Below, in pieces: positions 1 through 64,000 of a stretch of 64,000 nucleotides of DNA. The DNA lies in NCBI RefSeq assembly GCF_008274585.1, contig NZ_VTRT01000009.1:1-64000 (forward strand), in the 5' to 3' direction. Origin of the DNA: Pedobacter sp. BS3 (GTDB lineage Bacteria; Bacteroidota; Bacteroidia; Sphingobacteriales; Sphingobacteriaceae). Under the pieces are notes generated by a model, which saw nothing but the letters and a program-made list of their open reading frames with translations, was not told the origin of the DNA and did no database searches. A program made the position numbers and the translations under genes. Within the stretch, counting starts at the first letter, position 1. Every line of letters begins with the position of its first letter.

Positions 1-197
1 TAAAGTTCTGAATTTCTTTAATCACAATAGGAATGACCTACATCTTTTTTTACTTACACAAAATTCAAGACACTACCAGACAAGAAGGGTTGTAAGTTTA
101 TAGAACCCTGCATTGTGCTTGCGCCGTTACAAACACCGGGTAATGATGGTTCCGTTTTACAAACAAGACTAAATCGATGTAAATGACGAGTTTAGGT

Positions 198-1278
198 TTA
201 ATCTTTATTCAACAGGTTTTGCTCCATTTCTTCAATAGTAGGCAATGATGTTTTAAGGTTCTCCGGCAGAATATCGGTCAATTCAAACTCGCTTACACCC
301 ATTGGTTTGTTAATATCCCGCAAGGCAAATTCGGCTTCAAGGTTATTCTTATCCCTGCAAAGCAGAATCCCGATAGTTGGCTTATCCTCTTTTTCTTTCA
401 GCAGGGAATCTATTGCCGATAAATAGAAGTTGAGCTTGCCGGCATACTCCGGAATAAATTTTGTGTTTTTAAGCTCGATAACTACATAACATTTCAGCCT
501 GATGTGGTAAAAAAGCAGATCAATATAATAATCGTTCCCTGCAATTTCCAGGTGATATTGCTGGGCCGACAAACGCAAAGCCTTTACCTAATTCTAAAAG
601 GAATTTCCGGATATGATGCACTAATTGGTTTTCAATATCCCTCTCCCTGGCAGATTCAGCGAGAGAAAGGAAATCAAAAATGTACGGGTCTTTGAGCGTT
701 TGCTGTGCCAGATCAGAAAATGGTTCAGGCAAGGTAGCTTTAAAATTGGTAACAGCATTTCCCTGCCGTTTATGCAATCCGGCTTTAATTTGCAATGCCA
801 GGTTATCCCGGCTCCAGTTATTTTCAATAGTTTTCCGGATATAGAAATAAGCGTCCTGCACTGTTTTAACTTTATCAATTATCAACTTTATATGTCCCCA
901 CGGGATTTGCTTTGCCAGTTGTTCAACCTTTAAATATATTTCGTCCCCAGTTTGGGGACTAATTAAGCGACTATCCCCAGCTTGGGGACTAATTGAAAAA
1001 TAAGTATAAAACAACTTACAATATTTCAAATTAGTAACAGAGAATCCACTCATCTCTGGAAACTCATCTTTCAGATCTTTTGAAACACGTTCCAAAACCT
1101 TATCTCCCCAGTTACTCTGATTCATTTTTTCGGCAATCATTTTACCCAACTCCCAATAAAAAGTTATTAAAGCGCTGTTTACAGCAAGAGCTGCTTTAAT
1201 TTGAGCAGAACGGATTTTACTTTTTATTGCAATAATCCAATTCCTATACTCTTTATCTGCCAGGATTTCGTTGCTCAT
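198..1278 (-). pseudogene. DUF1016/YhcG-like PDDEXK nuclease gene, frameshifted
   Basis: Two overlapping minus-strand frames together encode one protein of about 359 aa. The upstream frame (520-1278) carries the N-terminal DUF1016 helical domain and ends out of frame after GKGFAFVG. The downstream frame (198-578) carries the nuclease half, with QYHLEIAGNDYYIDLLFYH and CYVVIELK. Members of this family read FVGxQYHLE without interruption. Removing one C from the CCC run (GGG on the plus strand, 563-565) would restore the reading frame. DUF1016 proteins are PDDEXK-fold nucleases of uncertain role, often found in accessory or defence regions. The insert near residue 105 is encoded by two near-identical copies of a palindromic segment (CCCCAGTTTGGGG and CCCCAGCTTGGGG, about 945-985). 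The frameshift could be real decay or a sequencing error in a homopolymer. Family call is confident; functionality is doubtful. Confidence 0.8.
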
Positions 1279-1444
1279 ATTTATTGAAACTATAACTGTG
1301 ATTTTGCAATAGACATTTGCTGTTATCTATCAAAAATAAAAGTATTTTCAGGGAACTGTATTTGAAGGCTCAAAATTTATTAGACATAACTCACTCCTAT
1401 TACATGCATCTTCCCAGTTTATTATGAAATGCTTAGGTATTTAG

Positions 1445-1452
1445 TAGTTTTG
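1445..1452 (+). promoter_or_regulatory. Bacteroidota-type -7 box upstream of the DUF2652 gene
   Basis: TAGTTTTG matches the Bacteroidota sigma-A -7 consensus TAnnTTTG. It lies 23 nt before the ATG at 1476. I do not see a convincing TTG -33 element. Confidence 0.5.
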
Positions 1453-1475
1453 CACCTTAATTATCAGGATTGTCC

Positions 1476-2099
1476 ATGCAACAACACTCAGACTTGCTGC
1501 CCACTTTTTTTTGCATTCCGGATATTACGGGGTTTACCAGGTTGATTACGACCGCAGATGTTGCGTTCAGTAACGAGGTAATTCCTTCCCTGCTGCGAAA
1601 AATGATAGATTGCAATTACCTGGATATGAATGTAGGAGAGGTTGAAGGCGATGCTGTATTTTTTTATCGTACCGGGAAGCTGCCTTCTGTTAATAGTGTC
1701 ATTAAACAATGTACTTTATTCTACCAGTGCTTTCACCGCTATATCAAAAGTATCGAACAATCTGACCCGGAGAATTATAAGGCACATCTGGCTAACGGAC
1801 AATTGGGTCTCAAAATCATTATCCATTATGGCAATATCAGCACATCAAACATTAAAGGCCGGGTAAAGCTTATCGGTGAGGATGTGATTATTGCTCATCG
1901 ATTGCTTAAAAACAGCATTATCCAAAATGAATATATCCTGTTTACAAACCACTACCTGCAACATATTAAGGAAACGGCTTTACACAAACTGATTACCTGG
2001 GATGAGCTGAAGTATGGCAGCGAAAACTTCGATTTTATTGGTGAGATTTCTTATCGATATTGTTCTCCTCCGCCGCTATCACCTGCTTCTTTACATTGA
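1476..2099 (+). CDS. DUF2652 nucleotide-cyclase-like protein
   Basis: A 207-aa soluble protein of the DUF2652 family, distantly related to class III nucleotidyl cyclase catalytic domains. The first metal-binding motif is PDITGFT (Asp16). The second is VEGDAVFFY (Asp59). A late GEDVIIAHRLL segment corresponds to the cyclase GxxVNxAARL region, but the transition-state Asn is replaced, so cyclase activity cannot be assumed. The ATG at 1476 is preferred over a TTG at 1470 because it follows the -7 box at 1445 at a normal distance. The gene converges on, and overlaps by 9 bp, the HD/Pycsar-effector-like gene. In Pycsar systems a cyclase makes cCMP or cUMP to switch on a membrane effector, so this adjacency is suggestive. 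It is not proof: DUF2652 proteins are also widespread outside defence loci. Confidence 0.7.
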   Translation: MQQHSDLLPTFFCIPDITGFTRLITTADVAFSNEVIPSLLRKMIDCNYLDMNVGEVEGDAVFFYRTGKLPSVNSVIKQCTLFYQCFHRYIKSIEQSDPENYKAHLANGQLGLKIIIHYGNISTSNIKGRVKLIGEDVIIAHRLLKNSIIQNEYILFTNHYLQHIKETALHKLITWDELKYGSENFDFIGEISYRYCSPPPLSPASLH

Positions 2100-3290
2100 G
2101 AAAATCACAATAACAATAAAGCCGACAGCACATACACTCAGTCCTATCATGAAAATGTTATACGCCCAGTTTAGCAAACGGTATTTTTTTACCAGCACTG
2201 CTCCCAAATGGTATAAGTCTACCGACATGCTGTTGTAAAGCTCTCCCTGCTGTTCCTTTAACTCATCTATCCGCCGTACAAACTCATCAAGCTGCAGTTG
2301 GGCAAAATTACCAAAAAACAGAACGCTGGCCTTCTTATTACTCACTTCGTATTTCTCATGGGCGTTTATAGTAGGTCGTGCCGATAGAATGGCAAAAATC
2401 ACCGATAACAGGCTCGTAAGCAGTAAAGCTGCCATTGGGAATACAAAACGGACACTGGAAAGTATTTCGGGCTCTGAACTGGCAAATGTATAGCCTGAGC
2501 CGAACAATGTAATAATTAAGGAGATAATAATGGTATTGATATTAATCATGATATGCGCTTTATTGTCGGCAATAGAGCTCAGATTAATGTGATAGGAATA
2601 TACCGAACGGTACAGTGTTTCTATTCCGCGTCCCAGCTTAGCCTGTTTTTCTGTACTTTTTTCGGCTTTGCTCAGGGCTTTTTCCTTATCGGCTTTTAAG
2701 CGGGCAATAACGTCGTGCTGTTTGCGGATATTGGCTTCACGCTGACTGCCGTATTTGTTTTGGGCTTCTTCTGTTTTAAAATTAACTGTCAGCAAAAAGC
2801 ATAATTGTAATTCGGCCCACTCCAGATCGGTATATTTTTTATTCAGGCAATTCTCCCACTCAATACGCAATAATTCAGCTTTTTCATTCATCTTCTTTTT
2901 GCCGATATTAATCAGATCGGCATCGTGAAGAATCTCCTGTAATGTACCATCGGGGGTGACATTAAATCGTGTAGATAAGATCAATTGCTCAATTTCGCGG
3001 ATGTCATCATCTTTATAATGTCCCGTAAGGCGATTTTTCATGATCTCCACACTCTTTTCCTCATGGCCTTCATACGTTTCGATATATCCGCTATCGTGAA
3101 ACCATGCGGCTAACAGCAATACTTCCAGGTCACGGCTGGTAAGATTATAGGCTTCGGCCAGTTCTTTACATACTTTAACGGTTTGTTCGGTGTGTTTAAA
3201 ACTGTGATATACGCATTTCTCAGGTAGTTTATCTTTAAAAAGGCCGAAAATAAACTCGGAAGTATCCTGTAGTATCGGATTATTTTTCAT
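2091..3290 (-). CDS. HD-domain protein with C-terminal Pycsar-effector-like (DUF5706/PycTM) membrane domain
   Basis: A 399-aa protein in two parts. Residues about 20-160 form an HD phosphohydrolase domain with YHSFKHT, WFHDSGY, HEEKS and LHDADL, so all the expected metal ligands are present. A charged coiled segment follows. The C-terminal half has a SIADNKAHIMININ motif leading into transmembrane helices (SLIITLFG, PMAALLLTSLLSVIFAIL and a last helix at the C-terminus), as in the DUF5706/Pycsar TM-effector family. Family members of the short form open the membrane when a cyclic pyrimidine nucleotide is sensed. The HD fusion is common in Bacteroidota and may degrade a nucleotide or gate the effector. 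It is convergent with the DUF2652 cyclase-like gene. Domain assignment is confident; a defence role is inference. Confidence 0.75.
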   Translation of the reverse strand: MKNNPILQDTSEFIFGLFKDKLPEKCVYHSFKHTEQTVKVCKELAEAYNLTSRDLEVLLLAAWFHDSGYIETYEGHEEKSVEIMKNRLTGHYKDDDIREIEQLILSTRFNVTPDGTLQEILHDADLINIGKKKMNEKAELLRIEWENCLNKKYTDLEWAELQLCFLLTVNFKTEEAQNKYGSQREANIRKQHDVIARLKADKEKALSKAEKSTEKQAKLGRGIETLYRSVYSYHINLSSIADNKAHIMININTIIISLIITLFGSGYTFASSEPEILSSVRFVFPMAALLLTSLLSVIFAILSARPTINAHEKYEVSNKKASVLFFGNFAQLQLDEFVRRIDELKEQQGELYNSMSVDLYHLGAVLVKKYRLLNWAYNIFMIGLSVCAVGFIVIVIFSM

Positions 3291-3427
3291 AAATCAGGCT
3301 GATATATCAAACCAATAAATAATAACTTGGTTATAGCTGTTACACATGCAATTTACGTATTATGAACAGATTTACTATTTTTTTGTTGGTGGCAAAACTG
3401 CAATTGAACCTGCGCCGGTGTGCTGCT

Positions 3428-4213
3428 TTACCTGCTGTAATCTTTTAACTTTTGCAAACGTATTTCTGAACGTTGTTGTTCTGAGATCCCATGTTTGTGC
3501 TCGTAAATAGTCTGTTCCCAATCGCCATACATCGGATTGGGCAATACAATATATTTTGTACCGAACCAGGTGCTGCTTTTATCGGTGCAGGCTTTTGTAT
3601 CTTTTCCCTGGCGATAAAATTCATTAGAAAAATCGCTCAGGTTGTCGCCACATAATAACAGGATGTTGTATGCTGCCGCAAGTGCCTGCCGCCGTGGTTC
3701 TTTATCAGACGTGCCATGCTTCAGCAACAAATGCCTGCCATCAGCAAACGGAAAACCAAACTGCTGTAAATTTTTCAGCGTTCCTAAAGAATCGGCAGAT
3801 TCACGGTTGGAGATATAAAACGTTTCCACCTGTCTGGATGCCGCATAGTTCAAAAAGCTCAAAGCTCCCGGGACGGTATCGGCTGCCGCCAGGTTAGTCC
3901 ATTCCGTCCAGTCTTTCTGCGAAAAGCTGATGCCTTTTTTAATTTCGTGCCCCTGGAAAGCAGAATTATCCAGCACGGTTTCATCAATATCTACTACCAC
4001 ACAATTTTTCTTTGTACTGTCTGATGCTTTTAACGCCCCATCTAATGAGATCCTGGCAAAACTATAGGCCTGAAAGCACAAAGCACGATACTCACCGGCA
4101 TGCTGCTGCCATAAAACCGCTACGCTGTAATCACGGGCCGGCGAAGCTGTTTGTGCAAATGCTCCGGCAAAAGCAAAAAGCGTTACTGCTAACCCTACAT
4201 ACTTTTTCATCAT
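3428..4213 (-). CDS. Secreted 5'-nucleotidase/acid phosphatase, lipoprotein e(P4) family
   Basis: A 261-aa HAD-superfamily acid phosphatase. It has an N-terminal signal peptide (FAFAGAFAQTAS) without an obvious lipobox cysteine, so it is probably periplasmic rather than lipidated. The catalytic motif I is VVVDIDETVLDNS, and YISNR supplies the motif II Ser/Thr region. GDNLSDF supplies the acidic motif IV. The e(P4) group dephosphorylates nucleotides such as NMN or aromatic phosphomonoesters outside the cytoplasm. The gene starts 1 nt after the stop of the phosphodiester glycosidase gene, so the two are almost certainly co-transcribed. Length is normal for the family. Confidence 0.85.
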   Translation of the reverse strand: MMKKYVGLAVTLFAFAGAFAQTASPARDYSVAVLWQQHAGEYRALCFQAYSFARISLDGALKASDSTKKNCVVVDIDETVLDNSAFQGHEIKKGISFSQKDWTEWTNLAAADTVPGALSFLNYAASRQVETFYISNRESADSLGTLKNLQQFGFPFADGRHLLLKHGTSDKEPRRQALAAAYNILLLCGDNLSDFSNEFYRQGKDTKACTDKSSTWFGTKYIVLPNPMYGDWEQTIYEHKHGISEQQRSEIRLQKLKDYSR

Positions 4214-4214
4214 G

Positions 4215-5066
4215 TTATTTCGTTGTTTTTTCCGGCGTTAACAAGATAACATTAGCAACTTTACGCTCGCCCTGATTATCCCATTTTTTATTATCCGAAG
4301 GATGATTAACCACGCCCCTTCCTTTCACCCACATGGTTGTGGAACCGCCTCCATCCAGATTAATGGCAAACGAAGCGTGCAACCAACGTGAAAGCTTCTC
4401 AAGCTCATATAAGCTCATGCCGGCAGCATGTTCATTACGCCCATCAACCGTTATCAGTAACACCTTATTTTTAGCTAAGGCAATTGCCGTACGCGGGTTT
4501 CGGTAACGGGCAAATGCGGCCGTGTCTGTCAAAACAGCGCTATCGCGATAAATCAGTAATGGCCCGGTCAGCATCACATTTTCGGCCGGAAGATTATGCT
4601 CCCAGTTGGCAGAGCCGTCCCACTTAGCCATACTCATCTTTCCATTTGAGATCAGCAGGGCAGCCTGCTGATGCCGGGCACGTTGTCCCAAGGGGTACGG
4701 CTTATTCTCATTGATAATCTGTCCGTTTACTTTAATGAAATCGGCCGAACCGCCATTCTTCACATCAAAAAATGTTCCATTTATGGCAGCCAGGGCATTG
4801 GCCGATGCCGCAAAATCACTGGTACGTCGTAATGCTTTATGCTCAAAGCCTATTGAAAACTGCTTATTCTTATTTTTTATTTCGAGAATGCTGATGAACT
4901 GGTTACTACCAAACAGGTTATTTTCAAATTGACATTGCTTTAGTTTTACACCGTGCTTAATGCGGCTGGTGTTCCACTTTGCCTGTGTAAACGCCAATGA
5001 GTCTGTCTGTGCATAAATGCTTCCTGTAACAACAGATAATAGAAAGAATAAAAGAAGCTTCTTCAT
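4215..5066 (-). CDS. Exported phosphodiester glycosidase family protein (NAGPA-like)
   Basis: A 283-aa protein with a clear signal peptide (MKKLLLFFLLSVVTGSIYAQ). Its body is typical of the NAGPA/phosphodiester glycosidase family: AINGTFFDVKNGG near residue 95, a VDGRNEHAAGMSLYEL segment, and the hallmark INLDGGGSTTMWV near residue 240. Relatives cleave N-acetylglucosamine or related sugars from phosphodiester links in cell-surface or storage polymers. The substrate here is unknown. It is first in a two-gene unit with the e(P4)-type phosphatase, so a sequential deglycosylation and dephosphorylation of a scavenged compound is possible (inference). Confidence 0.8.
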   Translation of the reverse strand: MKKLLLFFLLSVVTGSIYAQTDSLAFTQAKWNTSRIKHGVKLKQCQFENNLFGSNQFISILEIKNKNKQFSIGFEHKALRRTSDFAASANALAAINGTFFDVKNGGSADFIKVNGQIINENKPYPLGQRARHQQAALLISNGKMSMAKWDGSANWEHNLPAENVMLTGPLLIYRDSAVLTDTAAFARYRNPRTAIALAKNKVLLITVDGRNEHAAGMSLYELEKLSRWLHASFAINLDGGGSTTMWVKGRGVVNHPSDNKKWDNQGERKVANVILLTPEKTTK

Positions 5067-5074
5067 CTTAAAAA

Positions 5075-5109
5075 GTCAAAATTAAAAATTAAAAAATCAA
5101 AAGTTGAGC
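5075..5109. repeat. Heptamer-phased A-rich intergenic tract
   Basis: Five consecutive 7-mers in register start at 5075, 5082, 5089, 5096 and 5103: GTCAAAA, TTAAAAA twice, ATCAAAA, GTTGAGC. The same kind of tract occurs at 49101 and 59765. No gene is visible here. Confidence 0.5.
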
Positions 5110-5156
5110 AAAGCGACAGACCAACCATCCGGGATTAAAACCACCGCAAGTTAAAG

Positions 5157-5186
5157 CATAAATGCCAATGCTATTACGATTAAGAG
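5157..5186 (-). repeat. Degenerate terminal CRISPR repeat at the trailer end
   Basis: The last 10 bases on the plus strand (CGATTAAGAG) are identical to the array repeat. The rest is strongly diverged (TGCCAATGCTATTA). It lies exactly 36 nt before the first perfect repeat, which is the modal spacer length, so 5187-5222 is probably an ancient spacer. Decay at this end marks it as leader-distal and supports minus-strand transcription of the array. Confidence 0.65.
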
Positions 5187-5222
5187 TAACGTACAAAAGT
5201 CCTATTTCCTTTTAGGTCGAAA

Positions 5223-8200
5223 ATTTCAATTCAACTATTGTGCGATTAAGAGTTCAATTCCATGATAATGATTGTTTGAGTTGTGTTAAATTTCAATTCA
5301 ACTATTGTGCGATTAAGAGGGGGGCGGTTCTGTGATAGACGGCCTGCCTATTTAATTTCAATTCAACTATTGTGCGATTAAGAGATATGCGGGAAACCGC
5401 CGAATTTCTGGATAAACACGAATTTCAATTCAACTATTGTGCGATTAAGAGATGCCTGATATACTTCAAACACATGCACATGCAGTTATTTCAATTCAAC
5501 TATTGTGCGATTAAGAGTACGCACCATTAACAACATTGCCGATGTAAACGAAAATTTCAATTCAACTATTGTGCGATTAAGAGCTGCCTGCGTACCTGCC
5601 AGCACCTCATTATTAACGTATTTCAATTCAACTATTGTGCGATTAAGAGAAAAAATGGGATTGGGGTAATGATGGAGACCCCAAATTTCAATTCAACTAT
5701 TGTGCGATTAAGAGTAAACATTTCGCTGGTTTTGTTGTACTTTTGTAGATTTCAATTCAACTATTGTGCGATTAAGAGTTACGAAGCTGTAGACAACTCT
5801 ATGACCGCCCCCAATTTCAATTCAACTATTGTGCGATTAAGAGGGCATTTGCAGCCGGGGCCAGCCCCGAAATTGTAAATTTCAATTCAACTATTGTGCG
5901 ATTAAGAGGATAACGAGAAAAAAGAAAGTTTCCGCACATCGGTATTTCAATTCAACTATTGTGCGATTAAGAGTAAATCTTTATCATCCAGTTGTAACAC
6001 GTCCTGGGCATTTCAATTCAACTATTGTGCGATTAAGAGCGGCACGATGTGCCATTTGTGGGTAAATTCATCAATTTCAATTCAACTATTGTGCGATTAA
6101 GAGGTAGGTACAGACGTGCCCTATGCGCAGATACACAAATTTCAATTCAACTATTGTGCGATTAAGAGGTGCCTTCCAAGACATCATCAACAAATCCTGG
6201 TAATATTTCAATTCAACTATTGTGCGATTAAGAGTGCCAGATGGATGGTTATGGGCGATTATAACTGTATTTCAATTCAACTATTGTGCGATTAAGAGAA
6301 ATGATGGCATCGCCAAAGTAAAAGGCGAGGTACAATTTCAATTCAACTATTGTGCGATTAAGAGTACCATAAACGCTATTAACGAATCTACAACAATTGA
6401 ATTTCAATTCAACTATTGTGCGATTAAGAGTGAGAAAGGCGGCAACTACATTGAGATTGGAAGATTATTTCAATTCAACTATTGTGCGATTAAGAGTTAA
6501 TGTAATATTAGCAGTCCCGTCAAAACTAACTCCATTTCAATTCAACTATTGTGCGATTAAGAGTACCATAAACGCTATTAACGAATCTACAACAATTGAA
6601 TTTCAATTCAACTATTGTGCGATTAAGAGTGAGAAAGGCGGCAACTACATTGAGATTGGAAGATTATTTCAATTCAACTATTGTGCGATTAAGAGTTAAT
6701 GTAATATTAGCAGTCCCGTCAAAACTAACTCCATTTCAATTCAACTATTGTGCGATTAAGAGTACCATAAACGCTATTAACGAATCTACAACAATTGAAT
6801 TTCAATTCAACTATTGTGCGATTAAGAGTGAGAAAGGCGGCAACTACATTGAGATTGGAAGATTATTTCAATTCAACTATTGTGCGATTAAGAGTTAATG
6901 TAATATTAGCAGTCCCGTCAAAACTAACTCCATTTCAATTCAACTATTGTGCGATTAAGAGCAAACTTTTACTAATTACCGCTGCATTTTTTTCACCATT
7001 TCAATTCAACTATTGTGCGATTAAGAGCGTATAGAGCGGTTAGGCGGCTTTACTTATGCTATATTTCAATTCAACTATTGTGCGATTAAGAGATTAATTC
7101 CCTGGATGGATTGGACAAAAAACTAGCATTTCAATTCAACTATTGTGCGATTAAGAGCTGTTTACTACTATTTAGCTGCATCTGTGGTCTGGTCATTTCA
7201 ATTCAACTATTGTGCGATTAAGAGCCCATCAGAACTATCTCTTGTCGAACCTATATATTCATTTCAATTCAACTATTGTGCGATTAAGAGTTTAACAACC
7301 TCTGTTCTGTCGTCGCTGTGCTTTAATTTCAATTCAACTATTGTGCGATTAAGAGTCAAAGTTGATATACCGGCCGTCAAGCTGATGCAATTTCAATTCA
7401 ACTATTGTGCGATTAAGAGTGATTAAAAAGTCAAAAGACATACGGGCAGAGCTATTTCAATTCAACTATTGTGCGATTAAGAGTTTTGATTGAGCTTAAT
7501 TATTTCCTCATCTGTCTGCATTTCAATTCAACTATTGTGCGATTAAGAGTAACCCGATAAGGCTTGTTTTACAGGAAGAATACGAATTTCAATTCAACTA
7601 TTGTGCGATTAAGAGAATTTGGTCTTGGTCAGCTTCCTGACATACCGCTTATATTTCAATTCAACTATTGTGCGATTAAGAGTGCATGAAGCAACATATA
7701 GACTGGTATAAAAACGCATTTCAATTCAACTATTGTGCGATTAAGAGATAATCACGCAGGACTTTATCATTTAACAAGTCCATTTCAATTCAACTATTGT
7801 GCGATTAAGAGATTTATGAAGAAGGCGAAGAAGGGGCACTAAGTATATTTCAATTCAACTATTGTGCGATTAAGAGCCTGATGGCTTCGCCGGATGTAAT
7901 ACATACTTGCATTTCAATTCAACTATTGTGCGATTAAGAGTAATACCAATGAAACTACATCCGAAAATACAGGAACATTTCAATTCAACTATTGTGCGAT
8001 TAAGAGTAAACCTGTGGAGGCCGCCAACATTCCTGCAAGAATTTCAATTCAACTATTGTGCGATTAAGAGGATGGAAATAAATTGAACAACTCCGTATCA
8101 AACCTATTTCAATTCAACTATTGTGCGATTAAGAGAAGCGTAAGGAAATCATACTTCTTATTGGGAAGAAAATTTCAATTCAACTATTGTGCGATTAAGA

Positions 8201-11200
8201 GCTAAAGCCCCTCAAATAAGGGGCTTTATCGTTTTCCATTTCAATTCAACTATTGTGCGATTAAGAGCAGGGGATAAAGCTTTTAATGATTTTGGTTTCT
8301 CCCATTTCAATTCAACTATTGTGCGATTAAGAGGGCTTTCTAACCTGGGTTTATAGCCGCCTTTCTCGTATTTCAATTCAACTATTGTGCGATTAAGAGG
8401 CCATGCGGAGTATGTAGAGTGGTATGTGGTAGGCTAATTTCAATTCAACTATTGTGCGATTAAGAGTCCCGATAACTTAAATTCTAATGAAACTATACAG
8501 CATTTCAATTCAACTATTGTGCGATTAAGAGAAATCAAACCATTTATCAGGGTAGTGTTTCATACCTATTTCAATTCAACTATTGTGCGATTAAGAGCCA
8601 CAGCCGGGAATATGTATTAAACGGGTGGCATAAATTTCAATTCAACTATTGTGCGATTAAGAGTCGATTCATCCCCCCGCATCTATGGATTACAAATATT
8701 TCAATTCAACTATTGTGCGATTAAGAGTAGGCAGTCTTTTTCTGTTCCACAGAATGGAATAGTATTTCAATTCAACTATTGTGCGATTAAGAGGTTTCAT
8801 ACCTTGAACGCAGTCCATAAGGTAAACCTCATTTCAATTCAACTATTGTGCGATTAAGAGGCGTTTAAGTAAAACATTCCGTGTTTTTTTATACATTTCA
8901 ATTCAACTATTGTGCGATTAAGAGTTCACCGGTCTAAAAAGGCAGATGCTGCATGCTTATTTCAATTCAACTATTGTGCGATTAAGAGCCATGCGCTTTA
9001 TAGCTATTAAGTGTTGGTAGATTATATTTCAATTCAACTATTGTGCGATTAAGAGATAACAAAGAGTGGTTTTTGACTGGCTTTAAAGCATTTCAATTCA
9101 ACTATTGTGCGATTAAGAGATTCCCCCAGCTCAACCGACTGAATCCCGGGAGCACAATTTCAATTCAACTATTGTGCGATTAAGAGTAAGTGCAAACAAG
9201 TATCAATTAAATTTTGTCGGCTTATTTCAATTCAACTATTGTGCGATTAAGAGACGCAAGCGATGGGTTGGTTTCCTGCTCCCATTTTAATTTCAATTCA
9301 ACTATTGTGCGATTAAGAGCCGTGCCACTTGGCTTTGTACTCAATTATCACATATTTCAATTCAACTATTGTGCGATTAAGAGTACAACTTGCTATTTTC
9401 GCAGAAATAAAACAGACCCATTTCAATTCAACTATTGTGCGATTAAGAGGGCGCCAACTCCACCTACACCACCGCAATCAAAGGAATTTCAATTCAACTA
9501 TTGTGCGATTAAGAGATAATCGAACAAAAAGATTTAATCACCCTATTAAAATTTCAATTCAACTATTGTGCGATTAAGAGAGCCCTGCGTTCAGTCGTTT
9601 CTTACCCAATACCTGAATTTCAATTCAACTATTGTGCGATTAAGAGTATTGAGGGTAACCTGCAGGGAAATTCCCGCATACATTTCAATTCAACTATTGT
9701 GCGATTAAGAGTAAAGTTCAGGAATGGACAACGGAAATACGAAAAGAATTTCAATTCAACTATTGTGCGATTAAGAGTCCGAAAAGGATTGTTGCTAACA
9801 TTTCAATTTTAGCATTTCAATTCAACTATTGTGCGATTAAGAGATGGTAGTGCAAGGGTATTTCAATATGCAAGAGGAAAATTTCAATTCAACTATTGTG
9901 CGATTAAGAGCCACTGCTACACCCCGCATTGCAATTAAAGGCCGATTTCAATTCAACTATTGTGCGATTAAGAGTAGAGAATGGCTGACCAGTACAAGAG
10001 CTGATAACAAATTTCAATTCAACTATTGTGCGATTAAGAGCTTCAATCGCTCCTTTATATCATCTTTATCTTCCAATTTCAATTCAACTATTGTGCGATT
10101 AAGAGATAAATACCTGTGCCAAACCTGTACGGTAGAACTCGATTTCAATTCAACTATTGTGCGATTAAGAGTACATCAGCCTGTCTAATATCCATAAGCC
10201 AGTTGAATTTCAATTCAACTATTGTGCGATTAAGAGCGTATATCGGTATGTTTGATGCTTCACGGTAAGTTATTTCAATTCAACTATTGTGCGATTAAGA
10301 GAAAACGCACTTAGGTTAACCAGAGATGTGACAAAATTTCAATTCAACTATTGTGCGATTAAGAGTATGAGGTGAAGTTATCTGCAAATCACCCTAAATA
10401 ATTTCAATTCAACTATTGTGCGATTAAGAGCTCATATCGGTTATGCGTTAATGGCGGGGAATGTTTGATTTCAATTCAACTATTGTGCGATTAAGAGAAA
10501 GCCACAAAACGCAATTAAAAACTATTTCAACAAATTTCAATTCAACTATTGTGCGATTAAGAGCCATTTACGCCAACAGACAGATAAAGTCTTTCATATT
10601 TCAATTCAACTATTGTGCGATTAAGAGTAACAACAACGATACACAGCAAGTATATAAAATAGTTAATTTCAATTCAACTATTGTGCGATTAAGAGCAAAA
10701 TGTTCAAACATTTTAGCGACTTTGTCAAAATTTCAATTCAACTATTGTGCGATTAAGAGTGGCAATCAAACATACCTGGCACGCATTGATGCGCATTTCA
10801 ATTCAACTATTGTGCGATTAAGAGCTCATTTACCTGAACCGGAAGAAAACGACTATAACTAATTTCAATTCAACTATTGTGCGATTAAGAGTATGACCGA
10901 ACATATTTGTCCTAAATGTGGTAACAAATTTCAATTCAACTATTGTGCGATTAAGAGTAAAGAGCTTTTAAAAGCTACTAAATGATAAGTCTATTTCAAT
11001 TCAACTATTGTGCGATTAAGAGACAAGGCAGATAAAAAAAGAATTGGGATTGCCATTCCCATTTCAATTCAACTATTGTGCGATTAAGAGTGATGCATTT
11101 ACGAAGTTCATCCAGCAGGCATATAAATTTCAATTCAACTATTGTGCGATTAAGAGATGTATATGGTATAATCATAATCAGGCAGATATTTAATTTCAAT

Positions 11201-13196
11201 TCAACTATTGTGCGATTAAGAGGGCTTTTAGTCTTGGTTTCGCTATGCAGGTGGACGAATTTCAATTCAACTATTGTGCGATTAAGAGTCCGACTGCTGT
11301 TTCTTTCTTAATCGGTTTTTGTTATTTCAATTCAACTATTGTGCGATTAAGAGTAAACGCCGCCAATCTTGCGACCCTATATCCCTAATTTCAATTCAAC
11401 TATTGTGCGATTAAGAGCGCCTTTGCGAAGGTGTGGCACGCTTTCAGAAACTACACATTTCAATTCAACTATTGTGCGATTAAGAGATGCAGACCAATGC
11501 CGAAAAGATATTATTAACGCTAATTTCAATTCAACTATTGTGCGATTAAGAGCATCCTTAGGCAATTCATTAATTACCTGCCAGTTGCATTTCAATTCAA
11601 CTATTGTGCGATTAAGAGAAACCCGACAATGCTATGCGGCTCGATGTTCAATTATTTCAATTCAACTATTGTGCGATTAAGAGTCTTGCATACTTTCTTT
11701 TTGCTGCCATATTATTTATTTCAATTCAACTATTGTGCGATTAAGAGAGAAACAGGGGGAAAGGCTAACGCTGCCCTCAAAATATTTCAATTCAACTATT
11801 GTGCGATTAAGAGTCAATTGCTTAACGGGTTTGAAAAAACGCTATACAATTTCAATTCAACTATTGTGCGATTAAGAGTTCTTGTTATCTTGCAGACCTA
11901 AGTCACGGGCTAATTTCAATTCAACTATTGTGCGATTAAGAGATTCAACAGAACATCAGATAGTTGTCTATCCTGAAGAATTTCAATTCAACTATTGTGC
12001 GATTAAGAGCCGGGATAGTCCATTTGTTCAAGCATGCCCGATTTATATTTCAATTCAACTATTGTGCGATTAAGAGAAAAATGTTTTTTTAAGCCCTACC
12101 GTCATCATCTCAATTTCAATTCAACTATTGTGCGATTAAGAGACGCATGTTGTTACAAGTTGCCTGTCTGCAACGCCCATTTCAATTCAACTATTGTGCG
12201 ATTAAGAGAAAACATCTACAGGCAATGATGTACTCCAATTGTACAAATTTCAATTCAACTATTGTGCGATTAAGAGCATACATCAATTTATCTTTATTGG
12301 CTTCAAACTCAATTTCAATTCAACTATTGTGCGATTAAGAGAGACAATGTGTATATTTACATCATGAAACAATTAAATTTCAATTCAACTATTGTGCGAT
12401 TAAGAGTCCTGCGCCGGGGTATTAGACCAAATCCGGTACAAAATTTCAATTCAACTATTGTGCGATTAAGAGTTCAAAACCCTCCGATTTAACCGGTAAC
12501 ACCTCCGAATTTCAATTCAACTATTGTGCGATTAAGAGGACTATTTCACGGGGATATAGTACCGATTTAAGCTCATTTCAATTCAACTATTGTGCGATTA
12601 AGAGTGAAATTCTTTTTAAGATACACAGCAACACCAAAATTTCAATTCAACTATTGTGCGATTAAGAGAACAACGGCTATTTACACGCATATAAGCCATA
12701 ACCATTTCAATTCAACTATTGTGCGATTAAGAGCCGTATTGAACTTTTAGTACATACCCATCTATAGTCATTTCAATTCAACTATTGTGCGATTAAGAGC
12801 CGTAAGGGATTTGCACTTAAAACTTAACATGTCCTAATTTCAATTCAACTATTGTGCGATTAAGAGATAGAAAAACAAAATTACAAATGTGCTTTAACTG
12901 GATTTCAATTCAACTATTGTGCGATTAAGAGCAGACAGGGTTTGGAAATATACCAATCAGTTTAAAAAATTTCAATTCAACTATTGTGCGATTAAGAGAA
13001 CAAAAGCCAATTAAGAAAGAAACAGCAGTCGGAATATTTCAATTCAACTATTGTGCGATTAAGAGTGGTCTGCTGAAAAAAACTCGATATAACTGCCATT
13101 ATTTCAATTCAACTATTGTGCGATTAAGAGAGTGTACCGTATTAACGGTAATAAGCTATCTGACAAATTTCAATTCAACTATTGTGCGATTAAGAG
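5223..13196 (-). CRISPR. CRISPR array, type I-B, 122 repeats and 121 spacers
   Basis: I counted 122 copies of a 30-bp unit, first at 5223-5252 and last at 13167-13196. On the plus strand it begins ATTTCAATTC and ends GCGATTAAGAG; all copies that I read look identical. Spacers are mostly 34-38 nt. Read on the minus strand the repeat starts CTCTTAATCG and ends GAATTGAAAT. The last eight bases, ATTGAAAT, match the usual type I-B crRNA 5' handle, so crRNAs are made from the minus strand. The leader lies between cas2 and the 13196 end. Three spacers occur three times each (6335-6931), leaving about 115 distinct spacers. Apparent ORFs across the array are translations of the repeat and are not genes. 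Confidence 0.98.
6335..6931 (-). repeat. 199-bp three-spacer block repeated three times in the array
   Basis: Repeats starting at 6335, 6534 and 6733 each open an identical 199-bp block of three repeats and three spacers (36, 36 and 37 nt). The three blocks are in perfect tandem. This is a segmental duplication inside the array, probably by recombination or replication slippage between repeats, rather than repeated acquisition. Confidence 0.97.
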
Positions 13197-13267
13197 CCGT
13201 CATATTGACAACGATAAAAAGCCTATTTTCAAGGCTTTAGAGTTTCAAAATTAAACATTTTTACCAG
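13197..13267 (-). promoter_or_regulatory. Array leader with candidate promoter
   Basis: This AT-rich segment sits between the cas-operon terminator and the first (leader-proximal) repeat. On the minus strand TAATTTTG (13246-13253) fits the TAnnTTTG -7 consensus and would start transcription about 40 nt before the first repeat. Directly downstream is a small hairpin (AAAGCC at 13218-13223 pairing with GGCTTT at 13233-13238) followed by TTTA. It could be a leader structure for spacer integration or a weak attenuator. The role is inference. Confidence 0.5.
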
Positions 13268-13316
13268 AAAAAGTTGTCGATATCCGATAATATGATTTAC
13301 CCCGGACATCGACAAC
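13268..13316 (-). terminator. Rho-independent terminator after cas2
   Basis: GTTGTCGATATCCG (13273-13286) and CGGACATCGACAAC (13303-13316) are complementary at 13 of 14 positions around a 16-nt loop. On the minus strand the stem is followed by TTTTTC. It would end the cas8b-cas2 transcript before the array leader. A third ATCGACAAC copy overlaps the cas2 stop (13396-13404). Confidence 0.65.
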
Positions 13317-13403
13317 CGATTATATTGCTTGCCTGCAAAGATTTTTTTATTTTACCAGTATGTCAAAGAACTTTCCTTGGCTTCATTGTTTCAGCATCGA
13401 CAA

Positions 13404-13667
13404 CTAAATAAAAGTATCCAGTTCATTTTTCTCTTTACCTACAAGCTGTTTTTCCAACCATTTCTCATTCCTGTTCTTAAAAACAATAATACTGTCACAT
13501 GCTTCATCCATAACCTCTCTGGCCCGATGTAATAGTTCTTTTAACTTTACTTCGGTTATTTCTCCTTCAAACACACTGTTCTGTATCCAGTTAAGGTATT
13601 GCCTACACAATTTAAGCATTTTTCCCACTCTTTTTTCGCCTATATCATATACCACAATTACATACAT
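13404..13667 (-). CDS. cas2: CRISPR-associated endonuclease Cas2
   Basis: An 87-aa ferredoxin-like protein of normal Cas2 length. It starts MYVIVVYDIGEKR, with the conserved metal-site Asp8 after the first strand. The SVFEGEIT segment is typical of Cas2 proteins in I-B loci. With Cas1 it forms the integrase complex that inserts new spacers at the leader-repeat junction. It starts 1 nt after the cas1 stop and is the last gene of the cas operon. A terminator and the array leader follow. Confidence 0.95.
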   Translation of the reverse strand: MYVIVVYDIGEKRVGKMLKLCRQYLNWIQNSVFEGEITEVKLKELLHRAREVMDEACDSIIVFKNRNEKWLEKQLVGKEKNELDTFI

Positions 13668-13668
13668 A

Positions 13669-14673
13669 TTACCACCAGCTTTTAAAAGGTTTATACTCTT
13701 CCATACCCAACAAATGTTTGGTAAGCTTATAGCATTCCAATTTCACCAGGTGTTTGTAACTTACACTTCTGTTCAGCGAACGATGCTTAATGGTTTCATT
13801 GAGCCGTTCTTCAAAGGCCCTTACAAATGTTTTTCGGGCAGTATCTTTCAATACTACACTATTAACCTGTACGTCAAAATCTTTAGCCTGAATTTCCTTT
13901 TTATTTAATACTTTAAAAATAACCCTGTCCACTAAGATCGGTTTAAAAACCTCTGCAAGATCTAATGCCAATGAATATCTACGGTATCCGGGATCATGCA
14001 AAAAACTGATAGTGGGATTTAATTGTGTATGATAAATTTGACCCAGACATACTGTATAACACATCATATTTCCGAAAGACACCAAAGCATTAACTTCGTT
14101 TCTAGGAGGCCGTTTACTGCGACCATTCATAGCAAAATCGTTCAAAATAATATCAAAGGCATCATAATATGTCTGGCGGATATTGCCTTCGAAGCCCATT
14201 AGCATATCAATATCGGTAGTATTGCTAAGCAAAGTGCTATATCGTTCAATAGTGGCAATGATATCGCCTAATTCCTTACCCCGGGAATGATAATACCGTA
14301 AATTTTTAAGTATGTTGAATACAGCTCCCTGAACAAACTTTTGTGCTATGATCAAACGCTTTGTTTTACTGCTGTGGTATTTGGTTTGTGCTATTTGCAT
14401 TTTGCCCGCTAATAAATAATCCTTAGGCATAAAGCTACCAGTATAATGCTCATAATAATCGAAGAAGTGAACTGCTATCTGCTCTTTTCCCAAGAAATTA
14501 TACAATGCACTGTTAGCATCTAATGCTCCAAAACAATACAGGTCGCTTACACCTTCTACCGGGATATATTTGGGCTGCCCTTCCGTACCGTTTTCATCCA
14601 CTGGTGTGAACTTGAGGGTATTGTCCTTGCGGCTCATGCGGCCAGGATTAAACAGGTAGTAGGTTTTTTTCAT
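13669..14673 (-). CDS. cas1: CRISPR-associated endonuclease Cas1 (type I-B)
   Basis: A 334-aa Cas1, the metal-dependent integrase of spacer acquisition. The catalytic triad is visible as Glu in PPRNEVNALVSFGN, His in FLHDPGYRRYSLALDLAE, and Asp a little further on in the same segment. The N-terminal beta-domain starts MKKTYYLFNPGRMSRKDN, as in Cas1 of I-B systems. The gene overlaps the cas4 stop by 1 nt, so the two are translationally coupled, which fits the known Cas4-Cas1 cooperation in PAM-compatible spacer processing. Confidence 0.97.
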   Translation of the reverse strand: MKKTYYLFNPGRMSRKDNTLKFTPVDENGTEGQPKYIPVEGVSDLYCFGALDANSALYNFLGKEQIAVHFFDYYEHYTGSFMPKDYLLAGKMQIAQTKYHSSKTKRLIIAQKFVQGAVFNILKNLRYYHSRGKELGDIIATIERYSTLLSNTTDIDMLMGFEGNIRQTYYDAFDIILNDFAMNGRSKRPPRNEVNALVSFGNMMCYTVCLGQIYHTQLNPTISFLHDPGYRRYSLALDLAEVFKPILVDRVIFKVLNKKEIQAKDFDVQVNSVVLKDTARKTFVRAFEERLNETIKHRSLNRSVSYKHLVKLECYKLTKHLLGMEEYKPFKSWW

Positions 14674-15200
14674 TATTCATTGATGTAACAGAGTTCATAA
14701 TAGGAGCAGCTTTTGCAGACCTTTGCATTGATAACCGGAGGACATTCTTCCGATTCTTTTAGCTGTGCTATAGATTGTATCGTTTTTTCCAAATGCTCAA
14801 TATCCTCCGCAGAAAGTCTTAACTGATCGGTTTGCCTCAATAACGGATATTCCAATATAGCGCTTGCTTCTTCAATTCCATTCAGCTTTAGCAGCCATAA
14901 ATAAAATTTTACCTGCCATTCGTGCGCCTTTTCTACTTTATCGCTGCGCTTGGTTTCATGAATTATTTTTTGCCCCGCATCATAAAAGTCTATTTTACCA
15001 AACAGACTAATATTATTGTAAGCTGCCTCTATGTTCAACTCAGTATGTTTTTCATTACGCTGCGGGTAGCTGGTCTCGTGCAACAGCTTGCCATCGTATA
15101 CCGTATCGCTGGTATGCTCCATGTTGATGCCGTTAGCATGTAGCCAGCATTCCCGTTTGCAAACATGATAAAGATTGATGAGTGTGGCGTTGATGGTCAT
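14673..15200 (-). CDS. cas4: CRISPR-associated exonuclease Cas4
   Basis: A 175-aa RecB-family nuclease. It has the N-terminal cysteine (CKRECWLHANG) and the C-terminal CKSCSYYELC cluster, which together give the four cysteines of the Fe-S cluster. The nuclease core is GKIDFYDAGQKIIHETKRSD, supplying the Asp and the ExK-type motif, then HEWQVKFYLWLL. Cas4 trims prespacers and helps choose PAM-flanked ends. Its ATG overlaps the cas3 stop by 4 nt (ATGA-type overlap). Confidence 0.95.
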   Translation of the reverse strand: MTINATLINLYHVCKRECWLHANGINMEHTSDTVYDGKLLHETSYPQRNEKHTELNIEAAYNNISLFGKIDFYDAGQKIIHETKRSDKVEKAHEWQVKFYLWLLKLNGIEEASAILEYPLLRQTDQLRLSAEDIEHLEKTIQSIAQLKESEECPPVINAKVCKSCSYYELCYINE

Positions 15201-17986
15201 AAGAATTGGGTTTCATTACTATTAAAATCATTATCCCGCATCCCTGATTCTATGTCGTAGAATTCTCTCCAATGTTCAATATACTTATATCCATATTCAG
15301 TTTTATCTTCATCGGAATAATGCGTAATCTGCTTTTCAATTTTATCACTTGCAAACAAAGAAAAAACATATTTGGACATTATTCCCTGCAATATCTTTTC
15401 TTCAGTCTTTTGCTTAATAAACTCTTGCTTATTGTGAATAAGGTTTAAATAAACATCAAACACTTTTTTACCCTCAATCTCATTTTCATCATTTGCAAAT
15501 ACCTGATATAATTTCAAAAAATCCAGTTCAGATTGTGAGAATACAGAGTCTTTCTGTCCTTCGAAAATTCCGTCAACTTGTATTGGGACTGATAAGGGTA
15601 CAAAGCAAGAAATATTATTTTGTTCAATCAGTTTAAAGTCTTCGTGTACAGATTTGAACTTTAGCGACTTGATTTTGTTCTCATAATCTCTAAAGTTTTC
15701 AACCATTGTTTTATCATTCCATTCATTTCTGTTATTCAAAACAATGTCATACAGCTTATCAAAATCTTTATTGTTTAAAATGTCAATGTATTGCTCATGT
15801 TTAATATGCTTTCCTGTCAATTCTAAACGTTTATCTTTTCCATAGATAATCGCTTCTTTATTATAGTTGAAGAGGAATAAAACACAATCCCGTTTATTGA
15901 CATTTCGGTTAATTCTGCCTGCCAGTTGTTCGTCGCTATCTATCAGCGAACGGTCCTTAAAGCCCAAATCCATATCTATATCCACGCCGGCTTCTACCAC
16001 TTGTGTAGTAATCAATAAGACTTTCTTTTTTCTATTGTTTTTGTTTTTGAGAAAGTTGATGATGTACTTTCTTCTATGCGGAAGAATAGTCCCTGACAAC
16101 ACAAATATCTCATCAAAAAAATCGATTCGTTTGATGAGATTATAAAATTCAGATGCCGTTTTTTTAAAGATAAATTCAATAATTGTGTAAACGCTACCTA
16201 AAGGCTTCGCGTTTCCAAAATCCTTTTCTGAATAGGCTTTAGACTCTGCTAACAGTCTTTCTGCAATTTCACTAAGCTCTAAATCTGTCCTGTCAAAATA
16301 ATCAAAATTAAAAGTAACTCTCCCCGAGAAATTAGGATTAGTGAAATACTTTTTCCTGGCTTCAGGCAACAGATAAACGAAGTCCTGAGCTTGCTCTTTT
16401 ATTACATTCAGCTTATCTAATTTTGGTAATGTCGCCGACATCAGTATAAACTTGATATTGAATTTGTCAGCGTATTGTTTTATGAAGTAAATGACCTTAT
16501 CCCAATGTTGGGGATTATAGGATTGCAATTCGTCTATCACCACAATAGAGTTAGCCAAACGATGTAGTAAATAGTTCGCTTCCTTTTCATTTGTCTTTAG
16601 AATATCAAAAAAGCGAATGTGAGATAAAAAGGTAAACGGATAATTGACAAAGAGATGATTGATATAATTAAGCTTTTCATTTCCGTAATTATCGTCATCT
16701 TCACTGTTTACTTTCATTCCTGCATTGGAATGCAATTCCACCATTTCATTTTCCTGCAAGCCTAAAGTTTCTTTAAGCGATTTATAGGTTTGGGTAATGA
16801 GCGTTGTAAATGGAAATACATAAAATACCTTGTTGTACTTTCCCTGATGCATTTTCAGTAGCTCTATTACTGCCAATGCAGACAGATTTGTTTTTCCGCC
16901 TCCGGTTGGTGCTTCTATATAAAATAAGTTGCTATCGGCATTTGAGCGAATACTACGAATAACTTCTATCGCCATTTCTGTTCGTAAAATATTCAGATTA
17001 TCTCCCGTAGCAATCTGCGGATTTTGAAACTCGTAGCTTTCAGTTTTTCCAAAAACAGCTTTGTTGTAATTCTTTTTCCCCTCTGCTTCATTTAACCAAT
17101 CCGCATTCGTAACAAATTGATATATCTCCTCAATTCTTTCCTTTGAAAGTGTGCCGAAGTCAGTAATTTTTGCTGAGTACTCCTTATCGCTATTCATATA
17201 CTCATTTGTTGCCAAATAATCGGAAGCCGTAAGTAGCGAAAAGTTCAAACGGCATAGTGCATAGAGCGAGAATGAGTTGTCTCTTTTTAGCTTTTGCTGA
17301 TTCTCCAACCAATCATTTTTACCAATCATTTGAATGATATTCTGGTTTATGTCAAAGCCAAAAGCGTTTAAATATTTGGATAAAAACAATTTAACATCAT
17401 CGAAAATAAATTTGGCTTTTAATTCTGCAAATCCCGTAGTATAAATGCTATCATCATCAAACTGCCGACTATGATGTTTAAAAATAGAATAGGATAAATA
17501 AATGCAGGCAGTGATTAAAGCTGGGTCAAATTTATGTTCAAATGCAATCTCATTCAGATGTTTGCTTAGATAGATGTATGCACTAAGAGCTGAATGTGTA
17601 GAACCAATAGGACTATCAGAATCAATCAACTTCCTATGTAGCTCATTCCGCATCTTATCAGACTGAAATCGTTCATTTATCTTGCCATAATCGTGGAAAA
17701 CAATAGTATTTACAAACAACTTTTTCAAATAGTTGGCGGTTTTGGGGTTGCCGCTCGTATTAATGCTTTGTATTAGTTTATCAATAACAGGTTCAAGCCT
17801 ATGTTCATTTACCAATTGGACAAAATATTGGTTTACCAATGTGATATGTTCTTCCAGTGTTTCATTTGGAATATCAACATTCAGCTTTGGTAAATGAGCA
17901 AAATAACTTCCGGCATTGCTTAAAAACGTATGCAATGCAGGGAGTCCGTTTAAGATTTCAGCAACCGATTTAAAACAGCTGGACAT
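15197..17986 (-). CDS. cas3: CRISPR-associated helicase-nuclease Cas3 (HD fused)
   Basis: A 929-aa Cas3. The N-terminal HD nuclease domain carries FHDYGK (His98-Asp99), preceded by conserved His residues and followed by KHHSRQF near residue 171. The SF2 helicase core has Walker A EAPTGGGKT (359-367), a DEAD-type VIDELQ box, SATLPK (motif III) and QLAGRINRNVNKR (motif VI). It is recruited by Cascade to nick and degrade the displaced target strand. All key motifs are intact. Its start overlaps the cas5 stop by 17 nt. Confidence 0.96.
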   Translation of the reverse strand: MSSCFKSVAEILNGLPALHTFLSNAGSYFAHLPKLNVDIPNETLEEHITLVNQYFVQLVNEHRLEPVIDKLIQSINTSGNPKTANYLKKLFVNTIVFHDYGKINERFQSDKMRNELHRKLIDSDSPIGSTHSALSAYIYLSKHLNEIAFEHKFDPALITACIYLSYSIFKHHSRQFDDDSIYTTGFAELKAKFIFDDVKLFLSKYLNAFGFDINQNIIQMIGKNDWLENQQKLKRDNSFSLYALCRLNFSLLTASDYLATNEYMNSDKEYSAKITDFGTLSKERIEEIYQFVTNADWLNEAEGKKNYNKAVFGKTESYEFQNPQIATGDNLNILRTEMAIEVIRSIRSNADSNLFYIEAPTGGGKTNLSALAVIELLKMHQGKYNKVFYVFPFTTLITQTYKSLKETLGLQENEMVELHSNAGMKVNSEDDDNYGNEKLNYINHLFVNYPFTFLSHIRFFDILKTNEKEANYLLHRLANSIVVIDELQSYNPQHWDKVIYFIKQYADKFNIKFILMSATLPKLDKLNVIKEQAQDFVYLLPEARKKYFTNPNFSGRVTFNFDYFDRTDLELSEIAERLLAESKAYSEKDFGNAKPLGSVYTIIEFIFKKTASEFYNLIKRIDFFDEIFVLSGTILPHRRKYIINFLKNKNNRKKKVLLITTQVVEAGVDIDMDLGFKDRSLIDSDEQLAGRINRNVNKRDCVLFLFNYNKEAIIYGKDKRLELTGKHIKHEQYIDILNNKDFDKLYDIVLNNRNEWNDKTMVENFRDYENKIKSLKFKSVHEDFKLIEQNNISCFVPLSVPIQVDGIFEGQKDSVFSQSELDFLKLYQVFANDENEIEGKKVFDVYLNLIHNKQEFIKQKTEEKILQGIMSKYVFSLFASDKIEKQITHYSDEDKTEYGYKYIEHWREFYDIESGMRDNDFNSNETQFL

Positions 17987-18740
17987 AGGCCTCTAATTCT
18001 TCAACAAATACCAAATTTTCAATAAGGTGTGCATTTTTTATCTGATAATTTGAGAATGCAAATTCTGTAATGTCATATTGCATCAACTCCAGGTCAAAAC
18101 CTTTGGGTAATCTTTCGAAATACAGAAAATTCATTTCTTCAAAGTCGATATTCAGCAAGTCCGGGAACGGAGCTTCTGTATTCCCTTTTAGAACAATTGC
18201 CTTTTGGAAAACAGATTTAATTTTTACACTTTCCTCCTTTTTAATTTCCTTGTTTGAAAAACTATATTCAGTAAATGTTGAGGGATTCCACCAAGCCGAG
18301 AATTCATTCTTTCCCAGATAAGGAATATATACGGATTCTCCTTTTTTTAAAGAATCGTAAAGTGCAGAATACAATTCATTATCGCTATCCAATAAAAGAT
18401 ATATCCTGTAAACCGGATTTACCAAAGTAAGCTCTTCGGTCAGGAAATTTGTGCCTTTATTCGCATAGCCAACCGTATTTGTATATTTGATATTGGTCTT
18501 CGTAAAATTTCCTTTATCGTGCTCCAACGGCTCTACGCCAATCTTTAAATCTTTGAGCTTCTCGTAATATTCCGGCAGTTTGCCTTTTTCCTGATAACCA
18601 CTCAATCCAAGTACCGCCCCTAGTATTCCTAACAAAGCAGGTTTGTGAATGATATTGTACGACAGGTTTATCGTATTGTTGGTCTCGGGCTTTCTGAAAA
18701 AAGCAAAATCAGCCTGTAAGTCAAATGATATTAATTTCAT
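17970..18740 (-). CDS. cas5: Cascade subunit Cas5 (type I-B, Cas5h)
   Basis: A 256-aa RAMP-fold protein starting MKLISFDLQADFAFFRKPETN. The ALLGILGAVLGLSGYQ motif near residue 35 is typical of Cas5 from I-B (Hmari/Tneap-like) systems. Cas5 caps the 5' handle of the crRNA at the foot of Cascade and contacts Cas8b. It lies between cas7 and cas3, with a 12-nt gap to cas7 and an overlap with cas3, as expected for a single operon. Confidence 0.93.
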   Translation of the reverse strand: MKLISFDLQADFAFFRKPETNNTINLSYNIIHKPALLGILGAVLGLSGYQEKGKLPEYYEKLKDLKIGVEPLEHDKGNFTKTNIKYTNTVGYANKGTNFLTEELTLVNPVYRIYLLLDSDNELYSALYDSLKKGESVYIPYLGKNEFSAWWNPSTFTEYSFSNKEIKKEESVKIKSVFQKAIVLKGNTEAPFPDLLNIDFEEMNFLYFERLPKGFDLELMQYDITEFAFSNYQIKNAHLIENLVFVEELEAYVQLF

Positions 18741-18752
18741 TAGCTGATATGT

Positions 18753-19664
18753 TTATAGTTCAGAGAATACGGCTCCGGCAGGCTCATTCAATACTTTTGT
18801 GTTGGATTTATTGTAGTAAATTTCTATTTTCTCAATTTCACTTTTTATATGTTCCTCTGATAGCAAAGCACTTGCCTTTGAAAAGTCAATTTCCTTTTCT
18901 TCATTAATGTCTATCAGGCTTACAAATGAGGGTAATACTACTTTCGATTCGGGTTTTAGCTGTATCCACAGCAACAATTCGTTTTCTGTTCCGGCTTTAG
19001 CTGCCGAATCGTAATAAGTAGCCCCTTTTCTCAACCCTTCTTTGAGCTTTGAAATATCACTATCTGTTAATCCTTCTCCTTTTACACGGGTTACATCGTC
19101 TTCAATGTTTTTGGGGTTTACAGAAAAATGATGAACATAATGCCCTTCCTGCAAACGGGATTGAGACCCTAATGTAGTCATTGTGCTTTCAGCACTTGCT
19201 TCGTTCGAGTTACGAAATGGCGACATTATTTGTTCTGAATAGATAACATTCTCAGCAAATTTGTTTAATCCGTGTGTAATCTGGCACGTACCGTGAATAG
19301 AAATATTTGTCTTGCCTGCATACGTACCCCCGAATAATTTGACATCCAGACATTTCAAAATATTACCTAAAACTTCCAATCTGAGTTTTGTTTTGTCTTT
19401 CTCTTTAGAATCGCCAAAATGAAGATTATAGGTTTCATCCAATGTACGTGGGGACATCTCCTCACTCAAAGATTTAAAGTAAAATACCTTTTCTCCCAAT
19501 GCATCTTTCCAGTAATTCCTGATGGAATATTTCAAGGCTTTATCGGTAGCATAAACGGTTCCATTCGGCAGTTTTCGGGGTTGTCCAGAAAAATCGGCGT
19601 TATAGTTTGAATTGATTGATTTGATGATGGCTGCACCGTAAACTCTGTTATTAAATGTTGTCAT
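18753..19664 (-). CDS. cas7: Cascade backbone subunit Cas7 (Csh2)
   Basis: A 303-aa Cas7/Csh2. It opens with the conserved NNRVYGAAIIKSINSNYNADF segment and includes a GTCQITHGLNKFAENV core and the ESTMTTLGSQSRLQEGHYVHHF stretch seen in I-B Cas7. Several copies line the spacer part of the crRNA to form the Cascade backbone. It starts 6 nt after the cas8b stop. Length is normal and I see no disruption. Confidence 0.95.
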   Translation of the reverse strand: MTTFNNRVYGAAIIKSINSNYNADFSGQPRKLPNGTVYATDKALKYSIRNYWKDALGEKVFYFKSLSEEMSPRTLDETYNLHFGDSKEKDKTKLRLEVLGNILKCLDVKLFGGTYAGKTNISIHGTCQITHGLNKFAENVIYSEQIMSPFRNSNEASAESTMTTLGSQSRLQEGHYVHHFSVNPKNIEDDVTRVKGEGLTDSDISKLKEGLRKGATYYDSAAKAGTENELLLWIQLKPESKVVLPSFVSLIDINEEKEIDFSKASALLSEEHIKSEIEKIEIYYNKSNTKVLNEPAGAVFSEL

Positions 19665-19670
19665 ATTATT

Positions 19671-20051
19671 TTATTTTGGATTGTTTGAACTGAATAATTG
19701 ATTTTTTGCAAATACACCTGACAGTATTTGAGGTAATAAATGTTTTAAGTTGACATCGGTTTCATAGCTTAAAACAAACGCAGCTACTTTCTCAAAATTC
19801 TTAGAGAAATTCTCATGCTTATACCTTCCAAAATCGTTTGTAATTGCTTTTTTGAACTCTGCACATTTTGATTGCTGCAAATAAGGCTCTAACAGATTGT
19901 AACTATTGTCTGCCGATTTGCTTTTACTTAAAATGTATTCGATAACCTGACCGGCTGCAAATGCAAACTTTTCGTCTGTAATATCAGTTAATTCTTCGCC
20001 GGAAATAATGGCTGCGACGAAATCCTGATATTCTTTTAACTTGTTCACCAT
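19671..20051 (-). CDS. Possible internal Cas11b-like small subunit (in-frame start inside cas8b)
   Basis: In several type I-B systems the small subunit Cas11b is made from an internal in-frame start in cas8b. Here an in-frame ATG (codon 522; 20051-20049) opens a 126-aa all-helical C-terminal product beginning MVNKLKEYQ. It is preceded by a purine/A-rich stretch (AAACAAAAAATAAAT), which is a plausible start region in Bacteroidota. This is inference from family knowledge; another internal Met (MVFNS) is also possible. Confidence 0.3.
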   Translation of the reverse strand: MVNKLKEYQDFVAAIISGEELTDITDEKFAFAAGQVIEYILSKSKSADNSYNLLEPYLQQSKCAEFKKAITNDFGRYKHENFSKNFEKVAAFVLSYETDVNLKHLLPQILSGVFAKNQLFSSNNPK

Positions 20052-21614
20052 ATTTATTTTTTGTTTAGGATTAAAATATTCAAATAAACTGTACCAAATG
20101 TTCAATTTTTCTTTTATACCGTATTCGTTCCCATTTTTAATGTCATCTGAAATGCTGTTAAACACCATTTCATAAAAAACATTTCCGTCAATAGTATTTC
20201 GCTGTGATTTATAGACAAAGTCATATACCGCTTTCCGGTATTTGGAAAAGGAGCCAAATGTTCTATCCAGCTTGGCATAGTCTTCTTTATTAAGGTCTCC
20301 GAAATAATCTACACGATGATATTTATTTTGAATTAAAGGCTTCAAAACCTGTTGCTCAAAATCAAAAATAGTTTTGATGAGTAGATAATGTTTATCTGCC
20401 TTTCCACCTTTTTCTTTTATTTCAAAAAGGTTTTGAATGATTAAATCTTTGATTTTATATTCAAATTTTGCCACGTAATCAAAATCTCTAAATACAATTC
20501 CATCCATTGTATTTTGCCAGAAGAGGAGATAATAATTTGAAATATCCTCCTCATTTGTTTCTATCAGTTTTTGAATAATTTCTTTGTAACCGAATTTAAA
20601 TCCGCTTTCTCTGAAAATACTAATTACCTTACTTTGCAGCAGTTCCTCTTTGTAAATAAAAATTGGCAGCGGATTGGGCAAGGTTTTGTTGGGAAACATA
20701 TTTTTCAAATCGTTCAGCAACTTCGCATCTGTATTTGAGATTCTGCCTGAAATATCAAAACTTGCTGTTTGGTGCATCAGGAATGGCATATTGCTGTTGA
20801 AGCCATTCATAAAGTTATTCGTTCCATAGATCAGCCCCTGTTCATCCGGAGCCGTGTTATATTTATCCGTATTGAAAAGTTTATCATCCAAATATCTTTT
20901 GTGTACTTCTTTGTATTGTTTAAGCGGTATATCTAAATAGAAAATGATGTAACTGCTGTCCTCTAAAGGTTTCACTTTTAGCAACTGTTGGTCAATCTCT
21001 GCAATAGCATTTTTAATAGCCTCCTTTTCTGATTTGTCTTTACTTTCTTTGAATTGCACTTTTAATAACTCACTTTTTTCTTCCAGCTTCTGATACTTAT
21101 CGGCATTCTCCCTTTCAATTTTTTCAATTAGTTTAGAGAGTTCATTGTGCGTAAAAAAGTTTCTAAAAACAATATACTTTTCTTTCTCTGCCTCATCCTC
21201 AAATAGTGCAAATGCTTTATTAAAATAACCTTCAAAACGTTCATAAATCTGCTTTTTCTTTTCTGCCTGATTGCTTTTATATTTTGCACCGCCTTCTAAA
21301 TGCTCTCTTTTGAAGGCCACAGCAAACGGGGAGCAAGTGTGGATAGCTTTAGTGGGTAAATCAAAACATTTGTTTGTATCAATACACCAGGCATTTTGAT
21401 GCAGCAATTTGCAAGTGTTCAAAAAATCTGATACTTTTTCTTTTTGTTTTTTAGAGAATTGCTCAAATTGAAAGCTCTCTTTATCAATAGAAACTTCTCC
21501 ATTTTCATCTTTTTTCAATTGAAGCAATATATGCAGACCTTCTTTAGGTAAAGAGCCCAAATTTTTAAATTCTTCTTCCAGATTTTCCGTAAAATTTATA
21601 AGTTCTTTTATCAT
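19671..21614 (-). CDS. cas8b: Cascade large subunit Cas8b (Csh1)
   Basis: A 647-aa large subunit of the I-B interference complex, identified by its position upstream of csh2, its length, and Csh1-type features: an N-terminal region rich in Lys/Glu, WCIDTNKCFDLPTKAIHTCSPFAVAFKREH near residue 85, and a helical C-terminal bundle. Cas8b recognises the PAM and recruits Cas3. Only 2 nt separate its ATG from the stop of the 57-aa ORF, so translation is probably coupled. The operon promoter lies just upstream at 21807-21814. The C-terminal 126 residues resemble the small-subunit-like domain. Confidence 0.9.
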   Translation of the reverse strand: MIKELINFTENLEEEFKNLGSLPKEGLHILLQLKKDENGEVSIDKESFQFEQFSKKQKEKVSDFLNTCKLLHQNAWCIDTNKCFDLPTKAIHTCSPFAVAFKREHLEGGAKYKSNQAEKKKQIYERFEGYFNKAFALFEDEAEKEKYIVFRNFFTHNELSKLIEKIERENADKYQKLEEKSELLKVQFKESKDKSEKEAIKNAIAEIDQQLLKVKPLEDSSYIIFYLDIPLKQYKEVHKRYLDDKLFNTDKYNTAPDEQGLIYGTNNFMNGFNSNMPFLMHQTASFDISGRISNTDAKLLNDLKNMFPNKTLPNPLPIFIYKEELLQSKVISIFRESGFKFGYKEIIQKLIETNEEDISNYYLLFWQNTMDGIVFRDFDYVAKFEYKIKDLIIQNLFEIKEKGGKADKHYLLIKTIFDFEQQVLKPLIQNKYHRVDYFGDLNKEDYAKLDRTFGSFSKYRKAVYDFVYKSQRNTIDGNVFYEMVFNSISDDIKNGNEYGIKEKLNIWYSLFEYFNPKQKINMVNKLKEYQDFVAAIISGEELTDITDEKFAFAAGQVIEYILSKSKSADNSYNLLEPYLQQSKCAEFKKAITNDFGRYKHENFSKNFEKVAAFVLSYETDVNLKHLLPQILSGVFAKNQLFSSNNPK

Positions 21615-21616
21615 TT

Positions 21617-21790
21617 TTAAAATAAATTTTCTAAATAATTATATATTTCAATATCCGAAAAATCATCCTCGCAAAACCATTCAATAAAAACAAAATGCTC
21701 ATTCATTCTTTCCAAATCAAGGACATAAGAAATAAAACTTTCCATATCTATAAGACTTCCGTCACTTCCTATGTAATACATACCTTCCAT
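21617..21790 (-). CDS. 57-aa acidic small ORF directly upstream of cas8b
   Basis: An unlisted short ORF in the cas operon, starting MEGMYYIGSDGSLIDMES and ending NYLENLF. I count 14 Asp/Glu against a single Arg and no Lys, so it is extremely acidic, and it is rich in aromatic residues (FVFIEWFCEDDF). The stop is 2 nt before the cas8b ATG. The start lies about 17 nt downstream of the -7 box at 21807-21814, so this would be the first cistron of the operon. I do not recognise a family. Possible roles are a regulatory upstream ORF coupled to cas8b, a small Cascade-binding protein or a nucleic-acid mimic; all are inference. Its codon use and base composition resemble cas8b. Confidence 0.55.
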   Translation of the reverse strand: MEGMYYIGSDGSLIDMESFISYVLDLERMNEHFVFIEWFCEDDFSDIEIYNYLENLF

Positions 21791-21806
21791 ATACCAAATA
21801 TTTTGG

Positions 21807-21814
21807 CAAAGGTA
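21807..21814 (-). promoter_or_regulatory. -7 box of the cas8b-cas2 operon
   Basis: On the minus strand TACCTTTG matches TAnnTTTG. It lies 16 nt before the ATG of the 57-aa ORF, predicting a very short 5' UTR. The -33 region coincides with the sequence matched by the crRNA-like guide (21827 onward) and has no good TTG, so the promoter may be weak or tightly regulated. Confidence 0.6.
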
Positions 21815-21823
21815 TAATTTTTA

Positions 21824-21862
21824 TCATAGTTAATCTAATTGTTAATATTAAATTCTATTTTT
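21824..21862 (+). promoter_or_regulatory. Candidate Cascade target site over the cas operon -33 region
   Basis: From 21827 the plus strand reads TAGTTAATCTAATTGTT. The guide after the degenerate repeat at 21935 reads TAGTTTAACTAATTGTT. They agree at 15 of 17 positions, with mismatches at 6 and 8; the next is at 18. Every sixth base of a type I guide is flipped out and need not pair. The three bases before the site are TCA, which is a PAM-like trinucleotide for some I-B systems. Similarity fades after position 17, as expected for a guide that binds without triggering cleavage. Confidence 0.5.
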
Positions 21863-21876
21863 CCCATTTTTGTTAC

Positions 21877-21884
21877 TATTTTTG
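21877..21884 (+). promoter_or_regulatory. -7 box for the candidate crRNA-like RNA
   Basis: TATTTTTG matches TAnnTTTG on the plus strand. It would start RNA near 21890, just before the degenerate repeat at 21905. The upstream -33 element is unclear. It diverges from the cas8b-operon promoter 63 bp away. Confidence 0.45.
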
Positions 21885-21887
21885 TGT

Positions 21888-21970
21888 GTCAGTATTTCTC
21901 AAGAGTTTCAAATCGTACTAAATAGAATTGAAATTAGTTTAACTAATTGTTTGAAATACTGACATTTTTA
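21888..21970 (+). ncRNA. Candidate crRNA-like autoregulatory RNA (CreR-type) in the cas6-cas8b gap
   Basis: At 21905-21934 a 30-nt degenerate CRISPR repeat begins GTTTCAAATCGTAC. Its last 10 bases (GAATTGAAAT) are identical to the array repeat, so Cas6 cleavage would give the same ATTGAAAT handle (21927-21934). The following 36 nt (21935-21970) act as a pseudo-spacer whose first 17 nt match the cas operon promoter at 21827. An 11-bp perfect inverted repeat, GTCAGTATTTC (21888-21898) and GAAATACTGAC (21953-21963), brackets the RNA and is followed by ATTTTTA, which may end it. Position between cas6 and cas8 is where CreTA was described in haloarchaeal I-B loci. Expected effect: Cascade loaded with this RNA represses cas8b-cas2 and releases it when Cascade or crRNA balance changes. 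A protein-operator explanation for the similar AT-rich boxes remains possible. Confidence 0.5.
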
Positions 21971-22750
21971 CTTTAATAATTCCACAAACCCCATCCCCTG
22001 CGAATTATACACTCCACACCCCGCATTCATTAAAATTTCCACAAATCTTTTCTCTCCGGTTACCTTCAATCCAAAATTCATCCATCCTCTTATCTTCGTT
22101 TCCTGCGGCGTGCCTGCTTTAATGGCAATTAACCGCGATTTAAAGGGTTGCTTCAGCGGTGTTACTTCCATCATCAGCAAGGCGGCCGCCGCTGTTGCTT
22201 CATCATAGCAGGTAGCTATTTTGTTCCGCCAATTATATATAAGGCTGTCTGCAAAGCGGGCATCATCCGGTGATAAAAAAACATAATTCCCTTTTTCATT
22301 CTGCAGGCCGGCTACCACAGGAGAGAGTGGCTTCAACTGAATGTTGATCACCACATTGTCTTTATATCCCTGCAAAGGATCGGGCAGGCTTTCTACCGAC
22401 CTTACAGAGAATGTGGCTTTCGATCTTTTATCTGCAATATCTATATGCTCGCTTTGGAATAATCCTTTCACAAAATTTTCCGCTGCGGGTGGCAAGTGAA
22501 AAGCCACCTGGAAACTCAGCTCGTCACCCAGCAGTTGTAGTCGGTCGCCCGCTATTTTAAAAGGGCAGCTAATCTGAGAAAAAGTAAACAGCTTAAAGCC
22601 TTTGCCATAGCCACTTGTATGGAGAAAACCGGCATAAGCCGAATCTCCTTTAGTGATGATCCGATAAATGGCCGAGCTAAGGATATACTGATAATTAATT
22701 GGGATAACAACCCCAGGACGGAGCGCAGAGAGCACAATTTTAAAGCGCAT
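21968..22750 (-). CDS. cas6: CRISPR repeat endoribonuclease Cas6
   Basis: A 260-aa RAMP protein. It starts MRFKIVLSALRPGVVIPINYQY and contains the SSAIYRII segment. It ends with the glycine-rich loop GVYNSQGMGFVELL that is diagnostic of Cas6. Cas6 cuts the pre-crRNA inside each repeat, leaving the 8-nt ATTGAAAT handle. It is separated from cas8b by the regulatory gap and has its own good promoter (22821-22850), so it can be expressed independently of the Cascade operon. This would matter for any crRNA-dependent autoregulation, because Cas6 stays available to mature the guide. Confidence 0.93.
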   Translation of the reverse strand: MRFKIVLSALRPGVVIPINYQYILSSAIYRIITKGDSAYAGFLHTSGYGKGFKLFTFSQISCPFKIAGDRLQLLGDELSFQVAFHLPPAAENFVKGLFQSEHIDIADKRSKATFSVRSVESLPDPLQGYKDNVVINIQLKPLSPVVAGLQNEKGNYVFLSPDDARFADSLIYNWRNKIATCYDEATAAAALLMMEVTPLKQPFKSRLIAIKAGTPQETKIRGWMNFGLKVTGEKRFVEILMNAGCGVYNSQGMGFVELLK

Positions 22751-22820
22751 AAGCGGATAAGTTAGGTAAATTAGTTATCTGTTGATTAGCGTTATTTATT
22801 CGCCTGGGACAGAATTAACT

Positions 22821-22850
22821 CAAATATAAAAAATACTTTCGAAAAGGCAA
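22821..22850 (-). promoter_or_regulatory. cas6 promoter within a 13-bp inverted repeat
   Basis: On the minus strand a TTG (22848-22850), a 19-nt spacer and TATATTTG (22821-22828) fit the Bacteroidota consensus closely. TATAAAAAATACT (22825-22837) and AGTATTTTTTATA (22859-22871) form a perfect inverted repeat that spans the promoter, so it could be an operator. Predicted start is about 65 nt before the cas6 ATG. Confidence 0.65.
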
Positions 22851-22992
22851 GTTGTGTTAGTATTTTTTATAATGACCGTAATTAACTCGAAATTCCTATT
22901 GCTTACAACTTTTACCAACCTTAGCGTATTATTGCTTTAAAGCAATCTGGTCACTGTTCCCTAAACATTCAGTTGGTTACAAATGCGGACAA

Positions 22993-24798
22993 TCATTGCT
23001 TACCACTCAAAAACTCCCTGACGGCCGATGCCTGCTTCTGGTTAACAACCTGTAACAACTCTTCCAGGGTAGCTTCGCGGATCTTTTTAACCGATTTAAA
23101 CTGTTTTAACAGTTTCTCGGCGGTAGTTTTACCAATGCCGGGAATACGCTCCAGTTCGGTAACAAACGTGCCTTTGCTGCGCTTGTTACGGTGAAAGGTA
23201 ATACCGAAGCGGTGCGCCTCGTCACGCAGATGCTGGATCACCTTCAGCGTTTCCGATTTCTTATCCAGGTAAATAGGATACTGGTCGCCGGGGTAGAACA
23301 GCTCTTCCAGCCGCTTGGCAATACCGATAACAGTAACCTGCTTATCAATGCCCAGCAGTTTCAGGCTTTTCATGGCCGATGAAAGCTGACCTTTACCACC
23401 ATCGATGATGATGAGCTGCGGCAGCGGCATTTCTTCTTCCAGCATACGCCTGTACCGGCGGTAAACGGCTTCTTCCATGGTAGCAAAATCGTTGGGACCT
23501 TCAACGGTTTTCACATTAAAATGCCGGTAATCCTTTTTGGAAGGTTTGGCATCCTTAAACACCACAATGGCCGAAACCGGGTATTTCCCCTGGAAGTTGG
23601 AGTTATCAAAGCATTCGATGTGGCGGGGTTTTTCCGTCAGGCGCAAATCTTTTTTCATCTGCTCCAGGATACGATCGGTTTTTACGCCCGGGTTCAGCTT
23701 TTCGTATTGGTCAAGCTTTTCGCGTTTAAAGAAAGCCACATTTTTCTGCGAAAGCTCCAGCAGCTTTTTCTTTTCGCCTTGTTTGGGCACGGTAAACCGG
23801 ATGCCGGGGTCATCGAGATCGATCTGGAACGGAACCAGTATCTCTTTTGAGTGACTGTTAAAACGTTCCCTGAATTCGGATATGGCAATGCTCAGCAGTT
23901 CTTCGTCAGTCTCATCCAGCCGCTTTTTGATCTCGATGGTTTGTGTCTGGATCACGGTTCCGTTCATCACTTTCAGGAAGTTCACAAACGCATATTTCTC
24001 ATCCGAAGCAATAGAAAATACATCCACATCGGTAATGGACGAATTAACAATGGTCGATTTGCTTTGATAGCGTTCCAGCAGATCCAGTTTTCTTTTCAGC
24101 TGATGCGCCAGCTCAAAGTTCAGCGCTGCCGAGGCGGCTTCCAGGTCTGTACGAAGTTTCCGCAATACACCGTTTATCCTGCCGCTGAGTATGTCTTTAA
24201 TATCTTCGATATTGGCATTGTAATCTTCCTCAGTCTGGAAGTTCTGGCAGGGGCCTTTGCAGTTGCCGATCTGGTATTCCAGGCATACGCGGAACTTACC
24301 GGCAGCAATATTCTGAGGCGTTAGCGGCAGGTTACAGGTACGCAGCGGGTAAATCTCCTTCACCATATCCAGTATGGTGTGCATCATGCTTACCGAAGCG
24401 TACGGCCCCAGGTATTTCGAGCCGTCTTTAATGATCTTACGCGTCCAGTAGATCCGTGGGAAACGTTCATTTTTGATCACCAGCCAGGGATAGGTCTTAT
24501 CATCTTTCAGCAGCACATTATACCGTGGCTGATGTTTCTTTATCAGGCTGTTTTCCAGCAGCCAGGCATCAATCTCGGTATCAACTATGGTGAAGGTAAT
24601 GCGGTTGATCTTGCTGACCAGCACCCGTGTTTTGGCATTGATACGGTAAGTATCTTTGATAAAATAGCTGCTAACCCGGTTTTTCAGGTTTTTAGCCTTA
24701 CCGATATAGATCAACTCGTTGTTACGATCCCAGAACTGGTAAACGCCGGGCCGTTGCGGAATTGTTTTTAATACCGGACGATAATCAAAATCTTCCAT
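22993..24798 (-). CDS. uvrC: Excinuclease ABC subunit C
   Basis: A 601-aa UvrC, the dual-incision nuclease of nucleotide excision repair. The N-terminal GIY-YIG domain reads PGVYQFWDRNNELIYIGKAKNLKNRV. A cysteine cluster (CNLPLTP, CLEYQIGNCKGPC) and a UVR motif near residue 200 follow. The RNase H-like C-terminal nuclease has ECFDNSNFQG and IIDGGKGQL. Tandem helix-hairpin-helix motifs end the protein (LERIPGIGKTTAEKLLKQF). Full length, with all domains intact. The unrelated cas6 gene ends the accessory locus on its downstream side, so uvrC marks the return to core genome. Confidence 0.97.
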   Translation of the reverse strand: MEDFDYRPVLKTIPQRPGVYQFWDRNNELIYIGKAKNLKNRVSSYFIKDTYRINAKTRVLVSKINRITFTIVDTEIDAWLLENSLIKKHQPRYNVLLKDDKTYPWLVIKNERFPRIYWTRKIIKDGSKYLGPYASVSMMHTILDMVKEIYPLRTCNLPLTPQNIAAGKFRVCLEYQIGNCKGPCQNFQTEEDYNANIEDIKDILSGRINGVLRKLRTDLEAASAALNFELAHQLKRKLDLLERYQSKSTIVNSSITDVDVFSIASDEKYAFVNFLKVMNGTVIQTQTIEIKKRLDETDEELLSIAISEFRERFNSHSKEILVPFQIDLDDPGIRFTVPKQGEKKKLLELSQKNVAFFKREKLDQYEKLNPGVKTDRILEQMKKDLRLTEKPRHIECFDNSNFQGKYPVSAIVVFKDAKPSKKDYRHFNVKTVEGPNDFATMEEAVYRRYRRMLEEEMPLPQLIIIDGGKGQLSSAMKSLKLLGIDKQVTVIGIAKRLEELFYPGDQYPIYLDKKSETLKVIQHLRDEAHRFGITFHRNKRSKGTFVTELERIPGIGKTTAEKLLKQFKSVKKIREATLEELLQVVNQKQASAVREFLSGKQ

Positions 24799-24821
24799 AC
24801 GCCATTCATCCTTCCCGTGCC

Positions 24822-27056
24822 TTAAAATTTGATATTCGAATCCATTTTGGTGGAGTCGGTAGTTGCCGGGTTATTATAAGCGTTGCAGTCCAGCACAATG
24901 CTTACACCGCCCTTAGGAGGTTCGAAATCGCCTTTTGTATATTTTAATGATGGATCGGCGTATACTTTTTTCATGTACAGGGCAAATATGGGCAATGCCG
25001 AGTTGGCGCCTTCACCTTTATTGGTAGAGAAAAAGTGAATAGCCCGGTCTTCGCAGCCGGTCCATACGCCGGTAACCAGTTGCGGCGTAATGCCGATGAA
25101 CCAACCGTCGGAGTTGTTCTGCGTAGTGCCGGTTTTACCGCCAATTGGATTGGTAAACTTGTACCGGTAACGCAGGCGCACACCTGTTCCCTCGTTAACT
25201 ACGCTTTTAAGCATATCGGTCATTACGTAAGCGGTTTGCGGATTCAGCGCTACCACCACTTTAGGCTTGCGCTCGTAGAGCACGTTACCGTTTTTATCTT
25301 CGATGCGCAACAGGTAAATAGGCTCCGTCCATACACCATGATTGACAAAGGTTGAATAGGCTCCTACCATATCGTAAACGCTGGCATCAAATGTTCCCAG
25401 GCAAATAGACGGGTATGCCGGAACATCCGTAGTGATACCCATGCGTTTGATCTGAGTAGCAACGGCTGTAGCGCCTACCTGCTTCATCATATAGGCCGTA
25501 ACAAAGTTTTGCGAATTGGCCAGTGCTTTCCGCAAGGTCAAATATCCGGGAATGGGGTTATACGCTTTGGGTGTCCAGCCGTCAATAGTTACCGGCTCAT
25601 TGGGAACCTGGTAGCAGGGCGAATAACCATCATTTATCGCAACGGCATAGGTAAACGGCTTAGCTGTTGATCCTACCTGCCGGGCGCCCATTTTCACCTG
25701 GTCGTACTTAAAGAATTCAAAATTATTACCGCCAACCCACGCCCGTACGTAACCGGTTTGAGGCTCCATAGACATTAGGGCATTGCGAAGCATCAGCTTG
25801 TAATATTTTATGGAATCAACAGGACGCATCAGCGTATCTATATCACCTTTCCAGGTGAAGATGGTCATACTGGTCTTTTTATTAAAATCATTCCTGATCT
25901 CCTCGTCCGATTTTCCATCCAGTTTAAGCTGCTTGTAACGGTCAGAACGTTTCATGCCCTGCTCTAACAGCATTTGCAGGGTTTTATCCGTTTTAAACGG
26001 ATCGCGGCCGCCCCACTGCTGGTTAAACTGCTTCTGCAAATCCTGCATGTATTCTTTTTGCGCCTGCTCGGCGTAGCGCTGCATTTTTGAATTGATGGTA
26101 GTATATATTTTTAACCCGTCACGATCCAGGTCGTACGGTGTGCCATCGGCTTTGGTAATAGATTGCTCATCAAATATTTTCTGGATATCTTTTTTCAGAA
26201 CCGCCCTGAAATAGGTTGCCGAACCCATGTTATGATCGATGGGATTAAATGACAGGCCCAACGGCTTTTTCTTCAGTTGTTCGGTCTCATCATCGGTTAA
26301 GAAACCGGCTTTATCCATATTTTCCAGCACTGTATTGCGACGTGCCAGTGCATTGTCCGGATGACGGATAGGGGAATATAACGATGGCCCTTTCAGCATA
26401 CCGATAAGTACGGCAGCCTGTTCGGGCTTTAATTTATCAGGAGTAGTATTAAAGTAGGTACGGGCCGCAGATTTAATACCGAAACTGTTGTACGCACCAA
26501 AGTCCACCGTGTTGAGATACATGGTGATAATTTCCTGTTTGGTATAATTACGTTCCAGCTTTACAGCGATGATCCATTCCTGTAATTTTTGGATCACCCG
26601 TTTTAGAACGTTTTTTGAGCGACCTTCTTTGGAGAACAGGTTTAGGGCAAGCTGTTGCGTAATGGTGCTGGCTCCCTGCTTTTTACCGATCAGGTTGTAA
26701 AAAATAATGGTGAACGTCCGTTTAAAGTCAATTCCCGAATGTTCGTAGAAGCGGATGTCTTCGGTGGCAACCAGGGCATTGATCACGTTAGGAGAGATCT
26801 GGTCATACCGAACGTTGGAGCGGTTTTGTATAAAATAGGTGCCCAATACCACACCGTCGTCTGCAATAACTTCAGATGATAAGTTGCTTTTTGGATTTTC
26901 CAGGTCGCGGAAAGATGGCAGCTTGCCAAACAACCCTAACCCGATACTGAATATCAGTATAACCCCGAAAGCAACTATGCCGATGACAATTTTCCAGAAG
27001 TTAATGGTGTATCGTGCTGTTTCCTGAGCTGTTAACTGATTATTTTTTTGCTGCAT
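24822..27056 (-). CDS. Class A penicillin-binding protein 1A (transglycosylase/transpeptidase)
   Basis: About 744 aa from the ATG at 27056 (a longer start at 27080 would overlap porW by 23 nt). It has one N-terminal membrane anchor (VIGIVAFGVILIFSIGLGLF). The GT51 transglycosylase has EDIRFYEHSGIDFKRT and ASTITQQLALNLF. The transpeptidase has the SxxK serine in STAKPF, SQN, and KTGTT. It polymerises and cross-links peptidoglycan in the periplasm. The C-terminal tail is short. It starts 1 nt after the porW stop, so they form one transcription unit. It is mrcA/pbpC-like, but I do not assign a symbol. Confidence 0.92.
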   Translation of the reverse strand: MQQKNNQLTAQETARYTINFWKIVIGIVAFGVILIFSIGLGLFGKLPSFRDLENPKSNLSSEVIADDGVVLGTYFIQNRSNVRYDQISPNVINALVATEDIRFYEHSGIDFKRTFTIIFYNLIGKKQGASTITQQLALNLFSKEGRSKNVLKRVIQKLQEWIIAVKLERNYTKQEIITMYLNTVDFGAYNSFGIKSAARTYFNTTPDKLKPEQAAVLIGMLKGPSLYSPIRHPDNALARRNTVLENMDKAGFLTDDETEQLKKKPLGLSFNPIDHNMGSATYFRAVLKKDIQKIFDEQSITKADGTPYDLDRDGLKIYTTINSKMQRYAEQAQKEYMQDLQKQFNQQWGGRDPFKTDKTLQMLLEQGMKRSDRYKQLKLDGKSDEEIRNDFNKKTSMTIFTWKGDIDTLMRPVDSIKYYKLMLRNALMSMEPQTGYVRAWVGGNNFEFFKYDQVKMGARQVGSTAKPFTYAVAINDGYSPCYQVPNEPVTIDGWTPKAYNPIPGYLTLRKALANSQNFVTAYMMKQVGATAVATQIKRMGITTDVPAYPSICLGTFDASVYDMVGAYSTFVNHGVWTEPIYLLRIEDKNGNVLYERKPKVVVALNPQTAYVMTDMLKSVVNEGTGVRLRYRYKFTNPIGGKTGTTQNNSDGWFIGITPQLVTGVWTGCEDRAIHFFSTNKGEGANSALPIFALYMKKVYADPSLKYTKGDFEPPKGGVSIVLDCNAYNNPATTDSTKMDSNIKF

Positions 27057-27057
27057 A

Positions 27058-29961
27058 TTATTGCTGCTTGTAAAAGTCAATGTATAAGTCGATCATTTTC
27101 CGGTCTGCAAGTTTATCCAGATCGGTTTTGCTGACCACAAAGGTATTATATTTTTCGGCGGGAACCTTCATAATCTCGGGTATTAGCGGCAGAATTTTAT
27201 GTTCGTAATCTTTAACTGCTTCCAGGTTCCGGAAAGGGCCTACATAAATCAATTGATTTTCTGTGGCGCTTTTTAACTGGTGGCTAATGCCCATACCTGC
27301 ATAGTTTGAGCGGTTAAACTGCCCGATCCCGAAACGGGAAGGACTGAGGTTCAGCGTAGCATCGGCAATGTTTATTACAAAGTAATATTCAGCTTCATTA
27401 GTTAAATGAAACGGATAATCCACTTTTTTAGGCATAGTCTGGGGCTGGGTAGTTGCAGACTCTTTTGCAATGACGGGTTCTGTTGCGGTAACCGGAGCTT
27501 TTTCTGCAACAGGTTCTTTCCCGGCAGGCTTGGTTACGGGCTCTGCAGCTTTTTCAGGCTCTTCGGCAACGGGCTTTTTATCCGGCTCTGTTGCTTTGGG
27601 CTCGGCGGTTTTCGGCTTTTCCTGCACAGCTGGTTTGGCTTCTGCTTGTTTGGCCGGCGGATTAGCTGCAAGAACAGGTGGTGTTGGCTTGTTCAGCGGA
27701 CGTGGTTCTTCAATATAAGGCGGCTCGTTCGGGTCAAAATCTACCAGTGCCGTAACCCGTTTGCTCATGGCTTCACGGTTTTTATTGATGTAGGTCAGGT
27801 TCTCTTTCACTAAAGGTGTTACCAGTTTATCGGCAGGATAGGTGAAAACAATCTTTTTCATGCTCTCTTCAAAGGCAGGCAGCTTGCTGGTATGACCTAT
27901 TGCTAGGGCCTTAAGGTAATCTAGTTGCGCCGAAAATTGGTTTTGACCGAACTGCTGTTCGGTTTGCGCTATGGAGGCCAGCACGTTTCCGTATTGCTTT
28001 TGCAGGTATAAATCGTAAATGGTGTTATATGCACCTAACAGTGCCATAGCCTTTTCATCCCTTTTTTGCAGGTAATCGGGGTCGGCAATAACTTTGGCAT
28101 ATACCGATTCGGGGAATTGTTTTAGCAGCAGATTTTTGTATTCATCGGCTTTTGCCGGATCGGTATCGCTGTAAAGCCGGTACAGGTTATAATAAATGGC
28201 GGGCTTGTACGTATTGTCAGGGAATCGTTTGAGCAATATAAGGTATGTTTCAATAGCCTCTTGTTTGTCTTTCAGCTCATCCTTATAAAAATTTGCCACA
28301 TCATAATAAGCATCAATGATCTTCTGATTGGATTTTTGCATCTGCTCATCGGTAAGCGGAAGCGCATCCAGGTATTTTTTACGAAGCGAGGCTTCATCGG
28401 GCTGAGGTGTTGAGTTGGCCCGTGCTTCATTCACATCCGATAAGGTTTTTTCGTTTAAAGGGATCTCGGGAGCCGTTTTCTCGCTGCGACGCCAGTTATC
28501 TTCCAGCTTGCGGTTACCCCATCGCCGTTTAAAATCCGAAAAGCCCTGGCTGATGGCCCCGGTATTGTTGAAATAGAACTTACCTTCGGTAATGGTTTTA
28601 TTGTTGTCCGGAGCATCGATGCCCGCAAGAAAAGGGCCCGGAGTTTCGGGCGTTTCGCCGGTGGCTTTGTCAAGCTGTTCGCGTACCAGCTGGCCTATAC
28701 GAAGGTCCCGCTGTGCTTCGGGCAGCCGGGCAATGCTTTGTAAGGAATCTTCCTCGGCGATAATTTCAAACCGTTTGGCCAGCAAATCCAGGTTTTTACT
28801 TTTCAGTTTGATAAGATCGTAGCCGGGATATGTGGGTTTGAGGCTGGTTAATGTACTGTCGTAGTAAGCCTTTGCCTTGGTATAAACGCCGTTTTTAAAA
28901 TAGATCTCGGCCAGGCGGTAGTAGGCCAGCCCTTTCTGGTTCTGGTTTTTGGTGCTATTGCGGATCGCAAGATTGAAGTTCTCTATCGCATCATCCGTGC
29001 TTTTGCCCTTTAGGTAAGTATCCGCTATGCGAAAATAGATCTGATCTTTAAAATCGGCATTTTTATCTTCTTTTAACAGTGAGCGTAACCGTTTAATGCG
29101 ATTTTCGTCATTGCCGGTTCCATCATTTTCCAGGTTTATCTGGTTAAGCATAGCGTTGAATGCCATCTCGAATGATGCATTGCTTTTTACTACCTTGCCG
29201 TAATTGGCATAAGCCTGCTCATTCATACCATTATTTTCCTGCAATTGTGCCAGCAGGTAATGCCACCGGATACGGTAATATTTACTGGTTCCGGCTTTCA
29301 GAGCTTTTTCGAGCATGGTTATGGCATGTTCCTGGTTGCCGGTGCGAATGTCAAACTGTGCCTGGGTGGCATAAATAGCAACGGCAATGCTCTTTTTTAA
29401 CTTTTTGGCAGTTTGAACATAGTTTAGTGCGCTGTCCAGGTAAGCCGAGGCTTCGTCCGGCTTTTTAAGCTGTAGCAATGAACGGGCCTCCCAGCCCCAG
29501 GCTTCTGCACATAACGGCTTGTTTTGGGGATAGGTAACACTTACATATTTAAAGAATTCGGCCGCATTAAAATAATTGGCCTTATAATAATTCGCTTTAC
29601 CGATCAGCAGGTAAGCATCGTCAACGTAATTGCTGTGCGCTTTATCATTAATAATGGCGTTGGCTTTTATAATTACCGAATCGAGATTGGTGCTTTCTGC
29701 CTGTGCCGAAGTTTCATTCGGCTCAACGTAAACGCTCAGTAAATGGTCGTAATCTACCGGTTGATTCTGTTCAATGTTCTCACGGCTTTGCCTGAGCAGC
29801 TCTTTGGCGTTAAATAAAATATTGTAGCGGGCTGTAAGATTTTGCATGCCGCGACTTGTTACCGTATCTTTATTACTTGCACATGCCGATACCAGGAGCA
29901 AAACCAAGCCGTAAATAATAGTTTTCAGGGATCTGTACCCGTAATAATTTTTAATAGCCAC
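27058..29961 (-). CDS. porW: PorW/SprE-like TPR lipoprotein of gliding/type IX secretion
   Basis: A 967-aa lipoprotein with a lipobox (LLLVSACAS) and the characteristic NLTARYNILFNAKELLRQSRENI segment right after it. TPR repeats follow over residues about 100-700 (LLIGKANYYKANYFNAAEFF and similar). A Pro/Ala/Lys/Glu-rich linker near 760-860 leads to a C-terminal SPOR-like segment (YYFVINIADATLNLSPSRFGIG). PorW/SprE is needed for type IX secretion and gliding in Bacteroidota and is thought to link the outer complex to PorL/M. It is first in an operon with the class A PBP, which fits an envelope function. Confidence 0.85.
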   Translation of the reverse strand: MAIKNYYGYRSLKTIIYGLVLLLVSACASNKDTVTSRGMQNLTARYNILFNAKELLRQSRENIEQNQPVDYDHLLSVYVEPNETSAQAESTNLDSVIIKANAIINDKAHSNYVDDAYLLIGKANYYKANYFNAAEFFKYVSVTYPQNKPLCAEAWGWEARSLLQLKKPDEASAYLDSALNYVQTAKKLKKSIAVAIYATQAQFDIRTGNQEHAITMLEKALKAGTSKYYRIRWHYLLAQLQENNGMNEQAYANYGKVVKSNASFEMAFNAMLNQINLENDGTGNDENRIKRLRSLLKEDKNADFKDQIYFRIADTYLKGKSTDDAIENFNLAIRNSTKNQNQKGLAYYRLAEIYFKNGVYTKAKAYYDSTLTSLKPTYPGYDLIKLKSKNLDLLAKRFEIIAEEDSLQSIARLPEAQRDLRIGQLVREQLDKATGETPETPGPFLAGIDAPDNNKTITEGKFYFNNTGAISQGFSDFKRRWGNRKLEDNWRRSEKTAPEIPLNEKTLSDVNEARANSTPQPDEASLRKKYLDALPLTDEQMQKSNQKIIDAYYDVANFYKDELKDKQEAIETYLILLKRFPDNTYKPAIYYNLYRLYSDTDPAKADEYKNLLLKQFPESVYAKVIADPDYLQKRDEKAMALLGAYNTIYDLYLQKQYGNVLASIAQTEQQFGQNQFSAQLDYLKALAIGHTSKLPAFEESMKKIVFTYPADKLVTPLVKENLTYINKNREAMSKRVTALVDFDPNEPPYIEEPRPLNKPTPPVLAANPPAKQAEAKPAVQEKPKTAEPKATEPDKKPVAEEPEKAAEPVTKPAGKEPVAEKAPVTATEPVIAKESATTQPQTMPKKVDYPFHLTNEAEYYFVINIADATLNLSPSRFGIGQFNRSNYAGMGISHQLKSATENQLIYVGPFRNLEAVKDYEHKILPLIPEIMKVPAEKYNTFVVSKTDLDKLADRKMIDLYIDFYKQQ

Positions 29962-30146
29962 GCCAGATAATCAATTCAACAATAGATATACAGTGTCATG
30001 TCAACGGAATAATGCCTGGTTCAAGTACACTAAAACCAACCTGCTTTCAGGCTTTTTGACTCTTGAACCTTCCCCTTCTGACTTAACAACAGGTGGTAAA
30101 TATACTATTTAGCTGTATATTGTTTAAACCGTATTAAAAAAGTTAA

Positions 30147-30154
30147 TAGCTTTG
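30147..30154 (+). promoter_or_regulatory. -7 box of the ATP synthase operon
   Basis: TAGCTTTG matches TAnnTTTG only 9 nt before the ATG at 30164. The mRNA would be nearly leaderless for the first gene. A TTG at 30120 is a little too far upstream (24 nt) to be an ideal -33 element. Confidence 0.5.
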
Positions 30155-30163
30155 CTGTCAGTT

Positions 30164-30400
30164 ATGAATATGAACAAAGGTGATTTTGAGCGGGATAGGC
30201 GTGCTTTAAATAGTTATGCACGTTATAGCGGAATGGCTTTCCAGATGGTGGCCATCATTTGCCTGTTTGCTTTTGCCGGATATAAGCTGGATGAATACCG
30301 GAAGTCTGAGGAGCCAATTTTTACCGCAGTTCTAAGCCTGGTAGGTGTGATCATATCGCTGTACATAGTAATACGGTCTATTAAAACCAATAAACCTTGA
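30164..30400 (+). CDS. atpZ: AtpZ/AtpI-family F0F1 assembly-associated membrane protein
   Basis: A 78-aa protein with two transmembrane helices (MVAIICLFAFAGYKLDEY and AVLSLVGVIISLYIVIRSI). It is typical of the short AtpZ/Gene1-like protein that precedes F-type ATPase genes. The ATG at 30164 is chosen over upstream TTG/CTG codons because it begins MNMNKGDFERDRRALN. Family members help insertion or stability of the c-ring and may transport divalent cations. Its TGA stop overlaps the TTG start of the next gene. Confidence 0.75.
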   Translation: MNMNKGDFERDRRALNSYARYSGMAFQMVAIICLFAFAGYKLDEYRKSEEPIFTAVLSLVGVIISLYIVIRSIKTNKP

Positions 30401-30783
30401 ACCTGAAAAAATATGTTGCCGGCTTTGCCGGTTTTACTATACTGCTTATTGGTGGTATATTATTAGTCCAACACATCGTTGGAGAGGCTTTTTTCATACC
30501 TAAATTCTGGGTGGTTTTTGGATTTATTGCTGTAACTACGCTTATTGCCAGTTTAGGTGCATTACAAGGTATAAAACGCAGCGGCGATTTGTCGGTATAT
30601 ATCATACTGGGAGCAACTACAATTAAGCTGTTGTTATGTATGGGGCTGGCTGTATTTTACCTGCTGAATTTTAAGGTAAAAGGGATGATTTTTGCCGCTG
30701 ATTTTTTTTCTGTTTATTTATTATTTACAGCCTTTGAAGTTTATACTATATTGCATAACTTGCGCCACCAAAATAAAACGTAA
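30397..30783 (+). CDS. Small four-helix membrane protein of the atp operon (AtpI-like)
   Basis: A 128-aa, very hydrophobic protein with four predicted membrane helices (AGFTILLIGGILLVQ, FWVVFGFIAVTTLIASL, IILGATTIKLLLCMGLAVFYLL, FFSVYLLFTAFEVYTIL). The start is a TTG in a TTGA overlap with the atpZ stop, so translation is coupled. Position between atpZ and atpB is that of AtpI, but the sequence is not a strong AtpI match. A role in c-ring assembly is inferred from context. Confidence 0.6.
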   Translation: MNLKKYVAGFAGFTILLIGGILLVQHIVGEAFFIPKFWVVFGFIAVTTLIASLGALQGIKRSGDLSVYIILGATTIKLLLCMGLAVFYLLNFKVKGMIFAADFFSVYLLFTAFEVYTILHNLRHQNKT

Positions 30784-30797
30784 AAATCACGCATTAA

Positions 30798-31904
30798 ATG
30801 TATTTAAGCTACATTTTAAATTCAAAAAAAATCGCCCTGGGTGCGATTTTCGCTCTTTTTTTCGCTTTTGTGACCTCTGAGGTAAGCGCCCAGGATTCGG
30901 CTAATGCCGTTCCCGAAATGGTGGTGAAGGAGGTTAATCCCGAACATGCAGAAGAAAAGTTTGACCCGGCAGTAACCATATTAGAACATATTGGTGATGC
31001 TCACAGCTGGCATTTGTGGGGACATACTTCTCTTCATTTACCGGTTATTTTGTACACCCCGGCCGGTATCGAGATTTTCTGCTCAGGCGAGTTTCTGAAT
31101 GAGCATCATGAATCGCGTGATTACACCGGAAAATATCATACTTACCGTAATGTAGCCGAGCATATAAAAATTGTAGGTACAGATGGTAACATTGATGAGG
31201 CAGCCAGTGCTCAAATCATCGACTTGTCTATCACCAAGAATGTGGCAGCCATGCTAATTAGCGTAGCGGTCATACTATTAATCTTCATCAGCGTTGCAGG
31301 TACTTACAAAAAGCGTGCTAATAAGGCGCCCAAGGGCTTGCAATCATGGGTTGAACCTATCGTGATCTTTGTGCGTGATGATATTGCCAAGCCGAACATC
31401 GGTTATAAATATGAGCGTTTCATGCCCTATCTGCTAACCGTATTTTTCTTTATCTGGGTAAATAACCTGATGGGACTTATCCCGATATTCCCGGGTAGCG
31501 CCAATGTAACCGGTAACATCGCGGTAACATTTGTTCTCTCGGTCATAGTATTGATCATTGTAAATATTAACGGTAATAAGTATTACTGGGGACATATTTT
31601 TAAGCCCGACGTGCCCTGGTGGTTGTTACCTATTATGTGGGTTGTTGAAATTACCAGTGTGCTCTCAAAGCCTTTTGCCTTAATGATCCGTTTGTTTGCC
31701 AATATAACTGCCGGTCACATTATTGTATTAAGCCTTATCTCTTTAATATTTATATTTAAAACGCTGGCTATGGCACCTGTATCTATAGCATTTGTTTTGT
31801 TTATGGATATACTGGAGCTGCTGGTAGGGTTTCTGCAAGCCTTTATTTTCACCATGCTTACCGCACTGTTTATCGGTACGGCTATAGAAGAACATCATCA
31901 TTAA
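30798..31904 (+). CDS. atpB: ATP synthase F0 subunit a
   Basis: A 368-aa subunit a. It has an N-terminal signal-like segment (GAIFALFFAFVTSEVSAQ) and a periplasmic His-rich extension, as is usual in Bacteroidota. The conserved core is in the C-terminal half: GLIPIFPGSANVTGNIAVTF, then KPFALMIRLFANITAGHI with the essential proton-channel Arg, and a final hydrophobic helix pair. It forms the two half-channels through which protons reach the c-ring. Confidence 0.96.
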   Translation: MYLSYILNSKKIALGAIFALFFAFVTSEVSAQDSANAVPEMVVKEVNPEHAEEKFDPAVTILEHIGDAHSWHLWGHTSLHLPVILYTPAGIEIFCSGEFLNEHHESRDYTGKYHTYRNVAEHIKIVGTDGNIDEAASAQIIDLSITKNVAAMLISVAVILLIFISVAGTYKKRANKAPKGLQSWVEPIVIFVRDDIAKPNIGYKYERFMPYLLTVFFFIWVNNLMGLIPIFPGSANVTGNIAVTFVLSVIVLIIVNINGNKYYWGHIFKPDVPWWLLPIMWVVEITSVLSKPFALMIRLFANITAGHIIVLSLISLIFIFKTLAMAPVSIAFVLFMDILELLVGFLQAFIFTMLTALFIGTAIEEHHH

Positions 31905-31932
31905 TCATTCATAAAATCAGTTCAATAAATAA

Positions 31933-32160
<228 letters not shown>

Positions 32161-32172
32161 GTAATTAACAGT

Positions 32173-32218
32173 ACAGGGAACCCTTATTGTAAGCGGTTGG
32201 CTGCAAACGGTTCCCTGT
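32173..32218 (+). promoter_or_regulatory. Stem-loop between atpE and atpF
   Basis: ACAGGGAACC (32173-32182) and GGTTCCCTGT (32209-32218) pair perfectly over 10 bp with a 26-nt loop. There is no U-tract, so it is more likely an RNA-stabilising or processing hairpin than a full terminator. Confidence 0.55.
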
Positions 32219-32257
32219 TCTTAACTGATCTGAAAAAATAATTAATTTAAAATACAC

Positions 32258-32752
32258 ATGGAATTAGTATCTCCAAGTATAGGTTTGGTTTTCTGGACAT
32301 TGGTGACGTTTCTTTTCTTACTGTTATTGTTAAGGAAATTTGCGTGGAAACCGATCTTAGGTGCTATACATGATCGCGAACGCTCTATAGAAACAGCGCT
32401 TGCTTCGGCCGAACATGCAAAGGATGAAATGCAGCGCCTGACCAATGAAAATGAGCAGCTTTTAAAAGAAGCACGTGCCGAGCGTGATAAAATATTAAAA
32501 GAAGCTAAAGAGCTGAAAGATCAGATTGTAAACGACGCCAAAAAGCAGGCCCAGACAGAAGGCGCTAAGCTGATTGAAACTGCCCGGCATGAAATTGAAA
32601 CGCAAAAGGCAGCAGCGCTTGATGAAGTGAAAAACCAGGTGGCTACGCTTTCGCTGGAAATTGCAGAGAAAATACTGCGCAAGCAATTTGAAGATAAAGA
32701 TAAGCAACAGGCTTTGGTAGGCGATCTGTTGAAAGAAGTTAAATTGAATTAG
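32258..32752 (+). CDS. atpF: ATP synthase F0 subunit b
   Basis: A 164-aa peripheral-stalk subunit. One N-terminal membrane helix (GLVFWTLVTFLFLLLLLRKF) is followed by a long charged coiled coil (EHAKDEMQRLTNENEQLLKEA and onward). It dimerises and holds F1 against F0 together with the delta subunit. Normal length and the expected position before atpH. Confidence 0.95.
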   Translation: MELVSPSIGLVFWTLVTFLFLLLLLRKFAWKPILGAIHDRERSIETALASAEHAKDEMQRLTNENEQLLKEARAERDKILKEAKELKDQIVNDAKKQAQTEGAKLIETARHEIETQKAAALDEVKNQVATLSLEIAEKILRKQFEDKDKQQALVGDLLKEVKLN

Positions 32753-32790
32753 TGATTAGTACAGAGATTTGCGTATTGCGGCCTGAAAGT

Positions 32791-32811
32791 CGTAAATCGT
32801 AAATCGTAAAT
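32791..32811. repeat. Tandem heptamer CGTAAAT, three copies
   Basis: Three perfect 7-bp copies in the 66-bp gap between atpF and atpH. It is one of several heptamer-phased intergenic tracts in the window. Confidence 0.8.
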
Positions 32812-32818
32812 CATCGTT

Positions 32819-33367
32819 ATGTCTGAAATACAAGTAGCATCCAGGTACGCAAAATCACTGATCGATCTGGCAACCGAGCAAAACGCTCTGGAGCCCGTTA
32901 AAGGTGATGTTGAAAAGTTTATACAGGTTTGCCGGGAAAACCCGCAACTACTGGCAATACTTAGAAATCCGGTGATCAGCCCGTCTAAAAAGATTGCCAT
33001 CCTTACCGATATTTTTGGCAGCAGCGTTCATAAGATTGTGATATCCTTTTTCAGGATAGTGACCAGCAAAGGCCGCTCTGAAATATTGTACGCTACAGCC
33101 AAAGAATTTATCAATGAATATAACAAGCGTAAGGGTATCATCAAGGCTACGGTAGTTTCAGCAGCTCCGCTAAGCGACGAAAATAAAAAGCAGATCACAG
33201 AAGTAGTGCAGCATGCAACAGGCGGGCAGGTGATTCTGGAAACTAAAACAGACGAAAGCCTGATAGGTGGTTTTGTATTGACCGTTGGCGATAAACAATT
33301 CGACGCAACCATTGCCAATAAGCTGAAGAACCTGAAAAGGCAGTTTGCACAAAAAACAATAGTTTAA
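32819..33367 (+). CDS. atpH: ATP synthase F1 subunit delta
   Basis: A 182-aa OSCP/delta subunit starting MSEIQVASRYAKSLIDLATEQ. The N-terminal helical domain binds the top of F1. The C-terminal part ends with the family motif DESLIGGFVLTVGDKQFDATIANKLKNLK. It joins the peripheral stalk (subunit b) to the alpha3beta3 head. Confidence 0.95.
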   Translation: MSEIQVASRYAKSLIDLATEQNALEPVKGDVEKFIQVCRENPQLLAILRNPVISPSKKIAILTDIFGSSVHKIVISFFRIVTSKGRSEILYATAKEFINEYNKRKGIIKATVVSAAPLSDENKKQITEVVQHATGGQVILETKTDESLIGGFVLTVGDKQFDATIANKLKNLKRQFAQKTIV

Positions 33368-33402
33368 TATAAGGTAACACATAAAAAACTTTTTATACAA
33401 TT

Positions 33403-34977
33403 ATGGTAGAGGTAAGACCAGATGAGGTATCGGCAATTTTAAGACAGCAATTGTCGGGCTTTCAATCAGAAGCCGAACTGGAAGAAGTAGGTACCGTATT
33501 GCAGATAGGCGACGGTATTGCCCGGGTTTACGGCTTAACAAAGGTTCAATCGGGCGAGCTTGTTGAGTTCGACGGAGGCTTACAGGGTATTGTATTGAAC
33601 CTGGAAGAAGATAACGTCGGTGTGGTATTGTTAGGTGCGTTCGATGAAGTGAAAGAGGGCGATACCGTTAGACGGACAAACCGCATTGCATCTATAAAAG
33701 TAGGCGATGGCATGTTAGGCCGTGTGGTTAATACATTAGGTCAGCCTATTGATGGAAAAGGACCTATCGCCGGTGAAACTTACGAAATGCCGTTAGAGCG
33801 TAAAGCTCCCGGTGTTATCTTTCGTCAGCCGGTTACAGAGCCGCTTCAAACCGGTATCAAAGCTATCGATGCCATGATCCCTATCGGTCGCGGACAGCGT
33901 GAGCTGGTAATCGGCGATCGTCAGACCGGTAAAACCGCCGTTTGTATCGATACCATTATCAATCAAAAAGAGTTTTACGAAGCAGGACAACCTGTTTTCT
34001 GTATCTATGTAGCTATCGGTCAGAAAAACTCTACCGTGGCTAACATTGTGCGCACTCTTGAAGAAAACGGTGCTATGGCCTACACAGTAGTAGTAGCTGC
34101 GTCAGCATCAGATCCTGCGCCAATGCAGTTCTACGCTCCGTTCGCAGGTGCTGCTATTGGCGAGTTCTTCCGCGATACCGGTCGTCCGGCACTGATCATT
34201 TACGATGACCTTTCAAAACAAGCTGTTGCTTACCGCGAAGTTTCCCTGTTGCTGCGTCGTCCTCCCGGCCGCGAAGCATATCCCGGAGACGTGTTCTACC
34301 TGCACAGCCGTTTGTTAGAGCGTGCCGCGAAGATCAACGCGTCTGACGAGATCGCTAAAAATATGAACGATCTTCCCGATTCAATCAAAGGAATTGTAAA
34401 AGGAGGCGGCTCATTAACAGCGTTACCTATTATCGAAACACAGGCAGGCGACGTTTCTGCATATATCCCAACTAACGTAATTTCTATTACAGACGGACAG
34501 ATATTCCTGGAATCAAACTTGTTCAACGCCGGTGTGCGTCCGGCTATTAACGTAGGTATCTCGGTATCACGTGTAGGTGGTAATGCCCAGATAAAATCCA
34601 TGAAAAAGGTTGCCGGTACGTTAAAGCTTGACCAGGCACAGTTCCGTGAGCTTGAGGCTTTCGCGAAATTCGGTTCAGACCTCGATGCCGCTACCAAATC
34701 TGTACTGGATAAAGGTGTGCGTAACGTAGAGATCCTGAAGCAAGGGCAGTTTTCTCCGGTTCCGGTAGAAAAGCAGGTAGCCATTATCTATATCGGAACA
34801 AAAGGCTTGCTGCGCAATGTACCGGTTAATAAGGTAAAAGAGTTTGAAAGCGAATTTACCCAGCAACTGGAAGTGCGTCATCCGGAAGTATTACAGGCAT
34901 TAAAGGCCGGTAAATTTGATGACAGCCTGACCAGCGTATTAGAAACCGTAGCGAAAGAGTTATCAGCGAAGTATTAA
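33403..34977 (+). CDS. atpA: ATP synthase F1 subunit alpha
   Basis: A 524-aa alpha subunit starting [17 protein letters not shown]. The P-loop is [10 protein letters not shown]. The segments [23 protein letters not shown] and [28 protein letters not shown] are the conserved catalytic-interface regions. Non-catalytic nucleotide sites of the F1 head. Full length. Confidence 0.97.
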
Positions 34978-35050
34978 GATTTGAGACATCAGATTTGAGC
35001 TATTAGACCAAAGAAAGTCTGAAATCTAATAGCTCAAATCTCACATCTAA
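34977..35050. repeat. Inverted heptamer-phased repeat between atpA and atpG
   Basis: On the plus strand AG occurs every 7 bp from 34977 to 35012. CT then occurs every 7 bp at 35019, 35026, 35033, 35040 and 35047, i.e. the same pattern on the other strand. The core arms GATTTGAGCTATTAGA (34992-35007) and TCTAATAGCTCAAATC (35025-35040) are perfectly complementary over 16 bp and could form a strong hairpin in the atp mRNA. Confidence 0.85.
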
Positions 35051-35056
35051 AGCAGA

Positions 35057-35941
35057 ATGGCTAATTTAAAAGAAGTAAGAAACCGTATAGCATCTGTAAG
35101 CTCAACGCAGCAGATTACCAAAGCCATGAAAATGGTTTCGGCTGCCAAGCTGAAACGGGCTACCAATGCTATCGTTCAGTTGCGGCCTTATGCCAACAAG
35201 CTGAGAGATATTTTATCCAACCTCTCGGCCAGTCTCGAAGCGTCACATTCTCCGTACATCCAGGAGCGTGAGCCAAAGCGTGTGCTTATTGTGGCCGTAA
35301 CCTCTAACCGGGGACTGGCAGGTGCATTTAACGCCAACATCCTGAAAGCCGTTAATCAACTGATCGCTACAAAATACGAGGCGCAATATCGCCAGGGAAA
35401 TGTTTCTATTGCAGCGATTGGTAAAAAAGCGCAGGATTATTACGAGAAACGTAAATATAACGTAATTGGTAATAATAACGAGCTGTATAACGACCTGAGC
35501 TTCGAGAACACATCGAAAATCACCGAGGCCATTATGAAAGGCTTTGTTGATGGTGATTACGACCGCGTGGAAGTGGTTTATAACCACTTCAAAAATGCTG
35601 CGATGCAGTTTGTTTTCACAGAACAATTATTGCCGTTGCCGCGTCCGGAAGTTTCGAAAGAAAGCAATCTGCATAAGGTAGATTACATCCTGGAACCATC
35701 ACAGGAAGAAATTGTAGAACAGCTGATTCCGAAATCTATCAAAGTTCAGCTGTACAAGGCTGTGCTTGATTCACATGCCTCAGAACACGGGGCACGCATG
35801 ACAGCGATGGATAAAGCCACCGACAACGCCGGCGAATTATTACGCAACCTGAAGCTATCTTACAACCAGGCACGTCAGGCCGCCATTACAACCGAGCTTA
35901 CCGAGATTGTGAGTGGTGCGGCAGCATTATCTAATGGATAA
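35057..35941 (+). CDS. atpG: ATP synthase F1 subunit gamma
   Basis: A 294-aa central-stalk subunit. It starts MANLKEVRNRIASVSSTQQITKAMKMVSAAKLKRA and ends with the paired C-terminal helix ARMTAMDKATDNAGELLRNLKLSYNQARQAAITTELTEIVSGAAAL. It rotates inside the alpha3beta3 head. It is the last gene of this operon; the beta and epsilon genes (atpD, atpC) are not in the window, which fits the split arrangement common in Bacteroidota. Confidence 0.97.
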   Translation: MANLKEVRNRIASVSSTQQITKAMKMVSAAKLKRATNAIVQLRPYANKLRDILSNLSASLEASHSPYIQEREPKRVLIVAVTSNRGLAGAFNANILKAVNQLIATKYEAQYRQGNVSIAAIGKKAQDYYEKRKYNVIGNNNELYNDLSFENTSKITEAIMKGFVDGDYDRVEVVYNHFKNAAMQFVFTEQLLPLPRPEVSKESNLHKVDYILEPSQEEIVEQLIPKSIKVQLYKAVLDSHASEHGARMTAMDKATDNAGELLRNLKLSYNQARQAAITTELTEIVSGAAALSNG

Positions 35942-35962
35942 GATACTCAAATTATAAAATAT

Positions 35963-35991
35963 AAAGCCTTGCTGAAAAGCAGGGCTTTTTT
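35963..35991 (+). terminator. Rho-independent terminator after atpG
   Basis: AAAGCCTTGCT, a GAAA loop, and AGCAGGGCTTT form an 11-bp stem with one G-U pair, followed by TTT. It ends the ATP synthase operon. Confidence 0.8.
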
Positions 35992-36063
35992 GTTGCAGCT
36001 TGTACTGTTTTTGTTACAGCAATACCGTTGTAGAGCGGTGTCCTTGATTTTGCCTCGCCAGAC

Positions 36064-36108
36064 GGAATTTATAATTCCATCGCCGGTAGTCCCGGATTTT
36101 AAATCCGG
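36064..36108. repeat. Pair of short palindromes with 3-nt loops
   Basis: GGAATT-TAT-AATTCC (36064-36078) and CCGGATT-TTA-AATCCGG (36092-36108). They have the same design (6-8 bp stem, 3-nt loop) as the cluster at 45481-45606. The 36 kb gap between atpG and the gene remnants otherwise shows no feature. Confidence 0.6.
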
Positions 36109-36127
36109 CCTTTATGAGGGGCTTTAA

Positions 36128-36334
36128 GCGATCGTTGACGCGGTTAGTCATAAAAGTCTGCCTGCCCAGGTACAGCTTGCAGCGGATGCTGACTTTAAAC
36201 GCATCACGAAGAGACGTTATTTCTTTAACTGGAAGACACTGCGAACCGAATGTATGATTTATAAGCTAACCTTAACAGGCAACCATGACATCCTGGGGCT
36301 GACGGGATTAGCCCTGCATCTCCCTAACACCTAA
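36128..36334 (+). pseudogene. Remnant of an acetyltransferase-like gene paired with the HTH gene
   Basis: An open stretch of 68 codons without a start codon (a stop at 36125 precedes it). It encodes AIVDAVSHKSLPAQV, then FKRITKRRYFFNWKTLR, then MIYKLTLTGNHDILGLTGL, and stops at 36332. The RYFFNWK...YKL...DILGL pattern resembles the N-terminal part of a Bacteroidota GNAT-like protein that is usually followed by a small HTH regulator, as it is here. The expected 3' half is missing. I regard it as a truncated relic; the family assignment is from memory and uncertain. Confidence 0.35.
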
Positions 36335-36379
36335 AACTGAGCTGAAACAACATTATATTGATAAGTATCACATGCTGCA

Positions 36380-36799
36380 CTGACCACGGAGCAACAACTC
36401 CGTGATCAACTGTTGCGTCTCAAATTCAGGATAGAGGATTATATACGTACTGACGGCTATGATCCCGCATATACTTTCGGATATTTCCTGGAACAATACC
36501 TGCAGCTAACTCAGCGGAAGAAGAAAGAATTTGCCCATGATATCCAGATTCATGAAACACTGTTAAGCCAGATATTAAACGACCGCCGGGAGCCTACCGA
36601 GTCTATTTTTATCCGGCTGGAACTCCATTCAGGAAATACGATCTCCGCTATTAACTGGTTAAAACTGGCCGAAAAGAAAAAGAAGCACCAAATTAAAACC
36701 GACCATTCTTTAAGAGAACGGGAGCGACAGTATGTAAACAACAGATTATCAATTAGCTGCAGGGATTGGGGCGCCGGCCTTTCGTACGGGCGCTCTTAA
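36380..36799 (+). CDS. HigA/XRE-like HTH protein, probably decaying
   Basis: Frame continues upstream of the TTG at 36413 to TTEQQLRDQLLRLKFRIEDYI, which looks like genuine protein, yet the only start there is a CTG (36380). The core KKEFAHDIQIHETLLSQILNDRREPTESIFIRLEL is an XRE/HigA-type helix-turn-helix. KHQIKTDHSLRERERQYVNNRLSI is the usual C-terminus of this group. The remaining residues (SCRDWGAGLSYGRS) look like read-through into non-coding DNA and run into a CRISPR-repeat-like sequence. With the remnant upstream it resembles a disused toxin-antitoxin-like pair. Expression is doubtful. Confidence 0.45.
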   Translation: MTTEQQLRDQLLRLKFRIEDYIRTDGYDPAYTFGYFLEQYLQLTQRKKKEFAHDIQIHETLLSQILNDRREPTESIFIRLELHSGNTISAINWLKLAEKKKKHQIKTDHSLRERERQYVNNRLSISCRDWGAGLSYGRS

Positions 36800-36822
36800 T
36801 CGTACAATAGTTGAATTAATTT
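36793..36822 (+). repeat. Solitary CRISPR-repeat-like sequence outside the array
   Basis: Plus strand begins CTCTTAATCGTACAATAG and continues TTGAATTAATTT. It matches the crRNA-sense array repeat at 26 of 30 positions, with mismatches at 11, 26, 28 and 29. It overlaps the stop codon of the HTH gene. No second repeat is seen one spacer length away on either side. The 3' handle is degraded, so it is more likely a relic or a trapped copy than a functional unit. Confidence 0.8.
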
Positions 36823-36859
36823 AACCGGTCTGGGATAAATAAAATTCAATACCAGATCA

Positions 36860-37660
36860 TTAAAAGCCAAACATGATACCGAACGACATATTTCTGAGGC
36901 CGCTTTGCGCCGGGCTGTTTTCAAACATATCGTTAAAATAATATTTAGCAAACAAACCGGCTCCGCCATAACCCATACGGGCATAGGCTCCGTAACGGAA
37001 ACTGCTGAAATGGTAATCGTCTTTTACCTTTTGCTTGCCTTTTTCATCACTTATTTGCTTCACTTTCCCATTCAGCAGAAAGCCACCTTCCGGGCCAACC
37101 ACTAACCGGAATTTTTTACCCCGGTTATCGTCTTTGGTCCGGAACTCAAATCCCAGAGGCAAACGCAGATAGCTTGCCGAAAAACGGTTCTTACTGTAAT
37201 CAATAGCGTCTTCGCGATAACTCAAAACAGGCTGGTTAGGCAATATAGTGATGTTATTTTTCAGCCGTATCAGTGTCCAGTCGAACCCGGCGGCCAGGTA
37301 CACTTTAAAGCTGCTGTTAAACCGGTAACCAAATTGCAGCACATCAAAACCTACCGTGCTGGTTTTCCAGGGTTTGTAAGCCAGAAACTGGTTTTGCGGC
37401 GATAACGTAAAGCTGCCATTATCCACCAGCTTGGTAAAGCCCAGGTCAAAACGTGTAAACGTAATGGAATATATTACCCCCGGCGCCTTGCTATGTTTTG
37501 TAGAATCGCTTTTACCGAGCCCGATGCTGCTTTCGCTGTTGATCACAATCGAAACCTGCTTCTTCTTTTTAACGGTATCCTGCCGCAAAGTATCTTGCTG
37601 ACCAGCAAAGACTGTAGTGCCAGCCAAAACTACAAACGTTGTAAGTAAAAGATATTTCAT
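36860..37660 (-). CDS. Outer-membrane beta-barrel protein (PorT-like family)
   Basis: A 266-aa protein with a signal peptide (MKYLLLTTFVVLAGTTVFAG). A Lys-rich stretch and amphipathic beta-strands follow, ending in the aromatic C-terminus NMSFGIMFGF that is typical of outer-membrane barrels. It is the third gene downstream of an ECF sigma factor and a single-span membrane protein, so it may be part of that sigma regulon. Specific function unknown. Confidence 0.6.
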   Translation of the reverse strand: MKYLLLTTFVVLAGTTVFAGQQDTLRQDTVKKKKQVSIVINSESSIGLGKSDSTKHSKAPGVIYSITFTRFDLGFTKLVDNGSFTLSPQNQFLAYKPWKTSTVGFDVLQFGYRFNSSFKVYLAAGFDWTLIRLKNNITILPNQPVLSYREDAIDYSKNRFSASYLRLPLGFEFRTKDDNRGKKFRLVVGPEGGFLLNGKVKQISDEKGKQKVKDDYHFSSFRYGAYARMGYGGAGLFAKYYFNDMFENSPAQSGLRNMSFGIMFGF

Positions 37661-37752
37661 TGGTTTATTTTTTATTTCTAAACGGCTATTAATGAAGCTT
37701 TAAAAGATTTTTGATCCCGAATGGTCGGGATTTCGTTTCACTCAACTTTTAA

Positions 37753-38496
37753 TTATTTATTCCTGCTCCTGTATTTTACCAGACCCAAATTTATACCGGT
37801 TACTTCGGCACCTTCATCACTATCCTGGAATTGCAGCAGCTTTTCGGGCCGTTTGTCAACTTTGCTTACCACGAAATTGATAATATCGCCAACCGATTTT
37901 ATTCTGGGCCGGGTTTGCGATACGGAATCTGTGGATAACCCCTGCTCTAAGTTTACGGCCGCCAGCGCTTGTTTTTGCCGTAACGCGGCTACCGGTACTG
38001 TCACTTGTTCGACGTTAACGGCGGGTATGGTTTCCTTTATTTCAGCAAGCTTTTCTGAAGGTTGAACTGTTGCTGCCGAATCTGCGCCATTCAACACGAT
38101 TCCCTTATTACCCGATGTATTGCTATCCACGTTGTTTATTCTGCCCGGAATTTTTACGACCTTTTTTTCATGTGAAGTTGAAATATCCGGTTTCACAGCG
38201 GTGTATACGGGAATTTTCTCCTCCTGCTTTACAGGAGATACCGTTGCTTCCGGTTTTTTGACCTTACGAGCCTGTATAATTACCTGCGACTGCGGCCGGA
38301 ACCAGAACCAGGCAACGCTTATCACTACTATAATACTTGCCGCCATCCACAAAAAAGAATATCTCTTTTTCCGAACAGGCCTGCCATCCAGTTCATCAGC
38401 TATTTTTGCCCAGAGATTTACGGCCGGCTCAACTTCAAATCCTTCAAACTTTTGCCGAAAAAAGGTATCAAATTCCTTATCCTGTATAGTTGGCAT
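37753..38496 (-). CDS. Single-span membrane protein, putative anti-sigma factor
   Basis: A 247-aa protein. Residues 1-40 are a cytosolic segment with EFDTFFRQKFEGFEVEPAVNLWAKIADELDGR, of the kind found in Bacteroidota anti-sigma-like proteins. One membrane helix follows (FLWMAASIIVVISVAWFWF, about 46-65) and then a Lys/Val/Pro-rich periplasmic tail. It overlaps the end of the ECF sigma gene by 20 nt, the usual arrangement of a sigma/anti-sigma pair. I see no zinc-binding HxxxCxxC motif. Confidence 0.6.
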   Translation of the reverse strand: MPTIQDKEFDTFFRQKFEGFEVEPAVNLWAKIADELDGRPVRKKRYSFLWMAASIIVVISVAWFWFRPQSQVIIQARKVKKPEATVSPVKQEEKIPVYTAVKPDISTSHEKKVVKIPGRINNVDSNTSGNKGIVLNGADSAATVQPSEKLAEIKETIPAVNVEQVTVPVAALRQKQALAAVNLEQGLSTDSVSQTRPRIKSVGDIINFVVSKVDKRPEKLLQFQDSDEGAEVTGINLGLVKYRSRNK

Positions 38497-39046
38497 AATT
38501 ATTTCCCTCCATTTTTATGATCTTTTCCCTCAACATTGCCCTTGCACGAGATAATTGCGATTTAGACGCTCCTTCGGATATTCCCAGCCTTTCGGCTATT
38601 TCCTTATGCGAAAAGCCCTCCATCACATACATATTAAATACCAAACGATAACCTCCGGCCAGCTCCTGGATACATTTTAACAGATCTTTTACCTCAAGAC
38701 CATTCATATCAAATACATGCTGCGGCTCGTTATACACCTCATCAATAGGTATCACATTCAGCATGCGCTGATTTTTACGGTAAACCTCAATGGCAGTGTT
38801 CACCATAATCCGTCTTATCCAGCCTTCAAAAGAGCCATCGCCCTTAAAATCATCCAGCTTTTTGAATACTTTAACAAAACCCATTTGCAACATATCTTCC
38901 GCTTCGCTGCTGTCTTTGGCATACCGCATACATACGCCCAGCATTTTAGACGCCAGCTTTTTGTAGAGCAGTTCCTGGCTTTTCCGGTTACCCTGCCTGC
39001 ATCCTTCCAGCAAATCGTCAATCGTAAACGAATGTTCCAAATTCAT
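38477..39046 (-). CDS. ECF-type RNA polymerase sigma factor
   Basis: A 189-aa sigma-70 family protein from the ATG at 39046 (MNLEHSFTIDDLL); a longer frame to 39172 is not supported. Region 2 is LYKKLASKMLGVCMRYAKDSSEAEDMLQMGFVKVFKKLDDF with the GSFEGWIRRIMVNTAIEVYRK end. Region 4 is FNMYVMEGFSHKEIAERLGISEGASKSQLSRARAML. It directs RNA polymerase to a small regulon, probably including the downstream genes. Confidence 0.9.
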   Translation of the reverse strand: MNLEHSFTIDDLLEGCRQGNRKSQELLYKKLASKMLGVCMRYAKDSSEAEDMLQMGFVKVFKKLDDFKGDGSFEGWIRRIMVNTAIEVYRKNQRMLNVIPIDEVYNEPQHVFDMNGLEVKDLLKCIQELAGGYRLVFNMYVMEGFSHKEIAERLGISEGASKSQLSRARAMLREKIIKMEGNNYANYTG

Positions 39047-39098
39047 GTCCTGTTTGCTTATAGATGCCGGCCAATGCCAAATAGTTGCATGAAGGATG

Positions 39099-40232
39099 TT
39101 ATTTTTCTGATTTTTTCCCGAAAAGTTTAAAATCCTGCTTATAAACCAGGAAAAGCGAATGGTACAGCTCAAACTTTTTGGTTGGCAAATCCAGATCCAT
39201 TACCGGCTCTAACCTTACATCGATATAAAAATGTGGTATTAATTGTTGCTGAAAAGCATACCGGATAAATAACAGTTGCCGGTGTTTCCGGCTTTGCCCT
39301 TCCTCGTATATTTTTTGTGAGACTGACTGAAACAAGGGCATGCCTAACGGCGAGAAATAACCATTGGCATTCCAGTAGCTTCCGGTTAAAGAACCGTACC
39401 GGGTATCGATGCCCCCGTTCAGATATACGCCCTTGCCGGAGGGATATGGAAGCAAAGGGGTATTAGACAGCTCATTAAAATAAACAAAATAATTTTCGGT
39501 GCGTATCTTTTGCACAAAACCATTCGTTTTATATTCAAAACGAAATCCGGTAGCCGTGTTCAGTAAGGTCTGGATAGGTTTATCAAGCGTATCAATCTGT
39601 CCACCCTGGTGAAAAATAGTTAATTGCAGCGGTAACGATAGCCGGACGTTATCGTCGGCAAGAAGCCTGATATCAGAAGACACACCGGCTAGTATCTGCT
39701 CCTGCTGCGGCGATGGCTTATAGATCATCCGGCGCCAGTTAATAAAGGCATCTAAAAACAAGGAGGGTTTGTTGAACAGGAACTGCGTACCGTATTCTAC
39801 CGGGTTATTAATGCGGTTTTCTACATCAAATAATGGTTCTATAAAACGATGATGTACGTTTCCTTCAAGCACACCGTTAATAAAAGCAAAATTGTCTTTT
39901 TGATATTTGATGCTAAAGAGGGGATACGTTTTGTAGATACCCTCTCCGCCAAAATCTTTGCGCACATGGATGCCACCCATTATCGCTAACTGCGGATGAA
40001 CGTAATAAACCAATTGTGGTTCCAACTGAAGCCCGTACAAAGTATAACCATCCTGGAAATGATTATAAAATTCGTAATTACGCAGGTAATTAAAGTTATT
40101 AACGCTTAAATACAGACTGCCCGTGCGGACACTGTCGGGACGGATACGATATTCCAGGCTGTCGTTTGTAATTTGGGCGTATGCCGATATGCTGATTAGT
40201 GACAGGCACAAACCTTGTATCAATTTCTTCAT
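39099..40232 (-). CDS. Exported protein, probable outer-membrane beta-barrel, function unknown
   Basis: A 377-aa protein with a signal peptide (MKKLIQGLCLSLISISAYAQ). The body consists of alternating aromatic/polar strands (YLSVNNFNYLRNYEFYNHF, YSIKYQK-type segments), and it ends in an aromatic-rich strand. I do not recognise a named family. It stands between the ECF sigma gene and lepB on the same strand, but a terminator after lepB (40262-40290) separates it from the lepB operon. Confidence 0.5.
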   Translation of the reverse strand: MKKLIQGLCLSLISISAYAQITNDSLEYRIRPDSVRTGSLYLSVNNFNYLRNYEFYNHFQDGYTLYGLQLEPQLVYYVHPQLAIMGGIHVRKDFGGEGIYKTYPLFSIKYQKDNFAFINGVLEGNVHHRFIEPLFDVENRINNPVEYGTQFLFNKPSLFLDAFINWRRMIYKPSPQQEQILAGVSSDIRLLADDNVRLSLPLQLTIFHQGGQIDTLDKPIQTLLNTATGFRFEYKTNGFVQKIRTENYFVYFNELSNTPLLPYPSGKGVYLNGGIDTRYGSLTGSYWNANGYFSPLGMPLFQSVSQKIYEEGQSRKHRQLLFIRYAFQQQLIPHFYIDVRLEPVMDLDLPTKKFELYHSLFLVYKQDFKLFGKKSEK

Positions 40233-40261
40233 CGTGATGAATTTAAAAACAAATATGGCAT

Positions 40262-40290
40262 AAAAAAACCTCCGGGCATATCCGGAGGTT
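40262..40290 (-). terminator. Rho-independent terminator after lepB
   Basis: On the minus strand AACCTCCGG and CCGGAGGTT pair over 9 bp around a 6-nt loop and are followed by a run of T. It ends the parA-lepB operon. Confidence 0.85.
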
Positions 40291-40307
40291 CAAGTTATTT
40301 CATTCTC

Positions 40308-41414
40308 TTAATGTATTCCCATAAACAGGCGTTTCCAGCGTATTTTATTCAGGAACGAGCCGTTAGCATCCCAACTCATCCACACAAATAACGCTTTACC
40401 AACAATGTGGTCTTCGGGCACAAACCCCCAGAAGCGTGAATCGAGTGAGTTGTGGCGGTTATCGCCCATCATCCAGTAATAATCCATTTTAAAAGTATAT
40501 GAAGTAGCCGGCTTGCCGTTAATAACCAGGCTGTTGCTGTCCGGCTGGGCTACCTGATTGCCCTCGTAAACCTCAATGGCCCGTTTATAAAACGGAATGG
40601 TTGTGCTATCCAATGTTACTGTCCAGCCTTTTTTAGGGATAATAATGGGGCCATAGTTATCCTCATTCCATTTGTAACGCGGGTTATGCGGAAATACCTG
40701 CGGCTCGTAATCACCTGCCGGACGAATGACCGGCTGCACCGATCTTACGTTTGCCCATTTCCTGATCTCCTCGGCCTGGTCTCCCGTCATATAAAAGATA
40801 TAATCATCTGCTGTTGCACGCTGCACATCGATATCCATATCCTGCAATGTTTCAGGATTAAAATCGCTGCCGTCTGATTTTACATAATAGGATGTTTGTC
40901 CGAAATGCGGGGTTTCGGCCGGTTTGCCGTTAACATACACCTGGGTATTGATAATTTTCAGCGTATCGCCGGGGATACCCTGGCAGCGTTTGATATAATT
41001 TTCCCGCTTATCAACCGGCCGGCTTAGCGGTGGATCGGCTTCCATCGGGTAATTAAACACTACTACATCCTGCCGCTTTATTTTCTGTAATCCCGGCAAA
41101 CGGTGATATTTTAGCTCAATGCCATCCCAATAGGCTTTTGTGCCTATAATAGGCATGGTATGATGCGCAAACGGGAAGGCAATTGGAGTCATCGGTGTGC
41201 GGGCGCCATAGTTTAGCTTGCTGACAAACAAGAAATCGCCAACCAACAAGGATTTTTCCATCGAGCCGGTAGGGATGGTGTAGGCCTCAATGAACAATCC
41301 CCGGATCAGCGTAGCCGCAATAACCGCGAAAATAATGGCATCTACCCATTCACGGCTTTTACTTTTCTTTTTTTGCTGTTTTTCAGGATTCTTTTTCCAG
41401 AATTTCCAATTCAT
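40308..41414 (-). CDS. lepB: Signal peptidase I
   Basis: About 368 aa from the ATG at 41414 (MNWKFWKKNPEKQQ); the longer frame overlaps dapB and lacks support. A basic cytosolic tail precedes one membrane helix (VDAIIFAVIAATLIRGLFI). The catalytic Ser is in YTIPTGSMEKSL and the catalytic Lys in KRENYIKRCQGIPGDTL. The MGDNRHNSLDSRFWGFVPE box is conserved. It removes signal peptides on the outer face of the inner membrane. The long insert is usual in Bacteroidota. Its ATG is 4 nt after the dapB stop. Confidence 0.95.
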   Translation of the reverse strand: MNWKFWKKNPEKQQKKKSKSREWVDAIIFAVIAATLIRGLFIEAYTIPTGSMEKSLLVGDFLFVSKLNYGARTPMTPIAFPFAHHTMPIIGTKAYWDGIELKYHRLPGLQKIKRQDVVVFNYPMEADPPLSRPVDKRENYIKRCQGIPGDTLKIINTQVYVNGKPAETPHFGQTSYYVKSDGSDFNPETLQDMDIDVQRATADDYIFYMTGDQAEEIRKWANVRSVQPVIRPAGDYEPQVFPHNPRYKWNEDNYGPIIIPKKGWTVTLDSTTIPFYKRAIEVYEGNQVAQPDSNSLVINGKPATSYTFKMDYYWMMGDNRHNSLDSRFWGFVPEDHIVGKALFVWMSWDANGSFLNKIRWKRLFMGIH

Positions 41415-41418
41415 TATG

Positions 41419-42159
41419 TTATATGTTAAAATCAAACATGTCTTTAACCGAATAGAACCCGGTTTTGCCCTGCAGCCATTCGGCAGCCAGCACGGCTCCC
41501 AGAGCAAAGCCGGCACGGCTGTGTGCGGTGTGCTTAAATTCGATCTCGTCTACCTCAGAGCTGTATATTACCGTGTGCGTACCGGGCACATCTTCAATGC
41601 GGTGCGATTCAATAAGCAGTTGGCCGGGTTTGGTTACAATTTGCTCCTGCCCCACCACTTCATTAACCCATTCGTTTTTACGATCCAGGTTTTCTACAAT
41701 ACCTTCGGCAATGGTCATAGCTGTCCCGCTCGGTGCATCCAGCTTTTGGGTATGATGTATTTCTTCTACCTGCACCTCATACTGCGGGTAGCGGTTCATG
41801 ATTTTGGCCAATACCTTGTTCACAAAGAAAAACACATTAACGCCCACACTAAAGTTTGATGCATACAGCAGCGATTTGTTACCGGCCTCGCATTTATCTT
41901 TCACCGTTTGCAGGCTGCCATACCAGCCGGTTGTACCAATTACCAGGGGTACATCCGCATTAAAACAGGCATCGATATTCGCCAGCGCTGATGCCGGTGT
42001 ACTGAAATCAATAGCAACATCGGCTTTTTGCAGGTTCTCTGTAGTTAAATCGTGTAAATTGTGCTCGTCAATTTTAAGTGCAATGGCGTGACCCCTGTCT
42101 ATAGCAAACTGCTCAATAATACGGCCCATTTTACCATATCCTAATAAGGCAATATTCAT
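41419..42159 (-). CDS. dapB: 4-hydroxy-tetrahydrodipicolinate reductase
   Basis: A 246-aa enzyme of the lysine/diaminopimelate pathway. The NAD(P)-binding motif is ALLGYGKMGRIIE. IGTTGWYG and the substrate loop EEIHHTQKLDAPSGTA are conserved, with the catalytic His and Lys. The product supplies meso-diaminopimelate for peptidoglycan. It sits in an operon with parA-parB-DUF5683 and lepB. Confidence 0.95.
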   Translation of the reverse strand: MNIALLGYGKMGRIIEQFAIDRGHAIALKIDEHNLHDLTTENLQKADVAIDFSTPASALANIDACFNADVPLVIGTTGWYGSLQTVKDKCEAGNKSLLYASNFSVGVNVFFFVNKVLAKIMNRYPQYEVQVEEIHHTQKLDAPSGTAMTIAEGIVENLDRKNEWVNEVVGQEQIVTKPGQLLIESHRIEDVPGTHTVIYSSEVDEIEFKHTAHSRAGFALGAVLAAEWLQGKTGFYSVKDMFDFNI

Positions 42160-42219
42160 AAACTCATCATTTTATAATTGTGCGGAAGATGCATAATATT
42201 TTTGTTTTACCCAAACGCG

Positions 42220-42894
42220 TCAGAAAGATAACGTAAATTGCAACGACGGCACTGCCGCCTGGTAACTGTATAACGATGGCTGCATTTGTATGGTTGGCGA
42301 CACATTGAACGACAGATCACTGCCAATATCATACCTGAACATTTTGGCATCCACATACGCATCTATTACCTGTATGGTGTGCATAGCCAGCATTCCCAGT
42401 ATGCTCAGATCACGGTTCCGGCGATAAAAATCCTTGGCGCTTATTAGTCCCGTTGTGCTGTATATCGCATATTTTGAACCTTCAGGCGGTTGATCATCAT
42501 GCAAGTACCGGTATTGCACTTCTTTTAATATGCTATGATAATACCGCTGGTTAAATTCCAGTGCCAGACCGATAGAAACGTATCCCCCATACACAATGGG
42601 CAATTTCCACCAGCGTTTATTGGTGATCTGCCCCCAGCCGGGGATAATGGCAGAGCGTGTAGCCGCACGACGCGGCATTGCCTCAAGCGCCAAACGGGCA
42701 GAATCTTTAACTACCTCATTCTTTTTGGGTTGCGCCTGTACCGGCGATGCTTTGCGGAGCGTATCCGACTTTTTAGTTTTTGCATCGGGGTTAGCCATAG
42801 CACTGTCCACTTTTATAAAAGCAGTATCGGTTTGCGAAAATGCGTTTAACCCATAAAACAGGCTAACTAATGCTATCAGAACCCCAAAACGCAT
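42220..42894 (-). CDS. DUF5683 membrane protein
   Basis: A 224-aa protein with a signal peptide (VLIALVSLFYGLNAFSQ) and a Lys/Asp-rich linker. The DUF5683 core reads RSAIIPGWGQITNKRWWKLPIVYGGYVSIGLALEFNQRYYH, followed by RRNRDLSILGMLAMHTIQVIDAYVDAKMF. Its membrane topology is probably two to three spans. Widespread in Bacteroidota next to parB or dapB; function unknown. Its start overlaps the parB stop by 1 nt. Confidence 0.8.
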   Translation of the reverse strand: MRFGVLIALVSLFYGLNAFSQTDTAFIKVDSAMANPDAKTKKSDTLRKASPVQAQPKKNEVVKDSARLALEAMPRRAATRSAIIPGWGQITNKRWWKLPIVYGGYVSIGLALEFNQRYYHSILKEVQYRYLHDDQPPEGSKYAIYSTTGLISAKDFYRRNRDLSILGMLAMHTIQVIDAYVDAKMFRYDIGSDLSFNVSPTIQMQPSLYSYQAAVPSLQFTLSF

Positions 42895-43790
42895 TACCAG
42901 TCTAATAATTCAAGTATCCGGCTCAGATCATCTTCCGAAGTAAATGGAATCTCTATAGCTCCTTTGCCCTGTCCCTGCACTTTCAGTTTTACCCGCGAAG
43001 AAAATTTAGAGGCCAGATCATCTTGTATCTTTTGATATTGAAAAGAAAAACTACCGGTATTCTGAGCTTTTTTCTTTAAGGTCCGATTCTGCATATCGCG
43101 AACCAGCTCTTCGGCCTTACGGACGGATAATGATTTAGCAATGATCTCTTTGAGCACAAACAGCTGCTTGTCTACATCATCCAAACCTAAAATAGCCTTT
43201 GCATGGCCCATGGAGATAGTTTCATCGCGTATAGCAACCTGTATATCGGGTGGTAGTTTCAGCAACCGCAAAAAGTTGGTCACTGTCGACCGGTTCTTGC
43301 TTACCCGTTCGCCTAATTCTTCCTGCTTTAAGTTGCATTCTTCTATCATCCGCTGAAAGCTCAGAGCAACCTCTATGGGGTTCAGGTTTTCACGCTGGAT
43401 ATTTTCAATCAGCGCCATCTCCAGCATCTGCTGATCGTTAGCAGTACGGATATATGCCGGAATTTCGGTCAGCCCGGCCAGCTTTGATGCCCGTAGACGG
43501 CGTTCGCCGGAGATAAGCTGATAGCTCGACCCGGCTTTACGTACGGTGATAGGTTGTATCAGCCCCTGTAGTTTTATGGACTCTGAAAGCTCCTGTAAAG
43601 CCTGCTCATCAAATTCTGTACGCGGCTGGAACGGATTAACTTCTACCTGGCTTATCTTTATATGACTAATATTTCCCGGCGATACTGCTCCTGCAACGGG
43701 TGTTTCCGGATGGGTGCTCTGAATAGACTCAGAATCGTTCAATAACGCACTTAAGCCCTTGCCTAAACCTGTTTTCTTTTGGTACGTCAT
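42894..43790 (-). CDS. parB: Chromosome partitioning protein ParB
   Basis: A 298-aa ParB. The N-terminal CTPase/nuclease-like domain has NPFQPRTEFDEQALQELSESIKLQGLIQPITVR and the GERRLRASKLAG box. ENIQRENLNPIEVALSFQRM leads to the central HTH (EELGERVSKNRSTVTNFLRLLKLP). The C-terminal dimerisation segment is short. It loads on parS and spreads as a clamp to organise the origin region. It starts 6 nt after the parA stop. Confidence 0.95.
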   Translation of the reverse strand: MTYQKKTGLGKGLSALLNDSESIQSTHPETPVAGAVSPGNISHIKISQVEVNPFQPRTEFDEQALQELSESIKLQGLIQPITVRKAGSSYQLISGERRLRASKLAGLTEIPAYIRTANDQQMLEMALIENIQRENLNPIEVALSFQRMIEECNLKQEELGERVSKNRSTVTNFLRLLKLPPDIQVAIRDETISMGHAKAILGLDDVDKQLFVLKEIIAKSLSVRKAEELVRDMQNRTLKKKAQNTGSFSFQYQKIQDDLASKFSSRVKLKVQGQGKGAIEIPFTSEDDLSRILELLDW

Positions 43791-43796
43791 TTACTG

Positions 43797-44603
43797 TTAT
43801 GCGGTTTCCTGTTTAACTTCAACACCTGCTTCTTTAGAAAGGCCGTTTTTGCGAATGATCTCACGGGCCAGGTTCAGGTAATTAATGGCTCCCTTGCAGC
43901 TGGCATCGTGCATAATAACCGACACACCGAAACTTGGCGCCTCGCTTAAACGTGTATTACGCTGAATGATGGTATCAAATACCAGCTCCTGAAAATGTGT
44001 TTTCACCTCCTCAACTACCTGGTTTGAAAGCCGCAGACGTACATCATACATGGTTAATAAAATGCCTTCTATCTCCAGACTGGTGTTGAGCCTGTTCTGA
44101 ACAATTTTTATGGTATTAAGCAGCTTGCCTAAACCTTCCAGCGCAAAATATTCGCATTGTACCGGTATGATCACTGAATTTGCCGCTGTAAGCGAGTTAA
44201 TGGTAATTAATCCCAGCGACGGTGAGCAATCTATAATAATGAAATCATAATCGTCACGTACGCTGTCCAGCACCGCCTTCATTTTGTATTCACGGTCGGG
44301 CAGGTTGATCATTTCTATTTCAGCGCCAACCAGGTCTATATGCGCCGGCAACAGATCCAGAAATGGTGTATCTGTTTTCTGGATAGCTTCTCTGGGGTCT
44401 ACCTCATTAATAATACATTCATAAATACTGGCTTTGATGGTTCTGGGATCAAACCCGATACCTGATGTTGAATTGGCCTGCGGATCGGCATCTACCAGTA
44501 AGGTTCTGTACTCTAAAACCGCCAGACTGGCTGCCAGGTTTATGGATGAGGTGGTTTTACCTACGCCTCCTTTTTGATTAGCTAACGCGATGATTTTACT
44601 CAT
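43797..44603 (-). CDS. parA: Chromosome partitioning ATPase ParA (Soj)
   Basis: A 268-aa ParA/MinD-type ATPase. The deviant Walker A box is NQKGGVGKTTSSINLAA with the signature Lys. DADPQANSTSGIG is the A' box, and IIDCSPSLG is Walker B. It drives ParB-parS segregation on the nucleoid. First gene of the operon that continues through parB, DUF5683, dapB and lepB. Confidence 0.96.
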   Translation of the reverse strand: MSKIIALANQKGGVGKTTSSINLAASLAVLEYRTLLVDADPQANSTSGIGFDPRTIKASIYECIINEVDPREAIQKTDTPFLDLLPAHIDLVGAEIEMINLPDREYKMKAVLDSVRDDYDFIIIDCSPSLGLITINSLTAANSVIIPVQCEYFALEGLGKLLNTIKIVQNRLNTSLEIEGILLTMYDVRLRLSNQVVEEVKTHFQELVFDTIIQRNTRLSEAPSFGVSVIMHDASCKGAINYLNLAREIIRKNGLSKEAGVEVKQETA

Positions 44604-44782
44604 TTAACTATTGAATATAATTACAATATAATGATGAGAGCGGCCCTTTTGATAGCAGCAATTAATGATTAAAACACTAATTTTACCGCATTTTACGGGT
44701 GTCTCAACAACCCGCTAAGATACGAACTTTAACTTATTTAACTCCGGGTGTTCACGCTCGTTTTACACATATTATCCACAAC

Positions 44783-45304
44783 ATGACCACTATTGTTGCA
44801 GCTACAAACCGTACAGGAAGTTATACGCTTAAACTGGCTATTTATTATCAGAAAAAATTAAAAGAGCAGGGCGTTGATGCCGGTATATTGAATCTGCTGG
44901 AACTTCCCGACAACTTATTACATACGGATCTATACGGAAAACGCAGCGCCGAATTTATGCCTATACAGAATGTGGTAACGGCTACAGAGAAATTCCTGTT
45001 CGTTGTGCCTGAATACAACGGAAGCTTTCCCGGCGTATTAAAAGTATTTATTGATGCCTGCCAGTTTCCGGACAGCTTTTATGGCAAAAAAGCGGCTTTA
45101 CTGGGCTTATCATCCGGCAAATACGGAAACATCCGCGGCATTGAGCACTTTACCGGTATTTGCCATTACATTAACCTGCACGTGATGCCGCTTCGACTGC
45201 ATATTCCGCACATTAATAAGGAATTTGACGAGAACGGCGATCTGTTCAAGGAAGATACCGTGAAGTTTACCAACCAGCAGATAGAACGTTTTATAGCGTT
45301 TTAG
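44783..45304 (+). CDS. NAD(P)H-dependent FMN reductase family protein
   Basis: About 173 aa from the ATG at 44783 (MTTIVAATNRTGSYTLKLA), which begins the FMN-binding fold correctly; an in-frame extension to 44699 is not family-like. The phosphate-binding loop is TNRTGSYT, and VVPEYNGSFPGVLKVFIDA is the conserved flavin-contact segment. It belongs to the flavodoxin-like NADPH-dependent FMN reductases (chromate/azo-reductase type). Single gene, divergent from parA. Confidence 0.85.
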   Translation: MTTIVAATNRTGSYTLKLAIYYQKKLKEQGVDAGILNLLELPDNLLHTDLYGKRSAEFMPIQNVVTATEKFLFVVPEYNGSFPGVLKVFIDACQFPDSFYGKKAALLGLSSGKYGNIRGIEHFTGICHYINLHVMPLRLHIPHINKEFDENGDLFKEDTVKFTNQQIERFIAF

Positions 45305-45311
45305 GGGTATG

Positions 45312-45416
45312 AGATGTTAGATGTTAGATGTTAGATGTTAGATGTTAGATGTTAGATGTTAGATGTTAGATGTTAGATGTTAGATGTTAGATTTGAGATA
45401 TTAGACTTTAGGCTCA
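45312..45416. repeat. Heptamer tandem repeat, AG-phased
   Basis: Eleven perfect copies of AGATGTT are followed in register by AGATTTG, AGATATT, AGACTTT and AGGCTCA. All 15 heptamers begin with AG. The same AG-phased words occur between atpA and atpG. The run directly follows the FMN reductase stop. The 45305-45726 gap holds this repeat and the hairpin cluster, and no gene. Confidence 0.95.
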
Positions 45417-45480
45417 AAACTGGATATCCGAATTTACTGATCTTAATTTCACGTGAGTTCGGGTTAAGGCGCAGGCTCGT

Positions 45481-45606
45481 CCCGGTTTGCAATCGGGATG
45501 CCATAAAACGGCGTTTGCAACGCCGCGATGCTGCTTAAAACAAACAAAGGCCGCTATTACCGGCGTTATAAACGCCGGAGATTTATGCACTCGTTTTGCA
45601 AACGAG
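45481..45606. repeat. Cluster of four palindromes with 3-nt loops
   Basis: CCCGGTT-TGC-AATCGGG (45481-45497, one G-T pair), CGGCGTT-TGC-AACGCCG (45509-45525), CCGGCGTT-ATA-AACGCCGG (45560-45578) and CTCGTTT-TGC-AAACGAG (45590-45606). Stems are 7-8 bp. Different stem sequences but the same centre suggest compensatory evolution of a repeated element. No transposase is nearby. Confidence 0.75.
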
Positions 45607-45726
45607 CGCAAACAGGCGCCTATACTTTAACCGGCCGCGATGGCACAAGCCAAGCCTGCTCACAGCACCCCCTTAAGCTTGCGCCAGTTATAATTTCGCT
45701 TAACGTTTGACTTTCAACTTTAGAAG

Positions 45727-47700
<1,974 letters not shown>

Positions 47701-47710
47701 CTATATCCTT

Positions 47711-47718
47711 CAAAGATA
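47711..47718 (-). promoter_or_regulatory. -7 box upstream of gyrB
   Basis: Minus strand TATCTTTG matches TAnnTTTG, 22 nt before the gyrB ATG. No clear -33 TTG. Confidence 0.5.
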
Positions 47719-47842
47719 CGATTTTTATGGCAGACTCCGGCCCTAATGTGGATAAAAAGACAACTGTTAGCTAAGAAGCTGTCTAAATTTTATAGAAAGG
47801 TTTTACAGGTTTAATTAGGGGCTGACATTAGTATCTGCGATC

Positions 47843-49084
47843 TTAGCTTAACGCTACTTTCTTCGTTTTATAATAGCCTTGCTCTAACTTTTGTTGTACC
47901 TCAGAGAAAGCGTCTACCGTACGTTTAACATCATCCAGCGAATGTGCTGCTGTTGGTATAATACGCAGCTCAATTAACCCTTTAGGGATAACCGGGTAAA
48001 CTACGATAGAGCAGAATATGCCGTAATTTTCCCTGAGATCCATCGTTATCGCGGTAGCCTCATTCAAGTCGCCTTTTAAGAAAACCGGGGTAACCATGGT
48101 ATTGGTGGCGCCAATATCAAACCCTTTTTCTTTCAGACCATTTTGCAGGGCTGTTGCTATAGTCCAAAGTTTCTCACGCAATTCAGGACGGCTTTTAAGC
48201 AGCTCCAACCGTTTTTTCAATCCCATAACCATAGGCATGGGCAACGACTTGGCAAAAGTCTGCGAGCGCATATTATACCGCAGGTAATTTACAATATCTG
48301 TTGTGGAAGCTACAAAGGCGCCTATTCCGGCCATTGATTTGGCAAAAGTGCCGAAATAAACATCCACATCGTCCATGCAATTCTGTGCCTGATGTGTTCC
48401 GGCTCCTGTTTTACCCATGGTTCCAAAGCCATGCGCATCGTCAACCAGCATGCGGAAGCTGAATTCTTTTTTAAGCTCAGCGATTTCCTTTAGCTTACCT
48501 TGTGCGCCCGACATGCCAAACACACCTTCGGTTATCAGTAAAATGCCGCCGCCATTCTGCTCGGCTAATTTAGAAGCCCGCTCTAACTGCTTACGGCAGC
48601 TTTCTATATCGTTATGCTGGTATACAAAACGTTTACCCATGTGCAGCCGCACGCCGTCAATAATACAGGCATGAGATTCTGCATCGTAAACGATCACATC
48701 GTTACGGTCTACCAGGGCATCTATAATAGATACCATTCCCTGGTAACCATAGTTCAGCAGAAATGCATCTTCCTTACCCACAAACGCTGCCAGGTCTTTT
48801 TCCAGCGACTCATGATTGGTTGAATTACCAGACATCATACGGGCGCCCATCGGGTAAGCTAAACCGTACTCCTGAGCCGCTTTGGCATCTGCCTCGCGAA
48901 CTTCGGGATCATTCGCCAGACCCAGGTAATTATTCAGGCTCCAAACCAAATGTTCTTTACCCCTGAATTTCATGTGGGGGCCAAGCTCTCCTTCCAGCTT
49001 GGGGAAAGAAAAATAACCATGAGACCATTTCAGATGCTGACCTATGGGCCCCATGTTTTTCGATATTTTATCAAATAAATCCAA
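47843..49084 (-). CDS. spt: Serine palmitoyltransferase (PLP-dependent alpha-oxoamine synthase)
   Basis: A 413-aa member of the alpha-oxoamine synthase family. The PLP lysine is in FGTFAKSMAGIGAF. The PLP-stacking and phosphate regions include YGYQGM, DAESHACIIDG and LVDDAHGFGTMG. The start MDLFDKISKNMGPIGQHLK and the GYFSFPKLEGELGP segment are typical of Bacteroidota serine palmitoyltransferases, which make 3-ketosphinganine for sphingolipids, rather than glycine C-acetyltransferase. It has a well-formed promoter and a long 5' UTR. The substrate call is by family resemblance. Confidence 0.85.
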   Translation of the reverse strand: MDLFDKISKNMGPIGQHLKWSHGYFSFPKLEGELGPHMKFRGKEHLVWSLNNYLGLANDPEVREADAKAAQEYGLAYPMGARMMSGNSTNHESLEKDLAAFVGKEDAFLLNYGYQGMVSIIDALVDRNDVIVYDAESHACIIDGVRLHMGKRFVYQHNDIESCRKQLERASKLAEQNGGGILLITEGVFGMSGAQGKLKEIAELKKEFSFRMLVDDAHGFGTMGKTGAGTHQAQNCMDDVDVYFGTFAKSMAGIGAFVASTTDIVNYLRYNMRSQTFAKSLPMPMVMGLKKRLELLKSRPELREKLWTIATALQNGLKEKGFDIGATNTMVTPVFLKGDLNEATAITMDLRENYGIFCSIVVYPVIPKGLIELRIIPTAAHSLDDVKRTVDAFSEVQQKLEQGYYKTKKVALS

Positions 49085-49212
49085 GTGATATATTAATTAA
49101 GTTAAAAGTAAAAATTCAAAATTAAGAACCTAAGTAGCTCAATATCAGAAAGATGAAGCCACATATTCATTTACTTATCAACGTTATTGAATAAATAAAT
49201 TCAAAAACATCG

Positions 49213-49243
49213 CAAATTTATGATTTATACAGGCTACAGGCAA
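49213..49243 (-). promoter_or_regulatory. Promoter of the serine palmitoyltransferase gene
   Basis: On the minus strand TTG (49241-49243), a 20-nt spacer and TAAATTTG (49213-49220). It predicts a 5' UTR of about 120 nt that includes a heptamer-phased A-rich tract (49101-49128). Confidence 0.65.
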
Positions 49244-49284
49244 CAGAAATTGAACTATAGTTCAATAACTTATGCCAACCAAAC

Positions 49285-49311
49285 AAAAAAGGCTGCCTTT
49301 TAGAGGCAGCC
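49285..49311 (-). terminator. Terminator after ftsZ closing the dcw cluster
   Basis: On the minus strand GGCTGCC and GGCAGCC pair over 7 bp and are followed by TTTTTT. It lies 14 nt after the ftsZ stop. Confidence 0.88.
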
Positions 49312-49324
49312 CGCATGTTGTAGC

Positions 49325-50968
49325 TTAATCTACATTATCGTGCAGAAAAGAATTGTTAGGCCTTATTTCGGTTATACCATCTTCATTAGACAGTGTAAAC
49401 CTTGAAACCTGTGATTCTGATGAATGGGGCACTTGTTGCAAAGGCATTTGCCTACGTTTATAGGCCGGCTCATTTTCAAGCTCCTGCAGGCCATTTGCCG
49501 TACGAAGCTTCATGCTCAGGTCTTTTAAACGTAAAATACGTTCTCTCGATTTGCGGAGCTGCTCTTCTATCGATTCATCGGTTTTATTCTCATCAGGGTT
49601 ATATGCCGGCGTAGCAACCGGAGTTTCTGCTGCCACAGGCTGAACTGGCTCTGGTTCGCTTACAGGCTCACCAAACTGGAATATACTGTCTGTACTTTTT
49701 ATGCTGAAAGCCACCGGAGATTCTTCTTCCGCATTCGCCGATTCTTTCTCATCCTCTTCGGTTAGCGTATGTTTTATAACCTGCGGCAATTCAGGCTCTT
49801 TAACGGTATTACTATATATGTTACCGAACAGATCGGGTTGAGTTTCTTTTTCAGGTTCACGCACTTTCATTACGGGAACTGCCCGTTCTTCTTTCTCTGC
49901 AAGCGGTTTGGTTTCTTCAATGAAAGCGTTAACCGGCTTGATCATCGGGGCATTATCGGGGGTAAGCACCGATATTTTCTTTTGTTGCTGACGCTCAACA
50001 GCCCGTTCTTCCATGGTTTGGAAACCGGTGGCGATAATGGTCACAGATAGTTTTTCTTCCAGTGTTTCATCCACGCAGTTACCCCATATCAGATCGGCGG
50101 CCAGACCAGCTTCTTCCTGGATATAATCGGTAATGATGCTTACCTCATCCATAGAAACTTCTTTTGATCCTGAACTGATGTTCAGCAGGATATAGCGGGC
50201 TCCTTCAATTTCATTATCTTTCAGCAATGGCGAGGCCAGCGCCCCCTCTACGGCCCGTAATGCCCGGTTCTCTCCTTCTGCAGCATAGCTTCCCATGATG
50301 GCCACACCGCTATCCTGCATTACCGTACGTACATCTTTAAAGTCTACGTTGATGTATCCGGGAATGGTAATGATCTCGGCAATACCTTTGGCAGCCGTTG
50401 TTAAAATATTATCTGCCTGTGCAAAAGCAGCGCTGAGTGTCAGGTTTCCGAATATCTCGCGTAAGCGGTCGTTTGAAATGACCAGGTAAGAATCTACATA
50501 TTTTTTAAACTCTTCCAGCCCTTCTTCCGCCTGCAGTTTACGGCGTTTTCCTTCAAAAGAAAATGGTGTTGTTACAATACCTACGGTTAAAATATCTAAC
50601 TCTTTGGCAGCTTTGGCAATGATGGGGCTGGCTCCTGTGCCTGTACCGCCACCCATACCGGCAGTAATAAACAGCATTTTGGTATTGGTTCCCAGCATGC
50701 GTTTTATCTCTTCGATATTCTCAATAGCCGAATTTTTACCAACCTCAGGAATAGATCCTGCACCCATACCTTCGGTAAGGCTTGCACCTAACTGAACTTT
50801 ATTGGGTATGGGGCTTAATTCCAAAGCCTGTGCATCCGTATTACAGATAATGAAATCAACACCCGTAATCCCTTGCCTGTACATGTGATTTACGGCATTT
50901 CCACCGCCTCCTCCAACACCTATTACCTTGATGATGGATGATCTTTCTTTGAGCATTTCAAACTGCAT
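49325..50968 (-). CDS. ftsZ: Cell division protein FtsZ
   Basis: A 547-aa FtsZ. The GTPase domain starts VIGVGGGGGNAVNHMY, with the signature GGGTGTGA (read GMGGGTGTGASP) near residue 108 and the T7 loop region LIWGNCVDE. After residue about 330 comes a long, acidic, disordered linker. The conserved C-terminal peptide is SNEDGITEIRPNNSFLHDNVD, which binds FtsA. It polymerises into the Z-ring at midcell. The linker length is usual for Bacteroidota. Confidence 0.97.
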   Translation of the reverse strand: MQFEMLKERSSIIKVIGVGGGGGNAVNHMYRQGITGVDFIICNTDAQALELSPIPNKVQLGASLTEGMGAGSIPEVGKNSAIENIEEIKRMLGTNTKMLFITAGMGGGTGTGASPIIAKAAKELDILTVGIVTTPFSFEGKRRKLQAEEGLEEFKKYVDSYLVISNDRLREIFGNLTLSAAFAQADNILTTAAKGIAEIITIPGYINVDFKDVRTVMQDSGVAIMGSYAAEGENRALRAVEGALASPLLKDNEIEGARYILLNISSGSKEVSMDEVSIITDYIQEEAGLAADLIWGNCVDETLEEKLSVTIIATGFQTMEERAVERQQQKKISVLTPDNAPMIKPVNAFIEETKPLAEKEERAVPVMKVREPEKETQPDLFGNIYSNTVKEPELPQVIKHTLTEEDEKESANAEEESPVAFSIKSTDSIFQFGEPVSEPEPVQPVAAETPVATPAYNPDENKTDESIEEQLRKSRERILRLKDLSMKLRTANGLQELENEPAYKRRQMPLQQVPHSSESQVSRFTLSNEDGITEIRPNNSFLHDNVD

Positions 50969-51098
50969 ATCGCTGATATTGAGTTAAGTAGATTTTATTT
51001 TTACACCACCAGTTCTAACTGTAATATTAAAACTTTTTCCACACACGTTTTCCACAAGTGTTAAAAATGTGGAAAAATCGCCGTTTGTTGATAATTTT

Positions 51099-52445
51099 TT
51101 ATTTAATGTAATCTTCATCCTTAATGTCGTCTTTGATCCAACCGCCTGCTTTTTTCAAAATAATGTCAAGTATAGAACCCGGCTTCTTTGGTTTTTCGCC
51201 TTCAGATTCGCCTGAACGGGGTTTCTGATTACGCCATTCCTGCAATTCTTCAGTCTTCTGAATTCCTTTTATTAATAAGCCTATACCTGTAGCATATAAC
51301 GGACTTTTCAGCTCTTCGTATACATTCTTTGGCAATACTTCATTTTTTGCCAGGTGCTCATTAGGATATCCCACGCGGCAATCAAGTCCCGTATTATACT
51401 CCACCAACTGCGACAAGTGCTTCAGCTGTGCGCCTCCACCGGTTACAACAATACCCGCAATAAGTTTCTTTTCGTAACCGGATGCCTTGATCTCATGATA
51501 TACATAGTCGATGATCTCTTCCATGCGGGCCTGTATAATATGGGCCAGGTTTTTTACCGAAATTTCCTTTGGCTCGCGACCACGCAACCCCGGAACGCAG
51601 ATGATCTCGTTATCTTTATTTTCTGCAGCCAGGGCAGAACCGAAACGGATCTTCAGCAGCTCGGCCTGGTTACGCATTACCGAGCAACCTTCACGGATAT
51701 CCTCGGTTACAATGTTGCCGCCAAAGGGTATTACGGCTGTATGCCGGATGATCCCTTCGTGGAAAATAGCCAAATCTGTAGTGCCGCCGCCAATATCAAC
51801 CAGTACTACACCGGCCTCTTTCTCGTCTTCGCTCAATACAGCTTCTGACGAGGCCAGAGGTTCCAGGATAAGCTCCTGGGTTTCCAGGCTGGCATTATTT
51901 ACGCATTTCAGAATGTTTTTTATGGCGCTAACATGCCCCGAAATGATATGAAAATTTGCCTCAAGCCTTACACCGGCCATCCCGATAGGATCCTTAATAC
52001 CCGGCTCATTATCAATGGTAAACTCCTGGGGCAGTACGTGGATGATCTCCTCGCCGGGAGGCATTACCAGCTTGTACATATCTTCAATGAGCTTATCGAT
52101 ATCCTTACGCTGGATCTCGTTATTCAGATCTTTACGGGTGAAGATACCGCGATGCTGCAAGCTTTTAATGTGCTGGCCGGCTATACCCACGTTCACAATT
52201 TTAATATCAACGTTTGATTGTGCGCTGGCCTGCTCCACCGCCTGTACAATGCTCTGCACGGTTTTCTGGATATTTGAAACCACACCCCGCGTTACACCCG
52301 AAGATTCGGCTTTGCCAATGCCTAAGATCTCTATTTTACCATGATTACTGCGCCTTCCAACAGTAACACAGATCTTGGTGGTACCAATATCCAATCCTAC
52401 TACTATTGGCGAGCTTTTTGATTGCGCTGTCGAACTTTTATCCAT
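51099..52445 (-). CDS. ftsA: Cell division protein FtsA
   Basis: A 448-aa actin-like protein. It begins VVGLDIGTTKICVTVGR (phosphate 1) and includes VVLVDIGGGTTDLAIFHEG (phosphate 2) and GIVVTGGGAQLKHL (adenosine loop). The SHS2/1C domain lies near residue 85-160. The C-terminus ends in an amphipathic GGWIKDDIKDEDYIK-type tail for membrane attachment. It tethers FtsZ and recruits later division proteins. It is 3 nt after ftsQ. Confidence 0.95.
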   Translation of the reverse strand: MDKSSTAQSKSSPIVVGLDIGTTKICVTVGRRSNHGKIEILGIGKAESSGVTRGVVSNIQKTVQSIVQAVEQASAQSNVDIKIVNVGIAGQHIKSLQHRGIFTRKDLNNEIQRKDIDKLIEDMYKLVMPPGEEIIHVLPQEFTIDNEPGIKDPIGMAGVRLEANFHIISGHVSAIKNILKCVNNASLETQELILEPLASSEAVLSEDEKEAGVVLVDIGGGTTDLAIFHEGIIRHTAVIPFGGNIVTEDIREGCSVMRNQAELLKIRFGSALAAENKDNEIICVPGLRGREPKEISVKNLAHIIQARMEEIIDYVYHEIKASGYEKKLIAGIVVTGGGAQLKHLSQLVEYNTGLDCRVGYPNEHLAKNEVLPKNVYEELKSPLYATGIGLLIKGIQKTEELQEWRNQKPRSGESEGEKPKKPGSILDIILKKAGGWIKDDIKDEDYIK

Positions 52446-52448
52446 AAC

Positions 52449-53327
52449 TTATTGCGTTAATATTTTTACTGTATCCTGTTTATCCTGTTGCATGCTATCA
52501 ACCCTGGCTGCATGAGCAATAGCGGCCTTTTTAAGCGCCAGACTATCGGCTGCCGTATTTTTAACTCCTACCACCTGGTGAGCATATTTTATATTAATGA
52601 TCTTATAGGTATCCCAACCCACTTTAGGCATGGCTTGTTTATAGAAAGCCAGCAAATTCCTGAATTTATTTTCCAGCGAATCGGCATTGCCCAGAACAAT
52701 GCGCTGATTACCTACCCGTGGTATCATTTCTATCTCGCTTTTTTCGTTCACAAACAATTGCTCGATCTGGTTGCTCCACAGGCTGTCTTTTTCTATAAAG
52801 GATGCCGTTGTAAATAGATCACGGGCTACACGGGTTTTCAGGGTATCTACCCGGTTGGTAAAATCTTCTAATATAAACCCGTTTGCGGCCAATACCCGTG
52901 CCGTAAAATTCTGCGACATCGGGATCTTCAACCCGTTTTTATCGATATAAAAATCCTGGTTGGTGACATTCAGCACCCGCAGTACGGGAATCCGCTGCCG
53001 TACTTTTACCTGAATGGTTCCATCCATATCCATATACACACGGGCATCTTCTATAAAAGGATTGTTCCTCAGATCGTTTTCGAGCCGGTGTATATTGATG
53101 CGGTTAACCATGCGTCCCAATAGCTGCCCCTGGCTTCGGGTCAGGATACGGTCTACCTCGCTTCGCTCTATCAGGTTATCGCTTCCGGGAATAAGCACTT
53201 TGATATCTTTACACCGTACACCGTCTTTTTTCACGTTAATAAAACTCATAAGCACAACAAGCCCGCTCAGGCAGACCAGCCAGATAAACGTATATAAAAC
53301 CGCTCTCCAGTTAATGCGCTTCCACAT
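52449..53327 (-). CDS. ftsQ: Cell division protein FtsQ/DivIB-like
   Basis: A 292-aa bitopic protein with one N-terminal helix (VLYTFIWLVCLSGLVVLMSFI). A POTRA-type domain follows (IPGSDNLIERSEVDRILTRSQGQLLGRMVNRIN), then an FtsQ core (ARVYMDMDGTIQVKVRQRIPVLRV). It links early and late divisome steps. It overlaps the end of murC by 17 nt. Confidence 0.88.
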   Translation of the reverse strand: MWKRINWRAVLYTFIWLVCLSGLVVLMSFINVKKDGVRCKDIKVLIPGSDNLIERSEVDRILTRSQGQLLGRMVNRINIHRLENDLRNNPFIEDARVYMDMDGTIQVKVRQRIPVLRVLNVTNQDFYIDKNGLKIPMSQNFTARVLAANGFILEDFTNRVDTLKTRVARDLFTTASFIEKDSLWSNQIEQLFVNEKSEIEMIPRVGNQRIVLGNADSLENKFRNLLAFYKQAMPKVGWDTYKIINIKYAHQVVGVKNTAADSLALKKAAIAHAARVDSMQQDKQDTVKILTQ

Positions 53328-54675
53328 GGTTCAACAGGTGCTTTAAAGGTTCAACCAATGTATCAATATCCCCTGCTCCTACTGTCAGCAGCAGCTCAGG
53401 GCTTGTTTGCTTAATATATGCTTCAACCTCATTTTTATTCAATTCTTTTTTATCGGGTATGGTGACCCCATCTAACAGCATTGCCGATGTTACGCCCGGT
53501 ATCGGCAATTCCCTTGCGGGATAGATGGGCAGCAGTATCAGCTTATCGGCCAGACTCAATACTTCTGAAAAACCCGCCGCAAAATCGCGTGTACGGGTAA
53601 ACAAATGCGGCTGAAAGATGACCGTCAGCTTTTTACCGGGATATAAGCTTTTTACGGCTGTGATGCAGGCCCGTAATTCTTCAGGATGATGGGCATAATC
53701 GTCGATATAAATATGCTCATCTGTTTTCACGATATATTCAAACCGCCTTTTTACTCCCTTAAAGCTGCCTAATGCCGCTTTTATTTTTTGCGGGTCGATA
53801 TCCAGCAGCAATGCTGCCTGAATGGCCGCCACGGCATTTTCCACGTTATGTTTGCCTGGAATGCCTAAACGGATATCCGGAATACGGGTTTTGCTGTTTA
53901 CAAAGTCGAAATAAAAATCGCCGCCGGCTATACGGATATGCTCTGCAAAAGCGTCGGCCGGCTCTGTGGCCGAATAGGCCAGACCTTCGTTAAGCGGTAA
54001 TCCTTTCCGGTGAATCAGCGTACCGCCGCTTTTCAGCTGAGCGGCAAACATCCTGAACGATTCTGTCAGATGGTCTTTATCACCATAAATATCCAGGTGG
54101 TCGGCATCCATCGAGGTGATGATGGCTATATCCGGGTATAGTGTCAGGAATGAACGGTCATATTCATCGGCTTCAACCACCAGGGTATTATTATTGCCGA
54201 ACAATACGTTGGTATTGTAATTCCCGGTAATACCGCCCAGGAAAGCAGAGCAATCATAACCGGTATCTTTCAGAATATGCGCCACCATGCTGGATGTTGT
54301 GGTTTTGCCATGCGTACCGGCCACCGCAATAGTAAACATAGATTTACTGATGATACCCAGCACCTGCGAACGCTTATATAACTGAAACCCGCGGTTGATC
54401 AATGTATTCAGGATAGCGGAATCTTTTGGAATAGCCGGTGTATAAATTACCAGCTTATCGTCGCCGGGCGATGCAAACGCGGCGGGCAACTCAGCTTCGG
54501 CATCGGTAAAGGTTACAGAAATGCCTTCGGCAATCAGGCTATCGGTAAGCGTGGTTGAGGTACGGTCGTAGCCGGATACGGTACATCCACGACGGTGGAA
54601 ATACCGTGCCAGGCCGCTCATTCCGATACCGCCTATACCTACCAGATAAACCTGCCTGATTGCGTTTAACTCCAT
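53311..54675 (-). CDS. murC: UDP-N-acetylmuramate-L-alanine ligase
   Basis: A 454-aa Mur ligase. The N-terminal UDP-binding motif is VYLVGIGGIGMSGLARYFHRRG. The ATP P-loop is VAGTHGKTTTSSMVAHIL. The central domain has VVEADEYDRSFL and SMDADHLDIYGD, and YIDDYAHHPEELRA is the C-terminal signature. It adds L-Ala to UDP-MurNAc. Overlaps murG by 10 nt. Confidence 0.96.
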   Translation of the reverse strand: MELNAIRQVYLVGIGGIGMSGLARYFHRRGCTVSGYDRTSTTLTDSLIAEGISVTFTDAEAELPAAFASPGDDKLVIYTPAIPKDSAILNTLINRGFQLYKRSQVLGIISKSMFTIAVAGTHGKTTTSSMVAHILKDTGYDCSAFLGGITGNYNTNVLFGNNNTLVVEADEYDRSFLTLYPDIAIITSMDADHLDIYGDKDHLTESFRMFAAQLKSGGTLIHRKGLPLNEGLAYSATEPADAFAEHIRIAGGDFYFDFVNSKTRIPDIRLGIPGKHNVENAVAAIQAALLLDIDPQKIKAALGSFKGVKRRFEYIVKTDEHIYIDDYAHHPEELRACITAVKSLYPGKKLTVIFQPHLFTRTRDFAAGFSEVLSLADKLILLPIYPARELPIPGVTSAMLLDGVTIPDKKELNKNEVEAYIKQTSPELLLTVGAGDIDTLVEPLKHLLNHVEAH

Positions 54676-55781
54676 TTTTTATTATCTGCTATTTCCAGTA
54701 CCTGCCGGGCTATCACTTCATCGGCATTTGGCAACGCCAAAGTGCCTATCTGTTCGCCAAGCTGTGCACACCGTTTTTCATCTTTAACCAGCGCCAACGC
54801 CGCATCAACCAATATATCGCCGGCCTCCGAATCGGTAATTAATACCGCCGCATCTTTTCTTACCAGCGCCATCGCGTTTTTGGTCTGGTGGTCTTCGGCC
54901 ACATTGGGCGACGGAACCAGGATAACCGGTTTCTTTACCATACAAAATTCAGCGATGCTGCCGGCTCCGGCCCGCGAAATAATTACATCCGCGGCAGCGT
55001 AGGCCAAATCCATGCGATTTAGAAATTCGGTGATACGTATGCCTGTATCTTTTGGCTGGTTACCAAATTGTTCAACAATGCCTTTATAATAATATTTACC
55101 GGTTTGCCAGATAAGCTGCACATCGGCCCGGATAAACTTCTGTATTCCGGCCAGCATGCAGCTATTTAGTGTGCCAGCGCCCAGACTTCCGCCCATAACC
55201 AGTATTGTTTTCTTATCGCCCGAGAGCTCAAATTCGGCCAACGCCTCATCGCGTTTGCCAGCAATTGTTACCGATTCTTTACGGATGGGATTGCCGGTGA
55301 GCAACAGCTTATTGGCTGGAAAAAATTTCTCCATACCATCAAAGGCTACGCAAATCTTTTCGGCTCTATCGCCTAAACGCTTGTTGGTAATACCGGCGTA
55401 AGAATTTTGCTCCTGTATCAAGTATGGTATATCCATTTGGCCAGCAGCGTACAACAAAGGCCCTGAAGCATACCCGCCTACGCCTACGGCAACATCGGGT
55501 TTAAATTCTGAAATAATTGACCGGGCTTTTAAAATGCTTTTAACCAACTTAACAGGCAATAACAGGTTTTTCAACAGGGATTTCCGCTGAAAGCCCTGGA
55601 TGTCCAAACCGATGATCCGGTAACCTGCTGCCGGTACTTTTTCCATTTCCATGCGCCCGTTAGCTCCCACGAAAAGTATTTCGGTTGCAGGGTCAAGGGT
55701 TTTTAAGGCATTAGCAATCGCTACGGCAGGAAATATATGTCCTCCCGTTCCTCCTCCGCTTATAATTACCCGTTTTGCCAT
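54666..55781 (-). CDS. murG: UDP-GlcNAc:lipid I GlcNAc-transferase MurG
   Basis: A 371-aa GT28 enzyme. The N-terminal motif is VIISGGGTGGHIFPAVAIANAL. VGVGGYASGPLLYAA and the donor-binding SRAGAGSIAEFCMVKKPVILVPSPNVAEDHQTKNA are conserved. It converts lipid I to lipid II on the inner face of the membrane. Confidence 0.96.
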   Translation of the reverse strand: MAKRVIISGGGTGGHIFPAVAIANALKTLDPATEILFVGANGRMEMEKVPAAGYRIIGLDIQGFQRKSLLKNLLLPVKLVKSILKARSIISEFKPDVAVGVGGYASGPLLYAAGQMDIPYLIQEQNSYAGITNKRLGDRAEKICVAFDGMEKFFPANKLLLTGNPIRKESVTIAGKRDEALAEFELSGDKKTILVMGGSLGAGTLNSCMLAGIQKFIRADVQLIWQTGKYYYKGIVEQFGNQPKDTGIRITEFLNRMDLAYAAADVIISRAGAGSIAEFCMVKKPVILVPSPNVAEDHQTKNAMALVRKDAAVLITDSEAGDILVDAALALVKDEKRCAQLGEQIGTLALPNADEVIARQVLEIADNKKWS

Positions 55782-55805
55782 AACCTGTTTATTTATTTCC
55801 CTGCA

Positions 55806-56990
55806 TTAAACCGCGGGAATTTCGCCTACTATAATTTTTTGTTCGTTTGATTTATCATCACCCGTATTGCCTTTTTTCTTTTCATCGATATCGCGGCTAA
55901 CGCTCAGAATAATACCAAACGCTATGCTGGTAAATAAAATGGATGTTCCGCCCATACTTACCAAAGGCAACGGCACACCGGTAACCGGCCCCAAGCCAAC
56001 CGCAACGGCCATATTGGCAAATGCCTGGATGGTGAGCGTAAAGCTTAACCCCGCCGCCAGCAAGGCGCCAAAGGCTTTAGGACTTTGTGTTACAATCAAT
56101 ATGCATCGCCATAAAAACATCAGGTAAAGTACAATGAGCACTAAGCCGCCAATCAGGCCATATTCTTCTATAATTAATGCAAAAACAAAGTCTGAATAGG
56201 GATGCGGCAGGAAATTACGCTGTGTGCTGTTCCCTGGTCCTTTACCAAAAATACCGCCGGTAGCTATCGCGATTTTGGACTGGTTTGACTGAAACGATTT
56301 ATCGGGATCCTGTTTTTCGGGATGTAGAAATGTCTGAATACGTGATTTGTATGTTTCACGCCGCGGGCCAAACAACACAACGCCTGCTAAGAGTACCAAT
56401 CCTGCCAGGCAAACAATAGATATCTGCTTGATGCTGATACGGCCAATAATAAGCAGTAATATGCTCACGCCAAACAGCATTAACGCGGTTGACAGGTTTG
56501 CCAACGCAATTAATATGAACACCACACAAACCGACCCCATGATGGGAATAAACGCCTTTTTTACGTCCTTGATATTTTCCTGCTTACGGGTCAAGGTGCG
56601 GGCAAGAAAGGTTATCAGTGCCAGCTTGGCCATATCTGAGGTCTGGAACGTCTGGTTAATAATGGGAATGGTTACCCAACGGCTGGCATCGTTCACATTG
56701 GCTCCGAAAATCAGGGTGTATAATAGCAACGGTATGGTTATTACCATCAGCAGCTTGGAAATTCCGGCGTAATACCGGTAATCCAGCAGATGCGAAAAAT
56801 ACATCAGCGCCAGACCACCAACTATAAACATCAGATGTTTCATCAGGATGGTTTCTGTGCCCACACCACGTTTGTACGCCAGCGTTCCGGTAGCGCTGTA
56901 AACAGCCAGCAATGACCATATCGATAGTAAAATAACGATAAGCCATATCCAGCGGTCGCCTTTGGTTTTATTGAGTATCCTGTTTATCAT
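55806..56990 (-). CDS. ftsW: SEDS peptidoglycan glycosyltransferase FtsW
   Basis: A 394-aa polytopic protein with about ten membrane helices. It has the SEDS signatures SIWSLLAVYSATGTLAYKRG near the start and GKGPGNSTQRNFLPHPYSDFVFALIIEEYGLIGG in the large extracytoplasmic loop, with the catalytic Asp in the SDF segment. FtsW polymerises septal glycan with FtsI. The C-terminal tail is Lys/Asp-rich. Confidence 0.94.
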   Translation of the reverse strand: MINRILNKTKGDRWIWLIVILLSIWSLLAVYSATGTLAYKRGVGTETILMKHLMFIVGGLALMYFSHLLDYRYYAGISKLLMVITIPLLLYTLIFGANVNDASRWVTIPIINQTFQTSDMAKLALITFLARTLTRKQENIKDVKKAFIPIMGSVCVVFILIALANLSTALMLFGVSILLLIIGRISIKQISIVCLAGLVLLAGVVLFGPRRETYKSRIQTFLHPEKQDPDKSFQSNQSKIAIATGGIFGKGPGNSTQRNFLPHPYSDFVFALIIEEYGLIGGLVLIVLYLMFLWRCILIVTQSPKAFGALLAAGLSFTLTIQAFANMAVAVGLGPVTGVPLPLVSMGGTSILFTSIAFGIILSVSRDIDEKKKGNTGDDKSNEQKIIVGEIPAV

Positions 56991-57043
56991 AATAGCCTCT
57001 CCCCAACCCTCTCCAAAGGAGAGGGAGTAATTTCTGCGTTTAT

Positions 57044-57110
57044 CTTGTTTCTTGCATCTATGTTCTTGTCTCTCTTAACACCTTAAACCTTACGCCTTCT
57101 TCCTCTCCGC
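57044..57110. repeat. Heptamer-phased intergenic repeat, CT/CC type (copy 1)
   Basis: CT starts a 7-mer at 57044, 57051, 57058, 57065 and 57072. CC starts a 7-mer at 57081, 57088, 57095 and 57102. The sequence closely resembles 63919-63980. It lies in the 121-bp gap between murD and ftsW. Confidence 0.75.
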
Positions 57111-57111
57111 C

Positions 57112-58509
57112 TTACAGCTCCCTCACCGCTTCCTTGAACTGGTTTCCTCTATCCTCGTAATTCCTGAACAGGTCAAAACTTGCACAGGCCGGCGACAGTA
57201 AAACGGTATCGCCTTTATGAGCCAGGTGATAAGCCATATTCACGGCATCGTGAGCTGAAAATGTATTTACAATAACTTCTACATCATCTTCAAAAGCATC
57301 GTGTATATTTTTATTGTCTTTACCTAAACATACAATAGCTCTTACCTTGCTGCGCACCAGGTCTTTCAGCATGCTGTAATCATTACCTTTATCTACGCCG
57401 CCCAGTATCAGCACAACATCGGTTGTCATGCTTTCCAGGGCATACCAGGTAGAATTAACGTTGGTAGCTTTAGAATCGTTGATAAAGTCTATCCCCGATA
57501 TGCGGGCAACATGCTCCATGCGGTGCTCAATGTTTTTATAGGTACCCATGCTTTCGCGGATGGATTCATTGCGCAACTGCCACACTTTGGAAACAATTCC
57601 CGATGCCATGGAATTGTAGATGTTGTGCTTGCCCTGTAATGCTAATTCTGTAATTGACATGGTTAACTGGTCTTTATCGTTAAGGTTTATATGTATGTTA
57701 TTTTCGTTATCGAGATATGCCCCCGGGTAAACCGGTTTTTTTATGGAGAATGAATAGGTTTTCGCTACCGGATGATAGCGCTCCAGCCCCTTCAGTGTTT
57801 CCTCATCATCGGCACAATAAATGAAAACATCATTGGGCGTTTGATTTTGAATGATACGGAATTTGGATGCCACATAATTCTCCATTTTATAATCGTACCG
57901 GTCCAGATGGTCGGGTGTAATGTTGAGCAGCACAGCCACATCGGCCCGGAAATTATACATATCATCCAGCATAAAGCTGCTTATTTCCAGCACATAGCAA
58001 TCAAAATTCTCTTCGGCTACCTGCCTGGCAAAACTGCGCCCGATGTTGCCTGCAAGTCCCACGTTTATGCCTGCATTCTTCAGGATATGATAGGTCAGCA
58101 TGGTTGTGGTCGACTTACCGTTAGCGCCGGTAATGCAAATGGTTTTAGCCTGGGTATAGCGTCCGGCAAACTCTATTTCAGAGATAACCGGTATTTGCTT
58201 TTCTTTTATTTTTTTGATGATGGGCGCCTTGTCTGGTATGCCGGGGCTTTTGACTACCTCATCAGCAGTTAACAGCAGGCTCTCGGTATGCTGCTTTTCT
58301 TCGTACGGGATGGCATGCTTATCCAGCTCAGCTTTGTAACCGGCAGCTATCTCACCGAAATCGGATACAAATACATCAAAGCCTTTTTGTTTGGCAAGGA
58401 TAGCCGCACCTGTGCCGCTCTCGCCGGCACCAAGCACCACAAGCCGTCCTTCCCCGGTTTTTCCCGGAGCGGAAGCAGGTAAAGCCTGTATGTTGTTATC
58501 CTTGTTCAT
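57112..58509 (-). CDS. murD: UDP-N-acetylmuramoylalanine-D-glutamate ligase
   Basis: A 465-aa Mur ligase. VVLGAGESGTGAAILA is the UDP-binding start, ITGANGKSTTTMLTYHIL the P-loop, and VLLNITPDHLDRYDYK and INDSKATNVNSTWYALES the catalytic and substrate motifs. It adds D-Glu to UDP-MurNAc-L-Ala. The start at 58509 is 5 nt after the mraY stop. Confidence 0.96.
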   Translation of the reverse strand: MNKDNNIQALPASAPGKTGEGRLVVLGAGESGTGAAILAKQKGFDVFVSDFGEIAAGYKAELDKHAIPYEEKQHTESLLLTADEVVKSPGIPDKAPIIKKIKEKQIPVISEIEFAGRYTQAKTICITGANGKSTTTMLTYHILKNAGINVGLAGNIGRSFARQVAEENFDCYVLEISSFMLDDMYNFRADVAVLLNITPDHLDRYDYKMENYVASKFRIIQNQTPNDVFIYCADDEETLKGLERYHPVAKTYSFSIKKPVYPGAYLDNENNIHINLNDKDQLTMSITELALQGKHNIYNSMASGIVSKVWQLRNESIRESMGTYKNIEHRMEHVARISGIDFINDSKATNVNSTWYALESMTTDVVLILGGVDKGNDYSMLKDLVRSKVRAIVCLGKDNKNIHDAFEDDVEVIVNTFSAHDAVNMAYHLAHKGDTVLLSPACASFDLFRNYEDRGNQFKEAVREL

Positions 58510-58514
58510 TTAAT

Positions 58515-59756
58515 TTATCGCAGTTTCAGCGTTACAATAGTTATTACCGCCAGTATAATTCCCACTATCCAGAAACGTGTCACGATCTTTGATTCGTGGT
58601 AACCTTTTTTCTGGTAATGGTGATGTAATGGCGACATTAAAAACACCCGCCTGCCTTCGCCGTATTTCTTTTTGGTGTACTTGAAGTACGATACCTGTAT
58701 GATTACCGACAGATTTTCTACCAGGAAGATGCCGCATAGGATGGGCACTAACAATTCTTTGCGTATCATGATGGCAAACGCGGCGATAATTCCGCCGATA
58801 GCCAGGCTGCCGGTATCGCCCATAAACACCTGTGCCGGGAACGAATTGTACCATAAGAAACCCACGCAGGCTCCTACAAAGGCTCCGGCAAAAATTACCA
58901 GCTCGCCGGAGTTCGGGATGTACATGATATTCAGGTAATCGGCTATTACGGTGTTACCTGATACATACGCCAGGATGGCAAGCGTAATGCCCATAATGGC
59001 CGATGTTCCCGTTGCCAGCCCGTCTATACCATCGGTGATGTTTGCGCCGTTTGATACCGCCGTTATAATGACGATAACAAAAACCAGGAATACCAGCAGG
59101 GCATATTTCTCATATCCCTTACCCAAAAATTTAAGCACTTTGGCGTAATCGAACTCGTTGTTTTTATAAAATGGAATATTGGTTTTTGTTGATTTTACAT
59201 TCTGGGTAAAATAATACTGGTTGCCACGTTGGTGCACTTCCAACGGGGCTGTGTTTGTGGTAGGCAGCGCAACCTGCTGACGCACCACAATGGCCGGGTG
59301 AAAATACATTGTCCAGCCAATGATAAGTGCCAGGCCCACCTGTCCCATAATTTTAAATCTTCCGGCAAGGCCCTCCTTATCCTTTTTAAATACTTTGATA
59401 TAATCATCTACAAAACCGATAACGCCCATCCAAACCGTGGTAATGAGCATTAAAATGATATAAATATTCTCTAACCTGGCGAACAGCAAGGTAGGAACCA
59501 ATATCCCCAACAGGATAATAATTCCGCCCATGGTTGGCGTTCCCTGCTTTTGCATTTGCCCTTCCAAACCCAGGTTACGTACGGTTTCGCCTACCTGTTT
59601 GGCCCGCAAAAAACGGATAAGCCGGCTGCCATATACGGTTGTAATGATCAGCGACAGAATAACCGACATACTGGTACGGAACGATATGTACTGGAACACG
59701 CCTGTACCGGGTATGTTAAATTCTTTATGCAGCCAGATGAACAGATAGTATAACAT
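58515..59756 (-). CDS. mraY: Phospho-N-acetylmuramoyl-pentapeptide transferase
   Basis: A 413-aa polytopic enzyme. [13 protein letters not shown] and [18 protein letters not shown] contain the catalytic Asp pair. [19 protein letters not shown] and [12 protein letters not shown] carry the third Asp and the nucleotide site. It makes lipid I. The extra loop near residue 165-200 is common in Bacteroidota MraY. Confidence 0.96.
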
Positions 59757-59764
59757 AATATCAA

Positions 59765-59785
59765 GTCAAAAATCAAAAGGTAAAA
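59765..59785. repeat. Heptamer-phased A-rich tract between mraY and murE
   Basis: GTCAAAA, ATCAAAA and GGTAAAA follow each other in register. Same type as 5075-5109 and 49101-49128. Confidence 0.4.
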
Positions 59786-59843
59786 CAGGCAACCTGCTTA
59801 AAATCACTGACATAAAATAAATTCACAACCATAGTTTCTATAT

Positions 59844-61304
59844 TCAGTTTATATTCATTAACTCTTCTTCCAGGATCTTTTTGTCGTCAAAATCATGCTT
59901 CACGCCGTTAACTTCCTGGTACTTTTCGTGACCTTTGCCAGCCAGCAGAATAATGTCACCGGCTTTTGCCAGGTGACAGGCTGTACGGATGGCCTCCTTA
60001 CGATTGGTAATGTGCAGCACCTTCCGTTTATCTTCGGCATTGAGGCCGGATTCCATATCTTTTAATATTTGCTCCGGGTCTTCGCTGCGTGGATTATCTG
60101 AGGTAAGTATCACTTTATCGCTCCAGTTGCAGGCCGTTTTTGCCATCACCGGTCGTTTTGCTTTATCGCGGTCGCCACCACAGCCAATAACTGTAATTAC
60201 CTGCTCATTCCCTTTGCGGATGTCGTGTATGGTGCTCAGCACATTTTGCACGGCATCGGGCGTATGGGCATAATCTACAATACCGATAATGCCGCCTGCA
60301 GAATTGACATAATCAAAGCGACCTTCAGCCCCGCTTAAACGGCTCATGACGGTCAATATCCTGGCCCTGTCCTGCTCCAGCAGCATGGCCGCACCATATA
60401 CGGCCAGCAGGTTATAGGCATTGAAGCTGCCAACCAGCTTAAACCACACATCCTCGCCATCTATATTCATCAGCAGGCCGTTAAAATGGTCTTCCAGTAT
60501 GCGACCTTTGAAATCTGCAATATTTTTAAGGCCGTAGGTTTTGATGTGAGCCTGTGTATTTTGCAGCATTACCCGGCCGTGCTTGTCATCAATATTGGTG
60601 AGGGCAAATGCCGATCTATCCAGCTTATCAAAAAATGATTTCTTCGCTTTCAGATATGCGTCGAACGTACCGTGAAAGTCCAGGTGGTCATGTGTAAGAT
60701 TGGTAAATATTCCACCTGTAAAGTGTAAACCGGCTATACGCGACTGTGCTACGGCATGCGAGCTTACTTCCATAAAGCAGTAATCACAACCGGCATCAAC
60801 CATTTGCCGCAGTAAGCGGTTCAGCACAACCTGGTCGGGAGTGGTGTGTGTAGATGGAATTACCTGACCGTTTACCTGGTTTTCTACCGTAGATATCAAA
60901 CCGGCTTTGTATCCCAATTCCCTGAACAACTTATACAGCAGGGTGGCTACCGTGGTTTTGCCATTGGTTCCGGTAACACCCACCAACGCAAGTTGCCGCG
61001 ATGGATGATCATAAAAGCTTGATGCCAGCATCCCCAATGCCTCTGCCGAATTTTCTACCTGAACGTAACAGACACCGGCAAGGAGATCAGCCGGCAACTC
61101 CTCGCAAACAATGACTTTAACGCCCTGCTGAATTACCTGGTCAATGTAAGCATGTCCATCGGTAACAGTTCCGCGTACAGCAACAAACAAGGCATCGGCA
61201 TGTGCTTTACGCGAATCGAATACAATTTCAGAAACGGACACCGCATCCGGCCCATAAAGTTGCTTAACCGGTACATGATGTAATATGTCGCTTAGTATCT
61301 TCAT
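59844..61304 (-). CDS. murE: UDP-MurNAc-tripeptide synthetase MurE
   Basis: A 486-aa Mur ligase. The P-loop is VTGTNGKTTVATLLYKLF. FTNLTHDHLDFHGTFDAYLKAKKSFF has the carbamylated-Lys region, and TSDNPRSEDPEQILKDME is the DNPR motif typical of enzymes adding meso-diaminopimelate. This matches dapB in the same window. Overlaps the ftsI stop by 4 nt. Confidence 0.96.
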   Translation of the reverse strand: MKILSDILHHVPVKQLYGPDAVSVSEIVFDSRKAHADALFVAVRGTVTDGHAYIDQVIQQGVKVIVCEELPADLLAGVCYVQVENSAEALGMLASSFYDHPSRQLALVGVTGTNGKTTVATLLYKLFRELGYKAGLISTVENQVNGQVIPSTHTTPDQVVLNRLLRQMVDAGCDYCFMEVSSHAVAQSRIAGLHFTGGIFTNLTHDHLDFHGTFDAYLKAKKSFFDKLDRSAFALTNIDDKHGRVMLQNTQAHIKTYGLKNIADFKGRILEDHFNGLLMNIDGEDVWFKLVGSFNAYNLLAVYGAAMLLEQDRARILTVMSRLSGAEGRFDYVNSAGGIIGIVDYAHTPDAVQNVLSTIHDIRKGNEQVITVIGCGGDRDKAKRPVMAKTACNWSDKVILTSDNPRSEDPEQILKDMESGLNAEDKRKVLHITNRKEAIRTACHLAKAGDIILLAGKGHEKYQEVNGVKHDFDDKKILEEELMNIN

Positions 61305-63403
61305 TGTAATTCCAGCATGACGATGGCTCCCTTAGCCGCTTTGGCTCCCGGCTCAACCGATTGTTTAACAACTTTACCGCTTCCTTTAACCACAGGCCGT
61401 AAACCTGCATTACCTAATAAGTATAAGGCGTCTTTTAAGCCCATGCCTGTAACATCCGGAACCATACCCTCTTTATAATCAATATCCTGGAAGCTGATCC
61501 CGTTATTGGTATCAATGGCGTGAATATATTCGCTGTTTGAGGCCAGCAAGGCTTTAATGCCAAATGACTTGTATACATATTGCGTGGCCTGCTTATTTCC
61601 CGACTTCGATACAGGCATTTTGGTGTTGCCTACAAACTGCTCTTTACTCACATTATCGTACATCTCGATATCATTGGCGTAAACCTTATCGGCAACTTCG
61701 CGGAAAACCGGCCCGGAAACCAGCGCTCCATAATAGGCGCCTTTAGGATTATTGATCACCACGATCATACTGTATTTGGGATTGTTGGCCGGGAAATATC
61801 CGCAAAACGATGCCTGGTATCTTCTTACCCGGTAACCGGCACGACCATCGGCAACCTGGGCCGTACCTGTTTTTCCGGCAACACTGTACAAGGGATTCTT
61901 TATCACTTCTTTTCCCGAACCTTCCAGCACAACGCCTTCCAGCATTCCTTTCAGTTTTCCAAGTGTTTCATCCGAGCATATTTTCTCATTGATAACCCGA
62001 GCCTTAAAAGTTTCTATGGTGTTACCCAAACGGCGTATCTCGCGAACAAATACCGGCGAAATCATCTTACCATTATTAGCCACAGCGTTATATAAGGTAA
62101 GCATTTGCAGAGGCGTTATTTTACTTTCGTAACCGTAAGCCATCTGCGGCAGCGTAAGCCCGCTCCATGATTTACTGATTTTAGGATTTTTAATCAACGG
62201 CCTGCCTTCACCGGGAATCTGCAAACCCAGCTTCTCATTCAGATGCAGGTCATATAGTTTATCGGTAAACTCCTGTGGATTATCTTTATAATGCTGATAA
62301 ACCAGCTTAGCCACGGCCACGTTCGATGACACCTCAAAAGCCCGTTTTACGCTGATGATCTGGTTACCCAAATGCGAATCGCGAATGGTATGATTATACA
62401 CACGGAACGTTCCGCCCTCACAGTCAACTTTGGTGGCAGTATCCAGCTTATGCTGGTCTAACATCGTCAGGTACGATGCCAGCTTAAAGGTAGAACCGGG
62501 CTCGGCGCTCTCGGCTATGGCATAATTAAATTTCTCTTCATATTGTCCCTCGCCTACCTTGGTAAAGTTGGCAATGGCCCTGATCTCGCCGGTCGCTACT
62601 TCCATGAGTACTACACAACCGTGGTCGGCATCGCTTTTAATCAGTTGTTTACGTAAGGCGTTTTGCGCCAGATCCTGCATATTAATATCAATGGTCGATA
62701 TAATATCGGCGCCATCTTTGGGTGCGATTTCGGCATCACGGTTAACGGGCATCCAGGCGCCGCCTGCAATACGCTGCATCAGTTGTTTGCCGGTTTCGCC
62801 ATCAATATAATTACTGTATGCACCTTCCAGACCTACCGGCTGCACATTGGGATTTTTATAGCCAATGGTACGCGATGCAAGGGTTTTAAAAGGCAGAATG
62901 CGCTTATTTAGCTGCACCGTTATCAAGCCGCCCTTATACCGGCCCAGGTTAAATATGGGAAATTTCTTAATGACGGCCAGCTCACTGTGCGACACCTTTC
63001 TGCGGATCAGGAAATAACGTTCATGATCTTTGCGTGCTTTACGTAGCATACGTGAATATTGTGCCGTGCTTTTATCGCCAAAATAGGCTGACATCTTAGC
63101 GGCCAGCGAATCTACCTTTTCGTAAAAAACATCGTCTTTTTCAATGCCGCCGGCCAGCAAATCCATCCGCAGCTCATATTCCGGAACAGAGGTAGCCAGT
63201 AAACTTCCATCCACCGAATAAATGTTGCCACGTACAGCCTCAATGTTTACGTACTTTGTCGACAGGCTATCGGCCATAGCCTTCCACCTGGGCCCTTGCA
63301 CAAACTGAACGTTAAGCAGCTTTATCAAAACAGCAAGCGCAAACAGCACAATCAGCCCGAAGGCGATGTACACGCGAAGCAATATGTCTGTCCTGATATT
63401 CAT
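61301..63403 (-). CDS. ftsI: Division transpeptidase FtsI/PBP3 with a PASTA domain
   Basis: A 700-aa class B penicillin-binding protein. One N-terminal helix (VYIAFGLIVLFALAVLIKLL) is followed by a pedestal domain (VRGNIYSVDGSLLATSVPEYELRMD). The transpeptidase has the Ser-x-x-Lys in PGSTFKLAS, SSN in FEVSSNVAVAK, and KTGTAQ. A C-terminal PASTA domain (MVPDVTGMGLKDALYLLGNAGLRPVV) binds peptidoglycan or muropeptides. It cross-links septal peptidoglycan together with FtsW. Confidence 0.95.
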   Translation of the reverse strand: MNIRTDILLRVYIAFGLIVLFALAVLIKLLNVQFVQGPRWKAMADSLSTKYVNIEAVRGNIYSVDGSLLATSVPEYELRMDLLAGGIEKDDVFYEKVDSLAAKMSAYFGDKSTAQYSRMLRKARKDHERYFLIRRKVSHSELAVIKKFPIFNLGRYKGGLITVQLNKRILPFKTLASRTIGYKNPNVQPVGLEGAYSNYIDGETGKQLMQRIAGGAWMPVNRDAEIAPKDGADIISTIDINMQDLAQNALRKQLIKSDADHGCVVLMEVATGEIRAIANFTKVGEGQYEEKFNYAIAESAEPGSTFKLASYLTMLDQHKLDTATKVDCEGGTFRVYNHTIRDSHLGNQIISVKRAFEVSSNVAVAKLVYQHYKDNPQEFTDKLYDLHLNEKLGLQIPGEGRPLIKNPKISKSWSGLTLPQMAYGYESKITPLQMLTLYNAVANNGKMISPVFVREIRRLGNTIETFKARVINEKICSDETLGKLKGMLEGVVLEGSGKEVIKNPLYSVAGKTGTAQVADGRAGYRVRRYQASFCGYFPANNPKYSMIVVINNPKGAYYGALVSGPVFREVADKVYANDIEMYDNVSKEQFVGNTKMPVSKSGNKQATQYVYKSFGIKALLASNSEYIHAIDTNNGISFQDIDYKEGMVPDVTGMGLKDALYLLGNAGLRPVVKGSGKVVKQSVEPGAKAAKGAIVMLELQ

Positions 63404-63412
63404 TCTCTATTC

Positions 63413-63832
63413 CTATTTTCCGTTTCCGGGTATTATAATTTTTTTAGGCGGCTCAACAGATTCTTTTAAGCCCAGGGTATCTACCCGCCTGGCAACTTCC
63501 GTTTGCGTACTTTTCAGCATCAGATCGGCTTTTAACGTTTTAAAATCCCAGCTCAACTCTTTCACTTCTTTGCTCAGCTTACCAATATCCCTGATATTGT
63601 TTTCGGCAAAATGCCGGTTGCCGATATAGATCATCCCCAAAAAGGCCAGAAATATGATAAAGGGCAGCATTTCTGTAGCCGTTTCTTTGGATATCACCCC
63701 ATCGGTAAACAGCCCGGTTACAAAGTTTCGCGGAAGCTCAGCTTTCGGTTTTACCTCCGGCTGAGCTTCCTGCTCCACTTCCCCTTTTAATAATTCGTCT
63801 TTAAAACGATTATCCATTTCTTTATTTCGCAT
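63413..63832 (-). CDS. FtsL-like divisome protein
   Basis: A 139-aa bitopic protein directly upstream of ftsI, with a 9-nt gap. A long cytosolic N-terminus rich in Glu/Lys/Pro precedes one membrane helix (EMLPFIIFLAFLGMIYIGN, about residues 55-73). A periplasmic coiled coil follows (NIRDIGKLSKEVKELSWDFKTLKADLMLKSTQTEVARRV). Position and topology fit FtsL, which activates FtsWI. Sequence conservation in this family is low, so the name rests on context. Confidence 0.75.
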   Translation of the reverse strand: MRNKEMDNRFKDELLKGEVEQEAQPEVKPKAELPRNFVTGLFTDGVISKETATEMLPFIIFLAFLGMIYIGNRHFAENNIRDIGKLSKEVKELSWDFKTLKADLMLKSTQTEVARRVDTLGLKESVEPPKKIIIPGNGK

Positions 63833-63918
63833 TGAGATAGCTCACCTCAACCCTCCCAACCGCGTGTCGCCTTAGTTTTAGCGGTGGCGCAAGGGAGGGA
63901 GTAAACTGTGCTATTCAT

Positions 63919-64000
63919 CTTGTCTTTTGCATCTGTGTTCTTGTCTCTCTTAGCCTCTTAAACCATCTACCTTAAACCTTCCCCCCTTCAGCCTTCTACC
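63919..64000. repeat. Heptamer-phased intergenic repeat, CT/CC type (copy 2)
   Basis: Contains CTTGTCT, TTTGCAT, CTGTGTT, CTTGTCT and CTCTTAG in register from 63919. CC follows at 63963, 63970 and 63977, and again at 63992 and 63999. It is a near copy of 57044-57090. It reaches the window edge, so its full extent is unknown. Confidence 0.7.

Follow-up and report, generated by a model that had tools for sequence, protein, structure and literature searches.

A probable CreR-type guide gene in the cas6-cas8b gap of a Bacteroidota type I-B CRISPR-Cas locus, matched to the promoter of its own cas operon

The stretch of DNA analysed, hereafter the window, comprised positions 1-64,000 of contig NZ_VTRT01000009.1 of Pedobacter sp. 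BS3 (GCF_008274585.1), forward strand. It carries a Bacteroidota type I-B locus with the cas genes on the minus strand. Of these, cas6 (21968..22750) was identified with NCBIfam and PADLOC, and cas8b (19671..21614) with PADLOC (Cas8b, E 8e-103). The remaining operon (13404..19664), assigned from NCBIfam and the ORF list, consists of cas7 (18753-19664), cas5 (17970-18740), cas3 (15197-17986), cas4 (14673-15200), cas1 (13669-14673) and a cas2-sized ORF (13404-13667). Directly ahead of cas8b lies an acidic ORF of 57 aa (21617..21790, minus strand), and the gap between cas6 and cas8b holds the guide gene described below. The CRISPR array (5223..13196) has 122 identical repeats, its crRNAs are read from the minus strand, and its spacers have a modal length of 36 nt (47 of 121). 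No spacer of this array had a TCN-flanked near match inside the window.

On the plus strand of the gap, a degenerate CRISPR repeat (psi-repeat), GTTTCAAATCGTACTAAATAGAATTGAAAT (21905..21934), ends in the same 10 nt as the array repeat, CTCTTAATCGCACAATAGTTGAATTGAAAT. The original prediction had noted this identity, handle included, and all of its coordinates and letters proved correct when rechecked on the sequence. Scored with a matrix built from 15 Bacteroidota I-B repeats, the psi-repeat reached 21.8 bits, compared to 9.9 bits for the best other non-array match in 15.5 kb of the locus. The shared bases include the predicted 5' handle that Cas6 would leave, ATTGAAAT (21927..21934), which is identical to the array handle and is 8 nt long, as is the handle of I-B CreA (PMC8501985). 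A solitary degenerate repeat adjoining cas genes and keeping the Cas6 handle is one of the features by which CreR genes are recognised. The guide, comprising the seed and following bases, is TAGTTTAACTAATTGTT (21935..21951); the triplet before the guide gene itself is AAT rather than the PAM. It had also been pointed out that the pseudo-spacer, if counted to the cas6 stop, is 36 nt and equals the modal spacer. The modal length was borne out; however, there is no processing site at the cas6 stop, and this equality was dropped as evidence and regarded as coincidental. Relics of repeats are often found next to cas genes, and the psi-repeat could in principle be a fossil array repeat without function, its match arising by chance or duplication. 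The array repeats are all identical, so a degenerate copy is no recent escape from the array.

The guide matches the protospacer strand TAGTTAATCTAATTGTT (21827..21843, plus strand) at 15 of 17 positions, with mismatches at positions 6 and 8 and the next at 18; past position 17, agreement falls to 8 of 19 bases. The target is preceded by TCA (21824..21826). The 15/17 match, its mismatches and the TCA were as first described. AT-rich sequence raises the rate of chance matches, which would favour the fossil explanation. In the shuffling test that had been proposed, using Markov shuffles of the gap, a match of at least 15/17 on either strand occurred by chance with P ~4e-4 to 6e-4, and such a match with TCA was seen in 0 of 5,000 shuffles. 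When mismatches at positions 6 and 12 were disregarded, the cas promoter was the only place in the 4.8-Mb genome where the PAM was followed by a match with no more than one mismatch; no other target of this kind was found. A partial guide match, behind a PAM, to the promoter of the organism's own cas operon is likewise characteristic of CreR. An Rfam search of 21600-22050 matched no family.

Relatives of Cas8b were collected from genome contigs (fourteen) and, in larger number, from whole-genome searches; plasmids and viral contigs yielded no close Cas8b. Seven further I-B loci each have their own degenerate repeat, their own guide and their own TCA-flanked target in a cas promoter. Together with the window, the guide-bearing loci (L012, L016, L019, L068, L069, L070 and L071) number eight, from four orders. 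The original prediction had proposed that guide and target be compared in homologous loci, and their joint conservation held in all eight, with both sequences changing. Three close relatives share the cas6-cas8 gap, namely L012 (Dysgonomonadaceae), L016 (Chitinophaga solisilvae) and L019 (Myroides sp. WP-1). Their psi-repeats are antisense and end in GAATTGAAAT or GAATTGAAAA, followed by the guide, which matches a TCA-flanked site in the cas promoter partially (15/17, 15/17 and 14/17, respectively). L069, L070 and L071 are diverged Chitinophaga loci with this same layout and, by eye, a second repeat-like stretch behind the guide. L068 has no gap; a two-repeat version of the guide lies upstream of cas6, and the matching site is just before cas6.

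About two thirds of the related loci yielded no guide, so the guide is dispensable, and the scattered occurrence of the arrangement on the Cas8b tree indicates repeated loss or gain. Two other features of these loci were recorded. At ~910-945 of L069, and at the matching place on the reverse strand of L070, another solitary repeat-like stretch, AATCG[AC]ACCACCAAGGTATTACA, conserved between the two, lies in sense orientation upstream of cas8. In L015 (Phocaeicola abscessus), an unrelated gene that by eye resembles plasmid pRiA4b ORF-3 (~4330-4985) lies directly upstream of cas8b.

The TCA triplet flanks the target in 8/8 guide-bearing loci. In the array of the related Phocaeicola abscessus system (L080), whose Cas8b is 65% identical, spacers matched Bacteroides phages, and the protospacers were flanked by TCC (36/36 match) and TCA (match with mismatches); a third, weak phage match was not at the spacer start. 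No spacer of the window array matched the phage collection, and the arrays of L063, L081, L083 and L084 gave nothing usable for a PAM against phages. Based on two protospacers of one relative, TCA is a plausible PAM of this I-B group.

The Bacteroidota -7 consensus is TAnnTTTG. Between 21600 and 21860, the sole -7 box of this type in the cas direction is TACCTTTG (21807..21814, minus strand), and the PAM edge lies 9 nt from it. The target lies in the -33 region of the predicted cas8b-operon promoter, as first described. The corresponding distances upstream of a -7-like box were 11 nt in L016, 20 nt in L019, 10 nt in L012, and 11 nt in both L069 and L070, and are hence 9-11 nt in 5/6 loci, the boxes being motif matches and some of them loose; L071 had no -7-like box. 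A separate -7 box, TATATTTG (22821-22828, motif match), belongs to cas6, and the enzyme expected to process the guide is therefore outside the control of the guided promoter.

A further -7 box, TATTTTTG (21877..21884, plus strand, motif match), serves the guide gene, with a predicted start near 21890. The predicted RNA is closed by an 11-bp terminal stem, of which the 5' arm is GTCAGTATTTC (21888..21898) and the 3' arm GAAATACTGAC (21953..21963), followed by ATTTTTA. This stem is kept in L016 and, through compensatory changes, in L012. L019 has a strong terminator hairpin behind its guide, and the H. hispanica form of creA is one repeat plus a terminator (PMC8501985). Compared with shuffles, fold stability was mild in the window (z -1.6) and more pronounced in L016 (-3.4), L012 (-5.0) and L019 (-4.4). 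Paired ends, a fold and the antisense course of the predicted RNA towards the end of cas6 would also suit an ordinary small antisense RNA that works on mRNA. However, the target occupies the -33 region; being upstream of the predicted start of transcription, it is not part of the mRNA, and this speaks against a simple antisense mechanism. The PAM, the handle and the mismatch pattern at positions 6 and 12 would also be left unexplained, and such an RNA is considered very improbable.

The pairing between guides and targets was assessed over the first 16 positions of the eight loci. True pairs matched at 112/128 positions, a total reached by 1/40,320 permuted pairings, namely the true one. Between L069 and L070, cas8 is 91% identical and cas6, in the part compared, 88%; guide and target have nevertheless both been replaced, and each pair still matches. 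A scan of 21 sequences with the true handle and TCA recovered seven pairs, compared to none with 63 decoy PAM triplets in the same sequences and none in 3,517 positions with shuffled decoy handles. Chance or duplication as the origin of the match was rejected on the permutation, decoy-PAM and decoy-handle controls. Covariation and the replacement of guide and target as a pair also contradict the fossil-repeat explanation, which is left with hardly any credibility.

Mismatches were concentrated at two positions. Within positions 1-14, 9/12 fell at 6 or 12 (p 4e-6); since the scan disregards these positions and so favours mismatches there, L068, which was found by the scan only, was removed, leaving 7/10 (p 1e-4). 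In CreA, for which repression by a partial match is established, positions 6 and 12 are likewise free of pairing (PMC8501985). The seed pairing of CreTA, at positions 1-5 and 7-11, is complete in L016, L019, L068, L069 and L071, and a single seed mismatch is present in the window (position 8), L012 (8) and L070 (9). This mismatch weighs against repression in the window, as repression by CreA was lost with any seed mismatch other than at positions 6 and 12, although only ~11 nt pair in that case (PMC8501985).

The targeted promoter had been described as that of the cas8b operon. The operon does hold cas8b; its first gene, however, is the conserved 57-aa ORF, which had been missed. The encoded protein has 14 acidic residues and one Lys/Arg. 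Homologues of 54-60 aa occupy the same place in L016 (4837-5001; 58% identity), L012 (4822-5004; 42%) and L019 (4808-4987; 32%), and between the window and L016 third codon positions vary the most, so that the protein is probably under selection. It matched nothing in NCBIfam, Pfam or PADLOC, nor any sequence, fold or toxin family. In 287 Bacteroidia genomes there were weak matches only, none near cas6 or cas8. A structure model from the single sequence was poor; a model from four sequences was confident (pLDDT 85), and matched no solved or viral structure.

The position of this ORF, first behind the targeted promoter, raises the alternative that the guide serves mainly to silence it. Following the logic of CreTA or CrePA, the 57-aa protein would be a toxin, a dormancy switch or a Cascade modulator held silent while Cascade works, with control of cas as a by-product. 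The homologues in L012, L016 and L019 co-occur with a guide, sister loci lacking the cas6-cas8 gap have neither the ORF nor a guide, and in G086 (L007) the ORF is broken (no start) and no guide was detected. Together with the probable selection on the protein and the position of H. hispanica creTA in the same gap (PMC8501985), these points favour the alternative. On the other hand, an ORF of the acidic family lies behind the guided promoter in four loci and none is intact in L068, L069 or L071: L069 has no ORF, L070 has an unrelated 43-aa ORF, L071 has a frameshifted form of the latter, and in L068 the guided site is directly before cas6. Since guides are retained even in loci with a broken or absent ORF, what the loci share as the object of control is the cas operon. 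In addition, the ORF stop and the cas8b start are 2 nt apart with no second promoter motif, so cas8b would be repressed along with the ORF, and the protein has neither a toxin-family match, a fold match nor the KilA-N domain of CrePA. Silencing of the ORF as the main role is judged unlikely.

Two further observations concern the small ORFs. In L017 the ORF of the acidic family, at a contig edge, is apparently frameshifted. The 43-aa ORF of L070 (reverse strand; MKKYERLINKPRQ..CEICNNRHFNKP) contains cysteine and lies behind the guided promoter, with a counterpart at ~832-960 of L071.

Very probably, then, judging from sequence and from analogy with known guides, the locus holds a CreR-type guide gene that lets Cascade block the cas8b promoter, with cas6 left on a separate promoter. 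As reconstructed from this anatomy and from work on CreR and CreA (PMC8501985, PMC12737573, PMC13131331), a plus-strand RNA would be transcribed from ~21890 by a promoter of its own that points away from the cas promoter, and Cas6, expressed separately, would cut the degenerate repeat to leave the ATTGAAAT handle. The guide RNA would then load into Cascade as crRNAs do and direct it to TCA and 21827-21843. With 15/17 PAM-proximal positions matching and the rest not, the R-loop would be too partial to license Cas3, and the site would be bound rather than cleaved. Cascade would stay on the -33 region and block the operon from the small ORF through cas8b, cas7, cas5, cas3, cas4 and cas1 to cas2, thereby limiting its own synthesis. 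Repression would ease when array crRNAs or anti-CRISPRs pull Cascade away, so that the promoter could sense both; as the array has 122 repeats, strong competition for Cascade is expected.

The primary CreR study is reportedly that of Liu et al. 2023 (Cell Host Microbe 31:1481), which may include Bacteroidota hosts. In the descriptions given in PMC13131331 and PMC12737573, CreR (Cas-regulating RNAs) are known for types I-B, I-E and V-A, which makes the proposed comparison with CreA/CreR guides apt. As described there, CreR is a crRNA-like RNA gene with a solitary degenerate repeat beside cas and partial complementarity to a cas promoter, as in the window, and is generally uncoupled from a toxin gene. 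The present gene differs from those descriptions in four ways: its host belongs to the Bacteroidota, it is divergent from the target promoter, its single repeat comes with ends that pair, and the unit that would be repressed includes the conserved 57-aa ORF.

With CreTA of Haloarcula hispanica and H. hubeiense it shares a psi-repeat plus guide, a PAM-flanked seed match and free positions 6 and 12 (PMC8501985). H. hispanica creA also lies between cas6 and cas8, in accordance with the original prediction, in a one-repeat form ending in a terminator (PMC8501985). The H. hubeiense system has an RNA toxin, CreT, that shares an operon with creA, a match of ~11 nt and PAM TTC (PMC8501985), whereas the present guides are divergent and match at 14-16/17 positions behind PAM TCA. 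Furthermore, the CreTA promoter drives a small RNA toxin (a mini-ORF with rare codons), whereas here 57 codons, conserved as protein, run into cas8b. In CrePA, a KilA-N toxin is repressed by CreA (PMC12737573); a protein gene would similarly sit under a Cascade-guided promoter here, but it has no KilA-N or other toxin domain and forms one unit with cas8b. CRISPRCas_133, a palindromic candidate RNA located at the end of cas6 in Bacteroidetes I-B systems and reported without function (PMC9067536), agrees in phylum, subtype, place and palindromic form when compared by description, and may be the same element.

The principle is that of CreR, already known for I-B; compared to the descriptions in PMC13131331 and PMC12737573, what looks new is the phylum, the divergent layout of a one-repeat gene whose ends pair, and the presence of a small conserved protein gene among those to be repressed. 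The 57-aa protein may be a guarded effector, with an additional toxin role possible. More tentatively, guide gene and protein might form a two-part module in which a new Cascade-guarded effector (a toxin, dormancy switch or Cascade modulator) would be set free along with newly made Cascade subunits once anti-CRISPRs or an excess of crRNA had pulled Cascade from the promoter.

For this group of bacteria, the natural variation points to Cascade-guided promoter silencing under lasting selection, guide and target being replaced together even at 91% cas8 identity. The principle would extend over four orders of Bacteroidota, and the PAM of this I-B group may be TCN. How much pairing a self target tolerates can be read from the loci, which form a natural series of partial guides, and the small protein family controlled by the same switch is now open to direct testing.
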